This document shows, piece after piece, positions 1 through 64,000 of a DNA stretch of 64,000 bases (the first letter of the stretch is position 1; the number at the start of each line of letters is the position of its first letter). The stretch comes from Thioalkalivibrio nitratireducens DSM 14787 (GTDB lineage Bacteria > Pseudomonadota > Gammaproteobacteria > Ectothiorhodospirales > Ectothiorhodospiraceae): positions 3,872,501 to 3,936,500 of the forward strand of contig NC_019902.2 of the NCBI RefSeq assembly GCF_000321415.2. The letters are read 5' to 3'. The position numbers and the translations under genes were made by a program. The notes beneath the pieces were generated by a model. That model saw only the letters and a program-made list of their open reading frames with translations. It was not told where the DNA came from and searched no databases.

Positions 1-249
1 TTCCTCGGTCACGGGCCGCAGCGGCCTGCGCAGGATCTCCTCGGCGTCGGGCAGCGGCAGCGCACCCATAGGCGCACGCACCTCGATCCGTTCCGAATCT
101 GCCCCGGTCGGTGGCCGATCGCCGAAGTGCGGCGTTCCGTCCGGACCGGTCCAGCGATAGACGTCGCTGGCGACCGCCAGCGATGCGCTCAACAGCAAGG
201 CCGGTAGGAGACCGGGGAAGAAAAGGGCTGCCCGCCCCCGCCGGGTCAC
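1..249 (-). CDS. DUF4124 domain protein, N-terminal part (runs off left edge)
   Basis: This gene is cut by the window edge; 83 codons are visible. A GTG start at 249 overlaps the stop codon of the upstream DUF2782 gene. The product begins with a short basic stretch and a hydrophobic segment (about residues 7-27) ending in AVAS, which looks like a signal peptide. The motif VYRWTGPDGTPHFGDRPP follows at about residues 29-46 and is the hallmark of the DUF4124 domain of proteobacterial envelope proteins. Its function is unknown. Overlap with the DUF2782 gene suggests co-translation. The start codon is inferred from the overlap and the signal peptide. Confidence 0.75.
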   Translation of the reverse strand, partial: MTRRGRAALFFPGLLPALLLSASLAVASDVYRWTGPDGTPHFGDRPPTGADSERIEVRAPMGALPLPDAEEILRRPLRPVTEE

Positions 250-608
250 CACGCGAACAGGATCCATTGCGGCGGCACGAAGTCAGGGCCCAGGCCGGGC
301 CGGCGGGTATCGAGCATGCCGTCCCCGGTGGTGTCGAGCAGGTAGTAGGGTCGCCCATAGCGGGGGATCACTTCCACCATGAACAGGCGCCCGCCGAACC
401 GGTATTCCCGAATCAGCCCGTCGCGCCGCTCGATCAGCGTGATATCGGCCTCCTCCAGCCGCTGCAGCTGCCGGGCACGCTCGTCGAGGACCGGCGGCGG
501 GGCGTCGGCTGCTATTTCCGGCGGAGGTGGAGCATCGCTCCACTCCTGCGCCCAGGCGGCCGGCAGTGCGATCAGGCCCGCTAGGGCCGCGAACAGGATC
601 CAGCGCAT
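246..608 (-). CDS. DUF2782 domain-containing periplasmic protein
   Basis: A 120-residue protein with an N-terminal signal peptide (hydrophobic residues 4-20, ending AWAQ) and a proline-rich linker. A conserved C-terminal part contains IREYRFGGRLFMVEVIP and ends with a Pro-Pro-x-W pattern. These are features of the DUF2782 family. In Pseudomonas a gene of this type sits beside polA, as I recall, and the neighbourhood here is the same. The role is unknown; export to the periplasm is predicted. It lies one base after the LOG-family gene on the same strand and overlaps the downstream DUF4124 gene, so the three are probably one transcript. Confidence 0.8.
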   Translation of the reverse strand: MRWILFAALAGLIALPAAWAQEWSDAPPPPEIAADAPPPVLDERARQLQRLEEADITLIERRDGLIREYRFGGRLFMVEVIPRYGRPYYLLDTTGDGMLDTRRPGLGPDFVPPQWILFAW

Positions 609-609
609 T

Positions 610-1362
610 TCAGAGCTCCATCAGGCGTTGCTTTTCCTCTGCCGAGGGCTCGAAGCTGCGTGCCTCGTAGTACTCGAAGATGGCGTTGACCGCGGCCTCG
701 GGAGTGTCTACCAGCGAGTATAACGCCAAGTCGCCGGTCGAAATCGTACCGCGGGCGACCAGCGTCTGCTCGAACCAGTCCAGCAGGCCGCGCCAGAACG
801 TGGTTCCGACCAACACGATCGGGATCCGGCGCGACTTACCGGTCTGGACCAGGGTCAGGATCTCGGCCAGTTCGTCGAGGGTGCCAAAGCCCCCGGGCAG
901 CACCACATACGCGGACGCGTATTTCACGAACATCACCTTGCGCGCGAAAAAGTGCCGGAACCCCAGGCCGATGTCCTGGTACGGATTCGCCTGTTGTTCG
1001 TGCGGCAGCTGGATATTCAGACCGATGCTCGGCGATTTCCCCGCGAACGCCCCCTTGTTCGCCGCCTCCATGATGCCCGGGCCGCCGCCACTGACCACCG
1101 CGAAACCGGAATCCGACAACTGGCGCGCGATCTCCTCGGCGAGCAGGTAGTCCGGATGCCCCGGCGGAATCCTGGCCGAACCGAAGACACTCACCGACGG
1201 CTTGATCCGCGCGAGCCGTTCGAAGCCCTCGACGAACTCGGCCATGATCTGGAAGATCTTCCAGCTTTCCCGGGTCAGCTCGGAATCGTCGATCGGGGCC
1301 AGGCCTGGATGATGAGCTCGCGCACTCGGCTGCTCCGGTGGGGCATTCGCATCCTTTTTCAT
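610..1362 (-). CDS. LOG family protein (cytokinin riboside 5'-monophosphate phosphoribohydrolase-like)
   Basis: A 250-residue cytosolic protein of the LOG/TIGR00730 family. Some members cleave nucleoside monophosphates (AMP or cytokinin nucleotides) to base and ribose-5-phosphate. Family motifs are present: GGGPGIMEAANKGAF near residue 95 and LPGGFGTLDE near residue 155, which form the nucleotide pocket and carry the catalytic Glu. The start chosen is ATG at 1362 (MKKDANAPP). The frame stays open far upstream, but only as the complement of polA. It is divergent from polA. The physiological substrate cannot be told from sequence. Confidence 0.85.
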   Translation of the reverse strand: MKKDANAPPEQPSARAHHPGLAPIDDSELTRESWKIFQIMAEFVEGFERLARIKPSVSVFGSARIPPGHPDYLLAEEIARQLSDSGFAVVSGGGPGIMEAANKGAFAGKSPSIGLNIQLPHEQQANPYQDIGLGFRHFFARKVMFVKYASAYVVLPGGFGTLDELAEILTLVQTGKSRRIPIVLVGTTFWRGLLDWFEQTLVARGTISTGDLALYSLVDTPEAAVNAIFEYYEARSFEPSAEEKQRLMEL

Positions 1363-1476
1363 CGCGCTAGCGTAGCGCCCGTTGGACCCGCCGACAAACC
1401 GCCGGACCGGCCGTGCGGTTCCCGGTGGGGACGGCAACGCAGTACACTCGGGACGACGCCCACCGAACCCGATCCG

Positions 1477-4185
1477 ATGACCGAAAACGTTCCCCTGGTG
1501 CTGGTGGACGGCTCGTCGTACCTGTACCGAGCCTTCCACGCCCTGCCGCCGCTGACCGCTCCCGGCGGCGAACCGTCCGGCGCCCTGTATGGGGTCCTGG
1601 GCATGCTGCGCAAGCTCCGGGCCGACTACGGGCCGCAACGGATGGCGGTGGTCTTCGACGCCCCGGGCAAGACCTTCCGGGACGACCTCTACGCCGAGTA
1701 CAAGGCGAACCGCCCATCGATGCCCGAGGAACTGGCCGTACAGATCGAGCCGCTCCACGAACTGGTGCGGGCCATGGGCTTGCCGCTGCTGTGCATCCCC
1801 GGGGTCGAGGCGGACGACGTGATCGCGACCCTGGCCGCACAGGCACAGGCGCGCGGTGAGCCGGTGGTGATTTCGACCGGCGACAAGGACTTGGCGCAGC
1901 TGGTCAGCGACCGCGTGACGCTGGTGAACACCATGAACGGCACCGTACTCGACCCGCCGCGCGTGCGCGAGAAATTCGGGGTCGATCCAGAACGGATCGT
2001 CGATCTGCTGACGCTGGTCGGCGACACTGTCGACAACGTCCCCGGCGTCGACAAGGTCGGCCCGAAGACTGCGGCGAAGTGGCTCGCCGAATACGGCAGC
2101 CTCGACGCGGTGATCGAAAACGCCGACCGGATCAAGGGCAAGGTCGGCGAGAACCTGCGCGCGGCGTTGGAGCGGCTGCCGCTCTCGCGCGAATTGGTCA
2201 CCGTGCGGCGCGACGTCGATCTGGGCATCGACGAGCACGAACTGGCCCTGGGCAAACCCGACACGACACGTCTGCGCGAGATGTACGGTCGCTTCGGTTT
2301 CCGGCGCTGGCTGGAGGAACTCGAAGGGAATGCCGGCGCCGACTCCGCGGACGACCCGCCGCCGGAAGAAGCGCAACGGCGCGACTACTCCGCGATCCAG
2401 GACGACCGGGCGTTCCGCGATCTGCTGAACCGGCTGGAACACGCCGAGCTGGTCGCATTCGACACCGAGACGACCAGCCTCGACTACATGCAGGCCCGGA
2501 TCGTCGGCGTGTCGTTCAGCGTCGAGCCGGGCCGGGGCTGGTATGTCCCGCTGGCCCACGAGGGCCCGGACGCCGCCCCCCAGCTCGAGCGCGCCCGCAC
2601 GCTCGAACGGTTGCGCCCCTGGCTGGAATCCGCGGAACGGGCAAAGCTCGGGCACCACCTGAAGTACGATCGAAACGTGCTCGCCAACCACGGCATCACC
2701 CTGCGCGGCATCCGCGAGGACACAATGCTCGAGTCCTACGTGCTCGACGCTGGCGCAAACCGCCACGACCTCGACAGTCTCGCGGAGCGGCACCTAGGCC
2801 ATCGCATGATCACCTACGAGGACGTCGCCGGAAAGGGCGCAAAGCAGATTCCGTTCGCCGAGGTCGCAGTGGCCCGGGCGACCGAGTACGCGGCGGAGGA
2901 TGCCGACATCTGTCTGCGCCTGCACCAGGCGCTGAACCCGCGCCTCGCCGACGCCGAGGGGCCGCGCGCGGTCTACCGCGAGATCGAACTCCCTCTGGTG
3001 CCGGTGCTCTCCGACATGGAACGCACCGGCGTCCGGGTCGACGCGGAACTGCTGCGCGCGCAGAGTGCGGAACTCGCGAAGCGCATGGACGAGGTGTCCG
3101 AGCGCGCCTATTCGGAAGCCGGCGCCGAGTTCAACCTGGGCTCGCCGAAGCAGATCCAGGAAATCCTGTTCGACCGGCTCGGCCTGCCGGTGCTGCGCCG
3201 GACCCCGAAGGGGCAGCCGTCCACCGCGGAGGATGTGCTGGAACAGATGGCGGCCGAGTATCCGCTGCCGCGCCTGATCCTCGAACACCGCGGGCTGGCC
3301 AAGCTGCGCAGCACCTATACCGAACGGCTGCCGGAGCGGATCCACCCCGAAACCGGGCGCGTGCACACCTCCTATCACCAGGCGGTGGCGGCGACGGGCC
3401 GGCTGTCGTCGTCGGACCCTAACCTCCAGAACATTCCGGTGCGCACCGACGAGGGCCGCCGGATCCGCCAGGCGTTCATCGCCGAACCCGGGCAGGTGCT
3501 GCTGGCCGCTGACTATTCGCAGATCGAACTGCGCATCATGGCCCACCTTTCGCGCGACCGGGGCCTGCTCGAGGCTTTCGCCGCAGGCGAGGACATCCAT
3601 CGCGCGACCGCAGCAGAAGTCTTCGGGCTGGAACCCGCGTCAGTGGGCCCGGACCAGCGCCGGGCCGCGAAGGCAATCAACTTCGGGCTGATCTACGGCA
3701 TGTCGGCGTTCGGCCTTGCGCGCAACCTGGGGATCGAACAGAGCCAGGCGCGCGAGTACATCGACCGCTATTTCGCGCGTTACCCGGGGGTCAAGGACTA
3801 CATGGAGCGCGCGAAGGAACAGGCCCGCGATCAGGGATATGTGGAAACGCTGTTCGGCCGCCGGCTCTACCTGCCCGAGATCGGCAGCCGCAACCCGGCG
3901 CGACGCGCGCAGTCCGAACGGGTCGCGATCAATGCACCGATGCAGGGAACGGCCGCAGACATCATCAAGCGCGCAATGCTGAAGGTCGCCGCGCGCCTGG
4001 AAGAAGGCGTTTTGCATGCACGGATGATCATGCAGGTACACGACGAGCTGGTACTCGAGGTCCGGGAGGACGCAGTGGAAGCACTGCGCACCGCGGTGGT
4101 CGCGGACATGTCCGGCGCCGCGGAACTCGCAGTCGACCTGGTAGTGGACGTTGGCGTGGGCGCCAACTGGGATGCCGCGCATTGA
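1477..4185 (+). CDS. polA: DNA polymerase I
   Basis: A 902-residue protein, typical length for Pol I. The N-terminal 5'-3' exonuclease domain begins VLVDGSSYLYRAFHAL and includes the helix-hairpin-helix region (GDTVDNVPGVDKVGPKTA). A 3'-5' exonuclease domain with FDTETTSLDYM follows; the DxE pair is kept, so proofreading is probably active. The C-terminal polymerase domain shows DYSQIELRIMAH (motif A), RRAAKAINFGLIYGMSAFGL (motif B) and MQVHDELVLEV (motif C). The ATG at 1477 directly precedes the exonuclease motif. It works in gap filling, Okazaki processing and repair. Two membrane-protein genes follow on the same strand. Confidence 0.98.
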   Translation: MTENVPLVLVDGSSYLYRAFHALPPLTAPGGEPSGALYGVLGMLRKLRADYGPQRMAVVFDAPGKTFRDDLYAEYKANRPSMPEELAVQIEPLHELVRAMGLPLLCIPGVEADDVIATLAAQAQARGEPVVISTGDKDLAQLVSDRVTLVNTMNGTVLDPPRVREKFGVDPERIVDLLTLVGDTVDNVPGVDKVGPKTAAKWLAEYGSLDAVIENADRIKGKVGENLRAALERLPLSRELVTVRRDVDLGIDEHELALGKPDTTRLREMYGRFGFRRWLEELEGNAGADSADDPPPEEAQRRDYSAIQDDRAFRDLLNRLEHAELVAFDTETTSLDYMQARIVGVSFSVEPGRGWYVPLAHEGPDAAPQLERARTLERLRPWLESAERAKLGHHLKYDRNVLANHGITLRGIREDTMLESYVLDAGANRHDLDSLAERHLGHRMITYEDVAGKGAKQIPFAEVAVARATEYAAEDADICLRLHQALNPRLADAEGPRAVYREIELPLVPVLSDMERTGVRVDAELLRAQSAELAKRMDEVSERAYSEAGAEFNLGSPKQIQEILFDRLGLPVLRRTPKGQPSTAEDVLEQMAAEYPLPRLILEHRGLAKLRSTYTERLPERIHPETGRVHTSYHQAVAATGRLSSSDPNLQNIPVRTDEGRRIRQAFIAEPGQVLLAADYSQIELRIMAHLSRDRGLLEAFAAGEDIHRATAAEVFGLEPASVGPDQRRAAKAINFGLIYGMSAFGLARNLGIEQSQAREYIDRYFARYPGVKDYMERAKEQARDQGYVETLFGRRLYLPEIGSRNPARRAQSERVAINAPMQGTAADIIKRAMLKVAARLEEGVLHARMIMQVHDELVLEVREDAVEALRTAVVADMSGAAELAVDLVVDVGVGANWDAAH

Positions 4186-4203
4186 CCGCGGGTGCCGATT
4201 GAC

Positions 4204-4701
4204 ATGACGTTTTCCGAGATGGTTTCCCGATCGGTTCCCTGGGCCGCCGCGCTTCTGGGCGTGGCGGCGCTGTGGGTCTGGGCCGACCGACTGCTGCCGG
4301 GCCGGGGCGCGGACACGGCCGTGATCGTCGAACCTCGGGATTGCGACCTGGCGGCGCGCACCTGCTTGACGCCGCTGCCTTCCGGCGGAACGCTGCGCGT
4401 GGCGATCGAACCGCGGCCGATCCGCCACCTGGAGCCGATGAACGTCGAGGTGGCGTTCTCGGAACTGGACCCCGAATGGGTCGAGATCGACCTGTCCGGC
4501 GTCGAGATGTTCATGGGCTATCAACGGCCGCGCCTGGAGCGAATCGCACCGGGGCATTACCGGGGCGAGGCGGTGCTGCCCGCGTGTACCGGCGAGCGCA
4601 TGACCTGGGCGGTCACCGTGCTGCCCGAGGGCGACCCGGACCGGGCCGAAGCGCGGTTCCACTTCGTCACCCGGAACACTGGGGCCGGCGGCGGCACGTG
4701 A
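4204..4701 (+). CDS. hypothetical membrane-anchored periplasmic protein upstream of SCO
   Basis: A protein of about 165 residues with one N-terminal transmembrane segment (about residues 10-28) followed by a soluble domain that should face the periplasm. Two cysteines lie seven residues apart (CDLAARTC) just after the membrane segment, and another (LPACTGE) lies near the C-terminus. I do not recognise a named family. Its stop codon overlaps the GTG start of the SCO gene, so the two are probably translationally coupled, and a part in copper handling or oxidase assembly is possible. The start is uncertain: ATG 4204 is chosen, with a GTG at 4192 in frame. Confidence 0.7.
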   Translation: MTFSEMVSRSVPWAAALLGVAALWVWADRLLPGRGADTAVIVEPRDCDLAARTCLTPLPSGGTLRVAIEPRPIRHLEPMNVEVAFSELDPEWVEIDLSGVEMFMGYQRPRLERIAPGHYRGEAVLPACTGERMTWAVTVLPEGDPDRAEARFHFVTRNTGAGGGT

Positions 4702-5327
4702 CCACCCGCACGCTGGTCTGGCTGGCGCTGGCGGCGTTCGCGCTGACGCTGATCGTATTGGGGCTTCGCCCGCCTGAAAGCGACCCGACGGCGCCGCACC
4801 GGGTGCTCCCGACCGCGCAGGCCCCGGAAGGCGGCCCGATCGAACTGCCGGTCAGCACCACCGGCGCACCACTGAGCCTTGACGACTTCCGCGAGGACTT
4901 CGTCTGGGTCTATTTCGGCTACACCTCCTGCCCGGACGCCTGCCCGGTGTCCCTCGGCTGGATCGCCGGCGCGCTTTCGCGCCTGCCGCCACGGTGGCAA
5001 GATCGCGTCCATGGGCTGTTCGTCAGCGTGGACCCCGGGCGCGATGACGCCGAGCGCCTGGGCGACTACGTCGCGTTCTTTCACCCCGCAATCGTCGGCG
5101 CGACCGGCCCGCAGGAGCGCCTGCAGGAGATTGCCGAGCGCTACGGGGCGTTCTACCAGTACACGGAGGTGGACTCGACGCTCGGGTACGTGGTCGATCA
5201 CTCCTCGTCGACCTACCTGATCGGGCCGGACGGCGTGCTGCTGCAGGTCCACCCGCACGGCACCACCTCGGCACAGCTGCTCGAGGCGCTGGAGGCGCAC
5301 GCCGGCTCCCCGGTCAAGCCCGAGTGA
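4698..5327 (+). CDS. SCO1/SenC family copper chaperone / thioredoxin-like protein
   Basis: A 209-residue membrane-anchored protein: an N-terminal transmembrane segment (about residues 5-22), then a thioredoxin fold facing the periplasm. The family copper ligands are visible: CPDAC in the YFGYTSCPDACPVSL stretch (about residues 75-80) and the distal histidine in VVDHSSSTYLI. SCO proteins deliver copper to, or reduce the cysteines of, the CuA site of haem-copper oxidases. The GTG start at 4698 overlaps the stop of the preceding gene. No oxidase genes are adjacent. Confidence 0.9.
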   Translation: MTTRTLVWLALAAFALTLIVLGLRPPESDPTAPHRVLPTAQAPEGGPIELPVSTTGAPLSLDDFREDFVWVYFGYTSCPDACPVSLGWIAGALSRLPPRWQDRVHGLFVSVDPGRDDAERLGDYVAFFHPAIVGATGPQERLQEIAERYGAFYQYTEVDSTLGYVVDHSSSTYLIGPDGVLLQVHPHGTTSAQLLEALEAHAGSPVKPE

Positions 5328-5367
5328 AACGGGAAGCAGTCACCTTCACGAGTGCCATCACGTGCCG

Positions 5368-5395
5368 GGAACTTCTCCGCGGGGGTCGCGTCACA
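5368..5395 (+). promoter_or_regulatory. candidate sigma-E/AlgU-type promoter
   Basis: GGAACTT at 5368-5374 and TCACA at 5391-5395 are separated by 16 bases. This fits the extracytoplasmic-stress sigma factor consensus (GAACTT, 16-17 bases, TCnnA). It stands about six bases before the first of four hairpins that end in a terminator, so it is well placed to drive the small RNA candidate. Called by eye; a chance match is possible. Confidence 0.6.
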
Positions 5396-5400
5396 GTAAT

Positions 5401-5511
5401 AGGCGCTAAGCCCAGCGCCTCCCGCTTCCCTCCCTGAGCGGGATGGTTCCGGCCCCCCCTGCCGGAACCCATCTTGCCCCGGTCATCCCCCTGTGACTGG
5501 GGCATTTTTTT
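5401..5511 (+). ncRNA. candidate small regulatory RNA at the polA-engB locus (ErsA/Spot 42 position)
   Basis: About 110 nucleotides fold into four successive hairpins. Stem 1 is 5401-5407/5414-5420 (AGGCGCT/AGCGCCT). Stem 2 is 5421-5426/5437-5442 (CCCGCT/AGCGGG). Stem 3 is 5445-5453/5461-5469 (GGTTCCGGC/GCCGGAACC). The last is an 11-bp terminator stem followed by seven T. Loops 2-4 are C-rich (TCCCTCCCTG, CCCCCCT, TCCCCCTG) and could pair with Shine-Dalgarno sequences. Upstream is a sigma-E-type promoter. In E. coli spf (Spot 42), and as I recall in P. aeruginosa the AlgU-dependent ErsA, lie between polA and engB, as here. No coding sequence fits this stretch. Sequence homology to either RNA was not tested. 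Confidence 0.65.
5475..5511 (+). terminator. Rho-independent terminator
   Basis: TGCCCCGGTCA (5475-5485) pairs with TGACTGGGGCA (5494-5504) through an eight-base loop, with a single G-T wobble. It is followed at once by seven T (5505-5511). It would end both the candidate small RNA and any read-through from polA-SCO. Confidence 0.85.
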
Positions 5512-5983
5512 GGCCACTATTCACCACGGTAGCGTGCACGTAGGGAATCGCTGAGCGACTATCGGATCGGCTCGTTGGTGCCGTCGGAATCCCCGAGCGG
5601 GCGGAGAACAGCGGCATACTGTGACTGGAAACCGATCCAGTACAGCCTGTCATGGCGGAGTACCCAGTGCCCGCCAAGGGTCGCGACCGGGCCGGCCTTT
5701 AGTTGCCGGCCACAGTCTCCAGCAATATCTGGACCAGCGCCGCGTAGAGGGCGGATATTGTCGCCGCGATGGCGTACGGAACTGGCCCTTTCCCTACCTT
5801 GACCAGAATCCCCCCGGGATCGGCACCATCGGCCAGTGACGGGCCAGGAGCGATGGTGTCCCGCACCCACGAGGGTTCTACCAGGTTGCGCGGCGCGCAA
5901 CCCATCGGCGGGGAATAGTTCTGTTTTCCTCGGGATTGTGATTCATCGGTCCGGTCTTGGCGCGACGCGTATCGCCATGAGCG
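5512..5983. other. intergenic stretch between small-RNA terminator and engB
   Basis: No confident gene. The minus strand is open at 5699-5905 (68 codons, ATG start), ending in a hydrophobic segment that could be a transmembrane helix (AIAATISALYAALVQIL). A second minus frame (stop at 5559) contains the protein-like string GGHWVLRHDRLYWIGFQSQ. The two could be small membrane-protein genes or remains of one frameshifted gene. I do not recognise either. Confidence 0.3.
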
Positions 5984-6631
5984 TCAGTCCGGCGCCCGAT
6001 GGGCGCCGGTGGTCTGCCCTTCCGGGTCCGCGGCGTCGAGCCAGTCGAGCAGCAATCCGCGCAGATCGTCGACGCCTTTGCGCTTGAGCGCGGAAAAGGT
6101 CTGCAACGTGGCCTCGAGCCCGCGCGCCTCCAGCCCCCGGCGGGTCGCCTGCAGTTGCCGATCGGCCTCGCTCCGGGAGACCTTGTCGGCCTTGGTCAGC
6201 ACCACATGCAGCGTACGCGGCTGGCCCGCCAGCCAGTGCAGCAGGGTCTCGTCCAGCGGGGTCAGCGGGTGGCGGATGTCCATGATCAGCACCAGGCCCG
6301 CCAGGCTGCGACGCTCACGAAGGTAATCTCCGATCAGCCGGTCCCAGTGCGCGCGCTGCCTGGCGGAGACCTTTGCGTAGCCGTATCCGGGCAGATCCAC
6401 CAGGCGCCGCCGGCCTGTAGGCGGGAGCCGGAACACGTTGATCTCCTGTGTACGCCCAGGCGTACGGCCGACCCGGGCGAGCGCACGGCGTTCACAGAGC
6501 GCATTGAGCGCGCTGGACTTGCCGGCGTTGGAGCGGCCGGCGAACGCGATTTCCGCACCTGTATCCTCGGGCAACTGGTCCAGTTGGCCGGCGCCCAGCA
6601 CGAACTCGGCTTCACGAAACGGGTTACGCAT
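5984..6631 (-). CDS. engB: ribosome biogenesis GTPase EngB (YihA/YsxC)
   Basis: A 215-residue TRAFAC-class GTPase that assists assembly of the 50S subunit. G1 is GRSNAGKSS at residues 32-40, G3 is DLPGYGYAKV near residue 80, and G4 is TKADK near residue 147. The length is normal for the family. The start at 6631 (MRNPF) is the usual family start; the frame is open further upstream but overlaps the promoter of the divergent cytochrome gene. Position next to polA, with a small-RNA candidate between, matches enteric bacteria and Pseudomonas. Confidence 0.95.
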   Translation of the reverse strand: MRNPFREAEFVLGAGQLDQLPEDTGAEIAFAGRSNAGKSSALNALCERRALARVGRTPGRTQEINVFRLPPTGRRRLVDLPGYGYAKVSARQRAHWDRLIGDYLRERRSLAGLVLIMDIRHPLTPLDETLLHWLAGQPRTLHVVLTKADKVSRSEADRQLQATRRGLEARGLEATLQTFSALKRKGVDDLRGLLLDWLDAADPEGQTTGAHRAPD

Positions 6632-6667
6632 GATTGTCCTGGACCGGGCCCGCGCGGGCATGGGTCT

Positions 6668-6698
6668 TTGCCGGGGTGCGGCGCTTATGCTATATACT
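6668..6698 (+). promoter_or_regulatory. sigma-70-type promoter for cytochrome c4
   Basis: TTGCCG at 6668-6673 and TATATA at 6691-6696 are spaced by 17 bases; TATACT two bases later is an alternative -10. It lies in the gap between divergent engB and the cytochrome c4 gene, about 90 bases before the latter's start. It is unusually AT-rich for this GC-rich window. Confidence 0.55.
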
Positions 6699-6785
6699 GC
6701 GCCCCTTATTTTGATGTCCCTGGCCCCCGGGGCACAAGGTCCGGCACGACCGGCTCGTGGTTTCCAAGCAGGAGTTTCGTCGATC

Positions 6786-7403
6786 ATGAATTACATGCGT
6801 GCAAGCCTCCCCATGATCCTGTCTCTGGCGCTTCTGCTGCCGCTGTCGGCGCAGGCCGGGGATCCGGCGCGGGGCCAGGAACTGTCGCAGGCCTGCGCCG
6901 CCTGCCATGGCGCGGACGGCAACAGTGCGAACCCGGAATGGCCGAAGCTCGCCGGCCAGCATGCCGACTACATCCATAAGCAGCTGATGGATTACAAGAC
7001 CGGGCGCCGCGAGGACGCACTGATGGCCGGGCAGGTCGCGAACCTAGACGAACAGGACATGCGTGACCTCGGGGCCTTCTACGCCCGCCTGGAGATGTCC
7101 ACGGCAACCGCTGACGAGACGGTCGCCGAACGCGGCGAGCGGATCTACCGCGGCGGTATTCCCTCTGCCGGTGTCGCAGCATGCATCGCCTGCCACGGCG
7201 CCACCGGCAAGGGCAACCCGGCGGCGATGTTCCCGCGAGTGGCGGGCCAGCACGCGCAGTACAATGCCGACCAGCTGCATGATTTCCGCTCCGGGCAGCG
7301 GGCGAACGACAACGGCCGGATGATGCGCAACGTGGCGGCCCGGATGTCGGACGACGACATCCGGGCGGTGTCGGAATACATGGCCGGCCTGCGCGCTCGG
7401 TAG
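6786..7403 (+). CDS. dihaem cytochrome c4
   Basis: A 205-residue periplasmic dihaem cytochrome. The signal peptide ends at about residue 24 (LSAQA/GDP). Two homologous halves follow, each with a CxxCH haem site (CAACH at 37-41, CIACH at 133-137) and a later Met for the sixth ligand. KLAGQHADYIHKQL and RVAGQHAQYNADQL are the matching repeats that define cytochrome c4. It passes electrons to terminal oxidases. A sigma-70-type promoter precedes it and a terminator follows. Pseudomonas has a cytochrome c4 gene at the same place after engB. Confidence 0.95.
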   Translation: MNYMRASLPMILSLALLLPLSAQAGDPARGQELSQACAACHGADGNSANPEWPKLAGQHADYIHKQLMDYKTGRREDALMAGQVANLDEQDMRDLGAFYARLEMSTATADETVAERGERIYRGGIPSAGVAACIACHGATGKGNPAAMFPRVAGQHAQYNADQLHDFRSGQRANDNGRMMRNVAARMSDDDIRAVSEYMAGLRAR

Positions 7404-7431
7404 CTCACGACGAAGCCTGCGGCAATCGAAT

Positions 7432-7456
7432 AAGGTGGCCCTGGCCACCTTTTTTT
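7432..7456 (+). terminator. Rho-independent terminator after cytochrome c4
   Basis: AAGGTGGC (7432-7439), a four-base loop, GCCACCTT (7444-7451), then a T run to 7456. A perfect 8-bp stem. Confidence 0.85.
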
Positions 7457-7571
7457 GTAGACGCGCCTCCCGAGTGAACGAAGCGCGTGGCCGGCCGTCC
7501 AACACCGGACCCGGCATCGCCGCCCTCGAATCGTCGGCGGCAGACGGCAACACCCAACGGAGAGATGGACC

Positions 7572-8204
7572 ATGAATCGACGTCATTTCATTGGCACCCT
7601 GGTCGGAGGCAGCGCCCTGCTAGCATCAGGCGCCGGACTGACACGCGACTACGCCGCGGGCATCGACTACCGCGAACTGTTCCCGCGCGTAGACACCGGG
7701 CTGCCCGAAGGCCGGATCCAGGTCGTCGAGGTGTTCTGGTACGGCTGTCCCCACTGCTACCAGTTGCAGCCCCTGTTGCGGGACTGGAAGACCAACCTCC
7801 CCGATCATGTGGATCTGCAGCACTTGCCGGCGCCGTTCAACGACCTCTGGGCGCTGCATGCCCGGGTGTTCTTTGCGGCGCAGGCGCTCGACGTGCTCCC
7901 GGAGATCCACCAGCCGTTTTTCGAGGCGATCCACGGCCAGGGCCGCAACCTGCGCTCGGAGAGCGCGATCCTGCGTTTCGTCGATCAGCGGGGGCTCGAC
8001 GCCGATGCCTTCCGCGAGGCCATGCGTTCGCCCGAAACCGGCGAGGCCCTGCAGGATGCCGGCCTCAGGGTGCAGGCCTACCAGGTCGAGGGTACGCCGT
8101 CCATGGTCGTCGACGGGCGCGCGATGGTCTCCTCCGGCATGAGCGGAAGCCACCGGGAGATGCTGCGCGTGGTCGACCACCTGATCGGAGACTTCTCGGC
8201 CTGA
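7572..8204 (+). CDS. dsbA: thiol:disulfide interchange protein DsbA
   Basis: A 210-residue periplasmic dithiol oxidase. The N-terminus is a signal sequence with an RR pair (NRRHFIGTLVGGSALL). The thioredoxin active site is CPHC at residues 59-62 in VEVFWYGCPHCYQL, the same dipeptide as E. coli DsbA. The cis-proline loop is EGTPSMVV near residue 175. It introduces disulfides into exported proteins. Placement after cytochrome c4 matches Pseudomonas. Confidence 0.95.
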   Translation: MNRRHFIGTLVGGSALLASGAGLTRDYAAGIDYRELFPRVDTGLPEGRIQVVEVFWYGCPHCYQLQPLLRDWKTNLPDHVDLQHLPAPFNDLWALHARVFFAAQALDVLPEIHQPFFEAIHGQGRNLRSESAILRFVDQRGLDADAFREAMRSPETGEALQDAGLRVQAYQVEGTPSMVVDGRAMVSSGMSGSHREMLRVVDHLIGDFSA

Positions 8205-8473
8205 GGGAGCTCCGTGGCCCCGCCCGTCGGGCGGCGGGTGCCGAACCCCACCGGCCGATGGCTGTGCCAACCAGGGCGGCCACCCTGCGTGTGCGCGATG
8301 GGTCGCACCCCGGAACCGCGATTGCCGGCCGCATCGCGTTTCCCACGCCGATCGCAGGGGAACCACAAGCCGCCCCGCAGGTCGCATGAACAGGGCGTAC
8401 ACCACGGCTGGACCGCGTCCGGCTTCGGGAAGCGCCCGCGCATCTAGATTAACGCGACCACCGGAGGCGCTGT

Positions 8474-9349
8474 TTGTCACTCGTCAGCCTGGGACCCAGC
8501 GATGAAGGCCTCCCGTTGCGCAGCCCCCTCGAACGCCCCGAGGGAGCACGCAAGCGGCTGCGGCTGCTCAGCTTCAACGCTCAGGTCGGCATCCATTTCT
8601 CGCGACCGCACCACTACCTGACGCACAGCTGGAAACACCTGCTGCCCTTCGATGGGCGCATGACCAATCTCGACCGCGTCGCCCGGTTCATCTCGGCGTT
8701 CGACGTGGTCGGGCTGCAGGAGATGGATGCTGGCAGCCTGCGCAGCAGCTACGTCGACCTGACGGCGTACCTGTCGGAACGCGCCGGTTTCCCGCATGCC
8801 TATACGCGCGTGAACCGGGATCTCGGCACCTTTGCGAAACACGCGATGGGCCTGCTGACGCGCACCGAACCCGACCGGGTGGAAATGCACCGCCTTCCCG
8901 GTCCGATCCCGGGGCGCGGCGCGATCGAGGCGCGGTTCGGGCTCGAGAACGGCGAATCGCTGGTGCTGGTTCTGGTCCACCTGGCGCTGGGGCGGCGCGC
9001 CCGGCGTTCGCAACTCGACTACATCGCCGAACGCATCGCTCACGAGCCCCACGCGGTCGTGATGGGCGACTTCAACTGCCATCCCGAGAGCCGGGAATTG
9101 AAGCAGCTGGTGGCCCGCACCGGCCTGCTCGACCCGATGCCCTGTGCCGCCACCTATCCGTCCTGGGATCCGCAACGGGTATTCGACCATATCCTGTTGA
9201 CCCCCGATCTCAGCGTCAGCGACATGCGCGTGTATGACGTACAGCTGTCGGACCACCTGCCGGTCGGGATCGAGATCGAGCTGCCGGGGGCCGGACGCAT
9301 CATCGACGCCGATCAGGGCCACCCCCGCGTCGCGGCCACCAGCGCCTAG
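8474..9349 (+). CDS. endonuclease/exonuclease/phosphatase (EEP) family protein
   Basis: A 291-residue protein with the EEP fold. LRLLSFNAQVG holds the metal-site Asn, VVGLQEMD the metal-ligand Glu, VVMGDFNCHP the catalytic Asp-x-Asn, and SDHLPVGIEIEL the terminal Asp-His pair. Members cleave phosphodiesters in nucleic acids, lipids or signalling molecules, and the substrate is not predictable here. The start is TTG at 8474, chosen because GGAGG stands six bases before it (8463-8467). Pseudomonas has a related gene after dsbA. No signal peptide is seen. Confidence 0.85.
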   Translation: MSLVSLGPSDEGLPLRSPLERPEGARKRLRLLSFNAQVGIHFSRPHHYLTHSWKHLLPFDGRMTNLDRVARFISAFDVVGLQEMDAGSLRSSYVDLTAYLSERAGFPHAYTRVNRDLGTFAKHAMGLLTRTEPDRVEMHRLPGPIPGRGAIEARFGLENGESLVLVLVHLALGRRARRSQLDYIAERIAHEPHAVVMGDFNCHPESRELKQLVARTGLLDPMPCAATYPSWDPQRVFDHILLTPDLSVSDMRVYDVQLSDHLPVGIEIELPGAGRIIDADQGHPRVAATSA

Positions 9350-9458
9350 TCGGGCCGGATTCGAGGGCCCGGCGCAGGCCGATCTGGCACGTGCACGGAG
9401 CGGCCCTGCCGGGTACACGTTCTGCGGCGCCCAGCCGCGGGCGTTCCCGAAGTCCCCG

Positions 9459-9594
9459 GGGGTGCACCCCAGAAAGTTAGGAAAAAGTCCTAGGTCTATT
9501 CTCGAGCAATTCCTACAGCGCCAGGGACGGGGAACCTCCATGCTTGAGTCGCGCACTTCACCAGAGAAGTGAAGTGCCAACCGGTGTACACCGG
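9459..9594. repeat. group of four short palindromes
   Basis: GGGGTGCACCCC (9459-9470) is a perfect 12-bp palindrome. TAGGA/TCCTA with a five-base spacer lies at about 9479-9493. GCACTTCAC (9553-9561) pairs with GTGAAGTGC (9569-9577), a perfect 9-bp inverted repeat. CCGGTGTACACCGG (9581-9594) is a perfect 14-bp palindrome. None is followed by a T run, so operator sites or ends of a lost element are more likely than terminators. They sit just beyond the truncated end of the receiver-domain fragment. Confidence 0.5.
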
Positions 9595-9655
9595 CGTGCC
9601 ACGGCAAGCCGCGCATCGGTTCCCGACTACCCAACCTGGAGGAACACCCCGATGT

Positions 9656-9817
9656 CACCACGTCGAACCGTTGCTTCGGTGCCCTGGCCACCGCCTCGCT
9701 GCCGTTGGCAGCGAGCACAACCTCGGCACCGTTCGCCTCGAGCACTGCCCGCATCAAGTGTCGGTTGATCCGGTGGTCGTCCACCGCCAGGATGCGCAGC
9801 CCCGCGAGACGCTCCAT
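9656..9817 (-). pseudogene. truncated response-regulator receiver domain fragment
   Basis: About 54 codons match the start of a receiver (REC) domain, as found in hybrid histidine kinases: MERLAGLRILAVDDHRINRH, with the acidic pair of the active site, then LEANGAEVVLAANGSEAV and FDVV. Homology stops at 9656 exactly where the phospho-acceptor Asp (usually FDVVLMDxxMP) should follow, and unrelated sequence continues. Upstream (to about 9934) the frame is open but has no recognisable kinase sequence. This is best read as the remains of a sensor kinase or regulator gene. The flanking stretch to 10132 holds no other gene I can support. Confidence 0.6.
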
Positions 9818-10132
9818 GCGATCCGCCACGGCCGGGATCGCCAGGGTATCGGGCGCAAGCAGCGCAGCGAACAGCCCCAGCGGCAACATCCCCGCCAGCT
9901 GGATCCGTGTAGCGGTGGATGTGCCATCTCTCATGAATGTGCCCTGGCGCGCATCGACCCGGTGGCCTTCGCGGAGCAGGAGTCGTCTCGGGGTATCTCT
10001 CGGTGGCGTCGTCGCCCGCACAGGGCGCACGATCCCGGCACGTACGCCGCGGCCCAGGCTGGCCGCGGGTCGTGATCGGACCTGGCTTCACGGTACCATG
10101 GGCCATTCATCCTCCTCGGGAGAATCCTTGTA

Positions 10133-11029
10133 ATGACGGCAAGCAGCGGCGTGCGCCCGGTGATTTTCGGAGAGGTGCTGTTCGACAGTTTCCCGGACGG
10201 CAGCAACGTGCTCGGCGGCGCCCCGTTCAACGTCGCCTGGAACCTGCAACGGCTCGGCGCCGAGCCGTTGTTCGTCGGTGCAGTCGGCACCGACGAACTG
10301 GGCGAACGCGTGTGCGCGGCCATGGCCAGCGCAGGACTCGATCTGCGCGGGCTGCAAATCGTGCCCTACGCACCGACCGGACGCGTGCAGGTCACGCTGG
10401 AGGTCGGTGAGCCCTGTTACGACATCCTGCCGAACCAGGCCTACGACCGTGTCGATCCCGGCTCGCTGGCGGCATTCCTCACACAACCGCTGCCGATGCT
10501 CTACCACGGCAGCCTCGCGCTGCGCGCCGAACCGAGCCGCTCGGCCTGCAACTTGCTGGCCGGGCGCGCCGACCGCCGTTTCGTCGACGTGAACCTGCGC
10601 CCTCCATGGTACCAGGCGGACTCGGTGCTGGAGATGCTTCGCGGTGCCGACTACGTCAAGCTTAATCGCGACGAGCTCCGCGAACTGACGCGTGGCACGA
10701 ACGATGGGAACCGGGTCCGGGATCTAATCGAACGCGCGGAGATTCGCGAGGCGGTAGTCCTGACGTCCGGATCCGAGGGGGCGGGCATCCATACCAACGC
10801 CGGTGACCGGTTCGACGCTGGCGCGCCTGCGGTCACCGATCTGCGTGACCCGGTGGGTGCCGGCGATGCCTTCGCCAGCGTGACCATCCTCGGCATCCTC
10901 GAGGCGTGGCCGTGGGAGACCACGCTGGCACGGGCGCTCGATTTCGCCGCCCGCGTCTGCACGCTGCAGGGTGCAACCACGACCGACCCCTCGTTCTACG
11001 CCGCCGCACGGGTGGGCTGGGCCGACTAG
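10133..11029 (+). CDS. PfkB family carbohydrate kinase (fructokinase-like)
   Basis: A 298-residue ribokinase/PfkB-type sugar kinase. The N-terminal family signature is GGAPFNVAWNLQRLG (about residues 29-43). The C-terminal signature with the catalytic Asp is DPVGAGDAFAS (about residues 240-250), preceded by the ATP-site segment. Fructokinases of this branch phosphorylate fructose at C6, and in haloalkaliphiles sucrose metabolism is one likely context, but no sucrose genes are seen. It is convergent with the amidotransferase gene downstream. Substrate assignment is tentative. Confidence 0.85.
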   Translation: MTASSGVRPVIFGEVLFDSFPDGSNVLGGAPFNVAWNLQRLGAEPLFVGAVGTDELGERVCAAMASAGLDLRGLQIVPYAPTGRVQVTLEVGEPCYDILPNQAYDRVDPGSLAAFLTQPLPMLYHGSLALRAEPSRSACNLLAGRADRRFVDVNLRPPWYQADSVLEMLRGADYVKLNRDELRELTRGTNDGNRVRDLIERAEIREAVVLTSGSEGAGIHTNAGDRFDAGAPAVTDLRDPVGAGDAFASVTILGILEAWPWETTLARALDFAARVCTLQGATTTDPSFYAAARVGWAD

Positions 11030-11075
11030 CAGCCGACCCTGCCGGCAGTGCCGTTGCGGGACGACAGGCGTGGTG

Positions 11076-13094
11076 TCACGGGCGCCAGCCGAGGGCTTCG
11101 GCCTTGCGGCGGGCCATGCGCGGGATGTCGGCGGCGACGAAGTGCTCGTGCAGCACCTGGACGCTGATCATGTGGTTGATCACCGCGTCGAGCTGAACCT
11201 GGGTCGCCACCGGGGTGTCCTCGGCCTCATGTAGCTCGAACAGGCGTGCCACACCCTCCGGATCCAGCAGCCCGGCCGCCTCGATCGCTTCCGTCGACAG
11301 GTACTGATCCGCCAGCGCCTTCATCGCCGCCCATTTCTTCGGGTCGGTATGCGCCGGCGGGGCCATGAACGCGAACTTCTCGCGCTCGTAGAGCACCCGC
11401 GGCAGCAGACCCTTCATCGCCTCGCGCAGCACGTATTTCTCGGTACGGCCCTTGATGCGCATCGACGGCGGCAGCTGCGCCGCGAATTCGGCCAGGTGAT
11501 GGTCGAGAAACGGCGGGCGGGCCTCCATCGAGTTGGCCATGTCGACCCGGTCGCCGCCCCAGGTCAGGATCTGCCCCTCGAGCATGGTCTTGATCCAGAC
11601 GTACTGGGCCTTGTCGAGGGGATGCCGGCCTTCGAGCATTTCCGCATCGAGCGCGCCGGCGATCGCGGCGCCGGGCGCGTAGCCGGCGAGCGCTGCGCGC
11701 CGCCCCGGAGCCAGCAGCCCCGGAACGTGATCGGCGGCGGCCAGCCAGGGCTGCAGGCAGGACGGGGTGAACCCGACCAGCCGGGTCAGCGCCGGGTCGT
11801 CGAGTTCGTTCTCGGCCAGCATCGCGCCGCTGAACAGCTTGTTGCTCTCGGCCAGGAGCTGTTCCCAGGACGCGCGTTCCGCCGGCGGCAGGGTGTCGAG
11901 CCCGTGCAGGAACATGTCGCGCCGGAACGCCGGATAACCGGCGAACAGCTCGTCCGAGCCCTCGCCGGTGACCACGACCTTGTAACCCGCCTCGTTCACG
12001 TGCCGGCTCATCAGCAGCTTCGCGACACCCAGCGTGTTGTAGATGGATCGCTCCGTGTGCCACAGCGTCTCGACCAGGTTGTCGTACAGGTGGTCGGCCT
12101 GCAGGGTCATGATGTCCTGGTCCGCTCCTACGCTCTCGGCCATCTCGCGAGCGATCGCGGTCTCGTCGTAGGCGACGTCGTCGAAGCCGATGGTGAACGC
12201 CTTGACCGGGCTCTGCTGACTGGCTGCCGCCAGCCCGAGCGTGATGCAGGAGTCGATCCCGCCGGACAGATAACAGGCGACCGGGACATCGGCCTCGAGC
12301 CGCAGCTGCACCGCCTCCATCAGATGCTCGCGTACGCCCTCGATCCAGTATTCCTCGTCGGTGTCGTCGTGCTCCGGGCGCTCGGCAGCCAGCGGGAAGT
12401 CCATGTCCCAGTACTTCTCCTGACGCACTTTCAGCTTCCCGTGGGCGCGTTCGACGATCACCATGTGGCCGGGCTTCACCTGGTGTACGCCCTCGAACGC
12501 GGTGGTCCCAGGCACGATGGTCTGCATCAACTGGTGGAACAGCCCGGTGTCCGAGAATCGGCGCGGCACATCCGGGTGTGCGAACAGCACCTTCAGCTCC
12601 GAGCCGAACACGAACGCGCCGTTCGCCTCGGTGAAATACAGCGGCTTGACGCCGAAGCGGTCGCGGATCAGCACCAGCCGGTCGTGCTCGCGGTCGTACA
12701 GCGAGATCGCGAACTCGCCGCGGAAGTGCGGGATCGCATCCTCCAGCCCCACGCGCCGGTAGAGATGCATCACCATTTCCGAATCGCTCTTGGTGCGGAA
12801 CTGGACGCCGCGCAGCGTCAGGTCGGCACGGATGCGCTTGTAGTCGTACAGCTCGCCGTTGACCGCGGTCATGATGCTGTTGTCGGGCATCACGAACGGC
12901 TGGCGGCCCCGGTTCTCGTCGAGGTCGATGATCGACAGCCGGGCATGAGAAAAGCCGACGCCGCGATCCTGCTGCACCCGATAGCCGAAGCCGTCGGGGC
13001 CGCGGTGGTACTGGATCGCGGCCATCGCGACCAGCGTTTCGGGATCAACCCGGCGCTCCGGGTCGGCATGAAAGATTCCTGCGATGCCACACAT
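11076..13094 (-). CDS. AsnB-type glutamine amidotransferase (asparagine synthase family), putative carboxamide-forming enzyme
   Basis: A 672-residue class II glutamine amidotransferase. Cys2 (MCGIAG) is the glutaminase nucleophile, and RGPDG and NGELYD complete that site. The synthetase half has the ATP pyrophosphatase loop SGGIDS (near residue 270) and GEGSDELFAGY. It is about 120 residues longer than E. coli AsnB. Family chemistry is ATP-dependent conversion of a carboxylate to an amide with glutamine nitrogen. AsnB relatives also amidate other substrates, for example AsnO in N-acetylglutaminylglutamine amide synthesis. Last gene of a minus-strand cluster with a carbamoyltransferase, carbamoylase and amidase, so the substrate may be an N-carbamoyl amino acid rather than aspartate. 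AGGAGA stands before the ATG. Confidence 0.85.
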   Translation of the reverse strand: MCGIAGIFHADPERRVDPETLVAMAAIQYHRGPDGFGYRVQQDRGVGFSHARLSIIDLDENRGRQPFVMPDNSIMTAVNGELYDYKRIRADLTLRGVQFRTKSDSEMVMHLYRRVGLEDAIPHFRGEFAISLYDREHDRLVLIRDRFGVKPLYFTEANGAFVFGSELKVLFAHPDVPRRFSDTGLFHQLMQTIVPGTTAFEGVHQVKPGHMVIVERAHGKLKVRQEKYWDMDFPLAAERPEHDDTDEEYWIEGVREHLMEAVQLRLEADVPVACYLSGGIDSCITLGLAAASQQSPVKAFTIGFDDVAYDETAIAREMAESVGADQDIMTLQADHLYDNLVETLWHTERSIYNTLGVAKLLMSRHVNEAGYKVVVTGEGSDELFAGYPAFRRDMFLHGLDTLPPAERASWEQLLAESNKLFSGAMLAENELDDPALTRLVGFTPSCLQPWLAAADHVPGLLAPGRRAALAGYAPGAAIAGALDAEMLEGRHPLDKAQYVWIKTMLEGQILTWGGDRVDMANSMEARPPFLDHHLAEFAAQLPPSMRIKGRTEKYVLREAMKGLLPRVLYEREKFAFMAPPAHTDPKKWAAMKALADQYLSTEAIEAAGLLDPEGVARLFELHEAEDTPVATQVQLDAVINHMISVQVLHEHFVAADIPRMARRKAEALGWRP

Positions 13095-13327
13095 AGGCTG
13101 TCTCCTGAAGTTTTGGGGTGGTTCAGCCGCAGCGCGTCACGAATCGTCAGCAGCGCGCGGTTGCCCCGATCGGGTTCTCATCGCGGGCGTACGGGCGAAT
13201 GGCGTCGGTCCGGCACCGGGTGTCGTCAGCAGGGATGTTGCCGGCAAGCCTGCAAAGGTGCATTCACGGCGTCCCGCTGCCGCGGCCGACGCCATCCCAT
13301 CTGCCCCCGAGTCTCCCACGGCCCCTG

Positions 13328-14404
13328 TCACTGTTCCGGGGTGTCCATCACGGCGCTGATCCGGCGCACCACCGAGGTCAGCAGCGCCATACGCACGAAC
13401 ACCGCGCCGCGGGCCTGGGCGAAGTACCAGTTGTGCGGGGTATCATCGAGATCGGTGGCGAGCTCGTCCCCGCGCGCCAGCGGGTGCAGAATGATCGCAC
13501 CCGGTTTCAGCGGCGAGTTCCGGGTCAAGTGCAGGCCGGTGCCCAACGATTCGAAAGTGTCGCCGACCCAGGCGATTGCGTTGATGTACACCACGTCGAG
13601 TTCCGGCAGCACCGGGTCGAGTTGGTCCACCACGCGCAGCACCAGCCCCGCGGCCTCGAGTTCCTCGCGCTGGCCGGAGTCGAAATTCTCGTGCTCTCGG
13701 GAGATGATCACAACCTCGCGGATCGCCTCCGGGAACCGGCCGAGCATCAGCAACAGGCTGCGCACCGTGCGCATGCGCGAGGGCACGCCAATGATGCCGA
13801 CCCGGATTCGCGCCTGCAGGTCGACATGCCCCTGGAACAGTTCCGGTCGCCACTTCGCCAGCGTGTACACGTCGGCCAGCGCTTGGGTCGGATGCTCGTC
13901 GATGCCGTTACCGGCGTTCACGATCGGGATGCGGAGCCCCTCGAGCATCTGGTAGACCGCCTGATCCTCGCTGCTGCGCAACACGATGACGTCGCCGTAA
14001 TTATTGAACATCTCGGCGATGTCGACCAGCGACTCGCCCTTGGCCATGCCGGTGCTTTTCGGGTCGGTGATCGACATGATCGCGCCGCCCAGCCGGTGCC
14101 AGGCGCTCTCGAACGAGAGCCGCGTGCGCGTGGACGGTTCGTAGAAGGCGCTGATCAGGATCTTGCCCGTCAGCGGCAGATGCATCAGCGCCGGTGTCGC
14201 CTCGTACTGCGCAGCCAGCCGGAACAGCTGGATCAGCGTCGCACGGTCGAACTGCCGGCTGGACACCACGTGCCGGGCCGCGATCTCGAGCAGGGGCTCG
14301 GGGTCTTCCGGCAGCGCATCGACCAACGCCTTCGGCCGCTCGATGCCGGCAGTGCCGTCCTTCGGTTGCAGCGGACGCTGCAGCTGTTCTTCCAGGTGGG
14401 TCAC
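13328..14404 (-). CDS. aspartate transcarbamoylase homologue with altered substrate pocket
   Basis: A 358-residue protein aligning along its length with PyrB. Carbamoyl-phosphate residues are kept: STRTR at 91-95, an AKGES loop with Lys122, and HPTQ at 171-174. The aspartate side is changed. Where E. coli ATCase has TRVQ (Arg229, Gln231) this protein has NAIA at 275-278, and HPLPR becomes HPLAR at 307-311. The Arg corresponding to E. coli Arg167 (MRTVRSL) remains. It should carbamoylate an alpha-amino group, but of a substrate lacking the second carboxylate. The start is GTG 14404, with GAGAGG upstream. A 124-base gap separates it from the isochorismatase gene. Automatic annotation would call it pyrB; I think that is wrong. 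Confidence 0.85.
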   Translation of the reverse strand: MTHLEEQLQRPLQPKDGTAGIERPKALVDALPEDPEPLLEIAARHVVSSRQFDRATLIQLFRLAAQYEATPALMHLPLTGKILISAFYEPSTRTRLSFESAWHRLGGAIMSITDPKSTGMAKGESLVDIAEMFNNYGDVIVLRSSEDQAVYQMLEGLRIPIVNAGNGIDEHPTQALADVYTLAKWRPELFQGHVDLQARIRVGIIGVPSRMRTVRSLLLMLGRFPEAIREVVIISREHENFDSGQREELEAAGLVLRVVDQLDPVLPELDVVYINAIAWVGDTFESLGTGLHLTRNSPLKPGAIILHPLARGDELATDLDDTPHNWYFAQARGAVFVRMALLTSVVRRISAVMDTPEQ

Positions 14405-14528
14405 GCGGGGCCTCTCGTGCTGTCTGGACGGAAACGGTCGTGGTGCCCGCGGGCTTCGGGCCGGGATCGGCCCGGCGGGCCCGCCCGGGCTGACGGACCG
14501 GCAGGCATCGTGCTTGCGCGTGTGCTGC

Positions 14529-15266
14529 TCACGAGGCCTGCCGTGCTCGGTTGATCTCCGCGATCGCCTCGGCAGCACTCATCACCCGCGCATACCGGTC
14601 CCGGATGGTGGTGATGGTCGCCTGCTGCAGTTCCGGCGTCACCGTGGTACAGCCGTCCTCGATCAGGGTCACGTAGAACCCCAGGTCGCAGGCGTCGCGT
14701 ACCGCGGTGGAGACACACTCGTTGGTGTAGACCCCGACCATGAACAGCGAGCTGATGTCGAGATTGCGCAGCAGGTAGTGCAGGTTGGTGGAATTGAAGA
14801 CGCCGCTGGCGGTCTTGTTCAGCAAGATTTCGTCACCGACCGGGGCCACCAACTCGACGAACTCGGCTTCCTTCGAGCCGGGCGCGGCATGCAGGTTCAG
14901 CCGCTTGTGCCCCGGGCTGCGGTCCCGCCCGTCACGTGTCATCGACTGGATCCGGGTATGGATCACCTCGAGCCCCCGTGCCCGGAACGCATCCTGGAGC
15001 TTACGTACGTTCGGCAGCACCTCGGTCTCGAGCTTGTGGAAGTAGTACTCCTGTGCCGCCAGCGGAACCCCCGAGGCAGCGGCATCGGCGAACACGCCGT
15101 GCCCGCGAGCGGCATCGAGGTACTGCAGGTCGATGCACAACAGTGCGACATGGTGGCGCGCAAGCTCCTCGCGCAGCAGGCGGGTCGAGATCAGGCTGCC
15201 GCGGTACTGATCGCGCAGTGGATCGAGTGCGTCGAAATCGGTGATCCTGGTGATCTTGTCGGTCAT
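14529..15266 (-). CDS. isochorismatase-family cysteine hydrolase (putative amidase)
   Basis: A 245-residue protein with the catalytic triad of the cysteine-hydrolase branch: Asp in ALLCIDLQYLD (about residue 45), Lys in LLNKTASGVF (about residue 150) and Cys in GVYTNECVSTAVRDACDLGF (about residue 182). Enzymes of this branch hydrolyse amides such as N-carbamoylsarcosine, nicotinamide or biuret. Twelve bases separate it from the carbamoylase gene upstream, so the two are co-transcribed. In this cluster it could remove a terminal amide or a carbamoyl group. The exact substrate is unknown. Confidence 0.85.
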   Translation of the reverse strand: MTDKITRITDFDALDPLRDQYRGSLISTRLLREELARHHVALLCIDLQYLDAARGHGVFADAAASGVPLAAQEYYFHKLETEVLPNVRKLQDAFRARGLEVIHTRIQSMTRDGRDRSPGHKRLNLHAAPGSKEAEFVELVAPVGDEILLNKTASGVFNSTNLHYLLRNLDISSLFMVGVYTNECVSTAVRDACDLGFYVTLIEDGCTTVTPELQQATITTIRDRYARVMSAAEAIAEINRARQAS

Positions 15267-15278
15267 GGGATCCTCCCG

Positions 15279-16520
15279 TCAGTCTCGAGCCGCCAGCGCC
15301 AGCACGCTGCGCAGCATCAGGTTAGCGCCGGCCTCGATGTCTTCCCAGTTCGTCCACTCGCCCGCGGAATGACTGCGGCCCTCGATACTGGGTACGAAAA
15401 TCATCCCGGTGCGCGCGACCGAAGTCATGCTCTGAGCATCATGGGCCGCCCCGCTGGCCATGCACAGGTACGACTGCCCCATCGCCTCCGCCTCGCGGCT
15501 GATCAGTTCGACCAACCCCGGATCACATTTCGCCGGCGGAATCTCGGAGAGCACGTCGAACTCGAACATCAGGTCGCGGCGGCGCGCAATACTGGAGAGC
15601 GTCCGCCGGCAGGCATCCGACAGCGCCTTCAGTACCCGGTCGTCGGTGTCGCGAACCTCCAGCGAGAAGGTCGCGAGGCCGGGAATCGTGTTCGCGGCGC
15701 CCGGTTTCAGCTCCACCCGCCCGATGGTCGCCCGACTGTTCGGACCGCCGTGCTCCTCGAGGATGCGGTGGATCTCGCCGCCGAATTCGGCCAGACCCTG
15801 GAACGCGTCGATGCGCATGTCCATCGGCGTGGTGCCGGCATGGTTGGCCTGGCCCTTCAGGCGCACCTCCCACTTGAACAGGCCGGTGATCGCCTCAACC
15901 ACGCCAATGCCGATCCGCCGCCGGTCCAACACCGGTCCCTGCTCGATGTGCAGTTCGAGGAATGCGTGGATGCTGTTCGGGTCGCGGCGAGCGCCCAGCG
16001 CCTCGTTCGCGTCCAGGCCCCAGCCGGCCATGGCATCCACCAGCGTGGTCCCCTCGAGATCCCGGGCCCCGTGGATCCGTTCCGGTGTCAGCTGCCCGGC
16101 CATCGCCTGGGATCCGAACAGCCCCCCGAATCGCCCCTCCTCGTCGGTGAAGTCGATGACCTCGAGAGGGAAACGCAGCGGGATGGCGCGTTCCTTCACC
16201 GTACGCAGGACCTCGAGCCCGACCAGCACCCCGAGCGCCCCGTCCAGCGGTCCACCGCCGGGCACGGTGTCCAGATGGGATCCCATCACTACCGCCGGGC
16301 GCTCACCATCGAACTCCAGCCGTCCATGAAGGTTTGCTGCACCATCCTGATGGACTTCGAGGCCGGCCACCGCGAGGCGTTGCCGGAACCAGTCCCGGCC
16401 CTGCCGATCGCACTCGGTGAACGCACGGCGATTGAGGCCGAATTCCGTGTCGCGGCCGACTTGTGCCAGATCCATCACGTCCTGCCGCAGCCGCTCCATG
16501 TTCACTCGTATTTCGGACAT
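15279..16520 (-). CDS. M20-family N-carbamoyl-L-amino-acid hydrolase / allantoate amidohydrolase
   Basis: A 413-residue zinc hydrolase of the hydantoinase/carbamoylase branch of M20. Metal and catalytic motifs are visible: GSHLDTVPGGGPLDGALGVL, DFTDEEGRFGG, LELHIEQGPVL, the dimer-domain GQANHAGTTPM, and GAAHDAQ near the end. Such enzymes split N-carbamoyl-L-amino acids to amino acid, CO2 and ammonia, or open allantoate. No allantoin genes are near, whereas a carbamoyltransferase is in the same cluster, so an N-carbamoyl amino acid is the favoured substrate. It lies 52 bases after the MarR gene. Confidence 0.88.
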   Translation of the reverse strand: MSEIRVNMERLRQDVMDLAQVGRDTEFGLNRRAFTECDRQGRDWFRQRLAVAGLEVHQDGAANLHGRLEFDGERPAVVMGSHLDTVPGGGPLDGALGVLVGLEVLRTVKERAIPLRFPLEVIDFTDEEGRFGGLFGSQAMAGQLTPERIHGARDLEGTTLVDAMAGWGLDANEALGARRDPNSIHAFLELHIEQGPVLDRRRIGIGVVEAITGLFKWEVRLKGQANHAGTTPMDMRIDAFQGLAEFGGEIHRILEEHGGPNSRATIGRVELKPGAANTIPGLATFSLEVRDTDDRVLKALSDACRRTLSSIARRRDLMFEFDVLSEIPPAKCDPGLVELISREAEAMGQSYLCMASGAAHDAQSMTSVARTGMIFVPSIEGRSHSAGEWTNWEDIEAGANLMLRSVLALAARD

Positions 16521-16572
16521 CGTGATTCCCGTTTACGGATTTCTGAACCGGCGGCGTACTGCGTTCGGCGAG

Positions 16573-17082
16573 TCATGCGCCGCCATCGAAGGGTTGCAGG
16601 CCTGCGGTCGGTTCGGCGGACGCCATGCGCCCTACCAGGACGTGCAGAGAGGCGTCGAGTGCCTCCAGCTCAACCGGATCCAGCGCGTGCAGCGCACGGT
16701 TCAACTCGCCCTGGGGTGCAGCCGGCGCCCGGTCCAGCAGTGCCTCCCCCGCCGGGGTGACGAACAGGCGCACGATACGCTGATCGCGCTTGCGCCGCAG
16801 GCGTTCGACCAACCCGGCATGTTCCAGCTTGTCCAGCAGGTTCGATGTGGTCGACGGATGCACCGATAGACGCTGCGAGAGATCGCTGACATTCAGCCCG
16901 GGGCAGCCTCGCACTTCCCACAGCGCCCACAGTTGCGCCGCACTGATGCCGCAGGAACGTTGCACGCTGCGGGAATGGCCCTGCAACGCGCGGATGATCA
17001 CCCGCAACTGCCGGATGACCGAACGCACGGTCTCGGTCCGGTCGGCATCGGGCGTCGGCGGAGTGCTACGAGCTCTGGACAT
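16573..17082 (-). CDS. MarR family transcriptional regulator
   Basis: A 169-residue winged-helix regulator. The DNA-binding part includes LSQRLSVHPSTTSNLLDKLEHAGLVERLR (recognition helix and start of wing, about residues 67-96; quoted region spans the motif) followed by RDQRIVRLFVTPAG, the wing. It is first in the minus-strand cluster and divergent from a porin gene across a 553-base gap that contains a 26-bp palindrome. MarR proteins usually repress their own and adjacent operons until a small ligand binds. EctR, a MarR-type protein, controls ectoine genes in halotolerant methylotrophs, a precedent for osmolyte control. The ligand is unknown. Confidence 0.88.
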   Translation of the reverse strand: MSRARSTPPTPDADRTETVRSVIRQLRVIIRALQGHSRSVQRSCGISAAQLWALWEVRGCPGLNVSDLSQRLSVHPSTTSNLLDKLEHAGLVERLRRKRDQRIVRLFVTPAGEALLDRAPAAPQGELNRALHALDPVELEALDASLHVLVGRMASAEPTAGLQPFDGGA

Positions 17083-17635
17083 TACGATACCACCCCCGAC
17101 TCAAGCCTCGTGCCTCACATCCGGAGGCTTGCAGCGCACCGCGTGCTCACGGTGGCACGCGCCGGCGATGGTGCTGCAAGGGGTCAAGGCATGCATGGCT
17201 CGACGGTGATTCGATTCCCTGAACGTTGGGTACGGTCGGCGGCTGGCCTTCGCCCGGCAGAACCTTCCTTACCTGACGACAGATGTCCCTGCCGGGAGTT
17301 CGGGCCGGGCGCCCCGGGAGAGGTTCGACCGGTTCCGGGCAGCCGCCCGCCGGGTGTCGGTCTGTTGTCCAGGAGACGGACCGGTATTTTTGTGCAAAAA
17401 TACCGGCCGTGCAACCCCGCAGCCAACCTCAGGGCCACGGGCCGTGCGAGCATTGGCCGGAGGATCACGCCTCCATGCCCGACCTGGGGCCTGTCGCAAC
17501 GGGATGCGTGACGCCCTGGCGCCGGGGGGAAACGGAGTGCCGTGTAGATCGCCCGCGCAATGCGCGGAGGCGTGCTGGGGGCACCGCCTGCGCGCAACAA
17601 GATGGCGTTTGGAACCGAACCAGAGGGAAAACCGA
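17083..17635. other. divergent control region between MarR gene and porin, with 26-bp palindrome
   Basis: No gene supported in 553 bases. The main feature is an interrupted palindrome at 17381-17406, CCGGTATTTTTG / CAAAAATACCGG around a two-base centre, perfect over 12 bp each side. Because both flanking genes point away from it, a terminator is not needed here and an operator is more likely. The remainder is GC-rich and shows no clear -35/-10 pair. Confidence 0.55.
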
Positions 17636-18700
17636 ATGAACAAGAAGATCCTCGCGGCGCTGGCCGCCGCTTCGCTGTTTCCCCCGGGCATGGCAGGTGC
17701 CGACAACGGCGCCGGCGGCCCCAACTTCAGCTTCTATGGGTCGCTGCGAATCCACAGCGAGCACGTACGCCCCGACAACCGGGACGAGGCGGCCGGCGGC
17801 CTGGACTCGTACAGCGCCCTGCGCGACGCCTATTCGCGGCTGGGGGTCACCGCAGACTGGGCGCTGAACCCCGGGTTGGAGGTCTTCGGTCAGCTGGAAC
17901 TGCCGGTCGATACGGCCAACCTGAAGATCCAGGATCCGTACGATCAGGGTGGCTTCGGGCGCTCCGACGAGGAAAACGTGCGGGTCGCACTGATCGGATT
18001 GCGGAGCGACTTCGGCACGCTGCAGTTCGGCCAGCAGTGGATGCCGTACTACAACGCGATCTCCTACCCGGTCGACATGTTCAGTACCTATTACAGCGGG
18101 TTTGCAACCTACGCGGTCTTTCGGGTTCGCGACACCGTGGCATATTACAGCCCGGATTTCCACGGGTTGTCGTTTGCCGCCTCGTATTCGGACAAGCGCG
18201 GAAACGTCAAGTCGACGTCGCGCATCGACGACAGCCGCACACAGCTGACCGCAACCTACTCGTTCGGAGACACCACCGTGTCGGCCGGGCTCGACGACCG
18301 GGGCAGCCCGGTCGGTGACCGGGACCGGATCTGGGGCCTGGCCGCGGCCCACCAGCTCGGGGACCTCTACCTCGCGGCCAAGTACGAACGCTTCGATTCC
18401 GACAACGACAGCCCCGGGGCCTTCAATCGCGACGGCAATGAAGCCTTCAACGTCTTCGCCAGTTACACGCGCGACAAGAACACGTTCAAGATCATGCTCG
18501 CCGATGTCGAGAATTACGGCGATACCGTCGTCCATCTGGGCGTCGATCATCGTGTCAACGATGCCCTGACCCTGTTCGCCGAGTATTACTACGAGGAAAG
18601 CACCGCAGCGATCACCACCAAGCGCGGTGGCCTCGGCGATTTTCCGGCAGGCGCGAACGGCGGACAGGTGCTCGCGGCAGGGCTTCGCTACGACTTCTGA
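17636..18700 (+). CDS. outer-membrane porin
   Basis: A 354-residue beta-barrel porin of the Gram-negative porin group. It has a signal peptide ending at GMAGA (about residue 21), strand-like alternating segments throughout (for example NFSFYGSLRIHSEHV, LRSDFGTLQFGQQ) and the typical terminal aromatic residue (LRYDF). The FGTLQFGQQ segment is characteristic. It allows diffusion of small hydrophilic solutes. The ATG at 17636 precedes the signal peptide directly. It is divergent from the MarR cluster and followed by a BCCT carrier. Confidence 0.88.
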   Translation: MNKKILAALAAASLFPPGMAGADNGAGGPNFSFYGSLRIHSEHVRPDNRDEAAGGLDSYSALRDAYSRLGVTADWALNPGLEVFGQLELPVDTANLKIQDPYDQGGFGRSDEENVRVALIGLRSDFGTLQFGQQWMPYYNAISYPVDMFSTYYSGFATYAVFRVRDTVAYYSPDFHGLSFAASYSDKRGNVKSTSRIDDSRTQLTATYSFGDTTVSAGLDDRGSPVGDRDRIWGLAAAHQLGDLYLAAKYERFDSDNDSPGAFNRDGNEAFNVFASYTRDKNTFKIMLADVENYGDTVVHLGVDHRVNDALTLFAEYYYEESTAAITTKRGGLGDFPAGANGGQVLAAGLRYDF

Positions 18701-18715
18701 AGGCGGGGCGCCGAA

Positions 18716-18741
18716 CCGGGCCGCACGCCTGCGCGGCCCGG
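18716..18741 (+). terminator. hairpin after porin gene
   Basis: CCGGGCCGC (18716-18724) pairs with GCGGCCCGG (18733-18741). A perfect 9-bp stem sixteen bases after the porin stop, without a T run, so it may be an mRNA 3' stabiliser or a weak terminator. Confidence 0.4.
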
Positions 18742-18883
18742 CGGCTCCGGCAGGCACGGGCGCCCTTTAACCCGTGCTTGAGCCACGCACGCCGGCGGTC
18801 GCTTCCGGACGGCGAGGCGCGCGCGGCCGCAGCACGCGGTGGCTTCGGGTGCCCCGTTGAACCCAGACAAGGGAGGATTCCCG

Positions 18884-20500
18884 GTGAACGACGACAAGAT
18901 CGAAACCAAGGTCGAGGAAATCGCGCAACGCTACGAGACCGACTACGAGATCGGCCAGCAGAACATCAACCCGCTGGGCCTGGACTTGCACAATCCGGTG
19001 TTCGTGGTCAGCTCGCTGCTGATCCTGGTGTTCGTGGTGGGATCGCTGATCTTCCCCGAGCAGGCCAATGAAGCCCTCGGCGCGACCCGCGTCTGGATCG
19101 GCGACACCTTCGACTGGCTGTTCCTCTCGGCCGGGAACTTATTCGTGCTCTTCTGCCTGGCGCTGATCGTGCTCCCTGTAGGCAGCATCCGCATCGGCGG
19201 TGCCGACGCGACCCCGGACTACTCGGTGCTGTCGTGGTTCGCGATGCTGTTCGCCGCGGGCATGGGCATCGGGCTGATGTTCTGGAGTGTCGCCGAACCC
19301 GTTGCGTACTTCACCGAATGGTTCGGCACGCCGCTGAACATCGAGGGGGGCACCGAGGAGGCGAAGGCGGCCGCCCTTGGCGCGACGATGTACCACTGGG
19401 GCCTGCATCCCTGGGCGATCTACGCGGTCGTCGGCCTGTCCCTGGCGTTTTTCGCGTACAACAAGGGCCTGCCGCTGACGATCCGCTCGACGTTCTACCC
19501 GCTGCTGGGCGACCGCGTCTGGGGGCCGTTTGGTCACGTGATCGATACCCTCGCGGTACTGGCGACGATGTTCGGGCTGGCCACCTCGCTGGGGCTCGGC
19601 GCCCAGCAGGCCGCGGGAGGCCTGGAATTCCTGTTCGGCATCGACGGCGGGCTGAACACGCAAATCGCGATCATCGTGGTGGTCACGGTGATCGCGCTGA
19701 TCTCGGTGATCCGCGGAATCGACGGCGGCGTGAAGGTGCTGAGCAACATCAACCTGAGCATGGCCCTGCTGCTCCTGATCTTCGTGATGATCGCCGGGGC
19801 TTTCGTCGCGTTCCTTTCGAATATCGGGACGACCGTTTCCGCCTATGCGCAGTACATGCTGCCGCTCAGCAATCCCGTCGGCCGCGAGGACGACACGTTC
19901 TATCACGGCTGGACCATCTTCTTCTGGGCCTGGTGGATCTCCTGGTCGCCGTTCGTCGGCATGTTCATCGCGCGGATCTCCCGGGGCCGCACGGTACGCC
20001 AGTTCGTGACCGCGGTGTTGCTGGTACCGACGGTGGTCACGATCATCTGGATGAGCGCCTTCGGGGGCAGCGGGATCGATCAGGCCTCGGCCGGAATCGG
20101 CGCATTGGCCGACGGGATCAGCGACTCGTCTCTGGCCCTGTTCCAGATGCTCGAGAACCTGCCGTTCACGGCCATCACCTCGTTCCTCGCGATCGTGCTG
20201 GTGCTGATCTTCTTCGTGACCTCGTCCGACTCCGGCTCGCTGGTCATCGACAGCATCACCTCCGGGGGCAAAACCGACTCACCCCAGTCACAGCGCATCT
20301 TCTGGGCGACCATCGAGGGCCTCGTGGCCGGTGTCCTGCTGGCGGTGGGCGGCGTCGCGGCGCTGCAGGCGCTGCAGGCCGGCGCGGTGAGCACCGGCCT
20401 GCCGTTCGTGGTGGTGCTGCTGCTGATGTGCGTGAGCCTGGCGATCGGTCTGCACCACGAGCGGATCCTGTTGAAGTTCGCGCCCGACAAGGCGGCTTGA
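18884..20500 (+). CDS. BCCT family transporter (betaine/choline/carnitine type)
   Basis: A 538-residue protein with twelve predicted membrane helices. The family tryptophan box is present in helix 8: FFWAWWISWSPFVGMFIARI followed by SRGRTVRQF. GMGIGLMFWSVAEP is another BCCT signature. The GxG pattern suggests sodium-coupled uptake of betaine-like osmolytes. The N-terminus (about 50 residues, acidic) is cytosolic; the C-terminal tail is short, so an osmosensing tail like that of BetP is reduced. The start is GTG 18884 with GGGAGG seven bases upstream; an upstream in-frame start is less likely. Confidence 0.92.
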   Translation: MNDDKIETKVEEIAQRYETDYEIGQQNINPLGLDLHNPVFVVSSLLILVFVVGSLIFPEQANEALGATRVWIGDTFDWLFLSAGNLFVLFCLALIVLPVGSIRIGGADATPDYSVLSWFAMLFAAGMGIGLMFWSVAEPVAYFTEWFGTPLNIEGGTEEAKAAALGATMYHWGLHPWAIYAVVGLSLAFFAYNKGLPLTIRSTFYPLLGDRVWGPFGHVIDTLAVLATMFGLATSLGLGAQQAAGGLEFLFGIDGGLNTQIAIIVVVTVIALISVIRGIDGGVKVLSNINLSMALLLLIFVMIAGAFVAFLSNIGTTVSAYAQYMLPLSNPVGREDDTFYHGWTIFFWAWWISWSPFVGMFIARISRGRTVRQFVTAVLLVPTVVTIIWMSAFGGSGIDQASAGIGALADGISDSSLALFQMLENLPFTAITSFLAIVLVLIFFVTSSDSGSLVIDSITSGGKTDSPQSQRIFWATIEGLVAGVLLAVGGVAALQALQAGAVSTGLPFVVVLLLMCVSLAIGLHHERILLKFAPDKAA

Positions 20501-20707
20501 ACCACCACGGCACCGACTCCGCAGCGATCCGGGCCGCCATGCAGGCCGTCTGCAGCGGCGGCTCGGCGGGCAGACCGCGGCCGCATCCGGGCACTGCTGC
20601 TGCCGGCGGTGGCTTCGCTCGAGTCTTGCTGCTCGACGCAGCGCCGGCTACCCTGCGCCGCGAGTGCCCGGTAGCGGGCCGGTCGGCGAATGGGGAGGGT
20701 ACGGGAG

Positions 20708-21385
20708 ATGGCGAAAGGGCTCGGAGCGAGACTGCAAGCGGCAGCACAGCGGGTGCTGCAGGGAGACCTCCCACTGGATCCCACCCGCTACGACGACCCG
20801 GTGGCGGAGCAGACCGACTGGACCCCGATCGGCGGCAGCAGCGCGAACTTCCGCACCCACCGGCTGCGCGAGGTCGAGCAGGGCAGGCTGGAGTTCCGCA
20901 CCACCTTGGGGGCCAAGCTGTTCTGGATGATCTTCGCGGCGATCGGGCTGGGGCTGCTCGCAGTCTTCTACGGCAACGGGCTTCAGGCGGAAGGCTTCGA
21001 ATGGAACCCGGACATGCTGGGCGTCACCGCGTTCGGGCTGGTATTCGCGGCGGTCGGGTTCGGCGGCCTGTACTTCTCGTCGGCGCCGATCGTGTTCGAC
21101 CTGCGCCGCGGCCTGTTCTGGAAAGGCCGCAAGGCGCCGGGGCGAGTCGCGGACCGGCGCAGGCTCAAGCACTTCGCGGAACTGAACGACGTCCATGCGC
21201 TGCAATTGCTTCGCACCTGGAGCACCGGGAAGAACCGCCGCAGGGTCTATGAACTGAACCTCGTGCTGAAGGATGGCGAGCGGGTGCCGGTGCTGCGGCA
21301 CGGCGGCAGTCTCGCCGCCCTGCGCGCGGAGGCGGAACAAGTCGCCCGGCTGCTCGACCGGCCGCTGTGGGACGCGACCCGCTGA
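20708..21385 (+). CDS. hypothetical membrane protein
   Basis: A 225-residue protein I cannot name. After about 75 soluble residues come two transmembrane helices (about 77-96 and 106-126). A basic C-terminal domain follows, with short beta-like segments (VYELNLVLKDGERVPVL) reminiscent of a PH-like fold. A purine-rich site (GGGAGGG) precedes the ATG at 20708. It lies about 200 bases after the BCCT gene on the same strand and is convergent with the ampG-like gene. No function is offered. Confidence 0.75.
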   Translation: MAKGLGARLQAAAQRVLQGDLPLDPTRYDDPVAEQTDWTPIGGSSANFRTHRLREVEQGRLEFRTTLGAKLFWMIFAAIGLGLLAVFYGNGLQAEGFEWNPDMLGVTAFGLVFAAVGFGGLYFSSAPIVFDLRRGLFWKGRKAPGRVADRRRLKHFAELNDVHALQLLRTWSTGKNRRRVYELNLVLKDGERVPVLRHGGSLAALRAEAEQVARLLDRPLWDATR

Positions 21386-21527
21386 CGCGCGACGCCTCCG
21401 GCGTCCGACAGGCCACCCGGCGCCGGGGCCGTTACGTGCAGGATCGGGCAGCGGCAACCGCTGCCGCCGCACCTCATCCGGCGGAAAGGGTCCGCGACGG
21501 GTTACGCCCCCCCCTGTAGCCGCGTTC

Positions 21528-22919
21528 TCAAACCGGGGAATCGCGGCCGGGCTGGCGGATCCGATCGGGGTGGGCGAGGCGACCCAGCAATACGGCGAGC
21601 AGGATCGCCGGCAGGCCGATCACCGCCGACGAGATGAAGAACCAGAACCAGCCGATGTGTGCCGCCAAGAGCCCGGTGAACCCGCCGAGGAATTGCCCCG
21701 GCAGCGTCATGATCGAACTGAACAGCGCGTACTGCGTGGCCGTGTAAGCGGTGTTGGTCAGGCTCGACAGGTAGGCGATGAACACCGAGATCGCGAGCCC
21801 GCCGCTGATGTTGTCGGCCATGATCGCGAATACCAGGCCGTAGGTCTGCGGGCCGAGGGTCGCCAGCCAGGAGAAGGTCAGGTTGGTCAGCGGCGCCAGG
21901 ATCGCGGTCGCGATCAGCATGCGCAGGATGCCGAAGCGCATGACCAGTAGCCCGCCGATCGCGGCCCCGGTCAGCGTCATCGCCAGCCCGAAGGCCGCCG
22001 CGACATTCGCGATCTCGGTCTTGCTGAAACCGAGATCCAGATAGAACGGGTTCGCCATCACGCCCATGAAGATGTCGCTGATACGGAAGGTTGCGATGAA
22101 CAGCAGGATCGCGATCGCCACCAGCCCGAAGCGCTGCCAGAAGTCCGCGAACGGCCCGACGACCGCACCAATGAACCAGGCGGTCAGGTCCCGGCGCCAG
22201 CCGCGGTGGCGGGTGCGGTCCAGGTAGTCGATCACGCGCTGCTCGAGACGCCGGGTCCGGGTGTCGACCCCGACCTCGGGCTCGCGGATGATCAGCGTGG
22301 TCACGATGCCCACGGCCATCAGCGCGGCCATCGTGCCGTAGGCCAGGCTCCAGTCGCCCGCCGCGGCGAGGTGCAACGCGCCGGCGCCTGCCGCGAGCAG
22401 CGCAACCCGATAGCCGAAAACGTAGCTGGCGGCCATCGCGCCCTGGCGGTCGCGGCTGACCGCCTCGATCCGGTAGGCGTCGATCGCGATGTCCTGGGTC
22501 GCGGAACCGAACGCGGCCAGGATCGCCCATACCGCGACCAGCCACAGGTGCTCGCGCGGATCGGTGAAGGCGATCCCGGCCAGCGCCAGTGCAATCACTC
22601 CCTGTGCGAACAGCATCCAGGCCCGGCGGCGCCCAAACCAGCGGGTCAGCAGCGGCAGCGCCATGCGGTCCACGACCGGGGCCCAGAACACCTTGATGCT
22701 GTGGGCCATGCCTACCCAGCTGAGGAAACCGATCGCGGCCAGTTCGACCCCGAGATCGCGCAGCCAGGCGGTGAAGGTGCCCCCGACCAGCAACAGCGGC
22801 AGCCCCGCCGAGAAGCCGAGAAACAGCATCCCGATCACCCGCGGGTGGCCGTACACAGCGAACGCCGCGCCCCACCCGCGCCGGCCAGGGGCGTTCGGGG
22901 CTGCGGTCGTTTCAGTCAT
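21528..22919 (-). CDS. AmpG family muropeptide MFS transporter
   Basis: A 463-residue major facilitator protein with twelve predicted helices. Early signatures fit AmpG: LFLGFSAGLPLLLVGGTFTAWL, IGFLSWVGMAHSIKVFWAPVVDR and ATQDIAIDAYRIE. AmpG imports anhydromuropeptides from the periplasm for cell-wall recycling. It is monocistronic here and convergent with the hypothetical membrane protein. Confidence 0.9.
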   Translation of the reverse strand: MTETTAAPNAPGRRGWGAAFAVYGHPRVIGMLFLGFSAGLPLLLVGGTFTAWLRDLGVELAAIGFLSWVGMAHSIKVFWAPVVDRMALPLLTRWFGRRRAWMLFAQGVIALALAGIAFTDPREHLWLVAVWAILAAFGSATQDIAIDAYRIEAVSRDRQGAMAASYVFGYRVALLAAGAGALHLAAAGDWSLAYGTMAALMAVGIVTTLIIREPEVGVDTRTRRLEQRVIDYLDRTRHRGWRRDLTAWFIGAVVGPFADFWQRFGLVAIAILLFIATFRISDIFMGVMANPFYLDLGFSKTEIANVAAAFGLAMTLTGAAIGGLLVMRFGILRMLIATAILAPLTNLTFSWLATLGPQTYGLVFAIMADNISGGLAISVFIAYLSSLTNTAYTATQYALFSSIMTLPGQFLGGFTGLLAAHIGWFWFFISSAVIGLPAILLAVLLGRLAHPDRIRQPGRDSPV

Positions 22920-23018
22920 GCCGGTAATTCACCGTGGCGGGTCGATGCCGTCGGGAATGGGTTCCGCCCGACCCGCGTTGGAAACGGCTCCTTGTCGAGC
23001 GGCCGGGTATGTTCGACA

Positions 23019-23831
23019 TCATCCGGCCGCGGCCGTCTCGGTCGTGTCGCGAACGGAGTCGAGTGCATGATCGTAGTCGATCCAGAACGGTGCATGATCG
23101 GAGAAGCGCTGCTCCTTGTAGATCACCGGGTCCCGTGCAGTCGCGGCAAGCGCCGGGGTCGCGATCTGGTAGTCGATGCGCCAGCCGACGTTCTTGGCCC
23201 AGGCTTGGCCCCGGTTGGACCACCAGGTGTACTGCTCGGGCCGTGGATCCAGGCTGCGGAACACGTCGACCAGCCCCAGCTCCCCGAACACCCGGTCCAG
23301 AAACGCACGCTCCTCGGGCAGGAAGCCGGAATTCTTCTGGTTCGGCTTCCAGTTCTTCAGGTCGATCTCGCGGTGGGCGATGTTCCAGTCACCGCAGATC
23401 AGCCATTGGCGCCCTTCACGTGCGCGCTCGGCGAGCCATGGCAGGAAGAAGTCCAGGAAGCGCCATTTCGATTCCTGGCGATGGTCTCCAGACGAGCCTG
23501 ACGGCAGGTACAGCGACGCCACCGACAGGTTCCCGAAGCGCATTTCGACGTAGCGCCCCTCCTGGTCGGCCTCCTCGAAGCCGAGATGGGTGATCACCGC
23601 GTCGGGCCGGACACGGCTGTAGATGGCAACGCCGCTGTAGCCCCGCTTCTCGGCATCGACATAGGCACTGTGATAGCCGTCGGGGTGGAACACTGGGTCC
23701 GCGAGCTGCTCGATCTGCGCCTTGGTTTCCTGGATGCAGACGATGTCGGCCCCGGATTGGGGCAGCCAGTCGAAGAAACCCTTGCGCGCCGCGGCACGGA
23801 TCCCGTTGGCATTGAGGCTGAGTACACGCAT
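23019..23831 (-). CDS. xthA: exodeoxyribonuclease III (Crc-like locus)
   Basis: A 270-residue AP endonuclease/3'-5' exonuclease. Catalytic motifs are intact: [11 protein letters not shown] (metal-site Asn), [11 protein letters not shown] (Glu), [10 protein letters not shown] (Asp-x-Asn), WRIDYQIAT and [11 protein letters not shown] (Asp-His). The start is ATG 23831. It is divergent from pyrE, the same pairing as crc-pyrE in Pseudomonas. Crc of Pseudomonas is a catabolite-repression factor that lost nuclease residues; because all residues are kept here, a repair nuclease is the better call. Confidence 0.92.
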
Positions 23832-24069
23832 GGGCGCGCAAGATACCCGGGCCGGTGCCCACGGGGAAGACCTCGAACTCTCCACGCCTCGTTGCGCGCG
23901 CTCCTGCGCCAGCCGCCCGGGGCCGCTGCGGCGTGCGCACCGCCAACGGGGAGCACAGGCCGGGCCACGCGTGGCGGGTTCCTGCCGCCGCACGCGCGGA
24001 CCACGCAAGCCCCGGCGTGCCCCGGAGGCCGCCGCGTGCCAGAATGACAGTTTTCCCGGGGTATCCCAG

Positions 24070-24714
24070 ATGTCCGCGCAGGATTTCCTTGCCTACTGCC
24101 TGGAACGCAACGTGCTGCGTTTCGGCGAGTTCAGACTAAAATCGGGCCGTGTGAGCCCGTACTTCTTCAACGCCGGCCTGTTCGATCGCGGTTCGGACTT
24201 GGTGCGACTGGGACACCACTACGCAGAGGCGATCATGGCGTCCGGAGTCGAGTTCGACCTGATATTCGGCCCAGCGTACAAGGGCATCCCGCTCGCGGCG
24301 GCCACGGCGATGGCCTTGCATACCGAACACGGTCGCGACCTGCCCTGGGCGTTCAACCGCAAGGAAGCGAAGGATCACGGCGAGGGTGGAGCCCTCGTGG
24401 GCGCGCCGCTGGCCGGGCGGGTGCTGATCGTCGACGACGTGATCACCGCGGGCACGGCAATCCGGGAATCGGTGGCGATCATCCGCTCGGCGGGCGCCGA
24501 GCCGACCGCGGTCGCGATCGCGCTGGACCGCGAAGAGCGCGGACAGGGCGACCGCTCGGCGATTCAGGAGGTCGAGCAGGAACTCGGCCTCCAGGTCATC
24601 CGAGTCGCGCGCCTGACCGATCTGATCGCGATGCTCGAGGCTGATGGCCGCGACCCGGCACACGCCGAGGCCCTGAGCGCCTACCGCGATCGCTACGGGA
24701 TCCGCGGCGGCTGA
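24070..24714 (+). CDS. pyrE: orotate phosphoribosyltransferase
   Basis: A 214-residue enzyme joining orotate to PRPP in pyrimidine synthesis. The PRPP-binding motif [14 protein letters not shown] is at about residues 118-131. [16 protein letters not shown] and [11 protein letters not shown] are further PyrE signatures. It is normal in length. No other pyrimidine gene is adjacent, which bears on the transcarbamoylase homologue at 13.3-14.4 kb not being part of a pyr operon. Confidence 0.96.
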
Positions 24715-24814
24715 GGCGTCGGCGTGCCGCCCGGGCCACTGGTCTGCCCGGCCGGCCACGAGCCGACCCGCCTGCGCCGCGCCGCAAGCCCGCCCCGGCA
24801 GGGTCCGCGCGCGC

Positions 24815-25219
24815 CTATTCCCCGTGGCCGCGCTCGACCAGCCAGGCGCGCATCTGCTCGATCTCCTGCTCCTGCGCAGAGATGATTTCCTCGGCCAGCG
24901 CCCGGATCTCCTCGTCTTCGCCGAACTCCAGCACGACCCGGGCCATCTCGATCGCGCCGACGTGGTGCGGAATCATGCCTTTGACGAAGTCGACATCGGC
25001 ATCGCCGGTGAAAGCGATGTTCATCTCGGCGTGCATGCGATCGTTCACCTCGCGGAAAGCACGCGTGGATGCAGGCTCTTCGTCGGCGGCCGTCGCGGCG
25101 TGGCCGTGATGGTCGTGGTGCGCGTGGTCGTGACCGTGGTTCGATGCGAACGCCGAACCTCCAAGGGCGAGCACCCCTGCAGCCAACGCGCTGGCGACAA
25201 GATGATTCGATGCGGACAT
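24815..25219 (-). CDS. DUF305 domain-containing protein
   Basis: A 134-residue exported protein. The signal peptide ends near residue 25 ([10 protein letters not shown]). A His-rich stretch follows ([13 protein letters not shown]) and then the DUF305 core [20 protein letters not shown] and [17 protein letters not shown]. The HH pair and His-rich tract suggest metal binding, and some relatives bind copper. It is divergent from the TPP riboswitch-thiC unit. Confidence 0.85.
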
Positions 25220-25420
25220 GGGCTATCTCCTTGCGAAATGGTGTGTCCGAAACAGTAGACGCTGATCGCTGCACGATAATCCCGGACCGCGTTCGCCCTG
25301 GGGATATCACCCGCTGCCCCGGGGCGGGCAGCGCTCCCTGCCGCCGACCTGCGCGGATGGCTTCGGACCGGATTCTTGCAAAGGTCCGGTCGCTGCTATA
25401 GCGTGGCCGCATACGCATAC

Positions 25421-27448
<2,028 letters not shown>

Positions 27449-27558
27449 CAGCCTGCCTGCATACCCCCCGACGTTGCCTGCTGTCCCCAGCCTCCCTTCC
27501 GCTCGCGGCCGAGCGGCTGGGGGGTGAGTGCCCTACAGGCTGGTTGTGCACTTCTCGC

Positions 27559-27590
27559 CAGCCCATCCCCCGTCAATGGGGGATGGGCTG
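27559..27590. terminator. 13-bp inverted repeat between convergent thiC and sensor gene
   Basis: CAGCCCATCCCCC (27559-27571) and GGGGGATGGGCTG (27578-27590) match perfectly around a six-base loop. There is no T run on either side. It lies between convergent genes, so it may protect or terminate both transcripts. A second GC-rich foldback is at about 27489-27525. Confidence 0.5.
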
Positions 27591-28538
27591 TCAGGGCGTA
27601 TGGCCCAGCCAGAAGTCCAGCGAGCGGTCGAGGAACTCCTTCCAGGTCATGTAGTGCGATCCGTCGCAGGAGAAGGTCAGGCTGATCATGCCGTTGAACA
27701 CGTTGATCGACGTGGATCGCAGGTAAACCGTCTCGTCGGCGAAACGCAGGCCTTTCAGCGTCTCCAGGATCGAACCAATCGCATCGGCCGGAATCAACCC
27801 GTTCTCGGGGTAGGTTCGCTTCGGGAACGCCAGGCAGGTATCGGGGTCGCTGAGCGCATCCTGGGTCAGGATGCGGTAGCGGTAGGGGTCATCCAGCGTC
27901 CAGACCGTGGCCCGGCTACTGGAGAAATGCAGCACGCACTGGAACACCCCGCGCTCGGTGAACAGCTCCTCGAGCACCGACAGCACCCCGTCGATGTCGC
28001 GGTCCAGCGCGCTTTCGACCCGGCTCTGCAGGAACACCGTGCCACGAATCGACGGGTCGCCCTTGATCTGGCGCCATTCCGTCGATTCCTCGTACAGCAT
28101 GCCGCTGTGTGGCAGGTTGCGCAGGTCGAAATCCGCCCCCATGAAACCGAGCACGCGCCCGCCCGGGTCGCGAATCAGCTGCAGCGCGGTCATGCAGGGC
28201 CGGCGCCCGAGCAGGCTGATGAATGCCTCCGAGAGCAGGAAGCCGTCCGCGGGCACGACTTCCTTCATGTACGGACGCTGTGAACGGTCGCGGCCGAAAT
28301 GCTCGGTCAGCAACCCGTCGTGGGAAATGTTGTCGCTGATCTGGATACCGTCGGTATTCAGCGCGTACAGGAACGTGCATTCGGGAAGATCCCGGATCCC
28401 GGCCAGCAGCACCCGGTCCAATGCCTCGCGGTTCGGCCAGACGCCGGGCAGGCGCTGCGCGATGCGCGTCAGCGGCGCATGCAGGTGCGCCTCCATCCGC
28501 CGCCGCTGTTCCTCCACCGTCGTTCGAAGCTTGTCCAT
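27591..28538 (-). CDS. PDC/Cache sensor-domain protein without output domain
   Basis: A 315-residue protein. The segments FLYALNTDGIQISDNI, GRDRSQRPYMKEV, GFLLSEAFISLLGRRPCMTA and GFMGADFDLRNLP are typical of PDC/Cache ligand-binding domains. No transmembrane helix or signal peptide is seen, so it appears cytosolic, and there is no kinase, cyclase or methyl-accepting part. The C-terminal half (residues about 170-315) shows no known output domain. The ligand and role are unknown. It is monocistronic and convergent with thiC. Confidence 0.75.
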   Translation of the reverse strand: MDKLRTTVEEQRRRMEAHLHAPLTRIAQRLPGVWPNREALDRVLLAGIRDLPECTFLYALNTDGIQISDNISHDGLLTEHFGRDRSQRPYMKEVVPADGFLLSEAFISLLGRRPCMTALQLIRDPGGRVLGFMGADFDLRNLPHSGMLYEESTEWRQIKGDPSIRGTVFLQSRVESALDRDIDGVLSVLEELFTERGVFQCVLHFSSSRATVWTLDDPYRYRILTQDALSDPDTCLAFPKRTYPENGLIPADAIGSILETLKGLRFADETVYLRSTSINVFNGMISLTFSCDGSHYMTWKEFLDRSLDFWLGHTP

Positions 28539-28721
28539 TCGCCTGCCCTATGCCGTGTTACCGGGACATGGTATCTCCGCGCACCATCCGGGTCGCCTGC
28601 CCCGTTTCGGGTACTGGCGGCTCGGTAGCTTGATTCTATCGTTCATATATTCATTATTGACTTCCTCTACAAAGACTCCCCGGGTACAACTGTAGTCAAG
28701 AATACAGTCGGAGGAAGCGAA

Positions 28722-28937
28722 ATGATCAAGACCGCCTCGTTCGGAATCGTGCATGTCTCGGTCGCGTTCGGCGTCGTCTACGTCCTCACCGGCAGCGTGG
28801 TGATCGGCGGCGCGGTGGCGCTGATCGAGCCGCTGGCGAACACCGTTGCATATCACTACCACGAAAAGGTGTGGGACCGGATCCGCCGGCGTCCCGCTAC
28901 AGTCACGGGGGGAGGTGGCCATGTCCTCCAGGGCTGA
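28722..28937 (+). CDS. DUF2061 domain-containing membrane protein
   Basis: A 71-residue protein with two membrane segments (about residues 5-25 and 27-45) and the DUF2061 pattern FGIVHVSVAFGVVYVLTGS then EPLANTVAYHYHEKVWDRI. The function of the family is unknown. Its last 17 bases overlap the start of the acetyltransferase gene, which implies coupled translation. Confidence 0.8.
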   Translation: MIKTASFGIVHVSVAFGVVYVLTGSVVIGGAVALIEPLANTVAYHYHEKVWDRIRRRPATVTGGGGHVLQG

Positions 28938-29433
28938 AGCCGTAATGCCTGACTGGCCCGTTGAGGAGATCCGCGACGCTGGCGCCGCCGATCTCGAATC
29001 CGCGAACGCGGTGATCGAGGCAGCCGTCGGCACCTGGAACCTGCCCGAACGCGTGAAGCGCCTTGCGATGCCGTCGTACCGGTACTCGGTTGACGATCTA
29101 GATCATCTATCGCTGCGGGTGCTGCTAAACGGGGAGGCCGTGGTCGGCATCTCGGCCTGGGAACCCGCAGACCCGCGCGATTCCCCCCGGGGGGTCCGGT
29201 CGGCCATGCTGCTGCACGGGCTGTATGTCAGCCCTGCTCACCACCGGCAGGGCCTCGCGACCCGCCTGCTGGACGACGGGATCCGGCGCGCAGAGGAGGC
29301 ACGGTACGAAGGCATCCTGGTGCGCGCCCAGGCCGAGGCCGAGGGCTTTTTCGTGCGGCGGGGGTTCAACCGGCTCCCGGTCCAGGATCCGGTGCGGGAT
29401 TATGCGGCAAGGTACTGGAGGGCACTCGCCTGA
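28921..29433 (+). CDS. GNAT family N-acetyltransferase
   Basis: A 170-residue acetyltransferase. The acetyl-CoA motif is LHGLYVSPAHHRQGLATRLL (about residues 98-117), with the Q-x-x-G-x-A pattern, followed by AEGFFVRRGF, motif B. The start ATG 28921 has GGGGGGAGG a few bases before it. It overlaps the DUF2061 gene. The substrate is unknown. Confidence 0.85.
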   Translation: MSSRAEAVMPDWPVEEIRDAGAADLESANAVIEAAVGTWNLPERVKRLAMPSYRYSVDDLDHLSLRVLLNGEAVVGISAWEPADPRDSPRGVRSAMLLHGLYVSPAHHRQGLATRLLDDGIRRAEEARYEGILVRAQAEAEGFFVRRGFNRLPVQDPVRDYAARYWRALA

Positions 29434-29486
29434 AGCGCCGCGTCTGGTAATGTAGGGGGCTCCCCAACCGTTGCGAGGCATGCCGA

Positions 29487-30494
29487 ATGAGTGATTCCAG
29501 GGAGTGTCGTGTCGCTGTGTTCAGCACCCAGAAATACGACCGCCTGTTCCTGACCCAGGCCGCGACCGACAGCAACGTCCAGTTCCATTTCCTCGAGCCC
29601 CGGCTCGAACCGGATACCGTGGTCCTGGCCCAGGGTGCGAACGCGATCTGCGCATTCGTGAACGACCGGCTCGACAGCGACGTGCTGGCCGCCCTGAAAG
29701 AATCGGGCATCGAGCTGGTGGCCCTGCGCTGCGCCGGCTTCAACAACGTGGACCTGAAGGCCGCCGAGACGCTCGGGGTCCGGGTCGCGCGGGTACCCGC
29801 CTATTCACCGAGCGCGGTCGCCGAGCACGCGGTGGCGTTGATCATGACGCTGAACCGCAAGACGCACCGCGCGTTCAACCGCGTCCGGGAAGGCAATTTC
29901 CTGCTCGACGGGTTGATGGGTTTCGACGTGAACGGCTGCACCGTGGGCATCGTCGGGACCGGGCGCATCGGACGCAGTTTCGCGCGCATCATGCAAGGCT
30001 TCGGCTGCGAGATCGTCGCCTTCGATCCGTACCCGGACCCGGAGGTGGAGGAGATGGGGATCGAGTACCTGCCCTGGGAAGGGTTTCTGAACCGCTCCGA
30101 CATCATCAGCCTGCACTGCCCGCTGACCCCGGAAACCCATGCAATGATCGACGCGAAGGCCATCAGCCTGATGAAGCCCGGCGCGATGCTGATCAATACC
30201 AGTCGCGGCGCGATCGTCGACACTCATGCGGTGATCGAGGGCCTGAAGAGCGGCCGGATCGGCAGCCTGGGTCTGGACGTGTACGAGCAGGAGGAGAACC
30301 TGTTCTTCAAGGATCTCTCGGAAGAAGTGATCCAGGACGACGTGTTCCAGCGCCTTCTGACGTTCCCCAACGTGCTGATCACCGGGCACCAGGGCTTCCT
30401 GACCCGGCAGGCGATGGAGGAGATCGCCCGGACCACGGTCGAAAACCTGAGCTGCCTCGCCAACGACGAGCCGTGCCTGAACCGGCTGATCTAG
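29487..30494 (+). CDS. ldhA: D-lactate dehydrogenase / 2-hydroxyacid dehydrogenase
   Basis: A 335-residue NAD-dependent dehydrogenase. The dinucleotide motif is VGIVGTGRIGRSFARIM (about 150-166). Catalytic residues appear as Arg in LINTSRGAIVDT, Glu in LDVYEQEENLFF and His in VLITGHQGFLTRQA. The segments AVFSTQKYDRLFL and LEPRLEPDTV match the LdhA branch rather than other hydroxyacid enzymes. It reduces pyruvate to D-lactate during fermentation or overflow. It is about 50 bases after the acetyltransferase gene. Confidence 0.92.
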   Translation: MSDSRECRVAVFSTQKYDRLFLTQAATDSNVQFHFLEPRLEPDTVVLAQGANAICAFVNDRLDSDVLAALKESGIELVALRCAGFNNVDLKAAETLGVRVARVPAYSPSAVAEHAVALIMTLNRKTHRAFNRVREGNFLLDGLMGFDVNGCTVGIVGTGRIGRSFARIMQGFGCEIVAFDPYPDPEVEEMGIEYLPWEGFLNRSDIISLHCPLTPETHAMIDAKAISLMKPGAMLINTSRGAIVDTHAVIEGLKSGRIGSLGLDVYEQEENLFFKDLSEEVIQDDVFQRLLTFPNVLITGHQGFLTRQAMEEIARTTVENLSCLANDEPCLNRLI

Positions 30495-30599
30495 CGGCTG
30501 GGTCTGGCGTTCTCTACCCGCTCACACGGGCGGGAGGAGCGCCGGGTGGGTCGACGGCCAGCTGCACTGCGGGGCATGCGCCCCCCCTTCCCCAGCCCG

Positions 30600-30617
30600 T
30601 CTCCCGCGTGCGGGAGA
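30600..30617. repeat. REP-like palindrome, copy 1
   Basis: TCTCCCGC, GT, GCGGGAGA at 30600-30617 lies within the longer string type cttccccagcccgt...gagaggg seen between many genes of GC-rich proteobacteria. A second copy with one changed base is at 33033-33050. It lies between convergent ldhA and deaD. Confidence 0.5.
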
Positions 30618-30634
30618 GGGGGTTCGCCCGGAGA

Positions 30635-32587
30635 TCAGGCGGGCTTGCGGCGGATCGCGAGCGTTCCGGCCGCGTTCCGGCCGCCCCGCGGGGCGTAGGG
30701 CTTGGCCGCGGCCGGGCCGCGGCCCGGCGTCCTGCCGGAACCCGCCCAGGCACGAGGCTTGCGCTTCGCGGGGGCCTCGCCGCCCTTCGCGCGGGCGGGC
30801 TTGGGCGCGCGGGCAGGGTGGCGCTCGCTACCGGCGCCGGCCGGCGAACGGGCGCCGGTCACGCCGATGCGCTCGCCCGCGAGTTCCGGCGTTTCCAGGG
30901 TGAGTTCCAGCCGGCGCTGCGCGACATGGATGCGGCCCAGGCGGCGCACCGCCGAATCCTTCAGGGCGGCGGGAAGGTCCACATGACTGTAATGATCCAT
31001 CAGGCCGATCCGGCCGATGTCGCACCCGGACAGCCCGCCTTCGTGCGTCAGCGCACCGACGATCTCTCGGGCGCCGATACCGTCGCGGCGACCCACGGGC
31101 ATGTAGTAGCGCACGCGGTCCTCATCCGGGGCGCGGCGGTCGGTGCGCTTGCGATTGCCGGGGTCGAACCCGCGATCGCCAGCGCTGCCGCGGTTACGCC
31201 GCGCGTCGGCGCGAGCGCGCGGTGACGCACTCTCCCGGGCAGCCGCCGCGAGCGGATCCGGCTCCCGGTGGTCGGGGGCCAGCAGCGGGGTCAGCTCGGT
31301 AGCCAGCGCCAACAGCGCGCCGGCGAGATCTCGCTCCGACGCGTTGCAGCGTGCCAGCAGGGCATCGACCAGCTCGCCGTGGCGTTGCGAATGCCCGGAT
31401 GCGAGCAGCGACTCGATCCGACCAGCGAAGCGCGCCTGCCGACTGCTTGCGACGGCCTCGAGGTCGGGCACCGGCAGCGGCCGGACCGGTTTGCGGGTCA
31501 GCGTCTCGATCTCGCGCAGCATGCGCCGCCGGCGCGGCTCCAGGAACAGGATCGCGCGGCCTTTGCGGCCGGCGCGACCGGTGCGGCCGATCCGGTGCAC
31601 GTAGGCCTCGGCGTCTCCCGGGGCGTCGTAGTTGAACACGTGGCTGATGCGCGGCACGTCGATCCCACGGGCTGCGACGTCGGTCGCGACGATCACGTCG
31701 ATGCGGCCGTCGCGCAGCTCGGCAACGACCCGTTCGCGCTCCTTCTGTTCCATGTCACCGTTCAGCGCGGACACCGCGTGCCCGCGGGCGGCGAGCGCGT
31801 CGGCGATCTCCAGCGTCGCCGCCTTGGTCCGCGCGAACACGATCGCCGCATCGCGGTCCGGCTCGACCTCCAGCAGCCGCGCGAGGGCCTCGAGCTTGTG
31901 GCGCCCATCGACCAGGCAGTAGCCCTGGTCGATGTCGGCCCCCGCCTCGTTACCGGCGCCGATGCGGATCTCCTCGGGTTCGCGCAGGTGGCGATGCGCG
32001 ATGCGCCGGATCGGCGCCGGCATCGTCGCCGAGAACAGCGCTGTCTGGCGTTCGGCCGGGGTTTGCTCGAGGATCCACTCGATGTCCTCGATGAAGCCCA
32101 TCCGGAGCATCTCGTCGGCCTCGTCGAGCACCACCAGCCGCAGCCCTTCGAGCGCCAGCGTACCGCGCTTGATGTGGTCGACCACGCGCCCCGGGGTTCC
32201 GACGACGATCTTCGGGCCCTCGCGCAGGCGGCGCAGCTGCGCGCCCATCGGCTGTCCGCCGTAGACCGGGAGGATGTCGATCCCGCCGATCCCTTCGGCA
32301 AAGCCACCGAGTGCCGCGGCCACCTGGTTCGCCAGTTCGCGCGTGGGTGTCAGTACCAGCGCCTGGACGCGGCGCTCGCCGGCGTCGACGCGCTCGATCA
32401 ACGGCAGGCCGAATGCGCCGGTCTTGCCGGTGCCGGTCTGAGCCTCGCCCAGCACGTCGCGGCCGCTCAGCAGGGCCGGGATACACGCCGCCTGGACCGG
32501 CGTGGGTTGCTGGAAGCCCAGGCGCTCGACGGCGAGCGCCAGCGGCCCGGACAGGCCGAGCTCGGAAAAAGATGGGGAATGCGGCAT
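30635..32587 (-). CDS. deaD: DEAD-box ATP-dependent RNA helicase, DeaD/CsdA-like
   Basis: A 650-residue helicase. Motifs occur in order: Q motif (FQQPTPVQAACIP), AQTGTGKT, PTRELANQV, GTPGRVVDH, DEAD in VVLDEADEMLRMGF, SAT, and HRIGRTGRAGRKG. The C-terminus (after residue 370) has a DbpA-type RNA-binding domain (IVGALTHEGGLSGCDIGRI, HYSHVDLPAAL) and a basic Ala/Pro/Lys/Arg-rich tail. DeaD unwinds structured RNA in 50S assembly and at low temperature. Divergently upstream is a long intergenic region containing a heptamer repeat. Confidence 0.93.
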   Translation of the reverse strand: MPHSPSFSELGLSGPLALAVERLGFQQPTPVQAACIPALLSGRDVLGEAQTGTGKTGAFGLPLIERVDAGERRVQALVLTPTRELANQVAAALGGFAEGIGGIDILPVYGGQPMGAQLRRLREGPKIVVGTPGRVVDHIKRGTLALEGLRLVVLDEADEMLRMGFIEDIEWILEQTPAERQTALFSATMPAPIRRIAHRHLREPEEIRIGAGNEAGADIDQGYCLVDGRHKLEALARLLEVEPDRDAAIVFARTKAATLEIADALAARGHAVSALNGDMEQKERERVVAELRDGRIDVIVATDVAARGIDVPRISHVFNYDAPGDAEAYVHRIGRTGRAGRKGRAILFLEPRRRRMLREIETLTRKPVRPLPVPDLEAVASSRQARFAGRIESLLASGHSQRHGELVDALLARCNASERDLAGALLALATELTPLLAPDHREPDPLAAAARESASPRARADARRNRGSAGDRGFDPGNRKRTDRRAPDEDRVRYYMPVGRRDGIGAREIVGALTHEGGLSGCDIGRIGLMDHYSHVDLPAALKDSAVRRLGRIHVAQRRLELTLETPELAGERIGVTGARSPAGAGSERHPARAPKPARAKGGEAPAKRKPRAWAGSGRTPGRGPAAAKPYAPRGGRNAAGTLAIRRKPA

Positions 32588-32796
32588 TCGGATTACTCGG
32601 GGATGGCCGATCGCAGACCGGCGATTGGGCGCGCTGCGCCAAACAGCACAGTATACATGAACGAACCGCGTCGAGTCCGCATTTTCCCGGACCTATGTCG
32701 GCGACCGGGGCCAATCTCACGGCGGAACGGTGGATGACGGCCTTCGGCCTCTTCCGCCCTACCGTTCGTTCACCGCCGGAAGCAGCCCCAGACGGT

Positions 32797-32831
32797 CATC
32801 GTGCATCGTGCATCGTGCATCGTGCATCGTG
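32797..32831. repeat. five perfect tandem copies of CATCGTG
   Basis: The heptamer CATCGTG is repeated five times without a mismatch over 35 bases. A seven-base unit can slip during replication. It lies about 210 bases upstream of the deaD start and outside any coding frame I can support. Confidence 0.9.
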
Positions 32832-33032
32832 ATTGTCACCGATGCTCCGCCATTTGGAACGGACCTTCTCGAAACCACCGTCATCGCGAGAAGCGAAGCC
32901 TTAGCGTGAAAATACGCCGCCCTAGAATCGTATGTCTCTGATTTATAATCGTATTTTCATCCTTCGGGGTGCCTCGCGGCCGAGGGCATGACAGTTAGCG
33001 TGAAAATCGCGCGCAGCGCGTACGAACCCTCC

Positions 33033-33050
33033 TCTCCTGCTTGCGGGAGA
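33033..33050. repeat. REP-like palindrome, copy 2
   Basis: TCTCCTGC, TT, GCGGGAGA at 33033-33050, the same design as the copy at 30600 with one G-T wobble, and again flanked by cctc...aaggatggggag. It lies downstream of fbp. Confidence 0.5.
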
Positions 33051-33141
33051 AGGATGGGGAGAAAGACGACCGACCCAGCGCGGTGCCGTACTCGCTGCGG
33101 AGGCTGCGTGATCATCAAGTCGTGCATTCGGCAGCGGGGGT

Positions 33142-34155
33142 TCAATCCAGGTGATACGACGCGATCCGCTCGACCTCGTTCTTCGAGCCGAGCACCACCG
33201 GCACGCGCTGGTGGATGCCCTCGGGCCGCATCGTCAGGATCCGCTCGCGGCCGGTGGTGCTGGCTCCCCCGGCCTGTTCGATGATCAGGCTCATCGGGTT
33301 GGCTTCGTACATCAGACGCAGCTTGCCGCCCTGGCCTTTCGTCTTCAGCTTCTCGTCGAGTGGATACAGAAACACACCGCCGCGCGTCAGGATGCGGTGC
33401 ACCTCGGCGACCATGGACGCGACCCAGCGCATGTTGAAGTCCTTGCCGCGCGGACCTTCGCTGCCGGCCAGGCACTCGTCCACGTAGCGCTGGACCGGGG
33501 CCTCCCAGAACCGGCTGTTGGACGCGTTGATCGCGAACTCGGCGGTGTCCTCCGGGATCTGCACGTTCTCGTGGGTCAGCAGGAACTCGCCGAAATCCTT
33601 GTCCAGCGTGAACATCTGCGCGCCGCGATCGCGGGTGGCGAAGACCATCATCGTCGACGGCCCGTACAGGCAGTAGCCGGCAGCGCATTGTTCCGCACCG
33701 GGCTTCAGGAAATCCTCGGTGGTCGGTTGCACAACCCCCGGCGGCGCCTTGATGATCGAGAAAATCGTGCCTACCGACACGTTCACGTCGATGTTGGACG
33801 AGCCGTCCAGCGGGTCGAAGAGCACCAGGTAGTGGCCGCGCGGCGCGTCCGCCGGCAACTGGTAGATCTCATCCATCTCCTCCGACGCCAACCCGGCAAC
33901 GTGGCCATTGTGGGCCAGCGCCTCGATGAACACCTCGTTGGTGATCACGTCGAGCTTCTTCTGGGTCTCGCCCTGCACGTTCTCGGAGCCCGCCGAGCCG
34001 AGCACACCGATCAGGTCGCCCTTGTTCACGAGATCCGAGATCTTCTTGCAGGCGACCGCGATGTCGTTCAGCAAACCAGTGAATTCTCCGGTTGCGCCCT
34101 GGATCTGGCGCTGGGTCTCGATGATGTAGTTCGTCAGTGTAGTGCCGATGTGCAT
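33142..34155 (-). CDS. fbp: fructose-1,6-bisphosphatase class I
   Basis: A 337-residue enzyme removing the 1-phosphate of fructose-1,6-bisphosphate in gluconeogenesis and the Calvin cycle. Motifs: metal-site EEMDE in [32 protein letters not shown] (the signature) and [14 protein letters not shown] near the substrate site. The start is ATG 34155 ([11 protein letters not shown]); the frame is open upstream but without family sequence. It is divergent from the PPi-type phosphofructokinase gene, placing opposed reactions side by side. Confidence 0.96.
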
Positions 34156-34499
34156 GATCTGGTTCCTGGTTGGTCGGATGAGAGTCTGCGGCCATGCCGC
34201 TGTATGGGCTGTGCGGTCCGGATGCAGGCATGCGGACATCGGCGCTGCGATCGCAAATCCGCCGGAGCACCCCGGTTTGCATGGCGGACCGATGGGACAC
34301 AAAATCGGCATCCGGCGTCCGCGCCGACCGGCATCCTGCAGCAAACGCGGCCCGCGAGCGCCCGCTCCGGGGCGCCACCGGGCTGGACCCGGCCACAAGT
34401 TCGCCACATGTTAGCAAAAGCTGTGCAGCAATCCCGCAGGTACCGTGTCTGTATGGGTATCGTGCCGGGTCTGCGCCGCGTCACCAGGGGGAGGGATCG
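34156..34499. other. divergent region between fbp and pfp
   Basis: 344 bases between divergent genes of opposite glycolytic direction. It must hold both promoters, but I see no convincing -35/-10 pair on either strand. GGGGGAGGGA just before 34500 is a strong ribosome-binding site for the phosphofructokinase. Confidence 0.4.
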
Positions 34500-35765
34500 A
34501 TGCCCAAAAATGCACTGTATGCACAGTCCGGAGGGGTCACCGCGGTGATCAATGCCAGCGCCTGCGGCGTGATCGATGCGGTGCGCGCGCATCCGGCGCA
34601 CTTCGGTACCTGCTTCGCCGCGCGCGACGGGATCCTCGGAGTGCTCCGCGAAGAAATCATCGATCTCGACCAGGAAGACCCGCTGACGCTGGCCGCGCTG
34701 CGCCATACGCCCGGAGGGGCGTTCGGTTCCTGCCGCTTCGATCTCGGAGACCCCGAGCGCGATCCGCGCCAGTACCAGCGCCTAGTCGAGGTCTTCCGTG
34801 CCCACGACATCGGCTATTTCTTCTACAACGGCGGTGGCGGCTCGATGGACACCGCACTGAAAGTCGCACGGATCGGCGAGCTGATGGGGTATCCGATCAC
34901 AGCGGTCGGGGTGCCGAAAACGATCGACAACGACCTCGACGCGACCGATACCAGTCCCGGCTTCGGATCCGCCGCGAAATTCATCGCAACGGTGGTGCGC
35001 GAAGCCAGCCTCGACGTGGAATCGATGCACACCAGCTCCACCCGCGTATTCCTGCTCGAGGTCATGGGACGCCACGCGGGCTGGCTGGCCGCGGCGGCGG
35101 CACTGGCCCAGGAATACGACGGTCAGCCACCGATGCTGATCCTGTTCGCCGAGGTGCCCTTCGACCAGACGGATTTTCTGCGTCATCTGCACCTGGCGAT
35201 CGAGCGCCACGGGTACTGCGTGGTGGTGGTCTCGGAAGGCCTGAAGGAACCCGACGGTACGCTGTTCGCGGTCGCGCAGAGCCACGATGTCTATGCCTAC
35301 ACGCAGCTCGGCGGCGCCGCCCCTCGCCTCGCCGACCTGATCAAGAGGGAGACGGGCCGCAAACTACACTGGTCGGTGGTCGACTACATCCAGCGCGCGG
35401 CCCGCCACCTGGCTTCGAAGGTCGACGTGGAGCAGGCCTACGCAGTCGGCAAGGCGGCGGTGGAGGGCGTCGTTGCCGGACACCGCAGCTTCATGCCAGT
35501 CATCCGCCGCCAGACCAGTGTGCCGTATCGCTGGAGCATCGGCCGCGTGCCACTCGAGCGCGTTGCGAACATCGAGCGAAGCATGCCGCGCGAATTCATT
35601 TCGCCGGACGGATACGGCATCACCCAGGCCTGTCGCGATTACCTGCGACCGCTGATCGACGGCGAGGACTGTCCGCCGTTCGAAAACGGGCTGCCCTGCT
35701 ACCCCCGAATCCGCGGCGTGCTGCGCCCGAAACGCTGTCCTGAGTTCATGATTGGGACCGACTGA
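34500..35765 (+). CDS. pfp: 6-phosphofructokinase, PPi-dependent type
   Basis: A 421-residue phosphofructokinase. GVPKTIDNDLDATDTSPGFG carries Lys where ATP-dependent enzymes have Gly (PGTIDND), which marks pyrophosphate users. MGRHAGWLA is the substrate-loop motif. At the phosphoryl-donor loop it reads NGGGGSMDTA, whereas PPi enzymes usually have Asp or Asn-Asp and ATP enzymes Asp-Gly, so the donor preference should be tested. PPi-PFK is reversible and in autotrophs can act in both glycolysis and the Calvin cycle. The strong ribosome-binding site GGGGGAGGGA fixes the ATG at 34500. Confidence 0.92.
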   Translation: MPKNALYAQSGGVTAVINASACGVIDAVRAHPAHFGTCFAARDGILGVLREEIIDLDQEDPLTLAALRHTPGGAFGSCRFDLGDPERDPRQYQRLVEVFRAHDIGYFFYNGGGGSMDTALKVARIGELMGYPITAVGVPKTIDNDLDATDTSPGFGSAAKFIATVVREASLDVESMHTSSTRVFLLEVMGRHAGWLAAAAALAQEYDGQPPMLILFAEVPFDQTDFLRHLHLAIERHGYCVVVVSEGLKEPDGTLFAVAQSHDVYAYTQLGGAAPRLADLIKRETGRKLHWSVVDYIQRAARHLASKVDVEQAYAVGKAAVEGVVAGHRSFMPVIRRQTSVPYRWSIGRVPLERVANIERSMPREFISPDGYGITQACRDYLRPLIDGEDCPPFENGLPCYPRIRGVLRPKRCPEFMIGTD

Positions 35766-35899
35766 GACCCACATTCGAACCCGCACGACACGGTGATGCA
35801 GTTCCGGCAACCGGCGGCGCGAGTGTTGTATAAGGACATTCGGGGGCACACGCGCGACGATCCGGGCGTGGCCTGGCAACCTACCGTGGAGGGTATCCA

Positions 35900-36298
35900 A
35901 TGACGACCCCTGGAAGATGGTGCTCGCGGCTGCTGGTTCTGTGCTGCACGCTGTTCCTGACCTCGCTTCCGGCTACGCCGGTGCTGGCCGGGATGCTCGA
36001 CACCGATGCACTGATCGCGGCCGCCGGTGCGGAATCGGCCCGCGCAGCACTGGTGCAGAGGCTGGACTCGCAGGAACTCGGATCGGCGCTCGCGCGCCTG
36101 GGCGTGGATCCGGCCGATGCCCGGGCCCGTGTCGCGAGGCTGACGGACGCCGAAGCGGCCGAACTCCACGCACGGCTTGACGCGATCCCGGTCGGGGCCG
36201 GTGCGCTCGAGACCGTACTGATCGTACTCCTCGTTTTCGTGATCACCGACGCGCTCGGCATCACCGATGTCTTCAGCTTCGTGCGCCCGGCCCGCTGA
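35900..36298 (+). CDS. PA2779 family protein
   Basis: A 132-residue exported or membrane protein: signal-like segment at residues 10-30 (LLVLCCTLFLTSLPATPVLA), a helical soluble part (LVQRLDSQELGSALARLGVD), and a C-terminal transmembrane helix (TVLIVLLVFVITDALG). This layout and its pairing with a PA2778-type peptidase three bases downstream define the PA2779 family. The function is unknown; the conserved pair implies joint action at the envelope. Confidence 0.82.
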   Translation: MTTPGRWCSRLLVLCCTLFLTSLPATPVLAGMLDTDALIAAAGAESARAALVQRLDSQELGSALARLGVDPADARARVARLTDAEAAELHARLDAIPVGAGALETVLIVLLVFVITDALGITDVFSFVRPAR

Positions 36299-36301
36299 AC
36301 C

Positions 36302-38196
<1,895 letters not shown>

Positions 38197-38210
38197 TCGC
38201 CTGAAGCGAC

Positions 38211-39938
38211 ATGTACCGCCGGACCGCCCGGCGCGCGCCTTGGATGCGCGTGCACGCCTGCGCCTGGATCGTGATGCTGCTGGCGTGGACGTCCGTCCAC
38301 GCCGGGCCGGATCAGCACGCGGTGGCCACCGCGCACCCGCTAGCCACAAAAGCCGCAGAGACCGTATTCGCGGCAGGCGGCAACGCTTTCGACGCTGCGA
38401 TCGCGGTGACCGCGGCGCTGGGGGTAGCCCAGCCGCAGGGATCGGGCCTCGGCGGGGGCGGGTTCTTCCTGCTGCACCATGCAGAGACCGGGCACGCGAC
38501 GATGCTCGATGCCCGCGAGACCGCTCCGGCAGCAGCGCACCGGGATCTTTTCCTCGACGACACTGGAAAGCCGGTCCCCGGCCTGTCGCTCGACGGCGCG
38601 CTTGCCGCTGCGATCCCCGGAATGCCCGCGGCGCTGGTGCACCTCGCCGAGTACTACGGGCGCCTACCTCTCGGCGCAAGCCTCGCGCCGGCGATTCGTC
38701 TGGCGGAAGAAGGGGTGCCGGCCGGCCTGACCTACCTGCAGCTGGCCGCGTTCCGCCTGCAGGCGCTGCGCGCAGGCGCGGATGCGGCCGGAATCTTCCT
38801 CGAAGAGGGCGAACTACCCAACGAGGGTACCCGGATCGTGCAACCCGACCTCGCGCGCACGTTGCGGCGGCTGGCGGAGCATGGGCGCTCCGGCTTCTAT
38901 GAAGGCGAGGTCGGCCAGCGGCTGGTCGAGGGCATCCGGGACGCGGGCGGAATCTGGACCCGCGACGATCTGGCGGGCTACCGGGTGGTCGAACGGCGGC
39001 CGGTAGTAGTGGAGCACCGAGGCGCGCGGATCGTGACCGCCGCTCCCCCGTCATCGGGCGGAATCGCGATCGGGCAGATCCTGAACATCGTGGCTGCGGC
39101 CGGGCCGGTCGACGATACCGCGCTGCGCACCCACCTGCTGATCGAAGCGATGCGCCGCGCCTACCGTGACCGCGCCTTGTACCTCGGGGACCCCGACCAC
39201 GTGCACATCCCGCTGACCCGGCTGCTTTCCCCGGACTACGCAGCCGAACTGTATGCCGGGATCGACCCGGACCGGGCCACACCGAGCGCGGATCTGCCGC
39301 TGACAGGCGAGGCGCGACCGACGGCGACGACGCGAACGGCCCGGGAGAGCCGGCAGACCAGCCACTTTTCGGTGCTCGATGCCGATGGCAACCGGGTGTC
39401 CGGCACAATCACACTGAACTATCCCTTCGGTTCCGGCCTCGTCCCGCCCGGTACCGGCGTGCTGCTGAACAACGAGATGGACGATTTCGCGATCCGCCAC
39501 GGCACCCCGAACGTATACGGCCTGATCGGGTTCGACGCGAATGCAGTCGGACCGGGCCGCCGGCCACTGTCCAGCATGAGCCCGACGTTCGTCGAGACCC
39601 CGGAGCGGATCGTGGTACTCGGCAGCCCGGGCGGAAGCCGGATCATCACGATCGTGCTGCAGGGTATCCTCGCCGCGCTGGAAGGCACCGACGCCGAGAC
39701 CCTCGCAGCCGAGCCGCGGTTTCACCACCAGTACCTGCCCGACCGGGTCGAGTTCGAAACCGGCGCGTTCACTGCGTCGTTGCAGGTGTCCCTGGCCCGG
39801 CGCGGACACCGGATGGTGCCGCAGCTACGGCCCTTCGGCGACATGCAGGTGGTCGTCTGGGACCGGAGCGAGGGTCAGCTCGAGGCGGCATCGGATCCCC
39901 GCGGCGATGGCGCCGCCGGGGTCTTCGCTCGGCCCTGA
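38211..39938 (+). CDS. ggt: gamma-glutamyltransferase
   Basis: A 575-residue periplasmic enzyme processed into two subunits by autocleavage. The signal segment spans residues about 15-32. The nucleophile Thr383 starts TSHFSVLDADGNRVSGT. Downstream motifs PFGSGLVPPGTGVLLNNEMD and RRPLSSMSPTFV belong to the small subunit. It hydrolyses or transfers the gamma-glutamyl group of glutathione. It starts 14 bases after the ferredoxin gene and ends seven bases before the convergent kinase-fusion gene. Confidence 0.95.
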   Translation: MYRRTARRAPWMRVHACAWIVMLLAWTSVHAGPDQHAVATAHPLATKAAETVFAAGGNAFDAAIAVTAALGVAQPQGSGLGGGGFFLLHHAETGHATMLDARETAPAAAHRDLFLDDTGKPVPGLSLDGALAAAIPGMPAALVHLAEYYGRLPLGASLAPAIRLAEEGVPAGLTYLQLAAFRLQALRAGADAAGIFLEEGELPNEGTRIVQPDLARTLRRLAEHGRSGFYEGEVGQRLVEGIRDAGGIWTRDDLAGYRVVERRPVVVEHRGARIVTAAPPSSGGIAIGQILNIVAAAGPVDDTALRTHLLIEAMRRAYRDRALYLGDPDHVHIPLTRLLSPDYAAELYAGIDPDRATPSADLPLTGEARPTATTRTARESRQTSHFSVLDADGNRVSGTITLNYPFGSGLVPPGTGVLLNNEMDDFAIRHGTPNVYGLIGFDANAVGPGRRPLSSMSPTFVETPERIVVLGSPGGSRIITIVLQGILAALEGTDAETLAAEPRFHHQYLPDRVEFETGAFTASLQVSLARRGHRMVPQLRPFGDMQVVVWDRSEGQLEAASDPRGDGAAGVFARP

Positions 39939-39945
39939 TCCGGAC

Positions 39946-42444
39946 TCAGAAACGAGGGCGGTCGGTCGCCCAGGCGTACTGGCGCAGCCAGTTGCGGAGC
40001 ACGCTCGGCAGGTAGTCCAGCGGACGGAAACGATGGATCAGCGTGTACATCGCCAACCGCTCGATCAGCAGATGCCTCAGGGCCAGCACGAAGCCCTCGT
40101 GCCATTCGCGGGCATCGATATCCTGCCCGGTGGCCCTGATCAGCGCCTCCCGGTGCCCGACAAGCAACGCATCCAGATGCCCGGGTGCAAGGGCCATGGG
40201 CGACGAGAAGCACAGCCATTCGGCCAGGTCGTGCTGTGGTATCCCCCGCGTCGCCAGTTCCCAGTCGTAGACACAAAGCCGCTGCCACCCGCCCCGGTCG
40301 CGCAGCACTGCGTTGCGGGGGTTGAAGTCGTTGTGGACGAGCGCGGCCGGCAGAGCCTGCAACCGCTGCCACCAGGTGTCCAGGCCCTTAATAATTTCCA
40401 GGTGCAGGCGCGGCAGGTTCGGGCCGCCCCAGCGTGCGAACCAGGGTGACGCGAAGTCGGCAAGTTCGTGCCACAGCGGCAGCATCTCCAGCATCCGTTC
40501 CGGGCTCCGGGGGGTACCGGTTCCAGGGGTCGCCGCAGGGGCCGGACCGCGACCAAACCCGATGGCATGGATAGCGCCAAATGCCTCGAGCAGCGCCGGC
40601 GCCACGACCGCCGGATCCCGGAGGCGCTGCCGACTGGCCGGATCCCGCGTTTCCGGCAGGCATTCGAGCAGCAACGCCCAGCGATCGTCGTTCACCCGCC
40701 GCTGCAGGCCGTAACAGCGGGGTAGATGACGCTGTAACCGTGGTTCGTTCAGTGCATACAGCTCCAGTTCCCTTTCGGTCGAACCCGCCAGCCCCAGATC
40801 CCCCTGGAAACGCTGGAAGAGTTGCCCGAGCGCGGGCCGACATAGGCCCGCGAGCGTGACGGTCAGCTCCTCCAGCTCGCATTCGCCGGATTTGACCTTC
40901 AGCACCAGTTGCCGCGCTGATGCGGCCGCGGCGCCCTCCCGAGGCGCGAGGTCCAGCCGCCACAGGGCGACTGAATCGGCCACCCGCGCAGACGCGATTT
41001 CGCTCAGGATGGCATCGTCGGAGTCGATGCGCTCGAGCCGCGCCTGCGGAAGCAGCCCGGGGTCGAAATCGGGCGCGTCGCGAGCAGTCCTGCGCCAGGG
41101 ACCCTCGAGCACGCGTTCGACGCGGATGCTCGGCGGGGAACGCATCGGCTGGGCCGGGAGGACACCGAGCCGCCGGTACTGTGCGAAATACCGGTGCAGC
41201 AGCTCCGCTCCCAGCCGGGGCTCTTGCAGACCGAGCCGGTCCAGCAGGACCCGCGTTCGCGTGCCAGCGATGCGGCGCTGGCCGGCGGCGAGGTAGGACT
41301 CGTAGGGCCGGCCGGCCGTCGAGCCGGGCCGGCCGCGAATCATGAAGAATACCGCGGCCCAGCCCGGATCCGTCTGCCGGGTCACCAGGATCTGGTCGGG
41401 GAGGATCCGGTCGATCCCGGATACATCGAGCACAACCGCGGCGGTCCCGCAGACGCGCCCGCCACACGCCCCGGTGCCCGTCAGCGGCGCATCGGGCGTA
41501 CCTGCATCGGTGACGGCAGAGCCGGCACTGGCCCGCCATGCCTCGCCGGCGGGCAGCACGAAGCTGTCGGGCGGACTCCAGCCCTGGCAAGCCTCCAGTT
41601 CCCGGCGCCGGGCCGCGATGCGCTCCTTCACGTCCGCGTCAACGGCGATGCGACCCTCCGCGAGCGCGATGGCCTCGTTCAGTTCGAGAAACAGCACGTC
41701 GTCCCGCCGCCCAAGCCACCCGCGTGCGACCAGGTGGTCTCCCAAGGCCAGCGCCACCAGCCGCAACCGGGTGTAAAGCAGCGCCTGCTTCATCCGCGCC
41801 CGTTCCCTGAGCCGGATCGACGCTTGGGCAGCGGCCAGAACCGGACCGAACGCGGCACGGCGCAGCCCGCGTAGACGCCCGCGCGCGCTCCGCGTCGCCC
41901 GTTGCCGTGCCAGCGCCTGGCGCCGGCTGATGTCGGCCGGCCCCTCACCCTCGAGCGCGGCATAGCTGCGCAGCAGCCGCAGCACCGGTAACGGATCCTC
42001 GCGCGGGGTCGGCTGCGTCAGGGTCAGCTCGCCCGAGTAGCGAAAGCCCCAGGTATCGAGATAATGTCGCAGGGAGGCGCGAAACGCCGCGAACTCGCCA
42101 GCTTCGACGCGTGCCAACAACGCCTCCGGTGGAGCCTCCAGCACGAGCTGCAAGAGCCCCGGATCCTGGCGCACCACCCGGGAAAGGTCCCAGAGCCGCT
42201 CGACCGGGACCGCGCTGGCCAAGCCGGGCAGACCTTTGAGCAGGTCGCCGGGTCCGATTCCGCTCCCGCGCAGCAGCAGCGAACGCAACGCGCCATAGCA
42301 AACCATCGCGGCGGTGTCCGACAGCGCCGCCGGGGTCCAGTGATCGAGCCGGATCGACCGGAACTCACGCAACAGCGCGGCCAATTCCCGCGCGGTCTTC
42401 CGCCCCAGGTCGTCCGGCGTGCTCGCAGCGGCATGGGCGTCCAC
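39946..42444 (-). CDS. truncated PEP-utilising (swivelling) domain fused to APH-type kinase; 3' part of an interrupted gene
   Basis: 832 codons from the first GTG after an in-frame TAG at 42484-42486. Residues 1-370 match the middle part and swivelling domain of PEP-synthase/rifampin-phosphotransferase relatives (LGRRDDVLFLELNEA; QILVTRQTDPGWAAVFFMIRG). The homology stops just before the segment that should carry the phosphorylated His. From about 372 a different protein begins. It ends as an aminoglycoside-phosphotransferase fold, with LVLKVKSG in the N-lobe, catalytic loop HNDFNPRN at 704-711 and metal site VYDWE at 725-729. The joint is flanked by two copies of GGCCGGCC (41310-41317 and 41327-41334), pointing to a deletion. 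The kinase half may still be active. Confidence 0.75.
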   Translation of the reverse strand: MDAHAAASTPDDLGRKTARELAALLREFRSIRLDHWTPAALSDTAAMVCYGALRSLLLRGSGIGPGDLLKGLPGLASAVPVERLWDLSRVVRQDPGLLQLVLEAPPEALLARVEAGEFAAFRASLRHYLDTWGFRYSGELTLTQPTPREDPLPVLRLLRSYAALEGEGPADISRRQALARQRATRSARGRLRGLRRAAFGPVLAAAQASIRLRERARMKQALLYTRLRLVALALGDHLVARGWLGRRDDVLFLELNEAIALAEGRIAVDADVKERIAARRRELEACQGWSPPDSFVLPAGEAWRASAGSAVTDAGTPDAPLTGTGACGGRVCGTAAVVLDVSGIDRILPDQILVTRQTDPGWAAVFFMIRGRPGSTAGRPYESYLAAGQRRIAGTRTRVLLDRLGLQEPRLGAELLHRYFAQYRRLGVLPAQPMRSPPSIRVERVLEGPWRRTARDAPDFDPGLLPQARLERIDSDDAILSEIASARVADSVALWRLDLAPREGAAAASARQLVLKVKSGECELEELTVTLAGLCRPALGQLFQRFQGDLGLAGSTERELELYALNEPRLQRHLPRCYGLQRRVNDDRWALLLECLPETRDPASRQRLRDPAVVAPALLEAFGAIHAIGFGRGPAPAATPGTGTPRSPERMLEMLPLWHELADFASPWFARWGGPNLPRLHLEIIKGLDTWWQRLQALPAALVHNDFNPRNAVLRDRGGWQRLCVYDWELATRGIPQHDLAEWLCFSSPMALAPGHLDALLVGHREALIRATGQDIDAREWHEGFVLALRHLLIERLAMYTLIHRFRPLDYLPSVLRNWLRQYAWATDRPRF

Positions 42445-42483
42445 GCGGTGCTCGAACCGGCGCAGACGGCGCCCGAGCCACAG

Positions 42484-43749
42484 CTAGCACGAGCACACGC
42501 GGGCCGCGACATTCAGGCGCTCCAGCAGCGCCTCGATGCGACCCTGCGCAACCCGAGCGGGCACGGGAAAACCGCGAGCTCCAGTAAACTGGTTGAAGAA
42601 GCGCGCCAGCCACGGCCCGCCCGGCGCCAGATGCAGCACCGTGTGAATGTTCGTCAGATTGGAGTAGAGCCGGCCGCCATGGCAGCCGACCAGCTGCTCC
42701 AGCGGTTCGTTCATCGCCTCAAGACGCCGTGGCGAGATCCCGAATGCCCGCCCGAGCCCCCGAAAGTACGCGGCATACCCGTGCGTAACGAAACTCCTCA
42801 GCAGCGGGCAGACCGGATCCGGAAAGTTCTCTGCAATATTCGCGTTGGTCCAGGCGACGGTCGGCCGCTCCGGAACACCCGCGGTGATCGGGCGTGCCTG
42901 AAGCAGATAGAGGTCACCAGCCGCGTCCACGCTCCACTCGATGTCCTGGGGCCCGTCGAACAGCGTCTCGATCCGGTCGGCCAGTGCCAGCAGGATGCGG
43001 CGGTGAGCCGGGGCTCCGGGATCCCACGGCAGATTGCGGTCGTGCGGGCGCTCCCTGACGGCCCGTCCGTCGTCGCGGTGGAGGGTCAGGCGCGCAGGGG
43101 TCAACTGCCCGGAAACCAGCCCCTCACCGAGCCCGGCGCAGTATTCGACGAGCACGCTGTCCGATTCGGGTTGCCGCGGATCGCGTGTGAACAGCACTCC
43201 CGAGACCGCCGCAAGGGCCTGGCGCTGGATCAGGACCGCCATGCCCTGTGGAGCGCGCCCCCGGTGCTGCACATATTGCAGAAGACGCTCGCCGAACAAT
43301 GACGCCCAGACTCGACGCACCGCGACCGCGACTTCGTCCAGCGACTGGCAGTGGAGCACGGTGTCGAACTGACCGGCGAGGGATGCGTCCCGGCCATCCT
43401 CGCCGGGGGCGGAACTGCGCACTGCATACGCGGTGCCCGGATTCAGGCGTGCTTGCAGCGTGGCGGTCCGCTCCGGTTCCAGCGCGGCCGTCAGCAGGGC
43501 CTCACGGATTCGATATGCCTCGGAGCGTGCGGCTTCGGGATCAGCGCGACCGAGGCGTGCGAATACCGCGTCCGCCGCCGCAGCCAGCCCGAGGCGTTCG
43601 ACCTGCCGGCGCAACACGTCGACGCCCAGGACCAGTCCGGGCAGCGTCGGGACACCCGCCGCCTGCAAGCGCGCCAGGTTTGCGGCCTTCGCGCCGTAGA
43701 CCGCGGGGTCGGCCGCGTCGCGGAGTGCGCTGGCCACCTGCAGCTTCAT
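42484..43749 (-). CDS. PEP/pyruvate-binding (PPDK N-type ATP-grasp) domain protein; 5' part of an interrupted gene
   Basis: 421 codons with the ATP-grasp domain of dikinases: YGAKAANLARLQAAGVPTLP (about residues 18-37), YAVRSSAPGEDGRDASLAGQ (about 120), GVLFTRDP, and IEWSVDAAGDLYLLQARPIT (about 285-305). It ends at an amber codon (42484-42486), but the same frame continues without a stop into the following 832 codons, so one gene of about 1,268 codons is interrupted. The ATG at 43749 overlaps the stop of the CDP-archaeol-synthase-like gene (ATGA). Intact relatives move phosphate from ATP to a small molecule through a swivelling His domain, which is deleted downstream here. Confidence 0.78.
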   Translation of the reverse strand: MKLQVASALRDAADPAVYGAKAANLARLQAAGVPTLPGLVLGVDVLRRQVERLGLAAAADAVFARLGRADPEAARSEAYRIREALLTAALEPERTATLQARLNPGTAYAVRSSAPGEDGRDASLAGQFDTVLHCQSLDEVAVAVRRVWASLFGERLLQYVQHRGRAPQGMAVLIQRQALAAVSGVLFTRDPRQPESDSVLVEYCAGLGEGLVSGQLTPARLTLHRDDGRAVRERPHDRNLPWDPGAPAHRRILLALADRIETLFDGPQDIEWSVDAAGDLYLLQARPITAGVPERPTVAWTNANIAENFPDPVCPLLRSFVTHGYAAYFRGLGRAFGISPRRLEAMNEPLEQLVGCHGGRLYSNLTNIHTVLHLAPGGPWLARFFNQFTGARGFPVPARVAQGRIEALLERLNVAARVCSC

Positions 43750-44313
43750 GCCGCGCGTACCTTCAGGCCAAGCCGGTACATCAGCAGGCTGAAGCCGGCA
43801 TGCAGCCCCGGGCCGAACAGCAGCACCCAGAGCCAGGTCGCGGCATGGACCGGCACCAGGAGGGTCAATGCCAGCAGCACGCGGACGACCGAATCCAGCT
43901 GGTCGATCGCGAAGGCGACGAAGCGCAGCCAACGCCGGTCCGGCGCGCGGCCCGGGGGAACGCCAAGCTGGCGTTTCAGAAAGGAGTTGGGCAACTCCGC
44001 CGCCATGAAAGCGACGCCGCAGCCGAATCCGAGTCCGGCGTATTCCAGCGGACCGAGTGGCCACCAGCCCGCCATTAGCGGTTCGGGTATGCGCTCGCGC
44101 AGCGATTCGAGCACCACGAACGCGGCCGCGGCAGCCGGCGGCAGCACCAGGAATCCGCAGACGCGCTTGTTGCCCCCGAACAGCCGCCGCCCCCGGAAGG
44201 TCAGGCCGCCATCGACGGGCCAGCCGCGTGCGCAGCCAGAGCACGTGCAGACCACCCGCGGCGCTCATCGTGACCAGCAGGAACAGCGCCTGGGAGAGCG
44301 GTTCGGCGTTCAT
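43746..44313 (-). pseudogene. CDP-archaeol synthase (CarS)-like gene with frameshift
   Basis: The C-terminal part (stop at 43746) has VDGGLTFRGRRLFGGNKR, a run of membrane helices, PNSFLKRQLGV and DQLDSVVRVLLAL, matching CarS-type CTP transferases that make CDP-lipids. The expected N-terminus, a membrane helix starting MNAEPLSQALFLLVTMSAAG at 44313, is in another frame. The switch needs a +1 shift at about 44219-44228, just before the conserved DGG. A start inside the second frame (44255) would lose the first helix. Adjacent to a CDP-alcohol phosphatidyltransferase. I read it as a decayed gene; a sequencing error cannot be excluded. Confidence 0.65.
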
Positions 44314-44380
44314 GTGTGACCCGGGCTGTCGATCCCGTCCGCCGATCCTGTACAGGTCATCGGTAGGCCACCACCGAGGC

Positions 44381-45055
44381 TCAGGCGAACGAACGCCAGA
44401 CCCAGTACACGATCAGCCCCACAGCAAGCATCGGCAGGAGCACGTAAAACACGCGTCCGGGCCTCGGTACCGGGATGTCGACGACGAATAGCAGCGCCAG
44501 CAAACCGAAGGCGAACGCGAGCACCCATGCAAAATCCGCCGTCGGCATTACGCCCTGCAACAGGAACAGCAGCGGAAACAGCAGGGCGGTGTACGTGACC
44601 GGCAGCCCGCGATGCTGGCCTGCCGGGTGTTCTGCACGCACGCTGAGCGTGTTGAAATGCGCCAGGCGAACCACGCCCGCGATCAGGAATACGCCCATTG
44701 CAGCGATTCCCGAACCCGAGGGCGGGACCGCGTGCAGCGCGATCACCACCGGGGTCACCACGAAGGACACCACGTCGCTGACGGTGTCGAGTTGTATTCC
44801 AAACGCGCGCGCGTAGTCGTTTCAGCGCAGACGCCGCGCGACCGCGCCGTCGAACAGGTCGGCCAACCCCGCGAGCATCAGCCCGACCAGCGCCAGTTCG
44901 ATCCGCCCCACCGCCGCAAGCGCGATCGCGGCCCCGGCCATCAGTACGCCCGCGAGCGTGACCAGGCACGCGGGGTCATAGACTCCCAGGATCCAGGTAG
45001 TTGTACGGGTCCTTGCCGTGGGTATGTCTCCGTGCCTGCTGCCAGCCGGGCACAC
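44381..45055 (-). pseudogene. CDP-alcohol phosphatidyltransferase gene with in-frame TGA
   Basis: Membrane helices and the family motif are present: DLFDGAVARRLR, then a TGA stop at 44822-44824, then NDYARAFGIQLDTVSD in the same frame. The stop falls inside the active-site motif (DGxxAR...G...D...D), whose four Asp are otherwise kept. The rest encodes helices to SFA at 44381. The family swaps CMP of a CDP-lipid for an alcohol head group. The start is uncertain, as another frame around 45010 also looks protein-like (HGKDPYNYLDPGSL). No selenocysteine signal was seen. Confidence 0.65.
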
Positions 45056-45070
45056 CGGCGTGATGCTACG

Positions 45071-45098
45071 AAAAAGGGCGGTCGCTGGGACCGCCCTT
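45071..45098 (-). terminator. Rho-independent terminator after DUF302 gene
   Basis: AAGGGCGGTC (45074-45083) and GACCGCCCTT (45089-45098) form a perfect 10-bp stem. Read on the minus strand it is followed by a T run (45071-45075). It separates the DUF302 gene from the decayed lipid cluster. Confidence 0.8.
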
Positions 45099-45122
45099 CG
45101 GCTAGCGCATTGCCCTCGGGGA

Positions 45123-45635
45123 TCAGAAGTCGCCCGAGACCCCGGCCTCGACGATCTCGTAGATCACGTCGCGGACATGCTGCGCCAGCGGCTCGAGTTC
45201 GGGGCTCAGGTCGACGGCATGCAGCATCATGTCCATGTTCATCGTGGTGATCCAGCCCTGGCCCTCTTCATCCTCGACCACCGCAATGCGGCAGGGCAGG
45301 AAGCCGGAAAAGATGATGTCGTACTTGACCATCTCGTTTGCAATCAGCGCGTCGCAAAAGGCCAGGATACGCATGTAGGGCACATCCTCTTCACCCATGG
45401 CCTCGACCTGCTCGGACAGCGGCAGATCGGCGACCATCATGAAGTTGAGCAGGTTGGCACGCAGCTGCATCGAGTCGACTGCGTCCTGCACCGTGACTCC
45501 ATCGTCCAGCTTCCATTTCTGGATGCTGTAGTCGACCATCTGCCGCATCGTTTCCTTGTCCATCTCCATCGCGGACGACTGCGCGGCAACCATCAGGCCC
45601 AGGGCCAGCATGAGCGACACGAGCATTTTCTTCAT
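45123..45635 (-). CDS. DUF302 domain-containing exported protein
   Basis: A 170-residue protein with a signal peptide (MKKMLVSLMLALGLMVAAQS, cleavage near residue 22) and a DUF302-like domain (FLPCRIAVVEDEEGQGWITT, MMLHAVDLSPEL). DUF302 proteins often occur in sulfur oxidisers; the role is unknown. GGAGG precedes the ATG at 45635; an upstream start would add an unneeded basic extension. It has its own terminator. Confidence 0.82.
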   Translation of the reverse strand: MKKMLVSLMLALGLMVAAQSSAMEMDKETMRQMVDYSIQKWKLDDGVTVQDAVDSMQLRANLLNFMMVADLPLSEQVEAMGEEDVPYMRILAFCDALIANEMVKYDIIFSGFLPCRIAVVEDEEGQGWITTMNMDMMLHAVDLSPELEPLAQHVRDVIYEIVEAGVSGDF

Positions 45636-45749
45636 CAGGGTTCCTCCAGGTGGTGTTGTTCGCCGAGCCAATCGACAGTCTATCAGACGTGCTCAAGGGT
45701 ACGACTTATTCCTTGGCCCGTCGCGCTGGCCGGACCCGCGGATGTTTGC

Positions 45750-47051
45750 CTACAGATCCAGCAGCATCCGGCCGGGGTCTTCCAGCGACTCCTTCACGCT
45801 GACCAGGAAGCGCACCGCGTCGGCGCCGTCGATCAGCCGGTGATCGTAGGATAGCGCGAGGTACATCATCGGCCGGATCACCACCTGGCCGTCCCGCGCC
45901 ACCGGGCGCTCCTGCACCGCGTGCATGCCCAGGATCGCGCTCTGTGGCGGATTCAGGATCGGCGTCGACAGCAGCGAGCCGAACACGCCTCCGTTGGTGA
46001 TGGTGAAAGTGCCGCCGCGCAGGTCGTCGACGTCGAGCTTGCCGTCCCGTGCCTTGTCCGCAAACGTCCGGATCTGCGTTTCGATGGCCGCCAGCGGAAG
46101 CTCCCCGGCGTCGCGCAGTACCGGAACCACCAGGCCACGCGGCGAAGACACGGCGATGCCGATGTCGGCATAGTGGTGGTAGACGATCTCGTCGCCGTCC
46201 AGCGCCGCGTTGACCACCGGAAACCGCTGCAGGGCGCCGGTGCAGGCGCGCACGAAGAAGCTCATGAACCCCAGGCGCACGCGGTGCCGCTTTTCGAACG
46301 CCTCCTTGTGCCGCGCGCGCAGGTCCATCACCGCCGACAGGTCGACCTCGTTGAAGGTGGTCAGCATCGCGGTGGTCTGCCTGGCCTCGAGCAGGCGCTC
46401 GGCGATGCGCCTGCGCAGTCGCGACATCGGCACGCGTTCCTCGCTGCGGCCCTCCGGGGGGCGAGCGGCGGCCGCGCGCTCCGCTGGTTGCCCGCGCGGC
46501 TCCGCCTCGGTAGTCTCCTCCGGCTGCGGCTCGGCGCGTCGGCGGGCATCGCGCCCGGCAAGAAACCGCTCCACGTCGTCCTTCAGCACTCGGCCATTCT
46601 GGCCCGTACCTGCGATCGCATCCGCATCGAGGTCGTGCTCGGTCAGCAGGCGGCGCACCGCCGGGCTTGGTGGTGGCGGCGCGTTCTCGGCGGCCGCCCG
46701 CTCGGCCTTGTGCTCGGGCGCCGGCGTTTCCCGCCGGGGGGCATCGTCGACGCCTGTGGGCTCCGCGCGTTCCGCCGTATCATCCGGCCTACCCTCCTCG
46801 ACGGCGCCCGGCCTGATGTACCCAAGTACCGTGTCGGCCTCGACCACCGCGCCCTGTTCCACGCTGTACTCTTCGAGCACCCCGTCGGCCGGGGCCGGGA
46901 CTTCGAGCACTACCTTGTCGGTTTCGAGCTCGACGAGCAGTTCGTCGCGCCGGATGCGCTCGCCCGGCTGCTTGTGCAGCGCGACCACGGTGGCATCGGC
47001 GACGGATTCCGGCAGTTCGGGGACCCGGAGGGCGGTACGTTCTGAAGGCAT
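45750..47051 (-). CDS. sucB: 2-oxoglutarate dehydrogenase E2 (dihydrolipoyl succinyltransferase)
   Basis: A 433-residue E2 enzyme of the TCA cycle. The lipoyl domain has [10 protein letters not shown] with Lys46. A Glu/Pro/Ala/Arg-rich linker follows, then the peripheral subunit-binding domain ([20 protein letters not shown], about 128-160). The catalytic domain has [15 protein letters not shown] with the active-site His near residue 404. It lies 22 bases after sucA. No E3 gene is in the window. Confidence 0.96.
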
Positions 47052-47073
47052 CGCGATTCCCTGGTGTTGGCGG

Positions 47074-49890
47074 TTACTCGGTCGGGCGCGGAGTATCCCG
47101 GGCGGTGATGGGTCCGAAACTGCGGCGCATCAGTTCCTGCTGCTGGGCCTTGTGCACCTCCGGATACCCGACCGCGGGGGCCGCGGCCGCCGGCCGGGCC
47201 ACCGCGTGCAAGCGCTGGCCCCGCACTTCCAGCAACGCGTTCAGGCGCGGCTCCATGAATCCGAGGTACCCCTGATTCTCCGGCTCGTCCTGAACCCAGA
47301 CGAATTCGCTGGCCTGATCGTAACGCCCGAGCAGACGGGTCAGAACTGCATCCGGGAACGGGTAGCACTGCTCGACCCGCAGGATCGCGACATCGTCGTG
47401 ACCCGCGTCGCGCTTCTCGCCGAGCAGGTCGTAGTAGATCCGTCCGGAGGTCAGGATCACCCTGCGCACGTCGGCCGGGTCCGGGCGGTCGATGTCGTCG
47501 ATCACCAGCTCGAACCCTCCGGATGCGAGGTCATCCAGGTCGCTGACCGCGAACTTGTGGCGCAGGAGGCTCTTCGGCGTCATCACCACCAACGGCTTGC
47601 GGTAGGGGCGAACGAGCTGGCGCCGCAGCAGATGGAAGATCTGCGCGGGCGTGGTCGGCACGCACACCTGCATATTCTCCTGCGCGCAGAGCTGCAGGAA
47701 ACGCTCCGGACGCGCCGAGGAATGTTCCGGCCCCTGCCCCTCGTAGCCGTGCGGCAGCAGCAGCACCAGTCCGCACAGCCGGCCCCATTTCTGCTCCCCG
47801 GAGCTGATGAACTGATCGATCACCACCTGCGCCCCGTTCGCGAAATCGCCGAATTGTGCCTCCCACAGCACCAGCGCGTTGGGGGCGGCGGTCGCGTAGC
47901 CGTATTCGAAAGCAAGCACCGCTTCTTCGGACAGCAGCGAATCGATCACCAGGAACCGCGGATCCTCGGAGTCGAGCTGGCGCAGGGGCACCAGGGATTG
48001 GCCGGTCTCCTGATCGTGCAACACCGCGTGCCTATGGAAGAACGTGCCCCGGCCCGAATCCTGTCCCGACATCCGGACTCGGTAGCCATCCTGCAACAGC
48101 GTGGCATACGCCAGCGTCTCGGCGGTGCCCCAGTCCAGTGGCTGTTCGGCGACGGCCATCGCGGTCCGTGCCTCCAGAATCCGGCGCACGCGGGGATGCA
48201 CCACGAAGCCCTCGGGCAGCCGGTTCAGCCGCTCCAGCAGGCTGCTCAGCTGCTCCCGGGGAACACCGGTTTCGATGTCCTGGTCCCAGGCCTGGTTCAC
48301 GAACGGCCCCCAGTTGGTTGGCTTGTGGCCGTCGGCCTCGTCCGGCGACAGCAGACCCGGCACCACCGACTCGCCCGACTCCAGCGAGTCGCGGTAACGC
48401 TCCTGCAGCCGCTGCGCCATCGACTCCTCGATCACGCCCTGCTCGACCAGGCGGCGGGCGTAGTGCTCGCGGGTCGTCGGCAATTCCCGGATGATGCGGT
48501 ACATCATCGGTTGGGTGGCGGCCGGCTCGTCCGCCTCGTTGTGGCCCTGGCGACGGTAGCAGACGAGGTCGATCACCACGTCTTTCCCGAAACGCATCCG
48601 GTAATCCAGCGCAAGCTGCGTCACGAACACGACGGCCTCGGGGTCATCGCCGTTCACATGCATGATCGGTGCGCTGACCATCTTTGCGACATCGGTCGAG
48701 TAGTGCGTGGACCGCGAATCCTTCAGCGTGCTGGTCGTGAACCCGATCTGGTTGTTCGCCACGATATGCACCGTGCCCTTGGTGGAGAAACCCCGGGTCT
48801 GCGCCATGTTCAGGGTCTCCATCACCACCCCCTGGCCCGCAAACGCGGCATCGCCATGGATCACCACCGGCATCACCTTCCGGCCCTGCCGGTCGCCGAG
48901 CCGCACCTGCCGGGCACGGACCGAACCTTCGACCACCGGAGTCACGATCTCCAGGTGCGAGGGGTTGAACGCCAGCGCCAGGTGCACCGCGCCACCCGGG
49001 GTCTGGACATCGCTCGAGTAGCCGAGATGATATTTCACGTCTCCGGTACCGCGATTGCGGCTCGGCCGGCCCTCGAACTCGTCGGCCAGCTCGCGTGGCG
49101 ACTTGCCGAACACGTTCACCAGCACGTTCAGCCGCCCGCGATGGGCCATGCCCACGACGATCTCCTTCACCCCGCGCGCGCCGCCGCGCTGCACCAGCGC
49201 GTTCAGCAGCGGAATCAGGCTCTCCGCCCCCTCCAGCGAGAACCGCTTCTGTCCGACATAGCGGTGGTGCAGATAACGTTCCAGCCCCTCCGCCGCAGTG
49301 ATCCGCTCCAGGATCGCCTGCTGTGTATCCGGATCGAAGCCGAAATGCCCCCGCGCCGATTCCAGCCGCTGCTGCAGCCAGCGCTTTTCCGCGGTGGAGG
49401 TCAGATGCATGAACTCCGCACCGATGCAAGCGCAGTAGGTGTCCTGCAGGATCTCCTCGATCTCGTCCAGGCGTGCCGGGCTTGGCCCGTGCAGGGAACC
49501 GGGATCGAAGGTCTGGGCCGGATCCACCCGGTCCAGCTCGTGATAGGCCCGCGTCAGTTCCGGCGGCGTTTCCGGCAGATTCCGCTGCAGCGGGTCGAGC
49601 CGAGCGGCGAAGTGGCCGAGGAAGCGGTAGGCATTGATGTACTGCAGTACGCGCACCTGCAGGCGCTCGAGTTGCAGGTCGCGCTCGTCGATGCAATCGC
49701 CGGCGGCCGACGCGGAGGGAGCAGTCTCCCGCTGCAGTGCGCCGAAATAATCCGCCCAGGCCGCGGGGACGGCGTCGGGATCGTTCCGGTAGCGTTCGAA
49801 CAACGCCTCGGCGAACGCCAGGCTGTCGGGATGGAGATCCATGCGCCGCAGCATCCCGAGCGATCGTTGCCGTGAGGGGGGTTCGTTCAT
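47074..49890 (-). CDS. sucA: 2-oxoglutarate dehydrogenase E1
   Basis: A 938-residue thiamine-diphosphate enzyme that decarboxylates 2-oxoglutarate. Signatures: [50 protein letters not shown] (ThDP/Mg site), and [20 protein letters not shown]. The start is ATG 49890 (MNEPPSRQ); the frame extends upstream into the promoter region of divergent uvrD but lacks homology there. It is first gene of sucAB. The presence of E1 and E2 suggests a complete oxidative TCA step. Confidence 0.97.
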
Positions 49891-50027
49891 GAGCGTTCCT
49901 GACTCTCCAGAGTCGTGTCCAGGGTTTGGCATCCCGTTGGCGGTCAGCTTAGCGCGAATGGCCGCGAAATTCCGTGACACAGCGGGCCATCGGCCATCGA
50001 TGCGTGCCCTTTTGATACGATTCGGCA

Positions 50028-52211
50028 ATGGATGTTTCCCGTCTGCTCGATTCCCTGAACCCGGCCCAGCGCGAGGCCGTTGCCGCCCCTCTCGGCCCGA
50101 CCCTGGTTCTCGCGGGGGCCGGCAGCGGCAAGACGCGCGTATTGGTGCATCGCATCGCCTGGCTGATCGAGGTCGAAGGCGTGGCACCGTGGAGCCTGCT
50201 CTCGGTGACCTTCACCAACAAGGCCGCGAACGAGATGCGCGGGCGCATCGAGACCCTGCTCGACCAGCCGGTCAGCGGGCTCTGGGTGGGTACGTTCCAC
50301 GGCCTCGCCCACCGGCTGTTGCGCCAACACTGGCAGGAGGCAAAGCTGCCGCAGTCGTTCCAGATCCTTGACAGCGACGATCAGCTGCGCCTGGTTCGCC
50401 GCGTGCTGCGCGCGCTGGAAATGGACGAGGCACGCTGGCCGCCGCGCCAGGCGCAGTGGTTCATCAATGCGCGCAAGGACGAGGGTCGCCGCCCCGAACA
50501 CCTGCCCGATACTGGGGACCCGGTGTCACGCCAGTGGGTACGCGTCTACTCCGCCTACGAGCAGGCTTGCGCGCGGGCCGGGGTGGTCGACTTCGCCGAA
50601 CTGCTGCTGCGCTCGCTCGAACTGCTGCGCGACAACGAAGAACTGCTCGAGCACTACCGACACCGGTTCAGGCACCTGCTGGTCGACGAATTCCAGGACA
50701 CCAACGACATCCAGTACGGCTGGCTGCGGCTGCTGGCAGGCGGCAGATCCCCGGTGTTCGCGGTCGGCGACGACGACCAGTCGATCTACGGCTGGCGCGG
50801 CGCGCGCGTCGAGAACCTGCAGCATTTCCAGAAGGACTTTCCCGGAACCCAGGTGGTGCGGCTGGAACAGAACTACCGCTCCAGCGCCAACATCCTGAAT
50901 GCGGCCAACGCGCTGATCCGCAACAACCAAGGACGGCTCGGCAAGGAATTGTGGACCGACGGACAGGCCGGCGCTCCGGTACGGCTGTTCGCGGCGATCA
51001 ACGAACAGGACGAGGCGCGCTTCGTCGCCGAGACGATCGCACGCCACGTCGAACACGGCGGCCTGCACCGCGAATGCGCGGTGCTGTACCGTTCCAACGC
51101 GCAGTCGCGGGTGATCGAGGACACGCTGTTCGCCCGGCGCATTCCGTACCGGGTCTATGGCGGCCTTCGCTTCTTCGAGCGGCTCGAGATCAAGGATGCA
51201 CTGGCCTACCTGCGCCTGGTCGAGAACGCCGACGACGATGCCGCGTTCCTGCGAGCGGTGAACCAGCCGCCGCGCGGAATCGGCGAGAAGACGCTGGAGG
51301 ATCTGCGCCTGCGGGCCCAGCAGCAGGGGCTCAGCCTGATCCAGGCTGGGCAACAGGCGGTGGCCTCGGAAGCCATGCCGGGGCGCGCGCGCAATGCGGT
51401 CGCCGGCTTCCTGCAGCTCGTGCTGCGGCTGCGCGAGGAGATATCCGGAAAGGAGCTGCCGGACCAGATCGAGTCGGCGATCGCCCGCTCGGGCCTGCGC
51501 GAGCATTTCGCGAACGAGAAGGGCGAGCGCGGCCAGGCTCGCGTCGAGAACCTCGACGAACTCGTCGGCGCCGCGCGGGCCTTCGCCCAGGATCTGCCGG
51601 TAGATGCTGAAACCGGCACGCTGACCGATTTCCTCGCGCATGCCGCGCTCGAGGCCGGCGAGGGTGCCGCCGACCCACACGAGGATGCGGTGCAGCTGAT
51701 GACGCTGCATTCCGCAAAGGGGCTGGAATTCCCGCTGGTGTTCCTGACCGGCCTCGAGGAGGGCCTGTTCCCGAACGCCCGCTCGCTCGAGGAACCGGGC
51801 CGGCTGGAGGAAGAACGCCGGCTCGCCTATGTTGGCATGACCCGCGCGCAGCGGGAACTGTACCTGACCCATGCCGAGACGCGGCGCCTGTACGGGCGCG
51901 AGTCCTACAACATGCCATCGCGTTTCATCGGCGAACTGCCCGCGGAGATGGTCGAACCGCTGCGGCCGCAGGCACGCGGCCCGTCGGCAGGACGCTTCGC
52001 CGGCATTCGCTCGGGGCAGGGTGCGCGCCAGGCCGCGGCCGCCGACGCGGGCCTCGCGATCGGCAGCCGGGTCCGCCACGCGAAGTTCGGCGAAGGTGTG
52101 ATCACCGAGTACGAGGGCGGCGGTGCCTCCGCCCGGGTCCAGGTGCACTTCGCCGATGTCGGCGCGAAGTGGCTGGTGCTCAGCTTCGCTCGGCTCGATC
52201 CCGTGGCCTGA
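50028..52211 (+). CDS. uvrD: DNA helicase II (UvrD/PcrA type)
   Basis: A 727-residue SF1A helicase. Motifs: Q (LNPAQREAVAAP), Walker A AGAGSGKT at 29-36, VTFTNKAANEMRGR, LLVDEFQDTN, GDDDQSIYGWRGA, LEQNYRS, LMTLHSAKGLEFPLVF and VGMTRAQREL. The C-terminal RNA-polymerase/DNA-binding Tudor-like part ends KFGEGVITEYEGGGASARVQ. It acts in nucleotide excision and mismatch repair. It is divergent from sucA by 137 bases. Confidence 0.96.
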   Translation: MDVSRLLDSLNPAQREAVAAPLGPTLVLAGAGSGKTRVLVHRIAWLIEVEGVAPWSLLSVTFTNKAANEMRGRIETLLDQPVSGLWVGTFHGLAHRLLRQHWQEAKLPQSFQILDSDDQLRLVRRVLRALEMDEARWPPRQAQWFINARKDEGRRPEHLPDTGDPVSRQWVRVYSAYEQACARAGVVDFAELLLRSLELLRDNEELLEHYRHRFRHLLVDEFQDTNDIQYGWLRLLAGGRSPVFAVGDDDQSIYGWRGARVENLQHFQKDFPGTQVVRLEQNYRSSANILNAANALIRNNQGRLGKELWTDGQAGAPVRLFAAINEQDEARFVAETIARHVEHGGLHRECAVLYRSNAQSRVIEDTLFARRIPYRVYGGLRFFERLEIKDALAYLRLVENADDDAAFLRAVNQPPRGIGEKTLEDLRLRAQQQGLSLIQAGQQAVASEAMPGRARNAVAGFLQLVLRLREEISGKELPDQIESAIARSGLREHFANEKGERGQARVENLDELVGAARAFAQDLPVDAETGTLTDFLAHAALEAGEGAADPHEDAVQLMTLHSAKGLEFPLVFLTGLEEGLFPNARSLEEPGRLEEERRLAYVGMTRAQRELYLTHAETRRLYGRESYNMPSRFIGELPAEMVEPLRPQARGPSAGRFAGIRSGQGARQAAAADAGLAIGSRVRHAKFGEGVITEYEGGGASARVQVHFADVGAKWLVLSFARLDPVA

Positions 52212-52244
52212 TCGAACCCGGGTGGCGGTCAGGTAAGCGCTGGC

Positions 52245-52772
52245 CTATTCGTTGGGATCGGAAGCTTCCGTAGGCTCTGCACCCGGTTCAGCCGGCTCGC
52301 CGTCGTCGGTCAGGCGGTCCCAGGTTCCCCGGATATCGTCCCACAGCGCCTCGGTTCGCGTCCGGGCGCCTTCCCAGGCGTCCCCCGAGAACTCGCGCGC
52401 GTCTTCCCAGGCCTGCTGCGCCCGATCCCGGGCGGTGGCAGCAGCTTCCTTGGCTCGTTCCCAGGCCTCTCCGCCTTCCTCCTGACCGACCTGCCAGGCG
52501 TGCTCGGCGCGTTCCTGCGCCTCCTCGGCCAGGTCCTGCGCACGGTTCCACAACCGCTCGGCCTCGGACTGCTCGTCTGTTGCCATCTCGTCCATCGGGG
52601 GTGCCGGCTCGGCCTCGTCGGGCGCTACCGTGGGGTCGGGTTCGTGCATCTCGGGTGCGACCGTCTCCGGTTCCGTCGGCGGTTCCGCGGCAGGCGCGGG
52701 CGGGTCGCTGGGTTCGCAGCCGGCCAGCGTCAGTGCGAAGGTGAGTGGGGCCAGCATCAATAGATAACGCAT
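52245..52772 (-). CDS. lipoprotein with Trp-containing 11-residue helical repeats
   Basis: A 175-residue lipoprotein. The lipobox is LTLAGC with Cys19. A Pro/Glu-rich linker spans about 20-65. Then seven helical units of about 11 residues follow, many with Trp in the same place: RLWNRAQDLAE, HAWQVGQEEGG, EAWERAKEAAA, QAWEDAREFSG, DAWEGARTRTE and ALWDDIRGTWD. Such 11-mers form amphipathic helices that lie on membranes. I know no named family. It is convergent with uvrD. Confidence 0.78.
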   Translation of the reverse strand: MRYLLMLAPLTFALTLAGCEPSDPPAPAAEPPTEPETVAPEMHEPDPTVAPDEAEPAPPMDEMATDEQSEAERLWNRAQDLAEEAQERAEHAWQVGQEEGGEAWERAKEAAATARDRAQQAWEDAREFSGDAWEGARTRTEALWDDIRGTWDRLTDDGEPAEPGAEPTEASDPNE

Positions 52773-53148
52773 CGCGTCCTCCTTGCGGTTTGGAAATCCG
52801 GAAGTAAAGAGTCTAGGCCGTTCCGGCCCCAGGCATTGTGAAACCGGTACGACTTCTGGCGCAGTCCCGGCCTGGGCCCAGCCACGCAGAGTACGCTGCC
52901 AATTATGGCGGCGCCGGGTTCGTTTCTGTCACATGTGGCAGCGGATTGCCGAGCCACTCCCCGGCTAACGCGGCCTGGACATTCCGAATCAACCCGCGGA
53001 TTCGATGCCAAAGCTTGGAATTTCATCGGCTTGCAGCCGCCGAACTCCATGCATGGCATGGATCGTGCTTTTCCGGTCCGCGCATGCAATCGGCCCGCCG
53101 TGATTCACGACGGGGTCTCGTTCAAGCCCTGGCAGCAAGGGGGACTCG
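52773..53148. other. divergent region upstream of bd-like cytochrome operon
   Basis: 376 bases with no gene. A 16-base near-palindrome, CTGTCACATGTGGCAG (52926-52941), has a perfect CACATGTG core and one mismatched pair. It is a plausible operator for the cytochrome operon. AAGGGGG stands eight bases before the operon's first ATG. Confidence 0.4.
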
Positions 53149-54564
53149 ATGGAATTCATCGGCCTTTATCCAACCTGGTTCGAACCGTCGCTCGGCAGCG
53201 GCTGGGTCGTCGGCATCATCGCCACGGCCCACGTGCTCTTTTCCCATACCTCGGTGGGAGCGGCGATCTTCTTCGCGTTCCTCGCGACGCTCGCCTACCA
53301 GCGCAACCGGCCCGAGCTGCTGACCTTCGTGAAGCAGTACGGCCTGTTCCTGCTGGTGTTCGCCTACGTCGCCGGCTCGATCACCGGCGTCGGCATCTGG
53401 TATTCGACCACCGTCGCAAGCCCGCGCGGGATCTCGGCGCTGATCCACAGCTTCGTCTGGAAGTGGGCCACCGAATGGGTCTTCTTCGTGATCGAAGTCG
53501 TCGGCGTGTACCTGGTCGTGTACCTGGTCGGCAAGGTCGATCCGCGCACCCATCTGCGCGTCACCTGGATCTTTGCGCTGTCGTCGCTGGCGACGATGCT
53601 GATCATCATCGGCATCCTGTCGTTCATGCTCTGGCCCGGGAAGGAGATCTGGTTCGACGAGGGCGGCTACCTGAACGGCTTCTACGGGCCGAACACCTTT
53701 GCGCAGCTGGCCATGCGCATGGCGTTCATGCTGACCATGACCGCGGTGGTCGGCGGCGTGGTGGCCTCCCGGATCCAGGACCTGGCGCTGCGCCGGGAGA
53801 TCACGCGCATGCTCGCCTGGCTGGGAATCGTCTCGGCGGTGGTCGGGACCGCACTGTTCAGCTGGTATACCAGCACGCTACCGGAACATGCCCACCTGGT
53901 GATGCAGGCGCGGCTGCCCGACTGGTTCTCGATCAGTCTGATCGCGGTGCTTGGCGGAATCATTGTCTATTTCATCGCGACGCTGCTGGTGCCGCGGATG
54001 CTGACCCCGGCGGTCGCCGGGGTCGCGACGGTCGCGATCCTGGTCTTCGGCCTGTGGCCCGAGGAAGTCGCGCGCGAATCGATCCGCAAGCCCTTCGTCG
54101 CCGGCGAGTACCTGTACTCGAATCAGGTGATCGCGCGCGACGTGCCCGGCATGGGAATCCGCTCGGAGATCCCGGTGATCCAGGAACACGGGCTGCTGAA
54201 GACCCATGTGTTCCTGCCCGAGGGACTGCGCGAAGTGGCGCCGGACAACGCGGCGCAGGTCGGGCACGCGATCGCGCTCAGCATGTGCTCCAACTGCCAC
54301 AGCGTGACCGATACCGGGATGCGCCCGATCCGGAACTATCTCGGCGGCAGTACCGACGTCGCCCGGATCAAGACCTACCTGCTGGGGGCGCTGGCGACCG
54401 GCAACACGCTGTACATGCCGCAGATCCCGATGACCGACGACGAGGCCGAGGCATTGGCGGTGTTCCTGGCCAGCCTCAACGACCCGGAGCTGCCGCTGCG
54501 CTATGCGCAGGAGCGCGCCGGGATTGCCCGGTCCGACGACGCGGCCACGACCTCGAAGGAGTAG
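53149..54564 (+). CDS. CydA-like membrane cytochrome subunit with C-terminal c-type haem domain
   Basis: A 471-residue protein. Residues 1-315 hold about eight membrane helices resembling CydA: an early His in helix 1 (AHVLFSH), GVGIWYSTTVASP, and two Glu seven apart in ATEWVFFVIEVVGVYLV, similar to the CydA acid pair. The periplasmic Q loop of quinol oxidases is absent. A soluble C-terminus has one haem c site, CSNCH at about 380-384, and Met candidates in MPQIPMTDDEAEALAVFL. I recall CydA-superfamily members with a C-terminal c-haem from surveys of bd oxidases. First gene of a five-gene unit with a sulfide-dehydrogenase-like flavoprotein. Electron entry from cytochrome c is inferred. Confidence 0.8.
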   Translation: MEFIGLYPTWFEPSLGSGWVVGIIATAHVLFSHTSVGAAIFFAFLATLAYQRNRPELLTFVKQYGLFLLVFAYVAGSITGVGIWYSTTVASPRGISALIHSFVWKWATEWVFFVIEVVGVYLVVYLVGKVDPRTHLRVTWIFALSSLATMLIIIGILSFMLWPGKEIWFDEGGYLNGFYGPNTFAQLAMRMAFMLTMTAVVGGVVASRIQDLALRREITRMLAWLGIVSAVVGTALFSWYTSTLPEHAHLVMQARLPDWFSISLIAVLGGIIVYFIATLLVPRMLTPAVAGVATVAILVFGLWPEEVARESIRKPFVAGEYLYSNQVIARDVPGMGIRSEIPVIQEHGLLKTHVFLPEGLREVAPDNAAQVGHAIALSMCSNCHSVTDTGMRPIRNYLGGSTDVARIKTYLLGALATGNTLYMPQIPMTDDEAEALAVFLASLNDPELPLRYAQERAGIARSDDAATTSKE

Positions 54565-54567
54565 ACC

Positions 54568-55791
54568 ATGGAAACCGAACTGCTCTACGCACTGCGCGAT
54601 CCGGCCGGGGTGCCGTCGCACCCGGTCATTTTCCTGGTACTGGGGGTGCTGACCTTCGCGCTGCACATCGCCGCAGTGCAGATGATGCTCGGCACCGCCG
54701 CGCTGACGATCTGGGGCGCGCTCAGCCGCGGCGAGTACCGGCGCCGGCTCGCGCAATCGATGGTGAACGTCGCCAAGGTGATGGTTTCGGTCGCGATCGT
54801 GCTGGGAGTCGCGCCGCTGCTGTTCGTGCAGGTGATCTACGACCCGTTCTGGTATACCTCGAACGTGCTCTCGGCCTGGTGGGTGATCGGCTTCATCCTG
54901 ATCCTGCTGGTCGGATACACGCTGTTGTACGTGTTCTACTGGCGCAACACCGCGCTTGCCACCGCGCCCAGGGCGCGCTCGACCTGGGCGATGATCGCAT
55001 CGGTGGCATTGCTGCTGGTGGTCGGCTGGATCATGCACGTGCTCGCCCAGCAGATGCTGCATCCCGAACAGTGGATGGCCTGGTATGCGCCGAACGGCGA
55101 ACTGGATACCAGCGGGACCGGCATGCACGCGTTCCATCCCTGGCGTTTCCTGTTCTTCATCGCGCTCGGCGCGCCGGTGACCGGTGCCCTGCTGGTCGCC
55201 TACCAACGTTACTTCCGCGCACGCAACGACGTCGATCCGGCCTACCTCGACTGGGTCGGAACGCTCGCCTTCCGGCTGATAAACATCGGCGGGGTGGTCG
55301 CGGTCGCGCTGGGCGCCGCCTGGATGGCCACGCTGCCGGAATCGATCGCCCGCTTCGGCTTCTCCCCCTGGGTGATGGGAGCGCTCGCCGGGTTGCTCGG
55401 TTTCGTCGGCTTCGCACACTGGGTGCGCAGCCGGGCCGACAGCCCCTGGGCCTACGCGGTGCTCGCGGTCGGCACACTCGCAATCATCATGGTCGCCGCG
55501 GCCCGCGAGGCGCTGCGCTGGGGAATGCTGCACGGCATCCACGGCTACAACGCATTGGATTACAAGGTGAACACCGACTGGTACAGCACGCTGACCTTCT
55601 TCATCACCTTCGGCGTGATGGGCGCCGGGGTGCTCGCCTACTACCTGACGGTCGCCTGGCGCGCCGGCCAGACCCGGGGCGTGTACACCGCCAGCGCCGC
55701 GGTCGACCGCATGGGCAACGTCGCGATCGGCATGCTGGTGCTGTGGATCCTGCATTACTTCGCGCTCGGCTTCTACTGGTGGGCGCTGTGA
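54568..55791 (+). CDS. multi-helix membrane subunit partnering the CydA-like protein
   Basis: A 407-residue protein with about nine membrane helices, three bases after the CydA-like gene. The first helix region (HPVIFLVLGVLTFALHIAAV) carries two His, similar in style to the CydA-like partner, so the two may be distant homologues forming a heterodimer. No CxxCH and no CydB signature are seen. Trp- and Tyr-rich loops (WWVIGFILILL, HYFALGFYWWAL) occur. I cannot assign haem ligands securely. Confidence 0.72.
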   Translation: METELLYALRDPAGVPSHPVIFLVLGVLTFALHIAAVQMMLGTAALTIWGALSRGEYRRRLAQSMVNVAKVMVSVAIVLGVAPLLFVQVIYDPFWYTSNVLSAWWVIGFILILLVGYTLLYVFYWRNTALATAPRARSTWAMIASVALLLVVGWIMHVLAQQMLHPEQWMAWYAPNGELDTSGTGMHAFHPWRFLFFIALGAPVTGALLVAYQRYFRARNDVDPAYLDWVGTLAFRLINIGGVVAVALGAAWMATLPESIARFGFSPWVMGALAGLLGFVGFAHWVRSRADSPWAYAVLAVGTLAIIMVAAAREALRWGMLHGIHGYNALDYKVNTDWYSTLTFFITFGVMGAGVLAYYLTVAWRAGQTRGVYTASAAVDRMGNVAIGMLVLWILHYFALGFYWWAL

Positions 55792-55811
55792 ACGACACGG
55801 AGACGAGAACC

Positions 55812-56129
55812 ATGACACGGCTCTACCCGACCTTCCTGCTGGGCCTGGCGCTGGCGCTCCCGGGGGCGCTGGCCGCCGAGTCTGCCGGCCCGACCGGGGA
55901 GATGATGGGCAACACCTGTGCCGCCTGCCACGGTACCCACGGCCGCCTTTCCGGGTCCGCGTTCGTACCGCTGGCCGGCATGGACGAGGACGAGTTCATC
56001 CGCGCGATGCGCGAATTCCGGGACAACACCCGCCCGTCGACGCTGATGCACAGCGTGGCCAAGGGCTTCAGCGACGAGGAAACCCGGCGGATGGCCGAGT
56101 TCTTCGCCGCGCAGACGAAGGAGGAATGA
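55812..56129 (+). CDS. small monohaem cytochrome c (FccA/SoxE-type)
   Basis: A 105-residue exported cytochrome: signal peptide ending at LAAES (about residue 22), haem site CAACH (about residues 36-40) and a Met before the C-terminal helix (STLMHSVAKGFSDEETRRMAEFFAAQ). The layout resembles the small haem subunit of flavocytochrome c sulfide dehydrogenase. Its stop overlaps the start of the flavoprotein gene by four bases (ATGA), a strong sign that the two form a complex. Confidence 0.88.
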   Translation: MTRLYPTFLLGLALALPGALAAESAGPTGEMMGNTCAACHGTHGRLSGSAFVPLAGMDEDEFIRAMREFRDNTRPSTLMHSVAKGFSDEETRRMAEFFAAQTKEE

Positions 56130-57481
56130 GATCCATGCAGCGTCGTGAATTTCTGAGGCTGATCGGCGCCGGGGCCGCACTGGCCGGTGGTCTGCCGGTC
56201 GGGAGCGCCTTCGCTGGAGCCGCCCCGCACGTGGTGGTCGTCGGCGGCGGCGCCGGCGGTGCCACCGCAGCGAAATACCTGAAGCTCGCCGATCCCGGCC
56301 TGCGCGTGACGGTAATCGAAAAGAACCCGGTCTACATCCGGCCGTACGGATCGAGCGAGGTGCTGAACGACCACATCGGGATGGAGGACCTCGAGGTCGG
56401 CTACGATGCCCTGCGGGATCGCTACGGGATCGAGTTCCTGTTCGACACCGTGACCGGCGTGGACCCGGAGCAGCGCGTCGTGCAGACCGCCGGCGGCACC
56501 CGCCTGCCTTACGACCGCATGATCGTATCGCCGGGCATCGAGCTGCTGTACGACCGGATCGACGGCTACAGCGAGACGCTGGCCGAGACCCGGCTGCCCA
56601 GCGCCTGGATCCCGGGCGGGCAGACCCGGTTACTGCGCGACCAGCTCCATGCAATGCGGCCCGGCGGCACGTTCCTGATCGTCGCGCCGCCGAACCCCTA
56701 CCGCTGCCCGCCGGGTCCGTACGAACGCGGCGCGCTGATGGCCGAGTGGTTCCAGACGCACAACCCGACCGCGAAAGTGATCATTCTCGACTCGAAAGAC
56801 AGCTTCGTGCCCGGGCCCAGCATGCTGCTCGGCTGGAACCGCCTCTACGGCTACAACGTTCCCGAACATTTCCGCGAGGGGATGCCACTCGACGGCGACT
56901 GGCCCCTGCGCGAGCACGACGGCCCGGGCATGATCGACTGGGTGCCTGGGTACGACGGCGGGCGCGTGCTGGCGCTGGACGCCAATGGCGGTGCGGTCGA
57001 AGCCGAGGCGGGCCACTTCGAGGCCGACGTGATCAACATCGTGCCGCCGATGGTCGCCGGTCGCGTCGCGTTCGAAATGGACCTGGTCGACGGCAGCGGC
57101 TACTGCCCGATCGACCGGCGCACCCACGAATCCACGCGTCACCCGGGCATCCATGTGATCGGTGACGCCTGCCAGGCCGACACGATGCCGAAGTCCGGGT
57201 ACTCGGCGAACACCCAGGCCAAGGTCGCGGCGCGCGCGGTCGTCGACCTGCTGGCCGGGCGCGAGACGGAGGAACCGTTCTGGGAGAACACCTGTTACGC
57301 GCTGGCCGGGCAGGAGTACGGACTGTACGTGGCGGACGTATTCCGGCTGGTCGACGATCGCATCCGTCGCATGGACGGTCCACGCTTTCTGCCGCTGGAC
57401 GCGTCGCGCGCCCAGATCCGGCTCGGTGCGCTGTACCAGAACCACTGGATGCAGACTTTCACCAAGGACTGCTTTGCCTGA
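56126..57481 (+). CDS. FccB/SoxF-like flavocytochrome c sulfide dehydrogenase flavoprotein subunit
   Basis: A 451-residue FAD protein. It begins with a Tat signal (QRREFLRLIGAGAALAGG) and the FAD motif VVVVGGGAGGATAAKYLK. The redox cysteines of the family are present at Cys194 (NPYRCPPGPYERGA) and Cys390 (ENTCYALAGQ). The second FAD segment is GIHVIGDAC. It oxidises sulfide to sulfur or polysulfide in the periplasm and passes electrons to a cytochrome c. Gene overlap with the small cytochrome supports an FccAB pair. Its operon with a bd-like complex is unusual. Confidence 0.92.
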   Translation: MRSMQRREFLRLIGAGAALAGGLPVGSAFAGAAPHVVVVGGGAGGATAAKYLKLADPGLRVTVIEKNPVYIRPYGSSEVLNDHIGMEDLEVGYDALRDRYGIEFLFDTVTGVDPEQRVVQTAGGTRLPYDRMIVSPGIELLYDRIDGYSETLAETRLPSAWIPGGQTRLLRDQLHAMRPGGTFLIVAPPNPYRCPPGPYERGALMAEWFQTHNPTAKVIILDSKDSFVPGPSMLLGWNRLYGYNVPEHFREGMPLDGDWPLREHDGPGMIDWVPGYDGGRVLALDANGGAVEAEAGHFEADVINIVPPMVAGRVAFEMDLVDGSGYCPIDRRTHESTRHPGIHVIGDACQADTMPKSGYSANTQAKVAARAVVDLLAGRETEEPFWENTCYALAGQEYGLYVADVFRLVDDRIRRMDGPRFLPLDASRAQIRLGALYQNHWMQTFTKDCFA

Positions 57482-57589
57482 GGCTGACCTCGGGGGGCGA
57501 GCCGGACCGGGGTACGCAACCCGACGCACCTGATAGGGCGGATTCTGAATACCGGACATCGGGTGTCCCGATGCCCGACGGAGAGACCG

Positions 57590-58273
57590 ATGAAGATTCG
57601 ATACGCATTGCTTGCACTGTCGCTGGCGGGGGTGGGTCTGGGGCCCGTCATGGCCGAACCTGGAACTGGCCCGAAGGCCGAACCCTGGACCCCGGCCGAG
57701 TTGCACGCGGCGCTGGCCGCGATGCCGAAAGGCGACCCCGACCGCGGGCGCGAGGTCCACGACCGGATGTTCTGCGCGTCCTGCCACGGCCCCTCCGGCG
57801 AATCCCCGAGCCGGAACTGGCCCACGGTCGCTGGGCAGCGGGGGCCGTACGTCTACAAGATGCTGCTGGACTACCGGGACGGGCGCCTGTTAGAACCCGA
57901 GGCCGAACCCATGGCCGTGCTGGCGGAAATGATGTCCGAGCAGGAAATGGCGGACGTGGCCGCGTTCTACGATGCGCAGGAACTGCCTGCGCTGGCGCCG
58001 CTGCGCAAGGAGCACCCGGCCGACACGCTGGTGCGCCGCGGCGATCCCGAACGGCTGATCACACCCTGTGCCGCCTGCCACGGCGTGGAAGGACAGGGGG
58101 GCCGCAACGAAACCCCGGCGCTCGCCGGCCAGCAACCGGAATACCTGGTGCGTGCGATGCGCGCGTTCCGCGACCGCAGCCGGGACAACGACGTCTATCA
58201 TGGCATGGGCCAGTTCGCCTGGGATCTGACCGACGCCGAGATCGAGGCCCTAGCGGACTACTACGCACGCTGA
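57590..58273 (+). CDS. dihaem cytochrome c (cytochrome c4-like)
   Basis: A 227-residue exported protein with two haem sites, FCASCHG (near residue 63) and CAACHG (near residue 163). Each is followed by a VAGQRGPYVYKMLLDY- or LAGQQPEYLVRAMRAF-type segment, as in cytochrome c4. An extended N-terminal region precedes the first haem. It lies 108 bases after the flavoprotein gene and is probably part of the same unit as a mobile electron carrier. It differs from the c4 at 6.8 kb. Confidence 0.88.
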   Translation: MKIRYALLALSLAGVGLGPVMAEPGTGPKAEPWTPAELHAALAAMPKGDPDRGREVHDRMFCASCHGPSGESPSRNWPTVAGQRGPYVYKMLLDYRDGRLLEPEAEPMAVLAEMMSEQEMADVAAFYDAQELPALAPLRKEHPADTLVRRGDPERLITPCAACHGVEGQGGRNETPALAGQQPEYLVRAMRAFRDRSRDNDVYHGMGQFAWDLTDAEIEALADYYAR

Positions 58274-58381
58274 CCCGGGCATATGCACAGCCCCGGGCGT
58301 GCAGCCGGGTGGGGATAGGCCAGGGACCAACGGCGGCCTTGCCCGCCCGGACGCCGCTTCCCGACAAACCGCACCCGGCCG

Positions 58382-60532
58382 CTACGGCGCGGTCCGCTGC
58401 ACCAATGCCGGCGCGAGCTTCAACTGCCACAGCAGCGCCGTTGCAAACAGCGCCAGACCGGCCAGATCGGTCACGACCGCGCCCGAAATCATCAGCAGCG
58501 CGGTGCCGAACAGCACCACCCGCACCGCCCAGGCGGCGGCACCGAAGAACCAGCCCTGGGCCGCGGCCGCGAGCAGGAACACGCCGATCAGGGCGGTCGC
58601 GAAGTTCAGCCCGATCGTCACGTTATCGCCGACCATCAGCAGCGCGGGGTGGTAGAAGAACATGAACGGCACGATGAACGCGGCCAGCCCGATCTTGAAC
58701 GCGGTGACCGAGGTCCGCATCGGCTCCGAGCCCGCGATCGCGGCACCGGCATACGCTGCCAGTGCGACCGGCGGCGTGATCGCCGAGATCACCGAGTAGT
58801 AGAACACGAAGAAGTGCGCCACCAGCGGCTCCACGCCCATCTGGATCAGCCCCGGCGCCACCACCGACGCGGCCACCGCGTACGCGGCGGTGGTCGGCAT
58901 CCCCATGCCGAGCAACACCGAAATCGCCATCGCGAACAGCAGTGCGAGCAACTGGCTGTTCGCCGCGATCGCGAGCAGCATCGACGAAAAGCGCAGCCCG
59001 ACCCCGGTCAGCCCGATCACGCCCACGATGATCCCGGCGGCGGCGCAGACCGCGATCAGCTGCACCGCCATCCGCGCCGACAGGTTCAGCGCCCGCAGCA
59101 TCCCGACCAGCCCAAGCGGGAACGGCGTCAGCCAGCTCACCACCACGGCGCTGGCCAGCGCAACCGTGCCGGCCCGGATCACCGAGTAGCCCATGAACAG
59201 CGCGCCGATCAGGATGATGATCGGCGTGAACAGGTAGATGCGCCGCAGCAGACGGCCGACCTGCGGCAGCTCCTTGCGCGGCACACCCTTGATGCCGGTG
59301 CGCGCAGCCTCGAAGTCCACCATGAAATACACCGATGCGAAGTACAGCAATGCCGGGATCAGCGCCGCAACGATCAGCTCGGTGTAGGGAATGCCGGTGA
59401 TCTCGGCCATGATGAACGCCCCGGCGCCCATCACCGGCGGCATGATCTGCCCGCCGGTCGACGCCGCGGCCTCGATCGCGCCGGATGAGCGCGGCTTGTA
59501 CCCGACCCGTTTCATCAGCGGGATCGTCAGCGACCCGGTGGCTACCACGTTGCCGGCCGAGGTACCGTTGATCATTCCCATCAGGCCGCTGGCAAACACC
59601 GCGACCTTCGCCGGCCCGCCACGCCGACGCCCGGCGACCGCGAACGCGAAGTTCACGAAATAGTCGCCGACCTTGGACGCCTGCAGAAAGGCCGCGAAGG
59701 TGATGAACAGCACGATGTAGGTGGACGACACCGCGGTGGTCGGACCGAGGATGCCGTTGTCGGTGTAGAGGTAGGTGAAGAACCGGTCCGCCCGATAGCC
59801 ACTGTGCTCCAGGAAGCCGGGCAGCCAGGGCCCGGCAAAGCCATAGGCGATGAAGATCGCCGCGATCACCACCAGCGCGAGCCCGGCCACGCGCCGCGTG
59901 ATCTCCAGGATGAGCAGGATCCCTGCGAGGATCGTCCACATGTCCGGCTGTGTGGGCACCACGCCGGCACGGAACTGCAGCATGTTGAGATGAAACAGCA
60001 GATAGCCCGCTACCGCGAGGCTGGCGGCCATCAGGATCCAGTCGTACCAGACGATCCGGTGCGCCTGCGGCCGAAACGCCCAGCCAGCGGGAATCGCGAT
60101 CACGGTCGACGCAAACAGCGACCAGCCGAAGTACTGGAACAGCCACGGGGGGATCGGGGTCACACCGATCCAGTCGCGCATCGCATAGGCCGCGACCAGC
60201 GCCCCGATCGCATAGGCGATCAGCACCGTCGCAGCCAGCATCGGCAGCAGTTCCAGCCACCAGCGCCGCTGGCCCGCCTTCTCCGGGTGCGGTGCCCAGG
60301 ACGCCACCAGCGCGAAGCCGATGAACAGGCCGCCGGCGACGTGAACGATGCGGAAGGTCCAGGTCTCGAGCGGGAACAGGTTCAGGACGATCAGGTGAAA
60401 CAGGATGAAACCGACGCTGGCGACGAACAGGATCCATCCCTGCCAGCTGGAGAGCTCACGCTCCTGACCGGCGCGTTCCTCCGGATCCGCTGCTGCGCGT
60501 GCCTGCCTAACGGGGCTGACTGACTCCGACAT
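58382..60532 (-). CDS. TRAP transporter fused permease (DctQM-type)
   Basis: A 716-residue membrane protein combining the small and large TRAP permease subunits. Four N-terminal helices and a linker lead into the DctM part with AGNVVATGSLTIPLMKRVGY and LLGMGMPTTAAYAVAASVVAP. Fused permeases of this kind work with TAXI-type binding proteins, and such a gene is 106 bases upstream. Uptake is driven by a sodium or proton gradient. The start is ATG 60532 (MSESVSP). Confidence 0.92.
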   Translation of the reverse strand: MSESVSPVRQARAAADPEERAGQERELSSWQGWILFVASVGFILFHLIVLNLFPLETWTFRIVHVAGGLFIGFALVASWAPHPEKAGQRRWWLELLPMLAATVLIAYAIGALVAAYAMRDWIGVTPIPPWLFQYFGWSLFASTVIAIPAGWAFRPQAHRIVWYDWILMAASLAVAGYLLFHLNMLQFRAGVVPTQPDMWTILAGILLILEITRRVAGLALVVIAAIFIAYGFAGPWLPGFLEHSGYRADRFFTYLYTDNGILGPTTAVSSTYIVLFITFAAFLQASKVGDYFVNFAFAVAGRRRGGPAKVAVFASGLMGMINGTSAGNVVATGSLTIPLMKRVGYKPRSSGAIEAAASTGGQIMPPVMGAGAFIMAEITGIPYTELIVAALIPALLYFASVYFMVDFEAARTGIKGVPRKELPQVGRLLRRIYLFTPIIILIGALFMGYSVIRAGTVALASAVVVSWLTPFPLGLVGMLRALNLSARMAVQLIAVCAAAGIIVGVIGLTGVGLRFSSMLLAIAANSQLLALLFAMAISVLLGMGMPTTAAYAVAASVVAPGLIQMGVEPLVAHFFVFYYSVISAITPPVALAAYAGAAIAGSEPMRTSVTAFKIGLAAFIVPFMFFYHPALLMVGDNVTIGLNFATALIGVFLLAAAAQGWFFGAAAWAVRVVLFGTALLMISGAVVTDLAGLALFATALLWQLKLAPALVQRTAP

Positions 60533-60638
60533 GTGGTTCCCCAGAGGTTGGCGACCGGGTCCGGCGACGACCGATCCCGGCCCGGGCTGTGCCGAAGGCA
60601 TACCCGGCCTCGGACCGGGTACGCACGAGCGCGGCCGC

Positions 60639-61640
60639 TCAGTGGCAGCCGGCCATTTCCGGCGGGATCAGCCGCTCGTCGACTTCGAAGCCCTTGGCCT
60701 GGAGGTAGCAGACGGCCCCGGGATGGAACCACATGAAGCTGTTGGTGGTGTAGTTCTCGGGCAACGTCTCGGTGGCGGAGCGATGGATGCGCACCATGCG
60801 CTCGTTGTCATCCAGCACCACCTCCATGATTCGCTGAACCAGCGACTCCGGCATGTCCTTGTGCGCAATCGCGTAGTTCCACATCGCCACGGTAGTCTGA
60901 TCCCCCGGCACCGATCGGTAGGTGCCGCCGGGGATCACGACCGGGCTGACCGGATTGTTCGCGGTGACGACGTCGAGCTCGGCGTCGGTGAAGGAGAAGA
61001 TGTTCACCGACTGCTGTGCCTCGAGCTGGCTGAATGCCGAAATCGGCACACCGGCCGCGAACGCGAAAGCGTCGATCAGACCGTCCTGCAGCTGGCCGGC
61101 GAGGTCGGATGCACCGCCGTACTGCAGGCGCACGTTCACGCCCAGATCCTGGAAGAAGCGCGGCCAGTACACGCTGGCGGTGCCGCCGCGCGGGCCGACG
61201 CCGACACGCTTGCCACGCAGGTCCGAGATCGAGTCGATCCCGGAGCGTTGCAGCGCGACCACCTGGAACGGCGTCATGTACATCGGGAACATCGCGCGGA
61301 CATTTCGGGTTTCCAGTCCCGGCGCCATCTCCAGCTTGCCATCCCAAGCGTCGCGGGCCGGGCCCATGGTGGTCATGCCGAACTGCAGTTCGCCGGAATG
61401 AACCAGGACGAGGTTCTGGGCAGGGCCGCCGGTCACCTCGGCGGTCGTGTTCACGCCCAGCTGTTCCTGGACCCGGTTGCCCCACCCGGCGCCGTAGATG
61501 AAGTAGGTGCCACCCTGCGAGGCGGTGCCGATCTTGACCGACCCGGGCCAGTCGCTGCGTTCCTGGGCCAGCGCGCCGGTACCAGCCATCGCGATGGCCG
61601 TCAGCCCGATGACCAGCCAACCCATGAATCGATGCTTCAT
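60639..61640 (-). CDS. TAXI family TRAP transporter solute-binding protein
   Basis: A 333-residue periplasmic protein with a signal peptide ending GALAQ (about residue 26). Family hallmarks: VKIGTASQGGTYFIYGAGWG, TGGPAQNLVLVHSGELQFGM, LRGKRVGVGPRGGTASVYW and the later ELDVVTANNPVSP. It delivers its ligand to the fused permease encoded downstream. Ligands of this family include glutamate and other carboxylates; none can be chosen here. The start is ATG 61640. Confidence 0.93.
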   Translation of the reverse strand: MKHRFMGWLVIGLTAIAMAGTGALAQERSDWPGSVKIGTASQGGTYFIYGAGWGNRVQEQLGVNTTAEVTGGPAQNLVLVHSGELQFGMTTMGPARDAWDGKLEMAPGLETRNVRAMFPMYMTPFQVVALQRSGIDSISDLRGKRVGVGPRGGTASVYWPRFFQDLGVNVRLQYGGASDLAGQLQDGLIDAFAFAAGVPISAFSQLEAQQSVNIFSFTDAELDVVTANNPVSPVVIPGGTYRSVPGDQTTVAMWNYAIAHKDMPESLVQRIMEVVLDDNERMVRIHRSATETLPENYTTNSFMWFHPGAVCYLQAKGFEVDERLIPPEMAGCH

Positions 61641-62139
61641 TGCAGTCTCCTTGTTCGGGCCACGGTCATGGCGCAGCCCATTGGAATGACTTTCCTGCGG
61701 AGACCGGGCCAGAACCCGTCCCGCGGTATGCCCCGGGCCGGCCGATAACGCCGGCAGGCCGTTCCCGGGGACACCGCGCGGGATCCGGCGAGCCGGGGGT
61801 TCTGGCCGACGCGCCGAAGGCCGCCCGGGCTCGCTGTGCCGGTGGGTTCCCATCCGGCGCGCGGGCGCGGCCCAAGCCCGTTATAGCACTCCCGCGCGCG
61901 GGACGTCTCGGTTCCGGAAGCCGCTCGGCTCGAGTTTCGGGCCGATTCCGGCGGTGCCTGTCGCGGGCAGGCCACAAAACCAGTATTTCTGCATGGATAA
62001 GCGCCGGATCGAAGCTTTTTTTGCAATGCAGGATCGGGCGGGCATCCGGGTTCCAGTTGGCTGCACCGGCGGCCCGGGTTTCCCGGCGCGCACATTTTCG
62101 ACAAACTTCGGGATCCGGCATCCAGGAGCACGTCTCGAC
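61641..62139. other. divergent region between TAXI protein and pip
   Basis: 499 bases, GC-rich, no supported gene. The minus strand has TGCTATAAC at about 61878-61886, a possible extended -10 for the TAXI-TRAP unit. AGGAG lies about 11 bases before the pip ATG. An open plus-strand extension upstream of pip (ATG 61993) shows no family similarity. Confidence 0.35.
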
Positions 62140-63090
62140 ATGACCCCGTTTTACCCCGCGATCGAACCCTACCGGGCCGGCACGCTCGATGTCGGCGACG
62201 GCCATCGGCTGTACTGGGAGGAGTGCGGCCGCCCGGACGGCATTCCCGTTGTCTTCCTGCACGGCGGTCCGGGTTCCGGATGCGAACCCTGGCACCGCCG
62301 GTTCTTCGACCCGGCGCGCTACCGCATCGTGCTGTTCGACCAGCGCGGATCCGGACGATCGACCCCGCACGCCGGCCTGGACGCGAACACCACGCCGCAT
62401 CTGGTCGCGGACATCGAGCGGTTGCGGACTGAACTCGGCATCAAGCGCTGGCTGGCGTTCGGCGGATCCTGGGGCTCGACGCTGGGGCTCGCCTATGCCG
62501 AAAGCCATCCGGGCCGTGTGCTGGGGCTGATCCTGCGCGGGATCTTCCTGTGCCGGCCGCGGGACATCGCGTGGTTCTACCAGTCGGGCGCCGACCGGCT
62601 GTTTCCGGAGGCCTGGGCCGACTACCTGGAGCCGATTCCCGAGGACGAGCGCGGCGACCTGGTCGCGGCCTACCATCGGCGCCTCACCGATGCCGATCCG
62701 GCAGTGCGCGAGCGGGTGGCGCAGGCCTGGTCGGTCTGGGAAGGTCGCTGCTCCTGCCTGCAACCGAACCCGGACGTGCTGGCGCATTTCGCGGCGCCTG
62801 CGGTCGCGGTCAGCCTGGCGCGGATCGAGTGCCACTATTTCATCAACGACAGCTTCCTGGCTCCGGATCAGCTGCTGCGCGATGCCGGACGTCTGGCACG
62901 GATCCCGGGCGTAATCGTGCACGGGCGTTACGACATCGTCTGCCCGGTCGAACAGGCGGTCGCACTGCACCACGCATGGCCTGCGGCCGAGTTGCAGATC
63001 GTTCCCGATGCCGGACATTCCGCGGCGGAGCCCGGCATCGCCGAGCGTCTGGTGGCAGCGACCGACGACTTCGCGGCTCGGCTGGCGTGA
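62140..63090 (+). CDS. pip: prolyl aminopeptidase (proline iminopeptidase)
   Basis: A 316-residue alpha/beta-hydrolase. It shows the oxyanion motif [21 protein letters not shown], nucleophile Ser in [14 protein letters not shown] (near residue 110), Asp in [11 protein letters not shown] and His in [20 protein letters not shown] and [10 protein letters not shown] are characteristic of the PIP family. It removes N-terminal proline from peptides. The start ATG 62140 matches family N-termini. Its stop overlaps dtd. Confidence 0.94.
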
Positions 63091-63548
63091 TCGCGCTGAT
63101 CCAGCGCGTGTCCGAAGCCAGCGTCCGGATCGGTGCCGAGGTAACGGCCGCGATCGGACCGGGGCTGCTGGCACTGGTCGCGGTCGAGCGGGGGGACACC
63201 GAGGCGGCGGTCGAGCGGACGCTCGAACGCCTGCTCGGCTACCGGGTGTTTGCGGACGAACAGGGGCGCATGAACCGCTGCCTGCGCGATACCGGCGGCG
63301 GCCTGTTACTGGTGCCGCAATTCACGCTGGCGGCCGACACCCGCAAGGGCATGCGTCCCGGTTTCAGCGACGCGGCGAGCCCTGAACTCGGCACCGCGAT
63401 GTTCGCACGACTCGTCGAACGGGCCCGGATGTCGCACCCGGACGTCGCCAGCGGCCGCTTCGGGGCCGACATGCAGGTGGCACTGGTCAACAACGGGCCG
63501 GTCACGTTCTGGCTGCAGACGCGGTCGCCTGCAAGCGCCGCAGGATAG
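63087..63548 (+). CDS. dtd: D-aminoacyl-tRNA deacylase
   Basis: A 153-residue enzyme that frees D-amino acids from mischarged tRNA. It has the [16 protein letters not shown] segment and the Gly-cisPro motif NNGPVTFW that enforces chirality. The GTG start at 63087 overlaps the pip stop (GTGA), so translation is coupled. Pip-dtd neighbours are common in gammaproteobacteria. Confidence 0.95.
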
Positions 63549-63587
63549 GCAGTCGCACGGATCGCGGCCGCGCAAACCCCGCGCGGG

Positions 63588-64000
63588 TCAGCCGGTTTCG
63601 GCGCGCTCGCGCAGCAGCTTGACCTGGAACAGCGCGTTGCGTTCCTCTTCCTCGAGCGAGGACTGAATGAAGCGGATCGTGCGCTCGTAGCGCGGGATGA
63701 TATTGTACTTCAGTGCGTTTACCAGTTTCTGCGCCTTGCGCTGCTCCTCCATCAGCCGGTGCAGCGCGATCTCGACCTCGCCGAGCTGCGCCAGCAGCAC
63801 CGTCGCCTCGGCGAGCATCTCGCGCGTGGTGTCGAAGCTGATGTCGGTGCCGAGCAGCCCGAGCGGCTTGAGCTGGATCCGCTCGGCGCGCACCGCCGGG
63901 TACTCGATCCCGAGGCTGCGCCGCGGCACGATGCTGATCGAAAGTGCCGGCTCGACACCGAGCGCGGCCTGGTGGATGCTGCGACCGCCCATGCGCATCT
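63588..64000 (-). CDS. V-type ATP synthase subunit D, C-terminal part (runs off right edge)
   Basis: 137 codons are visible. The C-terminal helix of subunit D is recognisable: RKAQKLVNALKYNIIPRYER then IRFIQSSLEEEERNALFQVK. The coiled-coil central stalk subunit links the catalytic head to the membrane rotor. The start lies beyond the window; the Met at 63998 is not taken as the start because the family has about 70 further N-terminal residues. V-type ATPases in such bacteria may pump sodium or protons. Confidence 0.85.
   Translation of the reverse strand, partial: MRMGGRSIHQAALGVEPALSISIVPRRSLGIEYPAVRAERIQLKPLGLLGTDISFDTTREMLAEATVLLAQLGEVEIALHRLMEEQRKAQKLVNALKYNIIPRYERTIRFIQSSLEEEERNALFQVKLLRERAETG

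Follow-up and report, generated by a model that had tools for sequence, protein, structure and literature searches.

A conserved gene set of salt-loving bacteria, present in Thioalkalivibrio nitratireducens DSM 14787 as a five-gene cluster with a symporter gene elsewhere in the genome, looks able, judging from the encoded proteins, to make, degrade and take up carbamoylglutamine amide (CGA, N-alpha-carbamoyl-L-glutamine 1-amide). We consider it quite probable that its transcarbamoylase and AsnB-type amidotransferase together yield a carbamoylated amino acid amide, and we lean slightly towards that product being CGA itself, used as an osmolyte. The interpretation put forward in an earlier note on this DNA, that the cluster forms and recycles CGA, is as a whole partly supported. 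The window, by which we mean the whole 64,000-nt stretch analysed (NC_019902.2, positions 3,872,501-3,936,500 of the forward strand), carries the cluster as a minus-strand run from 17082 to 11076, with two peripheral genes on the opposite strand:

16573..17082, minus strand: MarR-family regulator, first gene of the run (PF01047, E 2.2e-14)
15279..16520, minus strand: M20 N-carbamoyl-L-amino-acid amidohydrolase, M20 (TIGR01879, 362.5 bits, above the cut-off of 204)
14529..15266, minus strand: isochorismatase-superfamily cysteine amidase, ISC (PF00857, E 7e-32)
13328..14404, minus strand: transcarbamoylase of an unnamed subfamily, TCase (PF02729 and PF00185)
11076..13094, minus strand: AsnB-type glutamine amidotransferase, AsnB (PF00733 and GATase_7)
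17632..18700 (start approximate), plus strand: porin, peripheral (PF13609, E 6.3e-34)
18839..20500, plus strand: BCCT carrier, peripheral, probably for betaine-type uptake (TIGR00842, 468 bits, above 407)

All five same-strand genes that the earlier note had described are present with the ends it gave, and Pfam/NCBIfam profile matches bear out their family assignments. The gaps between successive genes, from MarR to AsnB, are 52, 12, 124 and 233 bp; the TCase start is a GTG picked by alignment, and its open frame extends up to 14578.

TCase resembles aspartate transcarbamoylase (ATCase, PyrB) in fold and in its carbamoyl-phosphate site, and differs from it where aspartate is held. Its nearest solved relatives are ATCases, whose fold its predicted model matches with Z of 31.6-34.8 among the 50 matches listed. 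Among the best 80 named loci (themselves the best 80 of a longer match list, with residue-count denominators given throughout as the loci at which tblastn aligned the position in question), the carbamoyl-phosphate site (STRT, R105, HPTQ and the K84 loop) is kept in 79 or 80 of 80: PSTRT, AKGE and VLR (R105) in every one, HPTQ with its Q in 79. R212, equivalent to ATCase R167, is likewise kept in all 80. By contrast, in alignment to ATCases, R229 is replaced by A/S/T/K and Q231 by A/S/V in all 80 of these loci, and the subfamily has YIN.I.W and HPLARG as invariant motifs instead. We take R229 and Q231 to be the aspartate side-chain ligands of ATCase, and the carbamoyl-phosphate residues to serve as they do there. 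TCase scores below the PyrB cut-off (TIGR00670, 186.9 against 236.95 bits) and the ornithine carbamoyltransferase cut-off (TIGR00658, 82.7 against 280.85 bits), whereas the PyrB and ArgF of the same genome reach 310.5 and 398.4 bits, and in this PyrB the arginine and the glutamine are both still present (LRLQRERM). Judged by its residues, TCase is not PyrB: both aspartate-site positions are lost in 80/80, and a separate pyrB that passes the family cut-off is present in the genome. Nothing seen so far points to the aspartate use that the earlier note had named as adverse. With R167 and the carbamoyl-phosphate site kept and R229/Q231 lost, an acceptor that has an alpha-carboxylate and lacks an acidic side chain would fit. 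These residues argue against aspartate-type binding and would suit any of several neutral acceptors, glutamine being the most likely.

One TCase alignment took 53 cluster-type rows, excluding rows with in-frame stops (over-long ends), partial rows and those of a second TCase-like group (36-41% identity). The five loci of that group were kept out of all TCase counts because their carbamoyl-phosphate motif is broken (three rows aligned) and the cluster occurs at none of the five. A search of plasmids gave no TCase match at E 1e-50.

AsnB is an apparently intact amidotransferase of its own lineage. Among the best 80 named loci, the class II glutaminase Cys2 is present in 77/77 relatives and SGGIDS, the SGG.DS ATP-pyrophosphatase site, in 75/75. 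In a tree of 54 chosen rows (about every second cluster AsnB and six others, 11 of 12 NAGGN-type loci picked, and 12 others), in which several outgroup rows have long branches, the cluster AsnB proteins form a clade with 100/100 support, separate from the NAGGN amidotransferases. AsnB scores below the cut-offs for the NAGGN amidotransferase AsnO (TIGR03104, 307.9 against 570.1 bits), falling outside that clade, and for asparagine synthase B (NF006949, 263.6 against 499 bits). A close known parallel is the NAGGN osmolyte operon (asnO-ngg-peptidase, PA3459-PA3461, with the MarR gene PA3458), which, in the part of the source available, likewise combines terminal amidation of the AsnB type and repression by MarR with a hydrolase, there a peptidase (PMC8070244), a precedent that supports the CGA reading. 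Both solutes, that of the cluster being the proposed one, would be glutamine-derived and neutral with masked ends, but the cluster is without the acetyltransferase/ligase Ngg, and its N-cap would be a carbamoyl group added by the transcarbamoylase rather than an acetyl group.

The two hydrolases also keep their catalytic residues. M20, which among solved structures comes closest to an L-N-carbamoylase (3n5f, 268 bits), has H82, D93, E128, H191, H384 and R290 conserved in 62/62 homologues among the best 80 named loci, one of which carries an in-frame stop; these are presumably the metal ligands and the carboxylate-binding arginine. It passes the NCBIfam cut-off for a subfamily named allantoate amidohydrolase (523 against 399), and shares its catalytic residues with L-N-carbamoylases and the N-carbamyl-L-glutamate amidohydrolase ErtE, but lies below the ErtE cut-off (NF058540, 398.4 against 520 bits) and differs from these enzymes in its linkage to amidotransferase and transcarbamoylase genes. 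In ISC, D46 is kept in 56/56 and K151 and C184 in 57/57 homologues among the same best 80 loci, and we take them to be the Asp-Lys-Cys catalytic triad. Its nearest solved relatives include the cysteine hydrolase 6xix, biuret hydrolase 6xjm and N-carbamoylsarcosine amidohydrolase 1nba; the triad positions are shared with biuret hydrolase, N-carbamoylsarcosine amidohydrolase and RutB, yet ISC reaches just 68.8 bits to biuret hydrolase (NF050097, cut-off 370) and 51 bits to RutB (cut-off 378).

In the pathway that we propose, TCase would carbamoylate the alpha-amino group of L-glutamine, the likely acceptor, with carbamoyl phosphate as donor; AsnB would then activate the alpha-carboxylate with ATP and amidate it, a second glutamine supplying the ammonia, to give an uncharged, nitrogen-rich solute. 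For recycling, ISC would presumably act first and hydrolyse the terminal amide, uncovering the carboxylate required by the M20 carbamoylase, after which M20 would free glutamine, CO2 and ammonia. A sodium:solute symporter (SSS) with a small membrane partner may serve in uptake or retention of the solute, and MarR would repress the operon until salt rises. In wider synteny the SSS and small membrane protein join the cluster in many relatives, the SSS being linked in 25 of the 41 TCase-bearing loci of the order. The 64-kb window holds no SSS, but the genome encodes the pair elsewhere, at ~0.205 Mb.

CGA was reportedly described as a compatible solute by Galinski and Oren in 1991; Severin 1992 is a further work cited by others. 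The available portions of two reviews list CGA as a compatible solute and name Ectothiorhodospira marismortui as its source (PMC1224877, PMC3857566), as the earlier note had stated, and PMC5231179, as far as its accessible text goes, cites a CGA paper. The type strain of this species, DSM 4180T, carries the full cluster in the same gene order, with identities of 59% (MarR), 73% (M20), 73% (ISC), 77% (TCase) and 82% (AsnB); strain and accession match Table 1 of PMC8877833 in the portion seen, and DSM 4180T may be the strain of the 1991 chemistry. According to the part available of the 2013 review (PMC3857566), CGA was known from one organism, as a minor solute, and Raman spectra of E. marismortui extracts had no signal that could be assigned to it, at a time when a CGA reference spectrum did not exist. 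The CGA reading is weakened by this restriction to one organism, given that every one of the 38 good genomes in the order has TCase. The earlier statement that no genes had been described for CGA is in line with a literature search, most subscription journals lying outside its coverage, that found none tied to the compound (PMC7824335, in part, included). Within the accessible text of the Thioalkalivibrio genome paper, glycine betaine and sucrose are the solutes named (PMC3368412). This too counts against the CGA reading, as do the allantoate name of the M20 subfamily, the absence of cluster genes from a T. versutus table of salt-induced nitrogen genes and the lack of association with ectoine synthase. 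Word searches of the available portions of PMC8092127 and PMC5744179 returned none of the cluster genes.

The same architecture might serve another product, TCase using a different neutral or non-acidic amino acid such as asparagine and AsnB amidating the result. TCase residues that speak against aspartate-type binding without picking a neutral acceptor would allow this, as would a widespread cluster set against a compound that the review text available ties to one species; we nevertheless regard it as unlikely, since the sole species with a known carbamoylated amide has the full cluster, CGA fits both enzymes, and a search of the literature, by CGA names only, brought up no further such compound. 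Less probable again is that a carbamoylated amide is made as a nitrogen store, signal or metabolite rather than as an osmolyte. Its four nitrogens per six carbons would suit CGA to that role, but the isolates that can be named are probably saline, and the SSS is a member of a family that includes osmolyte carriers such as OpuE. In favour of such a role, the part of the T. versutus study available gives strong rises at high salt for nitrate uptake, nitrite reduction, amt and glnA, with none for the betaine genes (PMC9062515), a link between salt and nitrogen that is not tied to the cluster genes; these are absent from its table of salt-induced nitrogen genes, which covers part of the 90 induced genes. 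The listing of CGA as a compatible solute in the two reviews also counts against this alternative.

Distribution bears further on CGA synthesis as the preferred reading. Searching the order gave the same 47 genomes as searching the family; 41 bear TCase, and the six with no TCase match are 58-80% complete. In 37 of these 41 (the window and 36 of 40 fetched loci) the five genes form a single same-strand group, which is far beyond chance, and the co-occurrence among Ectothiorhodospiraceae relatives that the earlier note had proposed checking is thus found, extending to the species in which CGA was described. Among the remaining four, one is complete except for MarR, two sit on contigs of 3.2 kb, and Thiorhodospira sibirica has TCase alone at the locus, its TCase, AsnB (78%), SSS (77%) and ISC (74%) standing at four separate places. 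Among 369 sampled genomes of the class, the TCase (at least 62% identity) and AsnB (at least 70%) subfamilies occur in the same 23, spread over 15 families; the remaining 346 have neither. Of the 67 uncut loci among the best 80 named, 66 have AsnB on the TCase strand and at most 5.5 kb away from it, 52 have both M20 and ISC, and 12 have SSS and AsnB with no same-strand M20 or ISC. Idiomarina relatives retain symporter, TCase and AsnB without ISC, which points to synthesis as the core and degradation as an add-on. ISC at 50% identity or above was absent from all 10 genomes searched, drawn from 14 with an ISC-less locus, T. sibirica apart.

The earlier note offered as an alternative a route that serves only to break down ureides or N-carbamoyl amino acids; in such a route TCase would run in reverse to give carbamoyl phosphate. 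M20 and ISC are indeed hydrolases and the NCBIfam subfamily name of M20 is that of an allantoate enzyme, but an ATP-dependent amidotransferase accompanies TCase in 23/23 carriers of the class sample, and Idiomarina-type loci do without the hydrolases, whereas in a set used for catabolism the amidotransferase should be the part to go; we therefore hold it very improbable. Nor does anything seen point to the non-halophile distribution that the earlier note had named as adverse: by organism name, the named isolates belong to genera that we take to be of saline or marine habitat. Ectoine synthase, tried as a halophily marker, was found in 2/23 TCase carriers and 50/346 other genomes (p 0.76) and was dropped as a salt proxy because of this lack of association.

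No asparaginyl-tRNA synthetase (AsnRS) scored over the cut-off in any of the 47 genomes of the order, against 7 of 14 control genomes, so that translation probably does not depend on AsnB for free asparagine. A housekeeping pair, TCase being a second ATCase and AsnB the asparagine synthetase of the cell, would accord with their nearest solved relatives (ATCases and AsnB-superfamily enzymes), with AsnB passing the broad TIGR01536 (414 against 267), as the NAGGN-type paralogue does too, and with that paralogue being the only other AsnB-type gene of the genome, but is scarcely credible beside the separate pyrB, the lost aspartate ligands, the unreached TIGR00670 and NF006949 cut-offs, the AsnRS result and the strict co-occurrence of TCase with AsnB.

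It is about an even chance, in our estimate, that CGA, far from being peculiar to one purple bacterium, is made by haloalkaliphilic and marine bacteria of many kinds (Ectothiorhodospirales, Kangiella, Idiomarina with its relatives, and spirochaete MAGs) through a widespread, modular pathway built from a non-pyrimidine TCase subfamily and a dedicated amidotransferase, mostly with its own sodium symporter and recycling pair. If so, a carbamoyl cap plus an amide would be a new route to neutral solutes, a transcarbamoylase subfamily easily mistaken for aspartate carbamoyltransferase would gain a function, and a nitrogen-rich solute may connect salt stress with the demand for nitrogen, in soda lakes as well as in the sea. 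The candidate comprises two enzymes expressible in E. coli, which makes the question of the CGA genes directly testable.

The MarR gene accompanies the operon in 37/41 loci of the order; outside it, MarR often goes unrecognised or lies beyond the opposite end of the operon. In Pseudomonas aeruginosa the repressor of the NAGGN operon is a MarR protein, according to the part of PMC8070244 available. The window MarR had no real match among ORFs near the other amidotransferase gene of its genome (best E 0.31). The earlier view that MarR, porin and BCCT carrier fit osmotic control stands as regards their adjacency but not as a conserved partnership: MarR is dispensable, being missing from one otherwise complete locus, and within the fetched flanks a similar porin and a BCCT carrier each occur in 7 of the 41 loci.

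The earlier note's description of five neighbouring same-strand genes was borne out and can be extended: in the host genome, a single 4.0-Mb contig, all five lie on the minus strand, between 17082 and 11076, in the sequence MarR-type regulator (MarR), M20 carbamoylase (M20), isochorismatase-type amidase (ISC), transcarbamoylase (TCase, its start placed by alignment near 14404) and AsnB-type amidotransferase (AsnB), with gaps of 52, 12, 124 and 233 bp, and the set is kept across the order. The run begins and ends with:

from 17082, minus strand, MarR regulator, first in the run
down to 11076, minus strand, AsnB-type amidotransferase, last in the run

TCase was found in 41 of the 47 genomes sampled from the order (the same 47 make up the family sample), including all 38 good genomes; the six lacking it are 58-80% complete. 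All five genes are clustered in 37 of the 41. The exceptions are one locus without MarR only, two on 3.2-kb contigs, and Thiorhodospira sibirica, where TCase stands alone. Downstream of AsnB, the window encodes a PfkB-family sugar kinase and a second ORF (10133-11029 and 8474-9349); many loci of Ectothiorhodospira and Thioalkalivibrio carry this pair past AsnB as well.

We could reject the assignment of TCase as PyrB: the genome has its own pyrB and argF, which score above the family cut-offs (310 > 237 and 398 > 281 bits, respectively), and the cluster protein falls below both (187 bits for PyrB, 83 for ArgF). Its predicted model, built from 23 sequences (pLDDT 78.9, pTM 0.82), matched aspartate transcarbamoylases (ATCases) with Z of 31.6-34.8 over 278-318 residues among the 50 matches listed. 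In alignment with solved ATCases, the aspartate motif T-R-I-Q-K is N-A-I-A-W in TCase, and A, S, T or K occupies the R229 position in 80/80 relatives, and A, S or V that of Q231. By contrast with these lost positions, PSTRT, the AKGE loop, R105, R167 and HPLARG are invariant in all 80, and the HPTQ glutamine is conserved in 79. We take the roles of these positions towards carbamoyl phosphate, the α-carboxylate and the aspartate side chain to be as in ATCase. With the carbamoyl-phosphate residues and R167 kept and R229 and Q231 lost, TCase should thus use carbamoyl phosphate and bind an α-carboxylate, but not an acidic side chain. A second TCase-like group, 36-41% identical (38-44% in the genome search), occurs at five class-sample loci (L118-L122) where the cluster is absent; it may be a non-catalytic relative, since STRT is replaced in the three members aligned (L118, L120, L121).

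Cluster AsnB proteins form a separate clade with 100/100 support, in a tree drawn from a chosen subset with some long-branched outgroup sequences. The unlinked T. sibirica copy falls inside, whereas amidotransferases for N-acetylglutaminylglutamine amide (NAGGN) fall outside. AsnB scores below the NAGGN and AsnB model cut-offs; that of the broad TIGR01536 is exceeded both by AsnB and by the NAGGN-type paralogue of the same genome. Asparaginyl-tRNA synthetase above the family cut-off was found in 0/47 order genomes, versus 7/14 control genomes, which suggests that asparagine is made on tRNA and that cluster AsnB is not needed for it. The paralogue (1151791-1153563 of the contig; 901 bits, cut-off 570) is flanked by a LysR-type gene and a peroxiredoxin (261 bits to the PrxU model); inspection by eye of the 14 kb around it showed no Ngg or M42 peptidase. 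Glutathione amide synthesis is one guess at its role.

Across the class sample, TCase (≥ 62% identity) occurs in 23/369 genomes and AsnB (≥ 70%) in exactly the same 23, from 15 families. Neither subfamily is present in the other 346; beyond the carriers, AsnB matches reach no more than 39% identity. Such overlap has a chance of about 5e-37 for unrelated draws, a figure that ignores kinship and linkage. Four genomes with only a 38-44% TCase-like protein were left out of the count, and one of the 23 carriers has both kinds of TCase. T. sibirica retains TCase, AsnB, ISC and a sodium:solute symporter (SSS) in four separate places, and therefore something besides linkage keeps them together. The 67 uncut loci from the best 80 comprise M20+ISC+SSS+AsnB (43), M20+ISC+AsnB (9), same-strand SSS+AsnB only (12; an opposite-strand M20, 49-50% identical, lies in four: two Kangiella, Ketobacter and a Pseudomonadales record), SSS+AsnB with divergent M20 (2) and T. 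sibirica (1). ISC (≥ 50% identity) was absent from all ten genomes searched, of 14 without it at the locus. Given these counts and this absence, the irreducible core is TCase and AsnB, mostly with the carrier, the hydrolases being optional; this is the pattern predicted for a biosynthetic core supplemented by a recycling module and the opposite of that of a catabolic set.

SSS is linked to the cluster in 25/41 order loci, between ISC and TCase in those read, and is usually accompanied by a membrane protein of ~130-180 aa, often between MarR and M20, labelled FN3 by look only (the examples scanned gave no Pfam or NCBIfam match). FN3-M20-ISC-SSS-TCase-AsnB recurs in most loci fetched from the wider class. 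Both genes are missing from the 64-kb window and are paired elsewhere in the genome, at about 204.8-206.8 kb (L297:5798-6316 and 6372-7823). Among genomes without SSS at the locus, it was found elsewhere in 7/7 searched (66-77% identity). FN3 travels with SSS whether beside the cluster or apart from it.

In the proposed pathway, TCase would convert glutamine and carbamoyl phosphate to N-carbamoylglutamine, which AsnB would amidate, with a second glutamine and ATP, to carbamoylglutamine amide (CGA), a compatible solute. M20 R290, conserved in 62/62 homologues, is presumably the free-carboxylate-binding arginine of the family; because it is retained, ISC would remove the amide before M20 removes the carbamoyl group. 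The carrier would serve uptake. MarR may be a repressor by analogy with PA3458, the repressor of the NAGGN operon, which also influences growth under salt and sucrose stress (PMC8070244).

The earlier note had read the cluster as making and recycling a carbamoylated amide, with CGA as candidate. The residues, co-occurrence and modules make a carbamoylated amino acid amide well supported as the predicted product type; CGA itself is plausible. A 2013 review knows CGA as a minor solute of one organism (PMC3857566), and a paper on a Thioalkalivibrio genome mentions betaine and sucrose (PMC3368412). Either CGA is produced under conditions outside those sampled, or the product is different. In T. 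versutus at high salt, nitrate and ammonia assimilation and glnA were strongly induced, unlike betaine genes, and the salt-induction table, as excerpted, does not include the cluster genes (PMC9062515); the nitrogen induction is compatible with a nitrogen-rich solute, other explanations also existing. Ectoine synthase showed no association with TCase in the class sample.

Named carriers, from the best 80 of at least 80 TCase loci in a scan of GTDB species genomes, include Thioalkalivibrio, Ectothiorhodospira, Thiohalobacter, Thiohalophilus, Kangiella, Aliikangiella, Pleionea, Idiomarina, Pseudidiomarina and Aliidiomarina, besides MAGs including Leptospiraceae and Spirochaetaceae; we take the genera of the isolates to be saline or marine. 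One carrier is Ectothiorhodospira DSM 4180 (NZ_FOUO01000006.1). FOUO00000000 is E. marismortui DSM 4180T (Table 1 of PMC8877833), and CGA was described from this species (PMC1224877, PMC3857566). Its locus reads MarR-M20-ISC-TCase-AsnB, the gene order of the window.
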